From an uncultured bacterium (GTDB lineage: Bacteria; Cyanobacteriota; Vampirovibrionia; Gastranaerophilales; Gastranaerophilaceae), in contig CASEVT010000090.1 of the NCBI GenBank assembly GCA_949291445.1, forward strand, positions 1 through 35,666: DNA of 35,666 nt, read 5' to 3'. A program made the position numbers and the translations under genes. Shown piece by piece: positions 1-35,666 of this stretch; the stretch's first letter is position 1, and each line of letters begins with the position of its first letter. Under the pieces are notes generated by a model that saw only the letters and a program-made list of their open reading frames with translations, had not been told where the DNA came from and ran no database searches.

Positions 1-300
1 GTAGATTTAATTTTTTTGATATGTTATAAAAAACAGTTTTCTGCGAACTCTAAATATTATTTATACAAATATATACAATTAGTAGTATAAAAACTGTACA
101 AAAAATGCCAGTATATTAAAATATATTAACTTATATGTAAAATCTAACAAAAATTTTTTTTATTATTTTTGTATAAGTATGCATATAAGAAATAGTTTTT
201 GTGTTTAATCAAAGAAAATTAGTAGTAACTTATATGTCTAAATACTTATTTCAACTGTTACAAATAATCATTTAAGGTGTTTATTTACAATTTTGGCAGA
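1..300. other. AT-rich noncoding stretch
   Basis: No open reading frame with a ribosome binding site is visible on either strand. The stretch is mostly A and T with short runs. It is probably the intergenic region that lies past the 3' end of the ispH-rpsA transcript, reaching toward a gene outside the window. I see no convincing repeat or tRNA in it. Confidence 0.5.
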
Positions 301-329
301 TTGCAATTAGTTTTGGGGCATGCTAATTT
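301..329 (+). promoter_or_regulatory. Possible promoter for the candidate RNA
   Basis: TTGCAA (301-306) and TAATTT (324-329) are 17 bases apart, and TGC directly before the second element forms an extended -10. The -10 itself matches consensus poorly. It is listed only because a foldable sequence and a T-run follow it. Confidence 0.25.
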
Positions 330-334
330 ATTTG

Positions 335-476
335 ATTGCTTTTCTTGACGAAACGCAGCTGAGCCATAGAAAATATCCCTATGCGGACAGCCTCTTACCA
401 ACTTGGTAACTATACGCTCCACCGATAAGATCCTGAAACAAATTCAGTGTGATAGCGCGGTTTATGAATATTTTTT
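335..476 (+). ncRNA. Candidate structured RNA, family not recognised
   Basis: This stretch is less AT-rich than its surroundings and has several stems that fit one fold. AAACGC (351-356) can pair with GCG-GTTT (455-463, one bulge). GAGC (361-364) pairs with GCTC (416-419) and encloses two hairpins, CATAG/CTATG (365-383) and TTACC/GGTAA (395-409). A further hairpin, CTGAA/TTCAG, is at 433-447. A run of six T follows at 471-476. I compared it from memory with 6S RNA, SRP RNA, tmRNA, RNase P RNA and common riboswitches and found no match. The strand is uncertain: the same stems would form on the minus strand, where it would lie after the rpsA terminator as a leader for a gene outside the window. 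Confidence 0.35.
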
Positions 477-483
477 ACAAAAA

Positions 484-509
484 AAGTGGCAAGCAAAAAC
501 TTACCACTT
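484..509. terminator. Rho-independent terminator of the ispH-rpsA transcript
   Basis: A ten-pair stem (484-493 with 500-509) has a six-base loop and, read on the minus strand, only one wobble pair, followed by a T-run. It lies just past the rpsA stop codon. Read on the plus strand, the wobble becomes a C/A mismatch, so it fits rpsA better. Confidence 0.8.
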
Positions 510-530
510 CTTTATTTAGTTACCTTTTTA

Positions 531-1601
531 TTAGTTATTCATATCTCTTACACTCAAAGCAATGCGGTGTTCTTGGGGTGTGAATTTTTTTATCAACACT
601 TTTACTTCTTCACCTGCTTTGTAGATATCGAAAGGATTAGCTTCCGGATCTTCCATTTCTGCTACTGGCAACAAAGCTTCTACTCCGGGGAATATGTTTA
701 TAAATGCTCCGAATGAAGTTACTTTATTTACTGTTCCAGTGATGATTTCACCTTCTTTGAATTTATCTTCAATTTCTTCCCAAGGGTTGTCGCCGATTCT
801 TTTCAGACTCAAGCTAATTCTCTTTAGTTGTTCATCTATTTTAAGAATCTTAACTTCAATTTCTTGACCCAAAGTCAAAACATCAGACGGATGTTTAATT
901 CTTTGCCAAGAAATTTCGGAAATTGGCAGCAATCCGTCTACTCCGTTGATATCAACGAATGCGCCGAAATCTGCAATTCTTACTACTTCACCCTTAACTA
1001 TTTGATCTATTTCAAGGTTAGAAATTACGTCATCAACGAGCTGTTCTCTTTGTTCAGCCAAAGCTTGTCTTTGTGAAAGGATTAATTTGTTGCGTTTTGC
1101 GTCGGCTTCAAGAACTTTTACTTCAATTTCTTTGTTCATCAATCCGTCGAAAGGCATACCGGTTCTCAATTGTGATGCTGGAATGAATCCTCTCAAATCC
1201 ATTGCTTCAACAATTACGCCGCCTTTAACCAGTGATGCAACTTTTGCTGTAATTGTTTCACCGGATATTTTAGCGTTTTGAAGTGTTTGCCATGCTTGTG
1301 CGCAAGCCACTTTTTTCAGTGACAATATCATTCCGCCGTCTTCTTTTTCGTCTTCTTTCAAGATATAAAATTCTTTTTGATCTCCGATTTTGAGCGGGTT
1401 TTCGCTAAGCATTGAAGATGGTATTTCTCTTGTGGGCAAGAATCCTTCTGATTTTGCTCCGATATCTACCAAAAATCCGTCGTTTTCTTCTTTTACTACC
1501 ACACCTTTTACAACATCTGCTACGTTAAGCTTTGTCATAAAAGATTCTTCCAAGAGTCTTTCAAATTCGTCCATTGTGGACTTTTCTGTTGCTTTTGTCA
1601 T
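531..1601 (-). CDS. rpsA: Ribosomal protein S1 family RNA-binding protein
   Basis: S1 helps the 30S subunit bind and unfold mRNA during translation initiation. The 356-residue protein has four S1 OB-fold repeats, at about residues 25-95, 110-180, 200-270 and 285-355. The third is the most canonical (GEVVRIADFGAFVDI, then GLLPISEIS), and the fourth repeats the same pattern with FGAFINI. Four repeats is fewer than the six of enterobacterial S1 and close to the shorter forms of Firmicutes and cyanobacteria. The ATG start has AAGAAAGGAAAA upstream. It lies 27 bases after ispH on the same strand, a neighbourhood also known from Clostridia, where the two are sometimes fused. It is probably transcribed from the ispH promoter and ends at the hairpin at 484-509. 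Confidence 0.93.
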   Translation of the reverse strand: MTKATEKSTMDEFERLLEESFMTKLNVADVVKGVVVKEENDGFLVDIGAKSEGFLPTREIPSSMLSENPLKIGDQKEFYILKEDEKEDGGMILSLKKVACAQAWQTLQNAKISGETITAKVASLVKGGVIVEAMDLRGFIPASQLRTGMPFDGLMNKEIEVKVLEADAKRNKLILSQRQALAEQREQLVDDVISNLEIDQIVKGEVVRIADFGAFVDINGVDGLLPISEISWQRIKHPSDVLTLGQEIEVKILKIDEQLKRISLSLKRIGDNPWEEIEDKFKEGEIITGTVNKVTSFGAFINIFPGVEALLPVAEMEDPEANPFDIYKAGEEVKVLIKKFTPQEHRIALSVRDMNN

Positions 1602-1628
1602 AATTTATTTTCCTTTCTTAATTATATT

Positions 1629-2498
1629 TTAATTGTATTTTTCAAGTTCTTTTATTACTCCGTTTATTATATTTTCCGGAGTTGATGCGCCTGCGGTTAC
1701 GCCAATATTTTTTGCTTTGAGTATTTCTTCATCGTAATTTTTTAATTCTTCGAATGTCTCTATGTGAATCGTGTTAGTGATCCCCTTCAATATTTCCGCA
1801 AGATGGGTAGTATTTGCACTTTTTTTGCTCCCTACCACTATCATCAAATCTGATTCTTGTGCAAGATTTCTTGCCTCATTTTGTCTTAACGAAGTGGAGG
1901 CGCATATTGTGTTGTAAACCAGCAATTCTTTGGTTATACCAGTCAAATAATCCACTATATTTTTCAAATTTTCAATTCTCTGAGTGGTTTGTACAACTAC
2001 ACCGATTTTTTTATGTTCTTTTATTTTTGTTTCATAAGCTTTTAGTGAATCAATATCCGGCGCGACAATGATGTTTTCGCCGTATTTTTGCGCATTAGCC
2101 CTGATTGCCGCAACCTCTGGGTGCTCCGGTTTGCCCACTATGACAAGCATATAACCCTGTTGAACTACACCTATTGCTTTTTGCTGTACTTTTTTTACGT
2201 CCGGACAGGTCAAATCTACTATTTCATATCCCTTTTTCTGGATCTGTTCAAAAACTTCCGGTGATGCTCCGTGACTTCTTATTACACAAATTCCGCCGTT
2301 GCCTTCAGGCAATTCATACACTGTTTTTATACCCAGCTTTGAAAGTTCATTGATTACATGTGAGTTATGGATTAGCTCACCAAGAACCCAGATCTGTTTC
2401 TGTTCATTCTCTGATTTTAATCTTTTTGTAGTTTCAACGGCTCTTTTTACGCCGTAACAAAATCCTGCATGTTTTGCCAGTTTAATATTCTTTTTCAA
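1629..2498 (-). CDS. ispH: 4-hydroxy-3-methylbut-2-enyl diphosphate reductase
   Basis: IspH performs the last step of the MEP isoprenoid pathway, reducing HMBPP to IPP and DMAPP with an iron-sulfur cluster. The 289-residue protein has the three cluster cysteines, C14 (AGFCYGV), C98 (DLTCPDV) and C199 (NTICAST). It also has the family histidines H44 (HNSHV), H76 (RSHGA) and H126, the catalytic glutamate E128 (EHPEV) and the QTT motif near residue 171. The start is TTG at 2496-2498, with AGGAAG about nine bases upstream. It supplies precursors for the undecaprenyl carrier used by MraY and MurG encoded later in this window. The gene is upstream of rpsA and apparently co-transcribed with it. Confidence 0.96.
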   Translation of the reverse strand: MKKNIKLAKHAGFCYGVKRAVETTKRLKSENEQKQIWVLGELIHNSHVINELSKLGIKTVYELPEGNGGICVIRSHGASPEVFEQIQKKGYEIVDLTCPDVKKVQQKAIGVVQQGYMLVIVGKPEHPEVAAIRANAQKYGENIIVAPDIDSLKAYETKIKEHKKIGVVVQTTQRIENLKNIVDYLTGITKELLVYNTICASTSLRQNEARNLAQESDLMIVVGSKKSANTTHLAEILKGITNTIHIETFEELKNYDEEILKAKNIGVTAGASTPENIINGVIKELEKYN

Positions 2499-2557
2499 TA
2501 AAAGATACTTCCTGTCTTTAGACTCACAACAAACTTATCATTCATCGTGGTAAGAAT

Positions 2558-2586
2558 TTTATATCACGAACATTTTTCAATTACAA
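2558..2586 (-). promoter_or_regulatory. Promoter of ispH-rpsA
   Basis: On the minus strand TTGTAA (2586-2581) and TATAAA (2563-2558) are separated by exactly 17 bases. The leader to the TTG start of ispH would be about 50 bases. It is based on sequence match only. Confidence 0.55.
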
Positions 2587-2624
2587 TAATTTATTTATGG
2601 CGATAATAAGCAAATCAAAAAGTA

Positions 2625-2651
2625 AAAAAGCAGGCTATCAACCTGCTTTTT
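2625..2651. terminator. Terminator after rpmE
   Basis: A perfect ten-pair stem, AAAAAGCAGG with CCTGCTTTTT, has a seven-base loop. It lies shortly after the rpmE stop on the minus strand, where T-rich sequence follows. It also insulates the ispH promoter from rpmE read-through. Confidence 0.85.
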
Positions 2652-2678
2652 GCATAAAATTCTTTGTAATACAAACCA

Positions 2679-2882
2679 CTATTTTTTTTGTTCGTATCTT
2701 TTTTTGAATCTTTCAACACGTCCTTCGGTATCCATAATTTTTTGTGTACCGGTGAAGAACGGATGGCAGTTGTTGCAAATTTCAACTGTAATATCTTCGT
2801 TTACGGAACCTGTTTCAATTTCGTTTCCGCATACGCATTTAATTTTCATTTTTTTGTATTCCGGATGTATGTCTTTTTTCAT
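2679..2882 (-). CDS. rpmE: Ribosomal protein L31
   Basis: L31 is a small protein of the 50S subunit. The predicted product has 67 residues and starts MKKDIHPEY, the usual beginning of the family. It has the zinc-binding type signature: a CxC pair (KCVCG) and a CxxC pair (CNNC), which mark the zinc-containing L31 rather than the cysteine-free paralogue. An ATG nine bases further upstream (2889-2891) is only one base from the AGAAGGG ribosome binding site and so is less likely. From the ATG chosen here the spacing is about ten bases. It is monocistronic, with its own promoter and terminator. Confidence 0.95.
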
Positions 2883-2914
2883 TTTATTCATTCCCTTCTG
2901 TGATGTTTACTTTT

Positions 2915-2943
2915 ATCATAAATTGCTCAAAAATTATTATCAA
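2915..2943 (-). promoter_or_regulatory. Promoter of rpmE
   Basis: On the minus strand TTGATA (2943-2938) and TATGAT (2920-2915) are separated by 17 bases. This is a close match to a sigma-70-type promoter, about 30 bases before the rpmE start. The proS transcript must start in the same short divergent gap, but I do not see an equally good plus-strand promoter. Confidence 0.65.
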
Positions 2944-3002
2944 GTTTTTTTGTGATAATATTAATTTGTATTAATTATCCCATTGTACAGAGGAATCAAA
3001 TT

Positions 3003-4724
3003 ATGAAAATGTCACAACTTTTTGTTCAAACACTGCGTGAATTTCCATCCGACGCTGAGGTTATGAGTCATAAACTTCTTGTAAGAGCAGGATACATCAG
3101 AAAATTGACCTCCGGTGTTTATAATTATTTGCCTTTAATGTGGCGTGTATTGAGAAAAGTTGAGAACATTGTTCGTGAAGAAATGGATGCAACCGGTGCT
3201 CAAGAGCTTCTGATGCCGTTTGTTCAACCTGAGGAATTGTGGAAAGAATCCGGACGATGGGAGGTCTACGGTAAAGAATTAATGCGGCTTAAAGATAGGC
3301 ACGACAGAGGTATGTGTCTTGGACCGACTCATGAAGAAGTTATAACCTTTGTTGCCAGAGAAGGCATCCGCTCATACAAGCAGCTTCCTGTCAACCTTTA
3401 TCAAATACAATCTAAATTCCGTGATGAAATTCGCCCCAGATTCGGTCTTTTGAGAGGTCGTGAATTCATTATGAAAGATGCATACAGTTTTGACACTTCT
3501 CAAGAGGGGCTTGAAAGATCATACAAGGTTATGGCTGATGCATACACAAAAATCTTTAACCGCTGCGGGCTTGAGACAAAAGCCGTTCAATCTGATTCCG
3601 GTGCGATTGGTGGGGCTGTTTCTCATGAATATATGGTTTTGATTGATGACAAGGATAACAATGCCGGTGAAAATGACGTATTTTACTGCAAAAAATGCGG
3701 CTATGCAGCTAACAGTAATCATGCTGTTTCTAACTTGCCTGATGCAGTTATTGATGGCGGTTTTTCCGAATGTAGAAAAGTTGATACACCTAATACCGTT
3801 ACTATAGAGCAGGTTGCTGATTTTCTCGGTGTTCCTGCTACTGTCATCTGTAAATCTATGATATATATTGCCGATAAAAAGCCTGTTATGGCATTGATTC
3901 GTGGTGATAAACAGTTTGAAGAAACTAAAGTTGCTAATGCTATTGGTGCAATCGAAATCCGGAGTGCTTCACCGGCTGAACTCGAAGAAATCTTCGGTGC
4001 AGGTAAGGGATTTATCGGACCTAAGGATCTTAAAGATATACCTGTTATTGCAGATTTGACCGTTAAGGAGTTGAAGAATTTTGTAATCGGTGCTAACGAG
4101 AATGATAAGCACTTTGTCGGTGTCAATTGGGGTGTAGATTTGTCGCAACCCGAGTTTGCAGATATCAGACTTGTTGAAAAAGGTGAGTTTTGTCCTGATT
4201 GTGGCGAACCGCTCTTTGTTACAAAAGGGATTGAGGTTGGTAATATTTTTCAGCTTGGTACTAAGTATTCTGAAAAAATGCATGCTGTTTATGTCGATGA
4301 AAACGGTAAAGAAAAACCTTTTATCATGGGCTGCTACGGAATTGGTATCTCCAGAACTGCTGCGGCTGCCGTTGAAAGACATCATGATGAGTTTGGAATA
4401 AAATGGCCTATCTCCATCGCTCCTTACCATGTTATTGTCGTTCCCGTTAATGTTAATGACGAAAAACAGGTTACCGTTGCTAATCAAATTTATAAAGAAT
4501 TGCTTAGCAAGGGTGTTGAGGCGGTTATTGATGATCGTGATGAGCGTGCAGGTGTTAAGTTTAAAGATTCTGAACTTATCGGTTTTCCGTTTAGAATTAC
4601 TGCCGGAAAAACTGTTGAGGAGGGATTGGTTGAATTTAAAATCCGTGAAACCGGTGAGGTACTTAAAATTACTCCAGATGAGGCTATTCAACGTGTTGTG
4701 GATGCCGTTTCTCAAATAAAATAA
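3003..4724 (+). CDS. proS: Prolyl-tRNA synthetase, bacterial type with editing insert
   Basis: This class II synthetase charges tRNA-Pro with proline in the cytoplasm. From the ATG at 3003 (MKMSQLFVQTLRE) it has 573 residues, the normal length of the bacterial type. Motif 2 is seen as FRDEIRPRFGLLRGREF, motif 3 as GCYGIGISR, and an HxGx region as LGPTHEEV. A YbaK-like editing insert that clears misacylated alanine occupies roughly residues 225-385. The C-terminal anticodon-binding domain contains DDRDERAGVKFKDSELIG. The reading frame is open for 17 more codons upstream, but those do not resemble the family, and AGAGGAA lies just before 3003. It converges with the acetyl-CoA synthetase gene on a shared terminator. 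Confidence 0.96.
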   Translation: MKMSQLFVQTLREFPSDAEVMSHKLLVRAGYIRKLTSGVYNYLPLMWRVLRKVENIVREEMDATGAQELLMPFVQPEELWKESGRWEVYGKELMRLKDRHDRGMCLGPTHEEVITFVAREGIRSYKQLPVNLYQIQSKFRDEIRPRFGLLRGREFIMKDAYSFDTSQEGLERSYKVMADAYTKIFNRCGLETKAVQSDSGAIGGAVSHEYMVLIDDKDNNAGENDVFYCKKCGYAANSNHAVSNLPDAVIDGGFSECRKVDTPNTVTIEQVADFLGVPATVICKSMIYIADKKPVMALIRGDKQFEETKVANAIGAIEIRSASPAELEEIFGAGKGFIGPKDLKDIPVIADLTVKELKNFVIGANENDKHFVGVNWGVDLSQPEFADIRLVEKGEFCPDCGEPLFVTKGIEVGNIFQLGTKYSEKMHAVYVDENGKEKPFIMGCYGIGISRTAAAAVERHHDEFGIKWPISIAPYHVIVVPVNVNDEKQVTVANQIYKELLSKGVEAVIDDRDERAGVKFKDSELIGFPFRITAGKTVEEGLVEFKIRETGEVLKITPDEAIQRVVDAVSQIK

Positions 4725-4767
4725 TTGTTTGTTATTTGCTTGAAATTGCATCTTAATTTGTATAAAG

Positions 4768-4796
4768 AAAGAAGCCTGAATTTCTCAGGCTTCTTT
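4768..4796. terminator. Bidirectional terminator between proS and the acetyl-CoA synthetase gene
   Basis: A perfect twelve-pair stem, AAAGAAGCCTGA with TCAGGCTTCTTT, has a five-base loop. It is followed by T-runs on the plus strand and flanked by the stops of two convergent genes. Confidence 0.9.
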
Positions 4797-4815
4797 TTTG
4801 ATGTTTAAAATCAGA

Positions 4816-6981
4816 TTATTTGCCGCAAGAACAGCATTCGCTACCGCATCCGAAGTATTCTTTTACTTCGTTTACACGTACCTTAATACGACCGTCAACT
4901 GCTATGCCTTCACCTGTTTTTTCAGAGATGAGCAGCGGATTTATATCCAATTCATCAATAAACTTGAAGTCATTAACCAGTTGTGACAATCTCAATAATG
5001 TTTCTTGTATTTGTTCCATTTGTGCCGGTTTTGTGCCTCTTGCACCTTTCAACAATTCGTATGCTTTAACAGATTTAATCATTTCATCTGCGTCAACATC
5101 CGTTAACGGTGCAATTCTAAAGGTTACGTCTTTCATTGTTTCAATGAATACACCGCCCAGACCGAACATCATCATTGGACCGTATTGCGGGTCAGTTGCA
5201 ATACCGCATACCATTTCACGGTTGCCTTTAACCATTTCTTGAATAATTACACCTTCAAGCCCGTCTATCAGACCTTTTTCTGTTAATTTTGCTATAAGAT
5301 CTCTGTATTCTTCTCTGAGTTGTTCTTCAGATTGAATATTGATTCTTACGCCGCCAACATCGGTTTTGTGTGAAGTAGTTTTTGATGTCATTTTCATTAC
5401 TACCGGATATCCGATCGAGTTACCGAGATTTGCAACTTCTTCTTCATTCGTTGCAAGTCCGTATTTGCAAGCTCTGATTCCGTAAGCATCCAGTACATCG
5501 ATTGATTCCAATGTTGTCAATTGAGCACGTCCGTCTGCTACTGCACCTTTGATTATTCTTTCTGCCTTTGACTTATCTACATCATAAACAGGAATCTTTC
5601 CTTCAGGTCTTTGCATCCAGAGTCTTTGTTGATTCAATCTGTTGAATCCGTCTGCTGCTTCTTCTGCATACATAAAGAACGGCATATTTACATCCATATT
5701 AGACAGTTGTGTAAAGAATTCGCTCTTTGTCATAAATACGCCGATTATCGGTTTTTCAGGATTTTTAGCTTTTATTTCCATCAATGCTTTTGCGACATCG
5801 ATATCTTTCAAGCCCAAGAACGGCAAGTAGATAACTGCTATCATATCGACATTTTCATCGGCAATAACTGTTTCCAGTGTTTGTTTGTAGTGTTCGATAG
5901 GTGCTGATGCTATCATGTCTATCGGGTTTTTAACACTTGCTGCTGCCGGCAGGAAACTTCTTAGTTTTTCTTTTGTTGCATCGGTAATTTTTGCCATTTG
6001 CAATCCGTATTCGCACACGGCATCCGTTGCCATAATTCCGGGACCGCCTGAGTTGGTTATGATTGCTACTCGGTCACCTTTCGGGATTGGTGATGTTGCA
6101 AACACTTTCGCTGTTGAAAACAGATTTTTCAGTGAATATTCTCTTATTACACCTGATTGTTTCAAAAGTGCATTAGCTGCTTTATCTGCTCCTGCAAGTG
6201 AGCCTGTGTGTGATGATGCTGCTGATGCGCCCGCTGCCGAACGACCTGCTTTGAGTGCTAAAACCGGTTTTTTCTTGGTTATTCTTGATGCTAATTTTCT
6301 GAAATTAGACGGATTTTGGATTGATTCCATATATAATAGGATTTGTTCAACATCGTCTTCATTTTCCCAGTATTCCATTGCTGTTTCTGCGTTGATATCA
6401 GCTTGGTTACCGATTGAAATGAATTGTGCAAAACCAAGGTTTAAGTCTTTCAAGATGTTCAAAATACCGCCGCCCAGTGCGCCTGATTGAGATACAAATC
6501 CGATGTTGCCTCTTTCGGGCAATGATTCTGCAAAACATCCGTCCATTCTGATGTCCGGTGCTGTGTTTACTACACCCAGACAGTTCGGACCTACGCATCT
6601 CATTCCGTATTCTTTTAATTTTGCTACCAGTTGTTTTTCAGCTTCGGCGCCTTCCGCTCCTGCTTCTTTGAAGCCTGCTGAGATTATGCATATTCCTTTG
6701 ATTCCCTTTTCGTGGCAGTCGTCTATTGCTTGCAATACAAATTTTTGTGCTATTACTATTATCGCAAGATCAACTTCGCCCGGGATTTCTTTTACGTTTG
6801 TATATGCCTTAAATCCTTCGATTTCTCCGCCTTTTGGATTGACCGGATAGATATTTCCCGTGAATTTATATTCTTTTAATCGTTTCATTATATCAGAACC
6901 GATTGTGTGATCTTTTGTTGATGCGCCTACTACTGCGATTGCTTTTGGACGCATGATTTTGTCTAGTTGTTCTTTTAGCAT
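4816..6981 (-). CDS. Acetate--CoA ligase (ADP-forming), fused alpha and beta subunits
   Basis: This family converts acyl-CoA, ADP and phosphate to the acid, CoA and ATP, which conserves energy in fermentation. The 721-residue protein has an N-terminal CoA-binding Rossmann domain (residues 1-130), a succinyl-CoA-ligase-like region and a C-terminal ATP-grasp domain (about 490-705). H258 in SSHTGSLAG is the expected phosphohistidine, and H538 in TSHKTDVGG matches the second, beta-subunit histidine. There is no acetyltransferase domain, so it is not a Pat-type protein acetylase. The last residues carry four cysteines (712, 716, 717, 719) in a short tail that the fold does not need. The ATG follows AGAAAGGTGAC. 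It is monocistronic and convergent with proS. The acyl substrate cannot be told from sequence. Confidence 0.9.
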   Translation of the reverse strand: MLKEQLDKIMRPKAIAVVGASTKDHTIGSDIMKRLKEYKFTGNIYPVNPKGGEIEGFKAYTNVKEIPGEVDLAIIVIAQKFVLQAIDDCHEKGIKGICIISAGFKEAGAEGAEAEKQLVAKLKEYGMRCVGPNCLGVVNTAPDIRMDGCFAESLPERGNIGFVSQSGALGGGILNILKDLNLGFAQFISIGNQADINAETAMEYWENEDDVEQILLYMESIQNPSNFRKLASRITKKKPVLALKAGRSAAGASAASSHTGSLAGADKAANALLKQSGVIREYSLKNLFSTAKVFATSPIPKGDRVAIITNSGGPGIMATDAVCEYGLQMAKITDATKEKLRSFLPAAASVKNPIDMIASAPIEHYKQTLETVIADENVDMIAVIYLPFLGLKDIDVAKALMEIKAKNPEKPIIGVFMTKSEFFTQLSNMDVNMPFFMYAEEAADGFNRLNQQRLWMQRPEGKIPVYDVDKSKAERIIKGAVADGRAQLTTLESIDVLDAYGIRACKYGLATNEEEVANLGNSIGYPVVMKMTSKTTSHKTDVGGVRINIQSEEQLREEYRDLIAKLTEKGLIDGLEGVIIQEMVKGNREMVCGIATDPQYGPMMMFGLGGVFIETMKDVTFRIAPLTDVDADEMIKSVKAYELLKGARGTKPAQMEQIQETLLRLSQLVNDFKFIDELDINPLLISEKTGEGIAVDGRIKVRVNEVKEYFGCGSECCSCGK

Positions 6982-7094
6982 TTTGTCACCTTTCTTTTTT
7001 ATTTTTTTATTATTTATAATTTTTTATTTTTTCACGATTTAATAAAAATTTAATCCAATCCAATCACTATTATTATTGCTCGAACAAAAATTTT

Positions 7095-7123
7095 GTACAA
7101 ATTTATTGAAAAAAAATTTGTAC
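7095..7123. promoter_or_regulatory. Inverted repeat over the promoter, possible operator
   Basis: GTACAAATTT (7095-7104) is repeated in inverted form at 7114-7123 after nine bases. The repeat covers the -35 element and part of the spacer of the plus-strand promoter at 7106-7133. It lies in the divergent gap before the synthetase gene, so a bound protein could affect either direction. Confidence 0.4.
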
Positions 7124-7133
7124 GGGATACAAT
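7106..7133 (+). promoter_or_regulatory. Promoter of the PRTase-like/radical SAM pair
   Basis: TTGAAA (7106-7111) and TACAAT (7128-7133) are separated by 16 bases. The leader to the ATG at 7245 would be about 105 bases, with no recognised riboswitch in it. Confidence 0.5.
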
Positions 7134-7244
7134 AAAACACGCAACTTTAAAAATTCACGGTTTTTACGCTATTGCAATTTAAAATGATGAGTTCCTGTTT
7201 TCTTTAACGGGCAAAATTATTCTTTGTTTTAGGTTTTATTATTA

Positions 7245-8195
7245 ATGAAAATACCTTCAGTATCCAAATTTACAAATTATATTAAATCCAAAGTCCGAGG
7301 AGTCAAGTCTTCTTTGTCGGTTCAAAACAGGCATGCTGCTGTTGCGGCTTTCAAGCCTGTTATGCATGTTGATACGTTTCGCAGACAAACTTATTCTCAG
7401 AAGATTCTTTCTCAACCGCTTAATGATAATGCAAGTTTTCTTTGTCGGCGTATTTTAAGTTCTGTTGATGAAATTACTCCATCGGTATTTAATAAGTTTT
7501 CAAAGGATGAGATTTCTGTAATTCGTTCTCAAATACCTTCTGAAATGGCTCATCATGCTGAGATTACTGTTGGAGTTTCCAGAGTGTTAAAAAATTATTT
7601 TGATAAAAATTTGAAAAAAGGTAACTATGTTTTTGTTTCTGTTGGGCGTTCTTTTGCTTCGGTTGCTCAATGTCTTAAGTTTATGGGGATTGAGGCGAGG
7701 TATTTACCTCTTTCGGATTTGAGTACTTATGAGGACAGTGTTGCTGAAAGAATGGTTCAGTCTTTCGGTTTTCCTGCTTATAAAGAGTATTTGTATGAAC
7801 TTTTCGGGACTCCGGAGGCTTTGAAAAAAAACAAAAAATACTTTGTTGTCGGTGATTTTTGTATGTCCGGTACTACTCTTGATGTCACTAAAAAAATACT
7901 TTCTCATAATACTGTCGGTTTGTCTTCAAAAAAGATTAAGTATTATAATTTAAATTATTTACTTCAGAAAATTGCGGCGCAAAGAAAAACCAATCCTAAG
8001 GACCACGCTCTTATTGACAATTTTGTTCTTGATGCTGTTTTGCAAAATTATGATGAATATGCTCCTATTCGCCGGTTAAACTGGAAAAGCTTAGGATATA
8101 TCAGGTTTGCTCTGCAATCTCCTAAAACGGATGTTACAAAAAAGTTTCAGTTTTGTCTTTCTGATATACTGTCTGATAATAGTTTGATTATTTGA
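7245..8195 (+). CDS. Phosphoribosyltransferase-like protein of unknown function
   Basis: I do not recognise a named family over the whole 316 residues. Residues 199-212 read YFVVGDFCMSGTTL, which resembles the PRPP-binding loop of type I phosphoribosyltransferases (hydrophobic strand, acidic pair, then SGTT or TGGT), but with GD in place of the usual DD or ED. About 65 residues earlier, VFVSVGRSFASV looks like the preceding strand and loop of the same fold. The first 60 residues are basic and have no signal peptide or membrane segment. Only a weak AGG lies near the ATG, so the start is less certain than for most genes here. The gene is nine bases upstream of a radical SAM gene and probably co-transcribed. 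A catalytic or merely nucleotide-sensing role are both possible. Confidence 0.6.
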   Translation: MKIPSVSKFTNYIKSKVRGVKSSLSVQNRHAAVAAFKPVMHVDTFRRQTYSQKILSQPLNDNASFLCRRILSSVDEITPSVFNKFSKDEISVIRSQIPSEMAHHAEITVGVSRVLKNYFDKNLKKGNYVFVSVGRSFASVAQCLKFMGIEARYLPLSDLSTYEDSVAERMVQSFGFPAYKEYLYELFGTPEALKKNKKYFVVGDFCMSGTTLDVTKKILSHNTVGLSSKKIKYYNLNYLLQKIAAQRKTNPKDHALIDNFVLDAVLQNYDEYAPIRRLNWKSLGYIRFALQSPKTDVTKKFQFCLSDILSDNSLII

Positions 8196-8204
8196 GGTAA
8201 TTTT

Positions 8205-8828
8205 ATGAATAAAAATGTTTATGTATATGTGCTTGAGGGAAAAATTTATATTAATCTTACCAATCTTTGTACGAACAATTGTGTATTTTGTATACGAGAT
8301 ATAAAAGATGACGTTGTCGGGGCAAATTTACGTTTGGATTCCGAGGTTGTCAATGTTGATGAAGTTAAAAAACAACTTTTGGAGTTTAACCCTGAAAATT
8401 ACCATGAAATAATCTTTTGCGGTTATGGCGAGCCTATTATAAAACTGGATGAACTTAAGGAAGTTGCGAAGTTTATTAAAGAAAAATATCCCCACATTAA
8501 AACCAGAATTAACACAAACGGTCAGGGATGTCTCATTCATAAAAGAAATATTGTACCTGAATTGGCAGGAATTATTGATACTGTTTCTGTCAGCTTCAAC
8601 GCTCAGACCGAGGATTTGTACAACGATATTTCTCAACCCAAGTTAAGAGGTGCTTATCAAGCTATGCAGGATTTTATTGTGGATTGTGTAGAAAACGGGA
8701 TTGAAACTTATGCTACAATCGTCACCGGATATAAGGATTATAAAGTCGACAAGGATAAGTGCAAATATATGATTGAAACTCTGGGCGCAAAATTTCGTGA
8801 ACGTCCCTGGATCGAAAACGGATACTAA
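8205..8828 (+). CDS. Radical SAM protein, TatD-linked type
   Basis: Radical SAM enzymes use a 4Fe-4S cluster to cleave S-adenosylmethionine and start radical chemistry. The cluster motif CxxxCxxC is at C22, C26 and C29 (CTNNCVFC), in the N-terminal INLTN-x-C context. FCGYGEP (71-77) is the glycine-rich SAM-binding motif, with the same form as the small radical SAM family often found next to tatD. The protein has 207 residues, close to that family's usual length, and no extra cluster domain. No tatD gene is in the window. GAGGTAATTTT precedes the ATG. The substrate of this family is not known to me. It ends four bases before the stop of the convergent HDOD gene. Confidence 0.82.
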   Translation: MNKNVYVYVLEGKIYINLTNLCTNNCVFCIRDIKDDVVGANLRLDSEVVNVDEVKKQLLEFNPENYHEIIFCGYGEPIIKLDELKEVAKFIKEKYPHIKTRINTNGQGCLIHKRNIVPELAGIIDTVSVSFNAQTEDLYNDISQPKLRGAYQAMQDFIVDCVENGIETYATIVTGYKDYKVDKDKCKYMIETLGAKFRERPWIENGY

Positions 8829-8832
8829 ACCA

Positions 8833-9636
8833 TTAAACCTTTTCATTAAAGGTTACAAAAAATGATTCCATTAACTCGTTCACTTCTTCTTTGAACTGGG
8901 TGATTGTGCTCATGTCTATATTAAACTCTTCCAGTGCACGTTTATCTATGTTGTTTTCTTCGGGTTGGCAAATCTGGTTGGCTATATATATCAAGCAGCT
9001 TGCTTTTTGCATTGATGATGAGAATGGATCGTGGTGGTATTTTATACAATTGGCGAGCAAAACGGGCAGACGCCATCTTTTTACCAGCAAAAATCCTGCT
9101 TCGGTGTGGTTTATTCCAAAAACATTCTCTTCCGCAACAAGTTCATCTTCACCATCTTTCACACGATTCATTACATCTTGATACTTTTGATTACTTGAAA
9201 GATTGAGAATAACTTTTCCTATATCGTGCAAAAATCCGATAGTGAATGCATCTGCTGAATCTATTGTATCTGTGCATTTTGCAATATGTTCGCAGGCTAT
9301 AGCCGCTTTTATGGAGTGTTTCCACATATCTCTGCCGCATTGCGAAGTCAACATCGGTTTTAGGGCAACCGCTATTACTATATTTTTTGTTTGCGTCATT
9401 CCAAGAAGCGCTATTGCATTCTTTATTGAGGTTATCTCCTGCGCAAATCCGTAATATGCTGAATTTACAAGCTTCAATACTTGTGAAGTCAGTGCTTGAT
9501 CGTAGGACATTATTTCCGAAAGTTCTTTTGTTCCTGCTTTATCATCCTTAATTATATTCAATGCTTTGATTATGACGTTGGGCATTGCAGGAACATCTTT
9601 CAGGGTTTGTATTATCTCCAGAGGTGTTTTTTCCAT
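8833..9636 (-). CDS. HDOD domain signalling protein
   Basis: HDOD domains are HD-like helical modules found in bacterial signalling and motility proteins, and most lack phosphohydrolase activity. The 267-residue protein is almost entirely HDOD: LKDVPAMPNVIIKAL near the start, VLKLVNSAYYGF, IKNAIALLGM, and FLHDIGKVIL in the middle. The HD pair in that last motif is kept, so residual metal binding cannot be excluded. There is no receiver, GGDEF or EAL domain. The start is three bases after the ftsX stop, which makes it the last gene of the seven-gene block. Its presence beside ftsEX suggests, but does not show, a link between signalling and division. Confidence 0.88.
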   Translation of the reverse strand: MEKTPLEIIQTLKDVPAMPNVIIKALNIIKDDKAGTKELSEIMSYDQALTSQVLKLVNSAYYGFAQEITSIKNAIALLGMTQTKNIVIAVALKPMLTSQCGRDMWKHSIKAAIACEHIAKCTDTIDSADAFTIGFLHDIGKVILNLSSNQKYQDVMNRVKDGEDELVAEENVFGINHTEAGFLLVKRWRLPVLLANCIKYHHDPFSSSMQKASCLIYIANQICQPEENNIDKRALEEFNIDMSTITQFKEEVNELMESFFVTFNEKV

Positions 9637-9639
9637 AAT

Positions 9640-10548
9640 TTATACCTGTAGGTGTTTTTTGATTGACAGGAAGCTTCCTCCTGCTCCAAAGCCAATCGCG
9701 ATCACAAATAATACCAGTATTACAACATTATTTGCAAGTACCGGTGAGGGAACTACGAAAAATTCGTGTACTTTTAGCAATCCGTTATGCGCTGCATTTA
9801 TCGGGATTAGGGCAATTAAGGCTCCCAAAAATCCATATATTGCTCCTTGCAATATCAACGGAATTTTTATGTACCAGTTGCTTACTCCCATAAGGCGCAT
9901 TATCTCTATTTCTTCCTTTCGGGATTGGATTACCAATTGAATTGTATTATTTATTATTGTTATTGTCAAAATTGCCACCAAGATTACCACAAGAAGCGTT
10001 ATTGTATGTACAACGTTATTGAACATTTGCATCTTTTTCGCTAAATCCTGTGCATAATTCATATCTTCAACCGTTTTATATGTTTTTATTTCTTTAAATA
10101 CTGCATTTATGTTCTCGGGTTTGTCGACTTTTACATGCAAAGTATCCGGCAGCGGGTTGTTCATATCCGGCACATCGATTTCTCTTTTTAACTCTTCCCA
10201 AGAGTGCTCTTTCGGGATAATTTTTACCCGTTCAACGTGCTCTATTTGTCTGATTGTATCTGCTATCTTATTCGGTTCTGCACTGGGTTTTAAGTATACT
10301 GAAATCTCAAGTACGTTTCCAAGTTGTGATACAAATGATGACAAAGACAGTGTTGTTCTGAATAATGCTCCGAATATCGATAATATTGCTGCCATTGTTG
10401 TTATGATCGCAAGATTAATCCAGCCTGTTCGTTTTATACCGTTTATTGTCTCAAGCCCTATGCGGTATACAAGCCGCAATTCTCTTAGCCAATCTTTGGG
10501 TATATGTGATTTTACGGTCTTTTTTATATTATCTTTTGTATCATTCAT
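9640..10548 (-). CDS. ftsX: Cell division protein FtsX
   Basis: FtsX is the membrane subunit of the FtsEX complex, which resembles an ABC transporter but transmits ATP hydrolysis across the membrane to switch on peptidoglycan hydrolases. The product has 302 residues from the ATG at 10548 (MNDTKDN). It has a cytoplasmic N-terminus, a first membrane segment near WINLAIITTMAAIL, a periplasmic loop of about 100 residues, and three further membrane segments in the C-terminal half. That is the FtsX topology. The reading frame is open for six more codons upstream, but the chosen ATG overlaps the ftsE stop by eight bases and has GGCAGGT before it, which fits translational coupling. The EnvC-like gene at 22303 encodes a plausible partner. 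Confidence 0.93.
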   Translation of the reverse strand: MNDTKDNIKKTVKSHIPKDWLRELRLVYRIGLETINGIKRTGWINLAIITTMAAILSIFGALFRTTLSLSSFVSQLGNVLEISVYLKPSAEPNKIADTIRQIEHVERVKIIPKEHSWEELKREIDVPDMNNPLPDTLHVKVDKPENINAVFKEIKTYKTVEDMNYAQDLAKKMQMFNNVVHTITLLVVILVAILTITIINNTIQLVIQSRKEEIEIMRLMGVSNWYIKIPLILQGAIYGFLGALIALIPINAAHNGLLKVHEFFVVPSPVLANNVVILVLFVIAIGFGAGGSFLSIKKHLQV

Positions 10549-11215
10549 AAGTACCTGCCTGCACATCCCTTATAATTTGACCACCTTCAAGCGTGAGGAC
10601 GCGCTTTCTAAAATAATCTACCATTGCATGGTCATGTGTCGAGACCAATACTGTTATGCCTTTTTGATTTATCTGTTCAAGTATTTGCATAATTTCCATT
10701 GAGTTTTTCGGATCCAGATTTCCCGTAGGTTCATCCGCAATCAGCAACGGCGGACCGTTTACTATTGCTCTTGCAATACTCACTCTTTGTTGTTCTCCGC
10801 CTGAAAGTTCTGTCGGTTTGAATTTCATTTTATCTATTAAACCAACAACTTTCAATGCACCTACGACTCTTGCTTCAATTTCTTTTGAACTCATTCCGAG
10901 TGTTCTGATTACGTATGCGCAATTGTCATATACGCTCTGGTTTTGTAACAGTTTATAATCCTGAAAAACTATACCCATACAGCGTCTGAGGTTCGGTACT
11001 TTTTCTGACGGCAGATTCGCAATATTTATTCCGCCTATCATTACGCTTCCGGTTGTGGGGGTTTCTTCTTTGTATAAGAGTTTTAAAAGTGTTGATTTCC
11101 CTGCTCCGGATGCGCCTGTTACGAACACAAACTCTCCTGATAGTATATCAAGATTTACATTCTTTAATGCGTAATTGTTTTTATATTTCTTTGTTACTCC
11201 CCGAAGTTGTATCAT
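10541..11215 (-). CDS. ftsE: Cell division ATP-binding protein FtsE
   Basis: FtsE is the cytoplasmic ATPase of FtsEX. The 224-residue protein has a complete ABC set: Walker A GASGAGKST (34-42), Q-loop in FQDYKLL, signature LSGGEQQR, Walker B LLIADEPTGNLDP, and the switch histidine in STHDHAM. Short spacing and overlap with ftsX place it firmly as FtsE rather than a general exporter ATPase. It follows the transketolase C-terminal subunit gene by nine bases. Confidence 0.94.
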   Translation of the reverse strand: MIQLRGVTKKYKNNYALKNVNLDILSGEFVFVTGASGAGKSTLLKLLYKEETPTTGSVMIGGINIANLPSEKVPNLRRCMGIVFQDYKLLQNQSVYDNCAYVIRTLGMSSKEIEARVVGALKVVGLIDKMKFKPTELSGGEQQRVSIARAIVNGPPLLIADEPTGNLDPKNSMEIMQILEQINQKGITVLVSTHDHAMVDYFRKRVLTLEGGQIIRDVQAGTYE

Positions 11216-11224
11216 ATATGGTTC

Positions 11225-12187
11225 CTATTTCTTCATGTAATTGATAATTCGCTCTGCCAGTTTATCGTATGTCATAGCGTAAAACTTCATTAGTTCTCTT
11301 TGTTCACCGCTTTGTCCGAATTCGTCATTTATTCCTATTCTTTTGACTTTTACCGGACACTGTTCGCTTAAAACTTCGCATACTGCCGAACCGATTCCGC
11401 CTATTATTGAATGGTTTTCAATTGTTATTACATTTTTTGTTTTCTGTGCTGAACTGACTATGGTTTTTGCATCTATCGGTTTTATTACGGGCATGTGTAT
11501 AATTTCGGCATTAATACCGTTTTTCTCGAGTATTTCCGCACAATCAAGCGTTTCAGACAACGTTTCTCCGTTGGTAATTATTGTTAAATCGCTGCCTTCT
11601 TTGACTATATGTGCCTTGTTAGGGTCAAATTTGTATGTATCAGGATCAAAAATATTCACAACATTTGTTCTGGCTAATCTTATATAAACCGGTCCGTTGT
11701 ATTCTGCGGCAAATTTGATTACTTCTCTTGTTTCAGTGCAATCTGCAGGTACTATAACCATCATATTAGGAATATTTCTCATTATGGCTACGTCTTCGAG
11801 TGCCTGATGGCTTGCACCGTCTTCGCCCACTGTTATACCGCCGTGGGTTGCTACTATTTTTACGTTAAATTTCGGATAACAAACAGAGTTTCTTATCTGT
11901 TCCCAGGCTCGTCCGGTTGCAAACATTGCAAACGTTGAGACAAACGGAATTTTTCCGACTGTTGAAAGTCCTGCGGCTGTAGTCATCATATTTTGTTCTG
12001 CTATACCCATGTTGAAGAAACGCTCGGGGTACTCTTTTGCAAACATTGCTGTTTGTGTTGAGCAGGACAAGTCTGCATCCAAAACCACTATTCTGTTATT
12101 CGACTTTCCAAGCTCTACGAGAGTTTTTCCATATTCTGAACGAATGGATTTTTTTTCTCTGTTTTTACCGCTTAATATTTTCAACAT
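11225..12187 (-). CDS. Transketolase, C-terminal subunit
   Basis: Transketolase moves two-carbon units between sugar phosphates in the pentose phosphate pathway. This 320-residue protein holds the pyrimidine-binding and C-terminal domains of a split enzyme. It begins with the DADLSCST and FNMGIAEQNMM motifs (the latter holds the glutamate that activates thiamine diphosphate), then HGGITVGEDGASHQ, and a C-terminal domain with IENHSIIGGIGSAV. The partner subunit is encoded immediately upstream, 20 bases away. The ATG follows AAGGATAAAAA. A DXP synthase would be one longer chain, and IspH here shows that this organism also needs one, so that gene should be elsewhere. Confidence 0.9.
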   Translation of the reverse strand: MLKILSGKNREKKSIRSEYGKTLVELGKSNNRIVVLDADLSCSTQTAMFAKEYPERFFNMGIAEQNMMTTAAGLSTVGKIPFVSTFAMFATGRAWEQIRNSVCYPKFNVKIVATHGGITVGEDGASHQALEDVAIMRNIPNMMVIVPADCTETREVIKFAAEYNGPVYIRLARTNVVNIFDPDTYKFDPNKAHIVKEGSDLTIITNGETLSETLDCAEILEKNGINAEIIHMPVIKPIDAKTIVSSAQKTKNVITIENHSIIGGIGSAVCEVLSEQCPVKVKRIGINDEFGQSGEQRELMKFYAMTYDKLAERIINYMKK

Positions 12188-12207
12188 TTTTTATCCTTAT
12201 TACGTAA

Positions 12208-13056
12208 TTATAGTTTACAAGATTCCAACTCGTTTAGTGCTTTTTGAAATTCTTCGTCATTAGGTGCTTTTCCGTGCCATCCGGCGTTATTTTCCATATA
12301 TGATACGCCCTTGCCTTTTATTGTATCGGCAATTATTGCTGTAGGGGTATCCATTGTTTTTGCTGACATCACTGCGTCAAAGATTTCCTCAACGTCGTGT
12401 CCGTCAATTTCTATGACATTCCATCCAAACGCTTCCAATTTTTCATTTAGCGGCTCAATAGACATTACATCGTCGGTGCAGCCGTCGATTTGAAGTTTGT
12501 TCCGGTCGATGAATACGATCATATTGTTCAATTTTCGATGAGAAGCATTCATAAATGCCTCCCACACGCTGCCTTCCTGAAGTTCGCCGTCACCCATGTA
12601 CACATAAACCGTAGCAGGGTTTTTATCAAGTTTCAGACCCATAGCCACTCCGCAGGCTATTGATATACCCTGACCCAGTGAACCCGTTGAAACTTCTATA
12701 CCGGGAAGGTGCAGGCTGGATGGATGTCCTTGAAGTCTTGTTCCGAGTTTTCTGAAGGTGAGCAATTCTTCTTCCGGCAAATATCCGCAATGAGCAAGAA
12801 TTGAATATAATGCTGCCGATGCGTGACCTTTAGAGAGGATAAATCTGTCTCTTTTTTCAAAATCTGCTGATTTGTTCCATTTTGGGTCGTGCTTCATACA
12901 GTGTTTGTACAACACTGCCATAATCTCTACTGCACTGAGATTGCCGCCGGGGTGGCCTGATTTTGCTGCATGAATCATTTTTATTATGTCTATTCGCATT
13001 TGCAAGCATAACTTTTTCAATTCATCGACCTGTGCCGGTAAAAGTTGTTTATCCAT
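12208..13056 (-). CDS. Transketolase, N-terminal subunit
   Basis: This 282-residue protein holds the thiamine-diphosphate-binding domain of the split transketolase. HAAKSGHPGGNLSAVEI, SKGHASAALYS and STGSLGQGIS are the family's active-site motifs. The GDG(x24-27)N cofactor motif runs from MGDGELQEGS to FIDRNKL. It would pair with the product of the next gene. AAAAAGGG precedes the ATG. The gene starts two bases after the stop of the glycosyltransferase gene, so the two are almost certainly co-transcribed. Confidence 0.9.
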   Translation of the reverse strand: MDKQLLPAQVDELKKLCLQMRIDIIKMIHAAKSGHPGGNLSAVEIMAVLYKHCMKHDPKWNKSADFEKRDRFILSKGHASAALYSILAHCGYLPEEELLTFRKLGTRLQGHPSSLHLPGIEVSTGSLGQGISIACGVAMGLKLDKNPATVYVYMGDGELQEGSVWEAFMNASHRKLNNMIVFIDRNKLQIDGCTDDVMSIEPLNEKLEAFGWNVIEIDGHDVEEIFDAVMSAKTMDTPTAIIADTIKGKGVSYMENNAGWHGKAPNDEEFQKALNELESCKL

Positions 13057-13058
13057 TT

Positions 13059-13802
13059 TTAACCCTTTTTCTGAAAGACTGATTCTATTATAACCCTAAT
13101 CAGGAACATTGGCAAAGCAGGAAAGATCCGTTTAAAACGTTTCGGCTCTTGAACAGTTCTATAGAGCCATTCCAGTCCGAGTTTTTGGTAAATTTCGGGG
13201 GCTCTTTGTACAACTCCCGACCAGACGTCAAAACTTCCTCCAACACCTATAAACACTGTTGAAGGCATATCTTTTTTGAATTTTGAGATTAATAGCTCTT
13301 GTTTTGGTGCGCCCAATGCAATTAGTGCTAAAGAGGGGTTTGATGCTTGCATATCGGTTTTTATTTGCGCTTCTTCATCACTGTTAAAATACCCGTTTCT
13401 GGCATAACAAATGTTAAGATTTTCAAACTCTTTTGTAAGATTCTCTTTAGCCTTTTGCAAGATTTCTTCTTTTGCGCCCAGAAGTGCCACTGAATAACCG
13501 TTTTGGGCGCAAAATTCTATAAGCTTTTTTGAAAATTCAACTCCGGGGATATTCTGCTGGGTTATGCCTTTTATTTTTAGTGCCAGTTTTATTCCTACTC
13601 CATCAGGTATTACTAAATCTGCGTTATTTATTACCTGATAAAACTCATTGTTTTTCTTTGCGGTTTCGGTCATTTCAGGGTTTATTGTCACAATTTGCAT
13701 TCCGCAATTCTCTTGAATATTGCCGCAAGTAAGTTCGTATGCACTTTCAAAATCCAATAAATTTACCGGACAGCCCAATATTTTTGCTTGTTTTTTTTTC
13801 AT
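13059..13802 (-). CDS. WecG/TagA/CpsF family glycosyltransferase
   Basis: Members of this GT26 family add N-acetylmannosamine-type sugars to lipid-linked N-acetylglucosamine during synthesis of teichoic acids, enterobacterial common antigen or capsule. The protein has about 247 residues with the family core TINPEM, then NNADLVIPDGVGIKLAL (an invariant aspartate), VALLGA and an ALGAPKQELL segment, ending with RTVQEPKRFKR. The ATG at 13802 is seven bases from GGAG; another ATG at 13808 is only one base from it, so the first is preferred. In an organism with an outer membrane, an envelope polysaccharide is the likely product. The acceptor is not known. Confidence 0.87.
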   Translation of the reverse strand: MKKKQAKILGCPVNLLDFESAYELTCGNIQENCGMQIVTINPEMTETAKKNNEFYQVINNADLVIPDGVGIKLALKIKGITQQNIPGVEFSKKLIEFCAQNGYSVALLGAKEEILQKAKENLTKEFENLNICYARNGYFNSDEEAQIKTDMQASNPSLALIALGAPKQELLISKFKKDMPSTVFIGVGGSFDVWSGVVQRAPEIYQKLGLEWLYRTVQEPKRFKRIFPALPMFLIRVIIESVFQKKG

Positions 13803-13823
13803 TTTCATACTCCGTAATATTTT

Positions 13824-14453
13824 TTAGTTGTGAGTACCGAATGGCATGTTATATTTTTTTTCGTAGCCTATTGTTGTGCGGGTGTCATGTCCGGGGTAGA
13901 CGGTTACGTCATCATCAAGTTTGAACAGCTTATTGATAATCGAGTTTTGTATTTGAGCAAAGCTGCCGCCTTCCAGATCCGTTCGTCCGATTGAACCGTA
14001 AAACAATGTATCTCCCGATATTAAATTTTTGTCCGCAAAAAAACATACGCTGCCTCTTGTGTGTCCGGGGGTGTGGATAACTTTTATTTCGGTTTCTCCA
14101 AGTTGGAAGATTGTATTTTCATCAAAGGTTACTATATTTTCCGGAGGTTTTCCCTGTCCGAAACCGTACAATGAAATTTGTTTTTCCAGATTTTTAAGTA
14201 AATATTCATCATCTTTGTGTATGTACACTGCTACACCGGTTAATTTTTGTGCGTCATATTCTCCCAGTACATGGTCAAAATGTCCGTGAGTGTTGAGTAT
14301 GTATTTTAATTTAGCATTGTGTTTTGAGAGTTCATCTTTTATTATCTCAAATTCGCCTCCGCAATCTACTATTGCAGCTTCTTTTGTCTCTTCATCCACC
14401 ATTACATATGTGTTTGCGCTCAGGACTCCGTTTGGGATTGCTTTTATTATCAT
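13824..14453 (-). CDS. MBL-fold metallohydrolase, glyoxalase II-like
   Basis: The 209-residue protein has the full metal site of the metallo-beta-lactamase fold: HGHFDH (56-61, HxHxDH), the histidine in HTPGHTRGS, the aspartate in SGDTLF, and the last histidine in VYPGHDTRTT. The GRTDLEGG segment and small size resemble the YcbL-type hydrolases, which act on thioesters such as S-lactoylglutathione. The true substrate cannot be told. AGGAGATTTC gives a strong ribosome binding site. As the first gene of the seven-gene block, it would be transcribed from the divergent region shared with nusB. Confidence 0.88.
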   Translation of the reverse strand: MIIKAIPNGVLSANTYVMVDEETKEAAIVDCGGEFEIIKDELSKHNAKLKYILNTHGHFDHVLGEYDAQKLTGVAVYIHKDDEYLLKNLEKQISLYGFGQGKPPENIVTFDENTIFQLGETEIKVIHTPGHTRGSVCFFADKNLISGDTLFYGSIGRTDLEGGSFAQIQNSIINKLFKLDDDVTVYPGHDTRTTIGYEKKYNMPFGTHN

Positions 14454-14484
14454 GAAATCTCCTAAAAAAGTTGTTTATTGTATG

Positions 14485-14513
14485 TTAACATAAAACTTTT
14501 TTTAGATTATAAT
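14485..14513 (+). promoter_or_regulatory. Promoter of nusB-ftsY
   Basis: TTAACA (14485-14490) and TATAAT (14508-14513) are separated by 17 bases, with a perfect -10. The start of transcription would fall near 14520, about 30 bases before the nusB ATG. Confidence 0.75.
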
Positions 14514-14535
14514 TTTGCTTAAGAAAAATTATAAT
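14506..14535. promoter_or_regulatory. 30-bp palindrome in the nusB divergent region
   Basis: The two 15-base halves match in 14 of 15 positions. The outer 11 bases, ATTATAATTTT and its complement, are perfect, and the centre is CTTAAG. It covers the -10 and predicted start of the nusB promoter. It could be an operator, or a way for RNA polymerase to read both directions. Confidence 0.45.
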
Positions 14536-14548
14536 AAAGGAATAACTT

Positions 14549-15211
14549 ATGCAAGCACGAAGAGCAGCTCGCGAATTGGCTCTAATCTTATTTTCGCAAT
14601 TTGATAAAAATCTTACACGCTACAATCAGACAGAGTTTGAGGACATAATACTGAAATCGGTCAGGACTTTGACGAATAATTCGGCTGAAGAATTGAAAGT
14701 CAGTTTGGGCGCGTTGTATGCTATGAAAGAAAAAATTGAGAACTATGAGTCTGAATCAGAAATAAATCTTCAAAGACCGCTTGAAGCATCCAATATTCCG
14801 GTGCCGCTGCCTATGACTTCGGATATGATTGGAAGATTGGATGAAATGATTAATATTGCCGATAAGGTCGTTCTTGCTCTTGAGATTGCTGAAATGACTG
14901 CACTTGAGCATACCGGCGATGTTAAAAATTATGTTTTTGAAATCGCCAATGCTTATAAGCAAAACAATACCGCTATTGATAAGCTTATTCAGAAATTTGC
15001 TCACGGATGGGACATTGACCGACTCGTCAAGATTGATAAAGATATTTTGCGTATTGCCATTGCCGAGATAATGTATATTGAAAATACTCCTATTAAGGTC
15101 GTTATCGATGAAGCTTTGGAGCTTGCAAAAAAATATTCTACCGAGGATTCGTCATCTTTCATTAACGGTATTTTAGGCAAGGTTGTTGAAGAAAAGAAGG
15201 CTATGAGTTAG
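14549..15211 (+). CDS. nusB: Transcription antitermination factor NusB
   Basis: NusB binds boxA RNA with NusE (S10) and keeps RNA polymerase elongating through rRNA operons. The protein has 220 residues. The N-terminal RRAARELALILFSQFD and the C-terminal FINGILGKVV are typical. The helical core is interrupted between about residues 60 and 120 by extra sequence, so it is some 60-80 residues longer than E. coli NusB. Cyanobacterial NusB proteins are similarly long. AAAGGAATAACTT precedes the ATG. The stop codon directly abuts the ftsY start. Confidence 0.9.
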   Translation: MQARRAARELALILFSQFDKNLTRYNQTEFEDIILKSVRTLTNNSAEELKVSLGALYAMKEKIENYESESEINLQRPLEASNIPVPLPMTSDMIGRLDEMINIADKVVLALEIAEMTALEHTGDVKNYVFEIANAYKQNNTAIDKLIQKFAHGWDIDRLVKIDKDILRIAIAEIMYIENTPIKVVIDEALELAKKYSTEDSSSFINGILGKVVEEKKAMS

Positions 15212-16189
15212 ATGTTTGATTTTTTTAAGAAGAAATCAGATGATTCTGCGCAATCACATAATCAAACCGATGAGAAAAAAAATCTCTTTTCTCTCACTTT
15301 TGAGTCTTTGAAAAAAACTATCGAAAAAACAAGCGAATCACTTGTCGGTAATGTCGTTTCTCATATTGAAAATGAAGAAGAATTTGATGAGTTTATTCTT
15401 GATGATATGGAAGAACTGCTTATTAAGGCGGATTTGGGGGTTGGTGCGGCTTCTGAAATTGTCGATAAGCTCAGAAAAGGCAGCCAGCTTAAGCCATCTC
15501 AGGTCAGACAGTATTTGAAAGATGAGTTCTCAAAGATTCTAAGTTCTGCCGGTTCAAATCTTTTGGAATTTAAAGACGGTGAATTAAATATCTATTTCAT
15601 AGTCGGGGTTAACGGTGCAGGTAAGACTACTTTAATCGGAAAACTCGCTAACAGGTTTAGATTGCAGGGAAAAAGAGTACTGGTTGCCGCTGCGGATACT
15701 TTTCGTGCTGCGGCTGAAGAACAGTTGAATATTTGGAGTGAGCGTGCCGGTGCTGATATTGTGCGCAATGACGGAGCTGATCCTGCTTCTGTCGTTTTTG
15801 ATGCTATACAAAAAGCAAAAAATGAGGGGTATGATGTTATCCTTGTTGATACTGCCGGCAGGTTACAAAATAAATTTAACCTTATGAAAGAGCTTGAAAA
15901 AGTTAAGGGTGTAATTGACAAAAAAGCTCCGGAGTCTTTAAGAGAGTCAATTCTCGTTTTGGATGCTAATACCGGTCAGAACGGTTTGTCTCAAGCAAAG
16001 GTTTTTTCAGATTGCGTAAATTTATCTTCTGTTGCGTTGACGAAATTGGACGGCTCTGCTAAGGGTGGGATAATTCTTTCTATTGCCAGAGAAATGAAAT
16101 TGCCGGTTAAGCTCATCGGGGTTGGTGAAAAACTCGATGATTTGAAAGACTTTGATTCAAGAGATTATCTTGAGGCTTTGTTTTCGTAA
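15212..16189 (+). CDS. ftsY: Signal recognition particle receptor FtsY
   Basis: FtsY docks ribosomes carrying SRP-bound nascent membrane proteins at the inner membrane. The 325-residue protein has a short charged N-terminus (1-25), the N domain (about 30-120) and the GTPase G domain, with GVNGAGKTT (132-140), ADTFRAAAEEQL, DTAGRLQNK and TKLDGSAKGG. The closing GVGEKLDDLKDFD is the FtsY rather than Ffh form, and there is no methionine-rich M domain. The ATG immediately follows the nusB stop, with AGAAGG inside nusB. It converges with mnmE across about 75 bases. Confidence 0.95.
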   Translation: MFDFFKKKSDDSAQSHNQTDEKKNLFSLTFESLKKTIEKTSESLVGNVVSHIENEEEFDEFILDDMEELLIKADLGVGAASEIVDKLRKGSQLKPSQVRQYLKDEFSKILSSAGSNLLEFKDGELNIYFIVGVNGAGKTTLIGKLANRFRLQGKRVLVAAADTFRAAAEEQLNIWSERAGADIVRNDGADPASVVFDAIQKAKNEGYDVILVDTAGRLQNKFNLMKELEKVKGVIDKKAPESLRESILVLDANTGQNGLSQAKVFSDCVNLSSVALTKLDGSAKGGIILSIAREMKLPVKLIGVGEKLDDLKDFDSRDYLEALFS

Positions 16190-16204
16190 TTTTTTGATGT
16201 AAGC

Positions 16205-16260
16205 CAGAGCGCAATTGTGCAAAATTTTTCTGCAAAAAGTTTTATAAATTTTGCAATTTG
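16205..16260. terminator. Weak hairpin between convergent ftsY and mnmE
   Basis: AATTG-TG-CAAAAT near 16212 can pair with ATTTTGCAATT near 16249 with a two-base bulge. The stem is A/T-rich and the loop long. It may act as a shared terminator, but the T-runs are not well placed. Confidence 0.25.
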
Positions 16261-16264
16261 AGTT

Positions 16265-17596
16265 TTATTTTCCGATACAAAAATTTTCAAAAATATTGTT
16301 TAGTATGTCATCGGTGATGACTTCGCCGGTAATTTCATCCAGACTCATCAGGGCTGATTTTATGTCAATTGAGATCAAATCTTGCAATTCAAAAGCGTTT
16401 GTGGCATCGAGTGCAATTTGTAATGATTCCAGTGCTTTTTGCAGGCAGTCCTGTTGGCGCTGGTTAGTTGTGAATTCCGTTTCTGTGGCGTTTTTATCGA
16501 TCACAAGCTTTGTAATCTTATCCTTCAATGCATCAATATTTTCACCGGTTTTGGTTGAGATACAGAAGTCTTCTTGTATTTTATTTAGATCGGATTTTGT
16601 TGCAATTTTTATGTGGGGTCTGTTTTTGATTAATTCATAAATTTTTTCATCGTCGTCTGTGAAACCGGAGTTGGAATCGTACAAGAACAGGATTAAATCA
16701 GAGTTTTCGACATATTTTTTTGTATAATCGATTCCAATAATTTCAACCTTGTCCAATCCTGAGTTCTCACGGATTCCGGCTGTATCAATTAAGGTTGCGG
16801 GGATTCCGTTTATATCGATTGTTTCTTGAATTACGTCACGGGTCGTTCCGGGGATGTCCGTAACTATTGCTCTGTCAAGATTTAAAAGCGCATTGAACAA
16901 TGATGATTTTCCTGCATTGGGGCGTCCTGCTATGGCAATTTTTATCCCTTGTCTCAGAACGTTGGAGGCTTTTGCCGAAGCAAGAATTTTTTCGATCTTT
17001 TTTATACAAGCTTCAATCTCATTCTTTATAAATGCATACTCAGGTTCTGCTACATCTTCCGGAAAATCTATTGCGGCTGTAATCCTTGATAAAAGGTTAA
17101 AAATATTGCTTCTTATGCTGCCAATTTCTATTGCCAGTGCACCTGACAAGTTGTTCGCACTTTTTTGTGCAAAATTTTCGCTACGGGCATGAATCAAATC
17201 GAGTACGGCTTCTGCCTGTGAAAGATCAATTTTGTGGTTCAAAAATGCACGTTTTGTAAATTCTCCGCGTTCTGCAATTCTGGCTCCGTTCTTGAGCGTT
17301 AGCGACAGAATTTTTTGTACAACTTTTATACCGCCGTGGCATTGTATCTCGACAACATCTTCGCCCGTGTAGCTTTTTGGGGATTTGAACGGAAGCAGGA
17401 CTACTTCATCTATTTTTGTTTCACCGTCTATGACCCATCCGTGATAGATTTTTCCTGCTTCTTTAACCGGTTTTGAGAATATTTTTTGTGCAACCAAAAA
17501 CGCATCGGCACCGGATATCCTTATTACTCCGACACCGCCTGTTGCTATCGGGGTGGCTATTGCTGCTATGGTTTCAAATTCATAGTTGATATTCAT
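16265..17596 (-). CDS. mnmE: tRNA modification GTPase MnmE
   Basis: MnmE works with MnmG to place 5-carboxymethylaminomethyl groups on the wobble uridine of certain tRNAs. The 443-residue protein has the N-terminal folate-binding domain (GVGVIRISG, ending with RAFLNHKIDLSQAEAV), a helical domain, and an inserted G domain with GRPNAGKSS (224-232), DIPGTTRD and DTAGIRENSGLD. It ends in the family's C-terminal CIGK, including the cysteine. No clear ribosome binding site lies before the ATG at 17596, and the next gene upstream, cdd, ends 48 bases away on the same strand. It may therefore be read from the cdd transcript or translated from a very short leader. Confidence 0.95.
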   Translation of the reverse strand: MNINYEFETIAAIATPIATGGVGVIRISGADAFLVAQKIFSKPVKEAGKIYHGWVIDGETKIDEVVLLPFKSPKSYTGEDVVEIQCHGGIKVVQKILSLTLKNGARIAERGEFTKRAFLNHKIDLSQAEAVLDLIHARSENFAQKSANNLSGALAIEIGSIRSNIFNLLSRITAAIDFPEDVAEPEYAFIKNEIEACIKKIEKILASAKASNVLRQGIKIAIAGRPNAGKSSLFNALLNLDRAIVTDIPGTTRDVIQETIDINGIPATLIDTAGIRENSGLDKVEIIGIDYTKKYVENSDLILFLYDSNSGFTDDDEKIYELIKNRPHIKIATKSDLNKIQEDFCISTKTGENIDALKDKITKLVIDKNATETEFTTNQRQQDCLQKALESLQIALDATNAFELQDLISIDIKSALMSLDEITGEVITDDILNNIFENFCIGK

Positions 17597-17644
17597 ACGG
17601 ATATCGTATTATCAAAAACAGCTTAAATCAACAACATTAAAATT

Positions 17645-18037
17645 TTACAAGTTAAAACCCAGCGGTAAAAGTTCATTGATGCTGTAAATTGCACAATGAG
17701 AATCCTGACTTTCCATTATGACTTCCACATTGTGCCCTTTGCTGAATTCTGCAATCCACTGCCGGCAAGCTCCGCAGGGTGTACACATTTTTGTATTTTC
17801 ACTAAAAACAGCAAGCTTTATAAGCTTTCCCTGCTCTCCGGCTGCAATTGCCGTTGAAAGTGCGTTTCTCTCGGCGCACAATGATAATCCGTAACTCGAG
17901 TTTTCAACATTGCAACCTTTATAATAATTGCCTGAATCATAAAGTGCGCAGGCTCCAACTTTGAAATTCGAATATGGTGCATATGCGTTGTGTGATGCTT
18001 CTTTAGCGTATTCTAAAAGTTGATAATTGTCTATCAT
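17645..18037 (-). CDS. cdd: Cytidine deaminase
   Basis: This pyrimidine-salvage enzyme turns cytidine and deoxycytidine into uridine and deoxyuridine. The 130-residue protein is the short homotetrameric type. Its zinc site is complete: C54-A-E56 (LCAERNAL) and PCGAC with C88 and C91. NVENSSYG is the substrate-binding segment. GAAGAGGGATAA precedes the ATG. Confidence 0.95.
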   Translation of the reverse strand: MIDNYQLLEYAKEASHNAYAPYSNFKVGACALYDSGNYYKGCNVENSSYGLSLCAERNALSTAIAAGEQGKLIKLAVFSENTKMCTPCGACRQWIAEFSKGHNVEVIMESQDSHCAIYSINELLPLGFNL

Positions 18038-18233
18038 TTATCCCTCTTCAAAATTATTTCTGTTTAGGTCTGTGATTTAAAAGTTTTAACCTAATTGGTT
18101 ATTTTCTTGTGGGCGCACTCTTACCCATGGTTACACATTACTATTGTAGTGAAGAATTATAAATAAAAATCCATTATTTAACGGATATCCGAAAAATAAA
18201 AATGCATAATAATATTTATTGGAGAAGAGGGAT

Positions 18234-19358
18234 ATGAAATTTTTATCGAAGTCGGTTTTTTATTCAATATTTACGATTATGCTCATGTTGTCGGTTTTGG
18301 TTTCAGGTGCTTATGCAATAGAAGAAACGGTACATAGCAGTGCAAAATCAAAACCCACTGTTGCTGTTATTACGGATATAAATCACCGTGCAGGTACTAT
18401 ATATGTTGTTACGGGTGCGTCTGCAGATATTATTGCATCGGACATAATAACGGAATTAAACAATTCAAAACATGTTTATGCACCGGTTTTGGGCGATTCT
18501 ATGCAAAAAGTTGCATCACATATGAACATTTACACAAAAACTTTCTTTGACGAGTATAAATATAACTACAATATAGATTTCATAAACTTAAGACGTGTAA
18601 CACGCAATCTTCATGCAGATTACTTGCTGATGGTAACAAGCGGTCTTGATGTACAGAGCAACTTTTTGAAAGATACGTTCTGGAATAAACTTGCAATTGC
18701 AGGTCAGGAGTCTGTCAGACCGAGTTATAGGTTGACAACGCTTATTACTCTGATAAATTTGCATGATGAATCTATAATCTGGCAAGAACTGTACAAAAAA
18801 GATATCTCTGCAAACGATTATGACATTGGTAATGTGCAGTTTGCACCGAGTTATGCACAACTTTCGAAAATTAAGAAATATTCGAAAAATATTGCCGCAC
18901 ACGTCACACCTGAGATTAATATTGCAATAAATCCCGCACTTGCTCCAAAAAAAGAAAAACGATTGATTGAATTGAAGAAAAAAGATTTGGATGAGGATAC
19001 TCGTTTTTATTATCCGTCTATCAACAAGGACAAGTTAAAAGAACAAAAAGATAAGTTTATTGAAAATGTTAACAATTTTACCCCTAAAATGCCTGAAAGT
19101 AACGATTCATACTTTGATAATCCAATTCCTGCAGAGCTGGAAGATGATGTGCTCCTGCCTAACGCACTGCCTCAAAATTCTTTGCCGCAAACACAGGAAA
19201 TAAAAGAAGATTATCCAAAAATGCTCGATAGCGATGCTCCAAAATTGAAACCTGCCGTAGAAATTCAGGAATCACGATATAACTCGCCTAAAAAACAAAA
19301 AAAGAAAAATAAAACTGCTGTCCAATTTACTGTCTTTGAACCCGGTAATGTGTTTTAA
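18234..19358 (+). CDS. Secreted protein of unknown function
   Basis: I do not recognise the family. The ATG at 18234 has GGAGAAGAGGGAT before it. The first 28 residues form a signal peptide that ends GAYA, with no lipobox cysteine. About residues 40-240 look like one mixed alpha/beta domain that opens TVAVITDINHRAG and includes HADYLLMVTSG and IIWQELYKKDI. This pattern resembles the CsgG/LpoB-type domain, where a strand is followed by LxADyll and a statement such as iwsg, but the match is from memory and weak. The last 130 residues are low complexity, rich in proline, lysine and asparagine, and end in a lysine-rich run followed by a hydrophobic tail. It is likely periplasmic or attached to the outer membrane. 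It stands alone, upstream of murA. Confidence 0.6.
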   Translation: MKFLSKSVFYSIFTIMLMLSVLVSGAYAIEETVHSSAKSKPTVAVITDINHRAGTIYVVTGASADIIASDIITELNNSKHVYAPVLGDSMQKVASHMNIYTKTFFDEYKYNYNIDFINLRRVTRNLHADYLLMVTSGLDVQSNFLKDTFWNKLAIAGQESVRPSYRLTTLITLINLHDESIIWQELYKKDISANDYDIGNVQFAPSYAQLSKIKKYSKNIAAHVTPEINIAINPALAPKKEKRLIELKKKDLDEDTRFYYPSINKDKLKEQKDKFIENVNNFTPKMPESNDSYFDNPIPAELEDDVLLPNALPQNSLPQTQEIKEDYPKMLDSDAPKLKPAVEIQESRYNSPKKQKKKNKTAVQFTVFEPGNVF

Positions 19359-19495
19359 TTGATTTATTCAACACAATTAAAAAAGCATAATTTTAAAGTT
19401 TTAAAATTAACATAATTTACATTATTTGAATTATATGCGACAAATTGTATTGGTTATATTATGATAGTTGTAGAAGTTTGAAATTCGGAGGGAAC

Positions 19496-20824
19496 TTGAG
19501 CGAAAAGCTGAAAATCAAAGGCGGCACAACCCTGAAAGGAGAAGTTTCAATAAGTGGTGCAAAAAACGCTGTATTGAAACTCATGGCTGCAGCTATACTC
19601 GCAAAGGGCGAAAGTAAAATATATAACGTTCCGGAACTTACCGATGTTCAAATAATGCTTAATGTTCTTGAAGAATTGGGCGTTAAGACTGTCTATGACA
19701 AGACTAATAAAACAGTTTCAATAAATGCAGAGAATATTACAAATATCACTGCAAAGTATGATTTAGTAAGTAAAATGCGTGCATCTTTCATTGTGCTCGG
19801 TGCACTGGTAACACGGTGTAAAGAAGCGATAGTCGCTTTGCCCGGAGGCTGTGCAATAGGTGAAAGACGGGTTGATTTTCATATCAAAGGGCTTGAGGCT
19901 TTAGGTGCCAAAATAAAGATTGAGAACGGCTATGTGCGCGCTAAGGCTTCAAAATTGAAGGGTGCTGATATATACCTTGATATCCCATCTGTAGGTGCGA
20001 CTGAGAACCTTATGCTTGCGGCAATACTTGCCGACGGGGCTACACGTATACAAAATGCGGCGCAAGAGCCTGAGATTGTGGATTTAGCGAATTTCTTAAA
20101 TGCCATGGGTGCTGATGTATGCGGTGCAGGTACTTCCGAAATTGTTATAAACGGCGTGAAACAAGAACAATTGCACCCTATTGAGTATGCAACCATTCCT
20201 GATCGTATTGAGGCAGGAACTTATATGGCAGGTATCGTAGCTACACGCGGTAAGGGTATTATAAAAAATGTTATGCCTTCGCATTTGACATTCTATAACT
20301 CAAAATTGATAAAAATGGGTGCGAAAATTAAACTACTCGAGCCTACAGTCATTGAAGTTAGCTGCAAACAAAGACTTAGTGCGGTTAATATAGTCACCCA
20401 GCCGTATCCCGGATTTCCTACGGACTTGCAATCACTGGCAATGGCTATGTTGACAACGGCTGACGGTGTAAGTATTATTACAGAAAGTTTATACGAAAAC
20501 AGATTTATGCAGGTGCCCGAGCTTCGCAGAATGGGCGCTGATATCCATCAGGAACGCAACCATGCTCTCGTTCGCGGTGTGAAAAAGCTTACCGGCGCAA
20601 ATCTTAAGGCGAGTGATTTGCGTGCCGGCGCATCTTTGATTATTGCGGCACTGATGGCGGAAGGCGAAAGTATTATTGAATCGATACATCACATCGACAG
20701 AGGGTATGAAAATTTTGAGGAAAAATTCAGAAACCTCGGTGCTCAAATAATTCGTTTTGACGACGATGAGAATATAAGTGAAACTATAATCCAAAAAGGA
20801 AGCTACAATGAAGCCTCAATATAA
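19496..20824 (+). CDS. murA: UDP-N-acetylglucosamine 1-carboxyvinyltransferase
   Basis: MurA transfers enolpyruvate from PEP to UDP-GlcNAc, the first committed step of peptidoglycan synthesis. The start is TTG at 19496, with GGAGGG five bases upstream, giving 442 residues beginning SEKLKIKGG. This open reading frame extends 17 codons further, but without family resemblance. K23-N24 (GAKNAVLK) and the active-site C119 (PGGCAIGERR), the residue attacked by fosfomycin, are present. VEAP-like repeats of the inside-out barrel are seen through TEPFPT-type motif YPGFPTDLQS. The 3' end overlaps the next gene by 17 bases. The other mur genes lie 8 kb away, in a separate cluster. Confidence 0.95.
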   Translation: MSEKLKIKGGTTLKGEVSISGAKNAVLKLMAAAILAKGESKIYNVPELTDVQIMLNVLEELGVKTVYDKTNKTVSINAENITNITAKYDLVSKMRASFIVLGALVTRCKEAIVALPGGCAIGERRVDFHIKGLEALGAKIKIENGYVRAKASKLKGADIYLDIPSVGATENLMLAAILADGATRIQNAAQEPEIVDLANFLNAMGADVCGAGTSEIVINGVKQEQLHPIEYATIPDRIEAGTYMAGIVATRGKGIIKNVMPSHLTFYNSKLIKMGAKIKLLEPTVIEVSCKQRLSAVNIVTQPYPGFPTDLQSLAMAMLTTADGVSIITESLYENRFMQVPELRRMGADIHQERNHALVRGVKKLTGANLKASDLRAGASLIIAALMAEGESIIESIHHIDRGYENFEEKFRNLGAQIIRFDDDENISETIIQKGSYNEASI

Positions 20825-21143
20825 AAGATGGTATGATCACGATCCGGTATTGCTTGAAGTAATTGAACTTCTTAGAAATTATCAAGATGAACTCAAAGCT
20901 CAGGCTGAGGTTTTTTTAGCTAAGATTGAAGAAAAGGTTTCTAAAGAAACGATTGATAAGTTTTATGCCATGGTTAAGCCGATTAAGGGCAATCGTTGGT
21001 ATGATAAAGATCCGATTATTTCTAAAACTGTTGAATTGTTGAGAGTTGTACCTCCTGAAACACAGAAGGCTGCTGCTGAGAATTTTATAAAGACGCTTGA
21101 GGCAATCGGAATCACTCCAGAGTTGCCAAACACTCAGAAATAA
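20808..21143 (+). CDS. Small protein with two WYDxDP repeats
   Basis: I do not recognise a named family. The 111-residue protein consists of two related halves 56 residues apart. RWYDHDP (7-13) matches RWYDKDP (63-69), each followed by a helix with VIELLR or TVELLR, then a second helix with Q..A...F. There is no signal peptide or membrane segment. AAGGAAG precedes the ATG, which lies inside the end of murA in another frame, so translation is probably coupled to MurA. A role in binding a partner, perhaps MurA, is an inference from this position only. Confidence 0.8.
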   Translation: MKPQYKRWYDHDPVLLEVIELLRNYQDELKAQAEVFLAKIEEKVSKETIDKFYAMVKPIKGNRWYDKDPIISKTVELLRVVPPETQKAAAENFIKTLEAIGITPELPNTQK

Positions 21144-21179
21144 TAGCATTTTCAATCTTGTTTTAAAATTGTTGAATAA

Positions 21180-21977
21180 TCACTTTTTCTTATTTTTATC
21201 CATCATAGTTTGTTTTATGTAATTTTGCAGATCGGGTGAGACTTGAATGTTTTGTATGCCCATGTTGTATTTTTTCAATTCTGCGAGGGTGGCTTGTTCG
21301 TCTTCAAGGCTCTTTTTGGGTAATTTTACGGAGTTTTTTACTTCTTCAAAACCTGATATCCTTTCAGAACCTGAATATTTTTGGATAATATAATCTAAGT
21401 TTTCTGATGAGATGGAGTATTTTTGGGAGATTTCTTTGACAGTTGCGCCGTAGGGCAATCTGTATAACCATTTTATGGTTTCGACATCATTTTGAGAAAG
21501 ATTAATCACGCCATATCTGTGAGGTGTGAACATAATGTCTTCTTGATACGGGCTGTGACCGAGTCCCAGAGCGTGACCTATTTCGTGTAATATTGTGTGG
21601 TAGACTTCGTTTTCATCTTGGTATTGAGAGTGGATAATCCCGTCGGATAGTCCTATTTGAACTTCTGCGGAATATAGTCTTCCTGATGTGTCAAAATGAA
21701 AATAGCAGTGTCCGAGAGCTTTTCTGTCAATTCTTTTCCAGTCAAGATTAATTTGAGATTCGTTTAAGGTATTTACGATCCGAAATTTTACCCTGCCGCC
21801 TGAGACTTTCTCCCAGGTGTCCAGTGCTCTTTTGACAAGTGCTTGATATTTGTAGCCTTCATTTTGTGCTTTATACCACCGAAATGGTGCCATGTAGAAT
21901 GTTAGCGGAAAACAAGAATCCGCCCAGCGAATTATTCTCGATTCTCTTAAACAATTCTGCAAATAAGTTTTAGCCAT
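21180..21977 (-). CDS. Matrixin-like zinc metalloprotease domain protein
   Basis: The 265-residue protein contains HEIGHALGLGH (131-141), the full zinc motif HExxHxxGxxH of metzincins, and a downstream methionine in DIMF (149) that serves as the Met-turn. That places it with the M10 matrixin or peptidase M10A-like group. The N-terminus (MAKTYLQNCL) shows no signal peptide or membrane segment, which is unusual for this group. Residues 176-203 (PYGATVKEISQKYSIS, then the following helix) resemble a LysM-like or helix-turn-helix segment, and the last 50 residues are charged. AGAGG precedes the ATG. It is transcribed alone and convergent with the repeat protein. The substrate is unknown. Confidence 0.82.
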   Translation of the reverse strand: MAKTYLQNCLRESRIIRWADSCFPLTFYMAPFRWYKAQNEGYKYQALVKRALDTWEKVSGGRVKFRIVNTLNESQINLDWKRIDRKALGHCYFHFDTSGRLYSAEVQIGLSDGIIHSQYQDENEVYHTILHEIGHALGLGHSPYQEDIMFTPHRYGVINLSQNDVETIKWLYRLPYGATVKEISQKYSISSENLDYIIQKYSGSERISGFEEVKNSVKLPKKSLEDEQATLAELKKYNMGIQNIQVSPDLQNYIKQTMMDKNKKK

Positions 21978-22111
21978 TCAAACCTCTTTGCTTGTATATT
22001 AATATTAATTTATCATTAAGTAAAGATTTTGAACTTTTGATTTTTCTTGTTTTTTAAGTTTTATCAAGGAATTAGGAGTCGTTTTTGTTTCGGGTTTAAA
22101 AATTAACAAAT

Positions 22112-22139
22112 TTGTAAAAAGAGAAATTTAGTGTAAAAT
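22112..22139 (+). promoter_or_regulatory. Promoter of the small peptide/M23/LptD-like operon
   Basis: TTGTAA (22112-22117) and TAAAAT (22134-22139) are separated by 16 bases. Transcription would start about 25 bases before the 34-residue peptide gene. Confidence 0.55.
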
Positions 22140-22169
22140 ATATTTAATAAGATTTGTGGGAAGAAGACG

Positions 22170-22274
22170 ATGGAATTTTTTAGAAAAAATCAAAAGATTA
22201 TAATAATAATTATAGCCGTAACATTTATAGGCTTTATGCTTGCACCGTTGCTTATGGCTATGGGTAATATGTAG
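22170..22274 (+). CDS. 34-residue single-span membrane peptide
   Basis: The ATG at 22170 has GGAAGAAGACG just upstream and follows the predicted promoter. The product begins MEFFRKNQK and continues with a run of hydrophobic residues (IIIIIIAVTFIGFMLA), ending PLLMAMGNM. It has one membrane span with a positively charged N-terminal side. It is 28 bases upstream of the M23 peptidase gene. The N-terminus recalls the start of PpiD/SurA-like membrane-anchored chaperones, but no such domain follows. It could be a real small protein or a leader that couples translation. Confidence 0.55.
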   Translation: MEFFRKNQKIIIIIIAVTFIGFMLAPLLMAMGNM

Positions 22275-22302
22275 TCGATTTTTTTGTTCGGGAAATACAG
22301 AT

Positions 22303-23415
22303 ATGCACAATATGAGCCGTATTTTTAAGGCGATATTTTCAGTAATAATAATACTGTCTTTTGTTGCAAACAGTGCGTTTGCGACTAATCATATTGAGCG
22401 TAAACGTAAAGAGACACACGAAAAGGTTGTAAAATTTAAAATACTTGAATCTTTAGAAACTAACAAATTGTACAAAAACCAAAGAAAACTGGAACAAGCT
22501 TCACAAAATTTGGAAACGAACAAGAAACGATATTCGACGGCAGAAGAGAAGTTGGCGCAAGCGGAAAGAGAGCTTGCGGATGTAATGCAAGAATATTCAG
22601 AAACAGAGTTTAAATCCCGCAACAGAATCCGTCAAATCTTTAAAAAACAAAGAAGAGGAATGTTTCAGCTTCTGCTTTCCACAACTGATATAAATACGTT
22701 TTTGGATAGAATATATTATCAGAATGTTGTAACAAAAAAAGATAAAAAACGACTTGCACGCTTAAAGATGAAATCTGATAGAATAAGAGCCCTGAGAGAC
22801 CAGATAGAACAACAAAAAACAATTATTGCCTATTCGATAAAAAATATAAACAGTGAGCAACAAAACATACAAAATGCAATAAGTCGCAATGAAAGTTCAA
22901 TTCAAAAATACCGAACAAACAGGGCATATTACGAAAAAGCTGAGCGTGAACTGGCAAAACAGTCTGTGGCGCTCGGAAATATGATTAACAGAAATACAAA
23001 GAATTCCACAATAAAAATAACCGGTGGTTTTATGAAACCGATAGCAGGTCCGATTACATCACCGTTTGGGTATCGAACTCACCCGATTTTTAAGACCAGA
23101 ATATTTCACTCCGGAATTGATATAGGTGGTGTAAATGGCGGAGCGATAAGGGCTTCTAACGGAGGTAAGGTTATATACTCCGGCTGGTACGGCGGATACG
23201 GCAAGGTTGTAATCTTGGATCATGGACTATATAATGGTAAGGCAACTACAACTTTATACGGACATATGTCAAACTATATAGTAAGTGCCGGAGAAAAAGT
23301 GAAGAAAGGACAGGTTATAGGATACGAAGGTTCAACGGGATACAGTACGGGTCCTCACTGTCATTTTGAGGTCAGAGTTAACGGAAAACCGCAAAACCCT
23401 CTGAATTATATATAA
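22303..23415 (+). CDS. M23 family peptidase with coiled coil, EnvC-like
   Basis: Proteins of this build sit in the periplasm and either cut peptidoglycan cross-links or switch on amidases. The 370-residue product has a signal peptide (about 1-28, ending NSAFA), a long coiled coil (about 30-235, rich in Q, E, K and N), and a C-terminal LytM domain beginning ITSPFGYRTHP. The zinc ligands are intact: H269 and D273 in FHSGIDI, and HCH with H352 and H354. It therefore looks active, unlike E. coli EnvC, which has lost them. The ATG at 22303 lies eight bases after GGGAA. FtsEX, which controls EnvC and PcsB in other species, is encoded 11 kb away. The LptD-like gene follows by 16 bases. Confidence 0.88.
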   Translation: MHNMSRIFKAIFSVIIILSFVANSAFATNHIERKRKETHEKVVKFKILESLETNKLYKNQRKLEQASQNLETNKKRYSTAEEKLAQAERELADVMQEYSETEFKSRNRIRQIFKKQRRGMFQLLLSTTDINTFLDRIYYQNVVTKKDKKRLARLKMKSDRIRALRDQIEQQKTIIAYSIKNINSEQQNIQNAISRNESSIQKYRTNRAYYEKAERELAKQSVALGNMINRNTKNSTIKITGGFMKPIAGPITSPFGYRTHPIFKTRIFHSGIDIGGVNGGAIRASNGGKVIYSGWYGGYGKVVILDHGLYNGKATTTLYGHMSNYIVSAGEKVKKGQVIGYEGSTGYSTGPHCHFEVRVNGKPQNPLNYI

Positions 23416-23431
23416 CAAAAAGGATTTACGA

Positions 23432-25597
23432 GTGAAAAAATCAGTTGCAACATTATTAATATCCGGAATATTATTATTGGGCGTAAAGGCGATCGGTGCG
23501 GAGATGGTTGACTACCCTCAGTACTCTTCGAATACTCCGGCTCCCCAGCCTATAAAGGCAGAAAAATTTGAAAAACCAAAAAGAAAAAAATTCTTCTCCA
23601 TACTTGAACGAAATAAAAATTCTGATAAAAATGAACTTAATATCGAAAAACAAAACCAATCAAAAGAATTAAAAGAGTTAAAAGAATCGGAGGAGATTAA
23701 AGATACACAAAAAATTGATGCGGAATCAAAACAGGACACTCAGGAGACTAAACAGCCTTCGCAACCGGAATTTGATAACTCGTATTTCGAAAAGAACGGG
23801 ATGGTAGAATTTAAGAGTCGGACGAAACGTTCGGATGAACCTGTTGTGAACGAAGGTGAAACGACCAATGTTTTGGTTGACAGTGACACGATAGAATATT
23901 TTCCGGAACGCCACGAGTTTGAGGCGTTGGGGAATGCAAAAGTTACGTTCACCAGTGAGAATTCAACCCTGACTGCGGATAAGATTATTTTCAACCACGA
24001 TACAAATTATATAAAAGCCTATGACAATGTTGTACTGATGAAAGAAGGTCAGAAGGTGTTTGGCGATTATATGCAGGTAAACTTGAATGATGAAAATGCA
24101 TTGATTTCAAAACCTGTTATGTCGCATATGAATATAAGAATTACCGCAAAAGTTGCGAACGTGAACAGGGCGAAAACCGAGGCATTGGAAGGTAATGCGA
24201 AATTTACGGACAGTCAGGTTTTTCATATGGTTAACCGTTCAATATTCGGTTTTGAAAATCCCCCTATGGATACCGAAGATGACAAGTTTTATCTGCTTAA
24301 AGAAAAATATAACAATGAGTGGAAAATAAAATCAAAAGTTATAATTGTCGATAGTTACAAGGATAGAGATATTGTAACCATTAAAGATGCCGATGTGTAT
24401 TTGAAAGATTTAAAAGTTGCAAGAACAGGCAAAATAAAAGTATATACCGACAAGGAACAGAACTATGTGGAAACGAATTTGTTAGAATTTGGTTCGATAA
24501 GAAACATGGGTATGTATTTATCCCCCGGATATGTAGTGCCGTTACCGTTTGCCTCAACATTAAAAATCGGACCTGCATTGGGTTATAAAAGCGGGATTGG
24601 ATTTGGCGGATTAGCAAGATTTCAAAATGCCTATAACCGTACAGATTTTGGATACACAACCGCAACAACCAGACCGGTAATGCGTGGTGAACATCATTTT
24701 AACGACAAATTATGGTTGCAATATGGTATTAATGCGTATATGAATGAATGGTGGATGGGTGGCAGAATGCCAGAATTCGGTACGCAATTGGTATATTCTG
24801 AACCTTTTGAGAATGAAGATTTAAAGTTGAAATTTGAAAATCGATTTGCAGGCGGTATATATAGAGATTGGGGAGATGGGTTTACCACAGCCAGATTCCG
24901 CTGGATGACAAGTACTGATAAAGGTATTTATGAATATAAAAACTCTGACAAAAAGTTTGCATTAAATTTTGGTGTTCAAGTCCAATCTAATGCAAGCGTA
25001 TACGGCACCGGTGACACATACGGATTGATAAGAACAGGTCCGTATTTGAAAACTCAATATCGCGGTTGGCAACAGTATGCCGCATATCATATAGGCGGGG
25101 AGGCTGGCCAGTCACCATTTTGGTTTGATAAGTTCTTCTATAGTAAATCAAGCGTAATGCTCGGTGAAGCGCTGCGTATTAATAAATATTTGACACTTAT
25201 GTATTCTGCAATAATAGCGTTGGCAGATACGCCTGATAACAGAATGTTGCAGGAAAACAGATTCTACATAGTCGTTGGTCCGGATGACTTCAAGGTGCTT
25301 CTGGGCTATGACGCTTACAGGCAAACGACGACTTTCGGATTTAACATGGCGGTAGGCTCGGATAATTCCGAATTGGATTTTCAACGCTTGATACTTAATG
25401 ATATAGACAATCTCGGCAAGGTCGATACAAAACGTAAAGCAAAACTTAAAAAAGATGAACCGAATAAAGATGAGAAAAAATCAGATACATCAAACAATGC
25501 TGATAAATCGGTGCGTGAATATGAAGAATTTACACCGGCATATAATATGCTTAACAACATGTTGAATCCTGCCGGTATACGACCGCCAAACTATTAG
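23432..25597 (+). CDS. LptD/OstA-like outer membrane protein
   Basis: LptD is the outer membrane barrel that inserts lipopolysaccharide. The 721-residue product has a GTG start with AAAAGGATTTAC before it and a signal peptide (1-23, ending IGA). A charged linker (about 45-105) has many K, E and Q residues. An OstA-like domain follows (about 135-250), with the repeated strand pattern VLVDSDTIEYFPE and ALGNAKVTFTSENSTLTADK. The C-terminal half (about 350-680) alternates hydrophobic and polar residues with many aromatics, as in a beta-barrel. The domain is shorter and the barrel more divergent than in proteobacterial LptD, as in cyanobacterial homologues. It ends in a low-complexity tail. The gene indicates an outer membrane. 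Confidence 0.8.
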   Translation: MKKSVATLLISGILLLGVKAIGAEMVDYPQYSSNTPAPQPIKAEKFEKPKRKKFFSILERNKNSDKNELNIEKQNQSKELKELKESEEIKDTQKIDAESKQDTQETKQPSQPEFDNSYFEKNGMVEFKSRTKRSDEPVVNEGETTNVLVDSDTIEYFPERHEFEALGNAKVTFTSENSTLTADKIIFNHDTNYIKAYDNVVLMKEGQKVFGDYMQVNLNDENALISKPVMSHMNIRITAKVANVNRAKTEALEGNAKFTDSQVFHMVNRSIFGFENPPMDTEDDKFYLLKEKYNNEWKIKSKVIIVDSYKDRDIVTIKDADVYLKDLKVARTGKIKVYTDKEQNYVETNLLEFGSIRNMGMYLSPGYVVPLPFASTLKIGPALGYKSGIGFGGLARFQNAYNRTDFGYTTATTRPVMRGEHHFNDKLWLQYGINAYMNEWWMGGRMPEFGTQLVYSEPFENEDLKLKFENRFAGGIYRDWGDGFTTARFRWMTSTDKGIYEYKNSDKKFALNFGVQVQSNASVYGTGDTYGLIRTGPYLKTQYRGWQQYAAYHIGGEAGQSPFWFDKFFYSKSSVMLGEALRINKYLTLMYSAIIALADTPDNRMLQENRFYIVVGPDDFKVLLGYDAYRQTTTFGFNMAVGSDNSELDFQRLILNDIDNLGKVDTKRKAKLKKDEPNKDEKKSDTSNNADKSVREYEEFTPAYNMLNNMLNPAGIRPPNY

Positions 25598-25609
25598 AAG
25601 GTGTCGGGA

Positions 25610-25636
25610 TTGAAATATAAAAGTTTGTAGTATAAT
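25610..25636 (+). promoter_or_regulatory. Possible promoter of accD
   Basis: TTGAAA (25610-25615) and a perfect TATAAT (25631-25636) are separated by only 15 bases, shorter than usual. It lies about 65 bases before the accD start. Confidence 0.45.
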
Positions 25637-25699
25637 GTACAAAAGAAGTTATTGGATATAAAAATAATTTAAAAAATACCGTTACAAGGGGAATTTTTA

Positions 25700-26563
25700 A
25701 TGACATTACAAGATTGGTTCGAGATACGAAAAGAACAACAAAATGCGGCACGTCCTGCAGAAGTAAAGATTGATGATAATATAGGGAAACTCTGGGTTAA
25801 ATGTTTCAATTGCAATGCGCAATTGCCGAAAAAAGAGTTGGAATCTCATATGATGGTATGTCCGCAATGCGGCTATCATTTTAGGATAAATGCCAGAACC
25901 AGAATATATCAGTTGTTTGATGAAAATAGTTTCGAAGAGTATTTTTCAAATATTTCACCGTCTGATCCGTTGAATTTTGTGGATACGGAATCGTATAAGG
26001 TTCGTCAGGATAGGGCTAAGGCATCAACAAGCCTTAATGATGCGGTTATTACCGGAATTGGAGAGGTAAACGGCGAAAAGGTTGCCTGTGCAGTGATGGA
26101 TTTTGAGTATATGGGTGGCTCTATGGGCAGTGTTGTTGGCGAAAAAATTACGCTGATGATGGAAGAAGCTATAAAACAGAAATTGCCGATGGTTGTGGTA
26201 ACTGCATCAGGCGGCGCAAGAATGCAAGAAAGTGTGTTGAGTCTTATGCAAATGGCAAAGACGAGCTGTGCGGTTGCACGTTTAAATGAAGCCGGAATTT
26301 TGTATATAACAATTTTAACCGATCCGACATACGGTGGTGTTACGGCAAGTTTTGGTACATTGGGCGATATAATAATTGCAGAACAAGGTGCAAGAGTAGG
26401 ATTTGCAGGAAGACGCGTAATTGAACAGACGATCAGGCAAAAACTTCCGGCTGATTTTCAAACAGCTGAGTATCTGATGAAACATGGTCAAGTTGATGTT
26501 ATATCTAAAAGGTCTGATTTGAAAAATACGTTAGCGAAAATTTTGAAAATCCACAAGCATTAG
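25700..26563 (+). CDS. accD: Acetyl-CoA carboxylase carboxyltransferase subunit beta
   Basis: AccD and AccA form the carboxyltransferase that makes malonyl-CoA for fatty acid synthesis. The 287-residue product has the N-terminal zinc ribbon, CFNCNAQLP and CPQCGYHFR, two CxxC pairs about 20 residues apart. The crotonase-like core includes MDFEYMGGSMGSVVGEK, ASGGARMQESVLSLMQMAK, and DPTYGGVTASF. AAGGGGAA precedes the ATG. accA follows after 13 bases, so the two are made from one transcript. Confidence 0.96.
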   Translation: MTLQDWFEIRKEQQNAARPAEVKIDDNIGKLWVKCFNCNAQLPKKELESHMMVCPQCGYHFRINARTRIYQLFDENSFEEYFSNISPSDPLNFVDTESYKVRQDRAKASTSLNDAVITGIGEVNGEKVACAVMDFEYMGGSMGSVVGEKITLMMEEAIKQKLPMVVVTASGGARMQESVLSLMQMAKTSCAVARLNEAGILYITILTDPTYGGVTASFGTLGDIIIAEQGARVGFAGRRVIEQTIRQKLPADFQTAEYLMKHGQVDVISKRSDLKNTLAKILKIHKH

Positions 26564-26576
26564 GAATACTAAGAAG

Positions 26577-27527
26577 ATGATGAGATTAGATTTTGAAAAA
26601 CCGATTATAAAAATAGAAGAAAAGATAGAAGAATTGAAAAAAATGAGTGCAGAATCCGGCATTGATTTATCAAAGGAAGTGGAGACTTTCGAAACTCAGG
26701 CTCAAGAATATAAAAAAGAGCTGTACGAGAACCTTGCGCCAATCCAGAAACTTCAAATAGCCAGACATCCTAATCGTCCAAACTTTTTGGATTATGTTCA
26801 ATTGATTACAACAGATTTTATAGAAATGCACGGAGACCGAGAAGGTAGTGACGATAGAGCAATAATTGGCGGTATAGCTAAAATTGATGAACAGCCTGTT
26901 ATGATTGTGGGTACCGTGAAAGGTAAGTCAACAAAAGAGAATTTGGAATATAATTTTGGTATGCCGCAGCCACAAGGATATAGAAAGGCATTGAGGCTGT
27001 TTGAACATGCAAATAGGTTCGGGCTTCCGATAGTTACCCTGATTGATACTCCGGGTGCGTATCCTGGGATTAAGGCTGAAGAACAAGGTCAAGGTATTGC
27101 TATTGCAGTGAATTTGAAAGAGATGGCAAAATTGAGAGTGCCCATAGTTGCGGTTATTACCGGCGAGGGTTGCTCCGGTGGAGCGCTCGGGCTTGCTGTT
27201 GCGAATCGTGTTTTGGTTCTTGAACATGCATATTATACAGTAATCTCACCTGAAGGTTGCGCGTCTATTCTCTGGCGTGATGCCGCTAAGGCTGCAGATG
27301 CTGCTAATGCTTTGAAAATTACCAGCAAAGATTTATTGCAGTTGGAAATAATTGACGGTGTGGTTAAGGAACCTCTGGGCGGGGCTCATTATGATTATGA
27401 GTTTATTGGTAATGAGCTTAAAAAAGAGATTTTAAAATCTCTTGATGAACTTAAATCTATGTCAGAAGAAGAATTGAGAAATGACAGGTATGATAAGTTC
27501 AGACGAATGGGTGTTTTTAACAGCTAG
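26577..27527 (+). CDS. accA: Acetyl-CoA carboxylase carboxyltransferase subunit alpha
   Basis: This is the partner of AccD. The 316-residue product starts RLDFEKPIIKIEEKIEELK and has the family core HGDREGSDD, GTVKGKSTKENLEYNFGMP, DTPGAYPGIKAEEQGQ, TGEGCSGGALG and the SPEGCASILWRD segment. Two adjacent ATG codons (26577 and 26580) could serve as the start. It sits between accD and prmA, 13 and 20 bases away. Confidence 0.96.
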   Translation: MMRLDFEKPIIKIEEKIEELKKMSAESGIDLSKEVETFETQAQEYKKELYENLAPIQKLQIARHPNRPNFLDYVQLITTDFIEMHGDREGSDDRAIIGGIAKIDEQPVMIVGTVKGKSTKENLEYNFGMPQPQGYRKALRLFEHANRFGLPIVTLIDTPGAYPGIKAEEQGQGIAIAVNLKEMAKLRVPIVAVITGEGCSGGALGLAVANRVLVLEHAYYTVISPEGCASILWRDAAKAADAANALKITSKDLLQLEIIDGVVKEPLGGAHYDYEFIGNELKKEILKSLDELKSMSEEELRNDRYDKFRRMGVFNS

Positions 27528-27547
27528 GTGAATTGGAGTCGGTTTAA

Positions 27548-28459
27548 TTGAAAGATTATTACGAAATATCCGTGAGGATTAACCCTTCTGCTATAGAACT
27601 TGTAACAGAAGTGTTTTTTGAGCATTTTGAGTGTGAAGGGGTTGTGCAGGCTGAAGAAAAATGGAAGGATCTCAAGTTAATTGAGACTACAAATAATATA
27701 GCAAAGGGGTATGTTTTATTTGAAGAAGAAAAATTTGCGCCATTAGATATACAAAAAATATTTTATGAAGCAAAAGATTCGCTGATGGAGTTGGGGTTTA
27801 CCGATGAAGAACTCGGTGAGTGGTCTGTTCAGGTTAAAAAAGTTATTAATCAGGATTGGTCAAAAAAATGGAAAGAGCACTGGAAGCCTACAAGAGCGTC
27901 CGAGCATGTTATAATTTGTCCTACCTGGGAACAGTGTAGTATTGAAAAAGGTGAAATATTAATTAATTTGGATCCCGGCTCTGCCTTCGGAACTGGCACA
28001 CATGCTACGACACAATTGTGTATCCGTGCTATTGAAAAATATATGCCTAAAGGCGCTGTGATGGCGGATATTGGTACCGGTTCGGGTATTTTAGCGATTA
28101 CTGCAATTAAATGCGGCGCGCAAAGGGCTGTGGGTGTTGATAATGATCCGCTCGTAATCGATGTGGCGATTGATAATGCTCAGGTTAACCATGTTTATAA
28201 CAAGATTGAATTTTCTCACAAGACGGCTGATGAATTGCAGGAAAAATTTGATTTTGTTGCGGCAAATATTCTTCATAATGTGCTTGCCGAAATTATGGGG
28301 GATTTGAAAAAGTTGATGAAACCTGAGGCAAAAATGGTTTTGAGCGGGATATTGGACGAAAAACAACAGGTCGTTCTGGATGCAATATCTAAACATGGGC
28401 TTAAAGTTGTTGAAATTTTGTCGCAGGAAAATTGGGTCGGGATTGTCGTATCTCTTTGA
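27548..28459 (+). CDS. prmA: Ribosomal protein L11 methyltransferase
   Basis: PrmA methylates lysines and the N-terminus of ribosomal protein L11. The 303-residue product has a substrate-recognition domain (1-110) and a class I methyltransferase domain with LDPGSAFGTGTHATTQL, ADIGTGSGILAITAI (SAM binding), GVDNDPLVIDVA and AANILHNVLAEI. The last motif is the PrmA form of the catalytic NxLxxxL. The start is TTG, with GGAG nine bases upstream. Confidence 0.93.
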   Translation: MKDYYEISVRINPSAIELVTEVFFEHFECEGVVQAEEKWKDLKLIETTNNIAKGYVLFEEEKFAPLDIQKIFYEAKDSLMELGFTDEELGEWSVQVKKVINQDWSKKWKEHWKPTRASEHVIICPTWEQCSIEKGEILINLDPGSAFGTGTHATTQLCIRAIEKYMPKGAVMADIGTGSGILAITAIKCGAQRAVGVDNDPLVIDVAIDNAQVNHVYNKIEFSHKTADELQEKFDFVAANILHNVLAEIMGDLKKLMKPEAKMVLSGILDEKQQVVLDAISKHGLKVVEILSQENWVGIVVSL

Positions 28460-28494
28460 TTTTACGTGCTTCAAGATTGCCTGATTTAGGAGGT

Positions 28495-28523
28495 TTGAAT
28501 TTAAAAGCTTTTTTTAGTAAAAT
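28495..28523 (+). promoter_or_regulatory. Promoter of murF-mraY-murD-ftsW-murG
   Basis: TTGAAT (28495-28500) and TAAAAT (28518-28523) are 17 bases apart. The predicted start near 28530 leaves a leader of about 18 bases before the ATG at 28548 and almost none before the GTG at 28536. Confidence 0.65.
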
Positions 28524-28547
28524 CTGTGTTAACGAGTGGCTGCTGAT

Positions 28548-29873
28548 ATGAAATTTAGTGTAGATGAATTAAAAAAAGCTTGTGAGGCTAAGATAATCAG
28601 AGGGGTTACTGCATCGGACAAATTTTTTGTATGTACCGATACACGTAAGATAAAAGGCGGTGAAATCTTTTTGCCGTTGAGCGGTGCGAATTTTAACGGG
28701 CATGATTTTATAGAAACTGCGCTGAAAAATGGTGCGGCGGGCTATTTTAGCGCAAAGAAAAATTTGCTGTTTAAGGATGCAAGGGTAATATTGGAAGTAA
28801 AAGATCCGCTACAAGCTTATTTAAGGCTTGCATCGTATTACAAAAAGAGTATAAATCCGATAACAGTCGCAATTACCGGAAGTTCAGGTAAAACTACAAC
28901 AAAAGAAATGATGGCGTCAGTTTTGGGTGAAAAGTTTAAAATACACAAATCTGCACTCAATCATAACAATGAAATAGGTTTGTGTGAAACAATGCTTACA
29001 ATGCCTGAAGATACCGAAGTTTTGATTGTTGAGATGGGAATGCGTGGTTTGGGTGAGATAAAGTTGCTTTCGGATTTTGCGGGGCCTGATCTTGCGGTCA
29101 TAGTTAACAGCGGAACATCGCACATCGGCAGATTGGGTTCTGTGGAAAATATTGCAAAAGCCAAATGCGAAATTACATCGGGTTTGCACGCCGAGGGTAT
29201 GTTGATTGCGCAGGATAATGAGTTGATAAAAAAATCAAATACTTATAAGGGTCGTGTTTTATATTTGAATCCGAAGTCTGATGATTTGCAAATATTATCG
29301 ATTAACAAGGAAGGTTCTGATTTTGCGTATAAAAATAATGAGTACCATCTTAATGTTGAGGGTGAGCATAATATACAAAATGCGCTTTTCGTTATCGAAG
29401 CCGCAACAAATCTGGGTATGAACCCTTCGGATATCGCTGAGGGGTTGAGAAAGTATAAATCAATATCACAAAGATGGGAAGTTGAAGAAGTTCGTGGTTT
29501 TCATGTAATTAATGATAGTTATAATGCCAATCCTGATTCTGTTAAAGCTTCGTTAAGAACATTCTTAAACCTTTATGAAAGCCCCAAAATGGTTGTATTG
29601 GGAGATATGGGTGAGCTTGGGGAGAGGGAAGTTTTTTACCACGAGCAAATTGGCAAGTTTTTAAATGATTACGATGATGTAAAGTTAGTCACGGTAGGGA
29701 AATTGGCAGGTCATATTGCGTCGGCATTTGAGCGTGAGTCAGTAAGTTTTGAGAAAAATGAAGATGCGGCTAAATATATCTTTGAAAATGCGCAAGAAGG
29801 TACTACAATACTTTTAAAAGCTTCGAGATTTATGAAGTTTGAACAGATAATTGAGGAGTTAAAACGCTTATGA
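28548..29873 (+). CDS. murF: UDP-MurNAc-tripeptide--D-Ala-D-Ala ligase
   Basis: MurF adds the D-Ala-D-Ala dipeptide and completes the cytoplasmic peptidoglycan precursor. From the ATG at 28548 it has 441 residues. It shows the Mur ligase ATP-binding motif ITGSSGKTTTKEMM, the central SALNHNNEIGLCETML, the NSGTSHIGRLGS region, and the C-terminal NDSYNANPDSVKASL. A GTG four codons upstream (28536) lacks a ribosome binding site and is too close to the predicted transcription start. The stop overlaps the mraY start by four bases. Confidence 0.95.
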   Translation: MKFSVDELKKACEAKIIRGVTASDKFFVCTDTRKIKGGEIFLPLSGANFNGHDFIETALKNGAAGYFSAKKNLLFKDARVILEVKDPLQAYLRLASYYKKSINPITVAITGSSGKTTTKEMMASVLGEKFKIHKSALNHNNEIGLCETMLTMPEDTEVLIVEMGMRGLGEIKLLSDFAGPDLAVIVNSGTSHIGRLGSVENIAKAKCEITSGLHAEGMLIAQDNELIKKSNTYKGRVLYLNPKSDDLQILSINKEGSDFAYKNNEYHLNVEGEHNIQNALFVIEAATNLGMNPSDIAEGLRKYKSISQRWEVEEVRGFHVINDSYNANPDSVKASLRTFLNLYESPKMVVLGDMGELGEREVFYHEQIGKFLNDYDDVKLVTVGKLAGHIASAFERESVSFEKNEDAAKYIFENAQEGTTILLKASRFMKFEQIIEELKRL

Positions 29874-30835
29874 TATTAGTTCCGGTGGCAGGTTTAATAG
29901 CTTTCGTGTTGTCACTATTATTGGGTGTTGCGTATATAGAATTTTTGAAGAAAAAGATGTTCAACCAGTATATATTGGAAGATGCACCGGAAACACATAT
30001 GAAAAAAAGCGGTACCCCGACAACAGGCGGAGTGTTTATAGTTTTGGCTTCAGTGTTGGCGGCGGTGATCGGGTTGTTTATGGCGGAAAAGACTTCCGCA
30101 GGAGCTTTTTTACTGTTGATAACTTACGTTTTTTACATGTTTGCAGGATTTCAGGATGATATACAAAAAATACACAATCATCAAAATAAAGGTTTGACTC
30201 CCAGAGGCAAATTGTTTTTGCAGATAGTAATCTCAGTGCTTCCTGTTTTATTCGTTACGATAAGCGGAAGAACGTTTGTCACATTTGGTGAGTATACGCT
30301 AAATTTGGGTTGGTTGTACCCGTTATTCGGTATATTTTTGATAACCGGTGTTTCTAATGCTGTCAATCTTACTGACGGATTGGACGGTCTGGCTGCTTCA
30401 AATATGGTGATTGCACTGATTGCGTTAGTCTTGATTAATTTGATAATGGGGAATGTGGATATTGCGATAATCTGTGCTGCAATAGCCGGTGCTTGTTTGG
30501 GATTTTTGTATTTTAATAAGTATCCTGCCAGAGTTTTTATGGGGGATACCGGTTCATTGGCATTGGGCGGTGTGTTAGGAACAATTGCCGTTATGGGAAA
30601 GTTTGAATTGTGGCTGATACCTATTGGTATAGTTTTTCTTTGTGAGACTTTATCGGTTATTATTCAGGTGACAAGTTTTAAACTTACCGGAAAGCGAGTT
30701 TTCAAGATGTCGCCTATACATCATCATTTTGAGCTTTTGGGATGGAATGAGAAAAAAATAGTATTAGTTTTTAGTTTAACTACATTAATTTTTTGTGTCG
30801 GTGCGGTTTTGTTGTTCTGGAAATTGAACGGGTAA
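29870..30835 (+). CDS. mraY: Phospho-N-acetylmuramoyl-pentapeptide-transferase
   Basis: MraY moves phospho-MurNAc-pentapeptide onto undecaprenyl phosphate at the inner membrane to form lipid I. The 321-residue product is polytopic, with about ten hydrophobic segments. It carries KKSGTPTTGGV, the aspartates in GFQDD, NLTDGLDGLA, FMGDTGSLALGG and the IHHHFE motif that is specific to MraY over WecA-type enzymes. GAGGAG within murF precedes the ATG, and the ATGA overlap suggests coupled translation. Confidence 0.96.
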   Translation: MILVPVAGLIAFVLSLLLGVAYIEFLKKKMFNQYILEDAPETHMKKSGTPTTGGVFIVLASVLAAVIGLFMAEKTSAGAFLLLITYVFYMFAGFQDDIQKIHNHQNKGLTPRGKLFLQIVISVLPVLFVTISGRTFVTFGEYTLNLGWLYPLFGIFLITGVSNAVNLTDGLDGLAASNMVIALIALVLINLIMGNVDIAIICAAIAGACLGFLYFNKYPARVFMGDTGSLALGGVLGTIAVMGKFELWLIPIGIVFLCETLSVIIQVTSFKLTGKRVFKMSPIHHHFELLGWNEKKIVLVFSLTTLIFCVGAVLLFWKLNG

Positions 30836-30840
30836 TTGTT

Positions 30841-32196
30841 ATGAAAAGAAATTGGTTTGATAAAAAAGTATTGATATTAGGATTGTCTAAAAGCGGGATG
30901 GCAGCTGCGGAGTATTTAAGTTCTAAGGGTGCTGATTGTTATATCACCGAAAAAAAAGATTACGAAGAAAAAATGTCATCGGATCTGGCACGAATGGAGA
31001 GTTTGGGTATAAAAGTCGAGTTCGGTCGTCACAGTGAGGAGTTTTTAGAGGGTGTGTATCTTGCTGTAACAAGCCCCGGTATTGCGCCGGCTGCTGAAAT
31101 TTTTTCAAGATTGAAAGAAAAGAAAATACCTGTTGTAAGTGAAATTGAACTTGCGTTCAAAGAGACAGGAGTTCCGTTTGTGGCGATCACCGGTACTAAC
31201 GGCAAAACAACTACGACTATGCTCACGGCTGCTGTTTTAAGCAGTGAATATAAGGCTTTTGAATGCGGCAATATAGGTATACCGCCTACGTCTTTGTTGT
31301 CTGAAAGTGAGGCGGATTATTATGTATGTGAGGTTAGTTCGTTCCAACTTCAATATAGCAAATGTTTTCGCCCACAGATTGCTGTGTGGATGAATTTTAC
31401 GCCTGATCATATAGATTGGCACGGTGGTTTGGAGAATTATTTTGCGGCGAAGGCAAGTTTGTTTGCTGAAGACAAAATGCCTGCATTTGCCGTTTTTAAT
31501 GCTTTGGATGAGAGAGTTTACCGGTTTGCTCAAAGTTATAATGGTGAAAAATTCTATTTCGGCAAGGAGTTTGAAAAGAATTGTGCTTATATAAAAGATC
31601 GGGCAATATATTTTAAAAGAAAACCTGATGAAGAGGAAAAAATTATTGATTTAGATCAGATCCAGCTGGTTGGTGAGCACAATTACCAGAACGTTATGGC
31701 ATCGGTGATATGTGCAAAGCTTGTCGGCATAAGCAATGAGCACATATCAGCCGCAATAAAAGAGTTTGCGCCGCCGGAGCACCGTTGCGAATATGTCGGA
31801 ACAATTCAAGGAAAGTTGGTTTATAACGATTCTAAGGCAACGAATCCTGAGGCTTCTATTTTTGCGCTAAAGTCATTTTCAGGCAAAACGGTGACTTTGA
31901 TCGCCGGCGGGCGTGATAAAAACACGGATTTGACCCAGATGTGCAATGTTATGAAAGAGTGTGTTCACGATGTAGTTCTTTTGGGTGAAGCTAAAGAGCG
32001 TTTCGAGACGGAATTTAGACGTTTAGGATATAATAATATTTTAATTGCGGACAGTTTTAATGAGGCTGTAGATAAGGCATTTGAGTTGCAGAATGAAGTT
32101 GTGCTGTTGTCTCCGGCGTGTGCAAGTTTTGATATGTTTTCGGGATATGAAGAGCGAGGAAGAGTGTTTAAGGATTATGTCTTATCGAAGAAGTAG
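30841..32196 (+). CDS. murD: UDP-N-acetylmuramoylalanine--D-glutamate ligase
   Basis: MurD adds D-glutamate to UDP-MurNAc-L-alanine. From the ATG at 30841 the product has 451 residues with the N-terminal Rossmann motif LILGLSKSGMAAAEYL, the ATP loop ITGTNGKTTTT, NFTPDHIDWHGGLENY, and the C-terminal NDSKATNPEA and LIAGGRDKNTDL. The frame is open upstream within mraY, but that stretch does not resemble MurD. The ribosome binding site is weak, so coupling to mraY five bases away is likely. The 3' end overlaps ftsW. Confidence 0.95.
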   Translation: MKRNWFDKKVLILGLSKSGMAAAEYLSSKGADCYITEKKDYEEKMSSDLARMESLGIKVEFGRHSEEFLEGVYLAVTSPGIAPAAEIFSRLKEKKIPVVSEIELAFKETGVPFVAITGTNGKTTTTMLTAAVLSSEYKAFECGNIGIPPTSLLSESEADYYVCEVSSFQLQYSKCFRPQIAVWMNFTPDHIDWHGGLENYFAAKASLFAEDKMPAFAVFNALDERVYRFAQSYNGEKFYFGKEFEKNCAYIKDRAIYFKRKPDEEEKIIDLDQIQLVGEHNYQNVMASVICAKLVGISNEHISAAIKEFAPPEHRCEYVGTIQGKLVYNDSKATNPEASIFALKSFSGKTVTLIAGGRDKNTDLTQMCNVMKECVHDVVLLGEAKERFETEFRRLGYNNILIADSFNEAVDKAFELQNEVVLLSPACASFDMFSGYEERGRVFKDYVLSKK

Positions 32197-33358
32197 ACGG
32201 ATTCAAAATTACACACAGATGAATGATGTGGTTTTATCGCCGCCGGATACGACGATTATACTTGTTGTTGCGTTTTTGGTCGTAATCGGGCTTATGGCAA
32301 TCTTTAGTGCCGGAGCACCGAAGTGTATCGAGGCCGGAGTTAATCCCGCTTCTTTTGCATTTAAACAGTTTATTTATATGATATTTGGCATTTTGGGTAT
32401 GAAATATCTTATGGGTGTGGATTACAAAAAGTTAAAGGATTGGGCGGTACCGTTTGCCTGGTTCGTTATAATAATGCTTGTATTGGTAGATTTTACGCCG
32501 TTGGGGGTAGTTGTTAACGGTGCAAGACGGTGGATAATGATTGGTCCTGTTCAGTTTCAGCCTTCCGAGTTGACAAAATTTGCTGTGATATTGTTGCTTT
32601 CAAATGCGTTTTATCGTGATAGTAAATTATTTAGCAGCATAAAATTTACCCGATATTATATTCCGATTTTGGCGATGATATTTTTGGTATACAAACAGCC
32701 TAACTTAAGTATGGTTATATTGTTGTTGATAATTTCAATGGTAATGTATCTGAGCGTTAGCGGTTCTGTTAAAAAGATGATAATGTTCGGTGCTGCGGGA
32801 TTGGGTGTGATGTTGACCGGATTGTTGGTGTTCGGTCAAAAATTATTGCATGGATACCAGATGCAGAGAATACAAATCTGGCTTAATCCGGAGGCGGATC
32901 CATACGGCGCCGGATATAATATTATACAATCACTTTTGGCATTTGCTGCAGGAGGTTTTTGGGGGGTCGGTTATGGCAGTTCAAAGCAGAAATTAGCCTG
33001 GTTGCCGGAGGGGCATACTGACTTTATCTTTGCGGTTATTGCGGAAGAGTTGGGGTTTCTGGGTTGCCTTTTGGTTATCGGATTGTTTTGGACTTTGATA
33101 CATCGGGGAATTATCGTTGCTTCAAGATGCGGGGATATGTTCGGCAAATTGATGGCAATAGGTATTACTCTCTCAATCGGGATACAGGCTTTTATAAATA
33201 TGAGTGTTTCAAGTTCTCTCATTCCGGCAACAGGAGTGCCGCTGCCGTTTATTAGCTATGGCGGAACTTCGCTTATTATTTCTATGTGGATGATTGGGGT
33301 ATTGTTGAATATTTCTAAAAAACGTATTAAAAGGATTAGGGTAAATGAGTTTAGATAA
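32177..33358 (+). CDS. ftsW: Lipid II polymerase FtsW (SEDS family)
   Basis: FtsW polymerises lipid II into glycan strands at the division site. From the ATG at 32177 the product has 393 residues, a short basic N-terminus, and about ten membrane segments. SEDS motifs are clear: NGARRWIMIGPVQFQPSEL, KQPNLSMV (the D of DxG is replaced by N), NIIQSLLAFAAGG, EGHTDFIFAVIAEELGFLG, and a C-terminal GVPLPFISYGGTSL. An ATG at 32219 is a possible alternative, but the first has AAGGATT before it. It overlaps murD by 20 bases and murG by 14. An RodA role is possible, but the position between murD and murG favours FtsW. Confidence 0.92.
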   Translation: MSYRRSRRIQNYTQMNDVVLSPPDTTIILVVAFLVVIGLMAIFSAGAPKCIEAGVNPASFAFKQFIYMIFGILGMKYLMGVDYKKLKDWAVPFAWFVIIMLVLVDFTPLGVVVNGARRWIMIGPVQFQPSELTKFAVILLLSNAFYRDSKLFSSIKFTRYYIPILAMIFLVYKQPNLSMVILLLIISMVMYLSVSGSVKKMIMFGAAGLGVMLTGLLVFGQKLLHGYQMQRIQIWLNPEADPYGAGYNIIQSLLAFAAGGFWGVGYGSSKQKLAWLPEGHTDFIFAVIAEELGFLGCLLVIGLFWTLIHRGIIVASRCGDMFGKLMAIGITLSIGIQAFINMSVSSSLIPATGVPLPFISYGGTSLIISMWMIGVLLNISKKRIKRIRVNEFR

Positions 33359-34460
33359 ATTCCGTTTTTTTGTTACAGGCGGAGGTACAGGAGGACATAT
33401 ATATCCCGCTGTGGCGGTTGCTAATGCGTTGAAAAAAAACGGGCATGATATTTTTTATATCGGTAATCCTAAAAATCTTGAGAAAAATATTGCTTTAAAA
33501 GAAGGGTTTGAGTTTTTGCCGGTTGATATTACCGGTATGCCAAGGCGTTTGGGATTTGGATTGTTAGTCTGGTGCGCAAAGCTATTTTGGGCAACTTTAA
33601 TGTCTGTGTTTTATATTCTTAAATATAAGCCGGATATGGTGTTTGGTACAGGCGGTTATGTTAGTGCACCGGCATTGTTTGCGGCTATAATTACTCGAAC
33701 TCCTTTTGCGATCCATGATTGTGATGCAATGCCGGGTGTGGTCTCAAAGACAGTTGCGCCTTTTGCCAAGTTCGTATCTTGTGCGTTCGATATTTCGACA
33801 AAATATTTTAATAGTGACAATGTCTTTGTTAACGGTAATCCTATAAGGGTCGATTTTTTGAGTATAGATAAGCAGTCTGCAAGAAGAACACTCGGTTTGC
33901 AGGATAAAATTACTGTCATGGTTACGGGCGGTTCGCAGGGTGCGAAGAGGATTAATAAAGCTATTATAGATGCATTACCTGCATTGTTCTCAAAGTATGA
34001 TTTGCAAATAATACATCAAACCGGCAAAAAGAATTATGAAGAGTCGTTGGCATATGTTCAGAAAGTTTATCCTTCTTATGAGCAGAACGGGAATTACATA
34101 ATTGCGCCGTATTTTGAAGAAATGTACGTACCGCTCAGAGCTGCAGATATTGCAATATCACGGGCGGGTTCTTTAAGTATTTCGGAGATATGTTTGTGTT
34201 CATTGGCGTCAATATTGGTTCCGTACCCTTATGCTGCAGCTGATCATCAAAGAAAAAATGCCCTGGAATTAAAGGACAAAAATGCGGCTTTATATCTGGA
34301 AGATGAAGATTGTGACGGGGAAACATTATTGAAATCGCTCGAAATTTTTCTTAATTCTGTCGAAAAATTAGAAGAGTACCGGCAAAATGCTTATAAACTC
34401 GCAAAACCTTCCGCTTTAGATAATCTGATTGAAAAAATACAGCTTTGTGTTAAAAAATAA
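33345..34460 (+). CDS. murG: UDP-GlcNAc--lipid I N-acetylglucosaminyltransferase
   Basis: MurG adds GlcNAc to lipid I at the cytoplasmic face of the membrane, forming lipid II. The 371-residue product has VTGGGTGGHIYPAVAVA in the N-terminal domain, the second G-loop GTGGYVSAPAL, VTGGSQGAKRIN, and the C-terminal donor site SRAGSLSISEI followed by PYPYAAADHQ. AGGGTAA precedes the ATG. It is the last gene of the mur cluster and has no clear terminator behind it. Confidence 0.96.
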   Translation: MSLDKFRFFVTGGGTGGHIYPAVAVANALKKNGHDIFYIGNPKNLEKNIALKEGFEFLPVDITGMPRRLGFGLLVWCAKLFWATLMSVFYILKYKPDMVFGTGGYVSAPALFAAIITRTPFAIHDCDAMPGVVSKTVAPFAKFVSCAFDISTKYFNSDNVFVNGNPIRVDFLSIDKQSARRTLGLQDKITVMVTGGSQGAKRINKAIIDALPALFSKYDLQIIHQTGKKNYEESLAYVQKVYPSYEQNGNYIIAPYFEEMYVPLRAADIAISRAGSLSISEICLCSLASILVPYPYAAADHQRKNALELKDKNAALYLEDEDCDGETLLKSLEIFLNSVEKLEEYRQNAYKLAKPSALDNLIEKIQLCVKK

Positions 34461-34490
34461 TCGTCGCCAGAGTATTGTGGTTGGATGGTT

Positions 34491-34859
34491 TTAGGTTGCG
34501 CCGAATAAGAGGCTTAAGAGTTTGATTGGTTCGGGTTCTTTTTCGACCCAGTACTGGTTGTTGTATTTGGGTTTGTTTTCAGATTCCTCCTTCACAAGTA
34601 CTGCATAATTTATGTCGATAAAGTCAATCGTTCGAACAGGCTCAATATAAAAATTTCCTGCCCCGCAATTGTGACAATATTTCGATGCCGGCTGGATTTT
34701 GCCCTGCTTGATAACGGTTTTTCGTTTTATATTACAGCAGGAACATCTGGCTAAATACCATTTGTTTTGGATAAATTTGCCGCAGTCGGGGCAGTATCCC
34801 GATTCAATATCGGGTGTAATTCTTTTGTGTGTGCAATCTGTATTCTTTTTGAAAAACAT
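34491..34859 (-). CDS. Double zinc-ribbon protein of unknown function
   Basis: I do not recognise the family. The 122-residue protein has cysteines in pairs: C9 and H11, C23-x-x-C26, C39-x-x-C42 (with C41 between) and C62-x-x-C65. This fits two zinc ribbons in the first 70 residues. The rest is polar, has a lysine and glutamate-rich stretch and ends in a hydrophobic LLSLLFGAT. AGAGG precedes the ATG, and a strong promoter lies just upstream. There is no signal peptide. Such proteins often bind nucleic acid or partner proteins, but nothing here shows which. Confidence 0.75.
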   Translation of the reverse strand: MFFKKNTDCTHKRITPDIESGYCPDCGKFIQNKWYLARCSCCNIKRKTVIKQGKIQPASKYCHNCGAGNFYIEPVRTIDFIDINYAVLVKEESENKPKYNNQYWVEKEPEPIKLLSLLFGAT

Positions 34860-34885
34860 TATTACCTCTTTATTTTATGAAATTA

Positions 34886-34913
34886 TTTATAAGAACAATT
34901 TTATGATTGTCAA
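34886..34913 (-). promoter_or_regulatory. Promoter of the zinc-ribbon gene
   Basis: On the minus strand a perfect TTGACA (34913-34908) and TATAAA (34891-34886) are 16 bases apart, about 30 bases before the ATG. It is one of the best promoter matches in the window. Confidence 0.65.
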
Positions 34914-35031
34914 TATCTTGGTGTGAATGGAAATAAAAAACGAAATAACATAGTGACATGTTGTAAATTAAAAAATTATATGAATAGGACTCAAAAACAA
35001 TCAGAGTCATGTTTGGGGTTGAAATAGCATA

Positions 35032-35059
35032 TTGACAAATAAAAATGAGCATATAAGAT
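35032..35059 (+). promoter_or_regulatory. Promoter of tuf
   Basis: A perfect TTGACA (35032-35037) is followed after 16 bases by TAAGAT (35054-35059). The leader would be about 120 bases. A second A/T-rich hexamer, TATAAG, lies further downstream but at the wrong distance. Confidence 0.5.
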
Positions 35060-35184
35060 GTTATAAGCGGGACTTTTAAGTTTCGTCAAAAAGATTTTGT
35101 TTTATAGAGGTAAAACCTAATCATAATAGGAAATAAGCAATATAGAACAAGTAGTAGATATTAAACAAAAAGGAGATTAATCTC

Positions 35185-35666
35185 ATGGCACGCGAAAAGT
35201 ATGAACGTACGAAACCGCACGTTAACATCGGTACTGTAGGTCACGTTGACCACGGTAAAACTACCTTAACAGCAGCAATTACATCTGTTTTGGCAGCAGC
35301 TGGTCAAGCACAAGCAAAGAAATTTGACGAAATCGACGCAGCTCCCGAAGAAAAAGCAAGAGGTATTACTATCTCTACAGCTCACGTAGAATACGAAACA
35401 GAATCAAGACACTATGCACACGTTGACTGCCCGGGTCACGCAGACTATGTAAAAAACATGATTACAGGTGCTGCTCAGATGGATGGTGCTATCCTCGTAG
35501 TTGCTGCAACTGACGGTGCTATGCCTCAGACTCGTGAACACATCCTGTTAGCTCGTCAGGTTGGTGTTCCTAACCTTGTTGTATTCTTGAACAAATGCGA
35601 TATGGTTGATGATCCTGAATTGTTAGAATTAGTTGAAATGGAAGTTAGAGAACTTCTTTCTTCTTA
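35185..35666 (+). CDS. tuf: Elongation factor Tu, 5' part, cut by the window edge
   Basis: EF-Tu brings aminoacyl-tRNA to the ribosome. The first 160 residues are present and include the GTPase motifs GHVDHGKTT (P loop), RGITIST (switch I), DCPGHADY and [16 protein letters not shown] precedes the ATG. Codon choice differs from the neighbours: all eight histidines read here use CAC and all four asparagines use AAC, as expected of a very highly expressed gene. There is no frameshift up to the edge. Confidence 0.97.

Follow-up and report, generated by a model that had tools for sequence, protein, structure and literature searches.

The window analysed here, the whole 35,666-nucleotide contig C90 of the 1.78 Mb genome (G000) of an uncultured gut bacterium (Candidatus Gastranaerophilales), contains two genes on one strand that we refer to as A and B (Table 1). 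Gene A encodes a PRTase-like protein and gene B a small radical SAM protein; both reading frames, and the 9 bases between them, are as described in the initial annotation. Gene A sits between gene B and a divergent gene for an ADP-forming acyl-CoA ligase, which encodes CoA-binding, Succ_CoA_lig and ATP-grasp_5 domains (Pfam).

The annotation had also assigned to A and B a shared promoter and a possible operator. A promoter-like site does lie upstream of A, and it probably serves both genes; the site is conserved in a sister species (G055). No terminator-like site was found within positions 6900-9000. The operator, a TTTGTACAAA palindrome, did not hold up as an element of the pair and was rejected. 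Based on two exact matches and one alignment, the palindrome more likely belongs to the divergent ligase gene, because it also stands upstream of the ligase gene in another locus (L177), where the ligase directly follows B and A is absent.

Table 1. Features of the A-B locus, with examples of tagged small proteins from other loci (locus:positions)
Feature	Position	Strand	Evidence
ADP-forming acyl-CoA ligase, divergent from A	4816..6981	-	Pfam domains, neighbour surveys
TTTGTACAAA palindrome	7092..7101	.	exact match also 5' of the ligase gene in L177
Promoter-like site for A-B, TTGAAA-16-TACAAT	7106..7133	+	sequence; conserved in sister species G055
Gene A, PRTase-like protein, 316 aa, lineage-restricted family	7245..8195	+	ORF, profile distribution, structure models
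PRTase-like core of gene A, conserved, residues 97-248	7533..7988	+	alignment A3, pLDDT 93.7, Foldseek
G134-R135-S136, pyrophosphate-loop-like motif of gene A	7644..7652	+	relatives' alignment (n=30)
PRPP-loop-like segment of gene A	7839..7880	+	alignment: D204, G209 nearly invariant
Gene B, small radical SAM protein of TIGR04038, 207 aa	8205..8828	+	ORF, profile score, alignment
CX3CX2C cluster motif of gene B (C22, C26, C29)	8268..8291	+	alignment A2
Small NFxG / KPYDLFI proteins (examples)	L230:6645-7055, L232:6639-7037, L064:6618-7037 and others		alignment A5
Tagged 146-242 aa proteins (examples)	L192:9763-10386, L200:9686-10321, L232:9735-10373 and others

Gene B and its genomic neighbours

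Gene B scores 199.2 bits against TIGR04038 (curated cut-off 129.7), which bears out its initial description as a TatD-linked-type radical SAM protein, and 179.2 bits against TIGR04100, short of that model's cut-off of 262. The three cysteines of its cluster motif are invariant in the sequences of 21 relatives. The gene is nearly universal, occurring in 359 of the 383 genomes of the bacterial family and in all 41 genera, as well as in all but one of 117 genomes drawn from across the order, other families included. Linkage or fusion to TatD is a naming feature of TIGR04038 that lies outside the model itself. As annotated, no tatD is near A and B; the only copy in the genome is on a different contig (C5). 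Likewise, tatD was found at none of 100 radical SAM loci of the family and beside B in none of 14 loci from other families. A literature search on TIGR04038, TIGR04100 and TatD with radical SAM yielded no relevant papers.

The neighbour that B does keep is the CoA ligase. We surveyed 86 distinct radical SAM loci of the family with enough downstream sequence, and the same-strand run 3' of B includes the ligase in 60, a small protein with an NFxG tag (see below) in 25, gene A in four (all in one genus, g33) and TatD in none. Of 14 loci from five further families in the order, 11 likewise have the ligase directly 3' of B; the association thus goes back to the ancestor of the order. Gene B can be described as a radical SAM gene of the whole order, with an ADP-forming acyl-CoA ligase as its likely ancestral operon partner. 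Most likely, B works with this ligase rather than with A, perhaps in acyl-CoA or acetate metabolism, or in maturation of the ligase or its substrate.

Small proteins with an N-terminal tag

Of 146 genomes, 51 encode members of the small NFxG family, proteins of about 115-150 aa that start MxVQNISN..NFxG and contain the motif KPYDLFI; the family has no Pfam assignment. In 48 of these 51 genomes, one or more copies immediately adjoin B, mostly directly downstream, as judged by comparing the coordinates of both families by eye. Across 24 divergent members, the tag always keeps its F and G. One genome (G127) has two copies before a CoA ligase, without B, and this arrangement, together with the order's other families, weakens the candidacy of the NFxG protein as an obligate partner of B. 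The genome of the window has a lone copy away from B, among lineage-specific genes (contig C48, positions 12906-13304; L255:3892-4320), which could be the result of contamination or transfer.

The tag has a wider distribution. In 11 surveyed loci, a protein of 146-242 aa encoded downstream of the CoA ligase begins with the same tag and continues with a hydrophobic stretch, and the pattern MxIxxI...FxG recurs N-terminally in several unrelated proteins of the lineage, at many loci (for example L116:6670-7710, L234:3322-4107, L161:1360-3117). Internally the pattern is rare (one of 894 other proteins, an internal control); it could be a sorting or processing signal. Part of the tag, the start MKIxxI, is found in 14 of 25 members of the A family versus 73 of 990 other proteins, and the A protein of G019, a congeneric sister species of the window's bacterium, carries MKI...SFRG.

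Gene A, a lineage-restricted family

A DNA-pattern scan of the genome contigs with A gave no match because the family is too divergent, and its distribution was determined by whole-genome profile searches instead. These found A in 144 of 383 genomes of the family and in 26 of 41 genera; outside it there was one weak match, in a genome of 6.6 Mb (G189, L257:2698-4149), where the PRTase-like region lies within the C-terminal half of a 483 aa protein. Homologues elsewhere adjoin unrelated genes that differ between genera. Tandem pairs are found in three genomes (G441:C3, G549:C43 and G455:C10), and a single 523 aa frame in another (G083:C1) contains two A-family domains. Purifying selection acts on both A and B, with pN well below pS. 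Within a genus, A accumulates changes at about 4-9 times the rate of B: dN is 0.30 for A and 0.08 for B between G000 and G055, and 0.17-0.47 and 0.04-0.06, respectively, within g33. All synonymous distances are near saturation, making the dN/dS values rough. Gene A belongs to a fast-evolving, lineage-restricted family that is almost confined to one bacterial family and consists mostly of stand-alone genes.

The initial annotation described A as PRTase-like with an altered PRPP-loop motif, GD for DD. Aligned with its relatives, A shows invariant G134 (n=30) and S157, and nearly invariant S136, P155, D204 and G209. It has 'VVGDFCMSGTTL' at the place of the type I PRTase DD; the first acidic position is non-acidic in the aligned members of the family and the second (D204) is nearly invariant. 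The alteration is therefore a family trait, and it marks A as a lineage-specific PRTase-like family that has lost the usual first acidic residue.

The assignment to the PRTases stands as the best available match, and a weak one. Gene A scores 13.9 bits against PF00156 (gathering threshold 26.3; E 0.033), and the best family member reaches E 0.0088. Comparison with Pfam and curated profiles assigned gene A to no curated family, nor was the A family assigned to any in Pfam, PADLOC or PHROGs; PDB sequence searches with its profiles returned chance-level matches alone (transaldolase, parvalbumin). A structure search with the full-length protein was uninformative, yielding PLP enzymes at poor TM, and the core was therefore modelled alone (mean pLDDT 93.7). 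Among named PDB matches to this model HPRT chains dominate, with TM scores of 0.40-0.48 and probabilities of 0.90-0.98 for most; their E-values are above 0.008, and no fold match has an E-value below 0.001. The best TM to viral models is 0.57, and a Tupanvirus protein annotated as a PRTase matches at TM 0.50 (probability 0.99). The A profile also aligns in register, marginally, with HPRT/APRT of the same bacteria (E about 0.03; reversed controls 0.4-0.9). The PRPP-type loop of A probably serves to bind a phosphoribosyl or nucleotide ligand. The family-wide loss of the first acidic residue makes ordinary PRTase catalysis doubtful.

The A-B pair and comparison with known systems

Reading the coordinate lists of both families side by side, we found that A adjoins B in at least six of the 144 genomes with A, and in 2 of 41 genera, among the matches listed; such rarity was the outcome that the initial annotation had named beforehand as counting against its proposal. 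The order is A-B in two g1 genomes, that of the window and G055, and B-A in all four g33 species (G033, G064, G091, G111). The sister species G019 has B without A beside it, and in G121 the two genes are on different contigs. In the A tree, g1, g33 and G121 form one clade (99/99), within which the G121 gene groups with g33 and not g1; in the clade comprising g1, g6 and g33, none of the g6 genomes examined has A beside B. In g1, the gap of 9 bases, with no terminator-like site, suggests that A and B are co-expressed, and A, having apparently settled beside B in two genera, is probably transcribed together with it here. By our rough estimate, which assumes about 60 independent placements of A, roughly 0.06 events of a second independent adjacency are expected by chance, a figure that decides neither for nor against a functional link. 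Adjacency in two genera, in opposite gene orders, is more than expected of a random neighbour and leaves room for such a link.

How far the pairing reaches is the point on which the explanations divide. The initial annotation had A and B as a candidate small pathway, and guessed at a radical-based modification of a nucleotide or sugar phosphate. In the dedicated form of this idea, B would carry out that modification, and A would bind, produce or use up the compound. Such a pathway would suit the PRTase-like core of A, the close spacing without a terminator, and an adjacency that occurs in both gene orders and is kept by every g33 species. However, most genomes have B without A, most A genes lie away from B, the two genes evolve at rates several-fold apart, and the conserved neighbour of B is the CoA ligase, which the annotation had treated as outside the pair. 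The proposal is mostly unsupported; we regard the pair as real but local, and a dedicated pathway as unlikely. At the other extreme, A could be directed at the host or at competitors, as an effector-like protein of PRTase fold that has nothing to do with B. Its family is fast-evolving, patchy and duplicated, with tandem copies in three genomes and no fixed gene context, and its distant homologue in G189 is the C-terminal part of a longer protein, all of which would fit an effector; but neither a signal peptide nor a secretion gene was identified for A, and none of Pfam, PADLOC and PHROGs assigns it a family. An effector role therefore seems improbable, if conceivable.

The tagged proteins raise a further explanation, in which B modifies tagged proteins, and the position 3' of B is where its protein partner or substrate is encoded: usually the NFxG protein, and in g33 gene A. 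The frequent position of NFxG copies beside B, the invariant F and G of the tag, and the MKIxxI start shared by the A family (with MKI...SFRG in G019) are in its favour. Against it, B and the CoA ligase occur without a tagged protein in five other families and at many loci of this family, the small proteins of G127 stay with the ligase and not with B, and in g1 gene A is 5' of B; we hold it to be quite doubtful. In a broader version, the order-wide radical SAM-CoA ligase operon would be a system of radical chemistry new to science, with B maturing either the ligase or the NFxG protein encoded between them, and A in g1 and g33 would be an alternative tagged client at the same position; this, too, is a long shot. 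We favour, with a probability of about 0.65, the reading in which the partner of B is the CoA ligase, by ancestry, and A is a PRTase-fold neighbour that settled beside B in two genera, probably binding a ligand, with catalysis in doubt. An attractive PRTase-radical SAM pair proves to be a local arrangement, and the radical SAM-CoA ligase operon is the better lead: the TatD-linked-type family gains a testable partner outside the TatD context, beside B across an order of gut bacteria.

Compared with type I PRTases (HPRT/APRT, PF00156), A has the same order of elements, namely a pyrophosphate-type loop, a hydrophobic strand, a variable helical insert and a PRPP-type loop, and HPRTs recur among its fold matches with profiles in register. 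It differs in falling below the Pfam cut-off and below TM 0.5 to solved HPRTs, in lacking the first acidic residue of the PRPP motif, and in having extra N-terminal and C-terminal helices. The ligase resembles ADP-forming acetate/acyl-CoA ligases (TIGR02717-like) in its three domains, but does not reach the cut-offs curated for the named equivalogs, scoring 523 of 567 bits and 597 of 1300. Gene B can be aligned with TIGR04100 (rSAM_pair_X) over nearly its full length, although it does not reach that cut-off. Its match to TIGR04038 (TatD family nuclease-associated radical SAM protein) covers almost all of the protein and exceeds the cut-off, and relatives of B across the bacterial family match the same model; in contrast to the context for which that model is named, the loci of B lack tatD and have an ADP-forming CoA ligase as the conserved neighbour.
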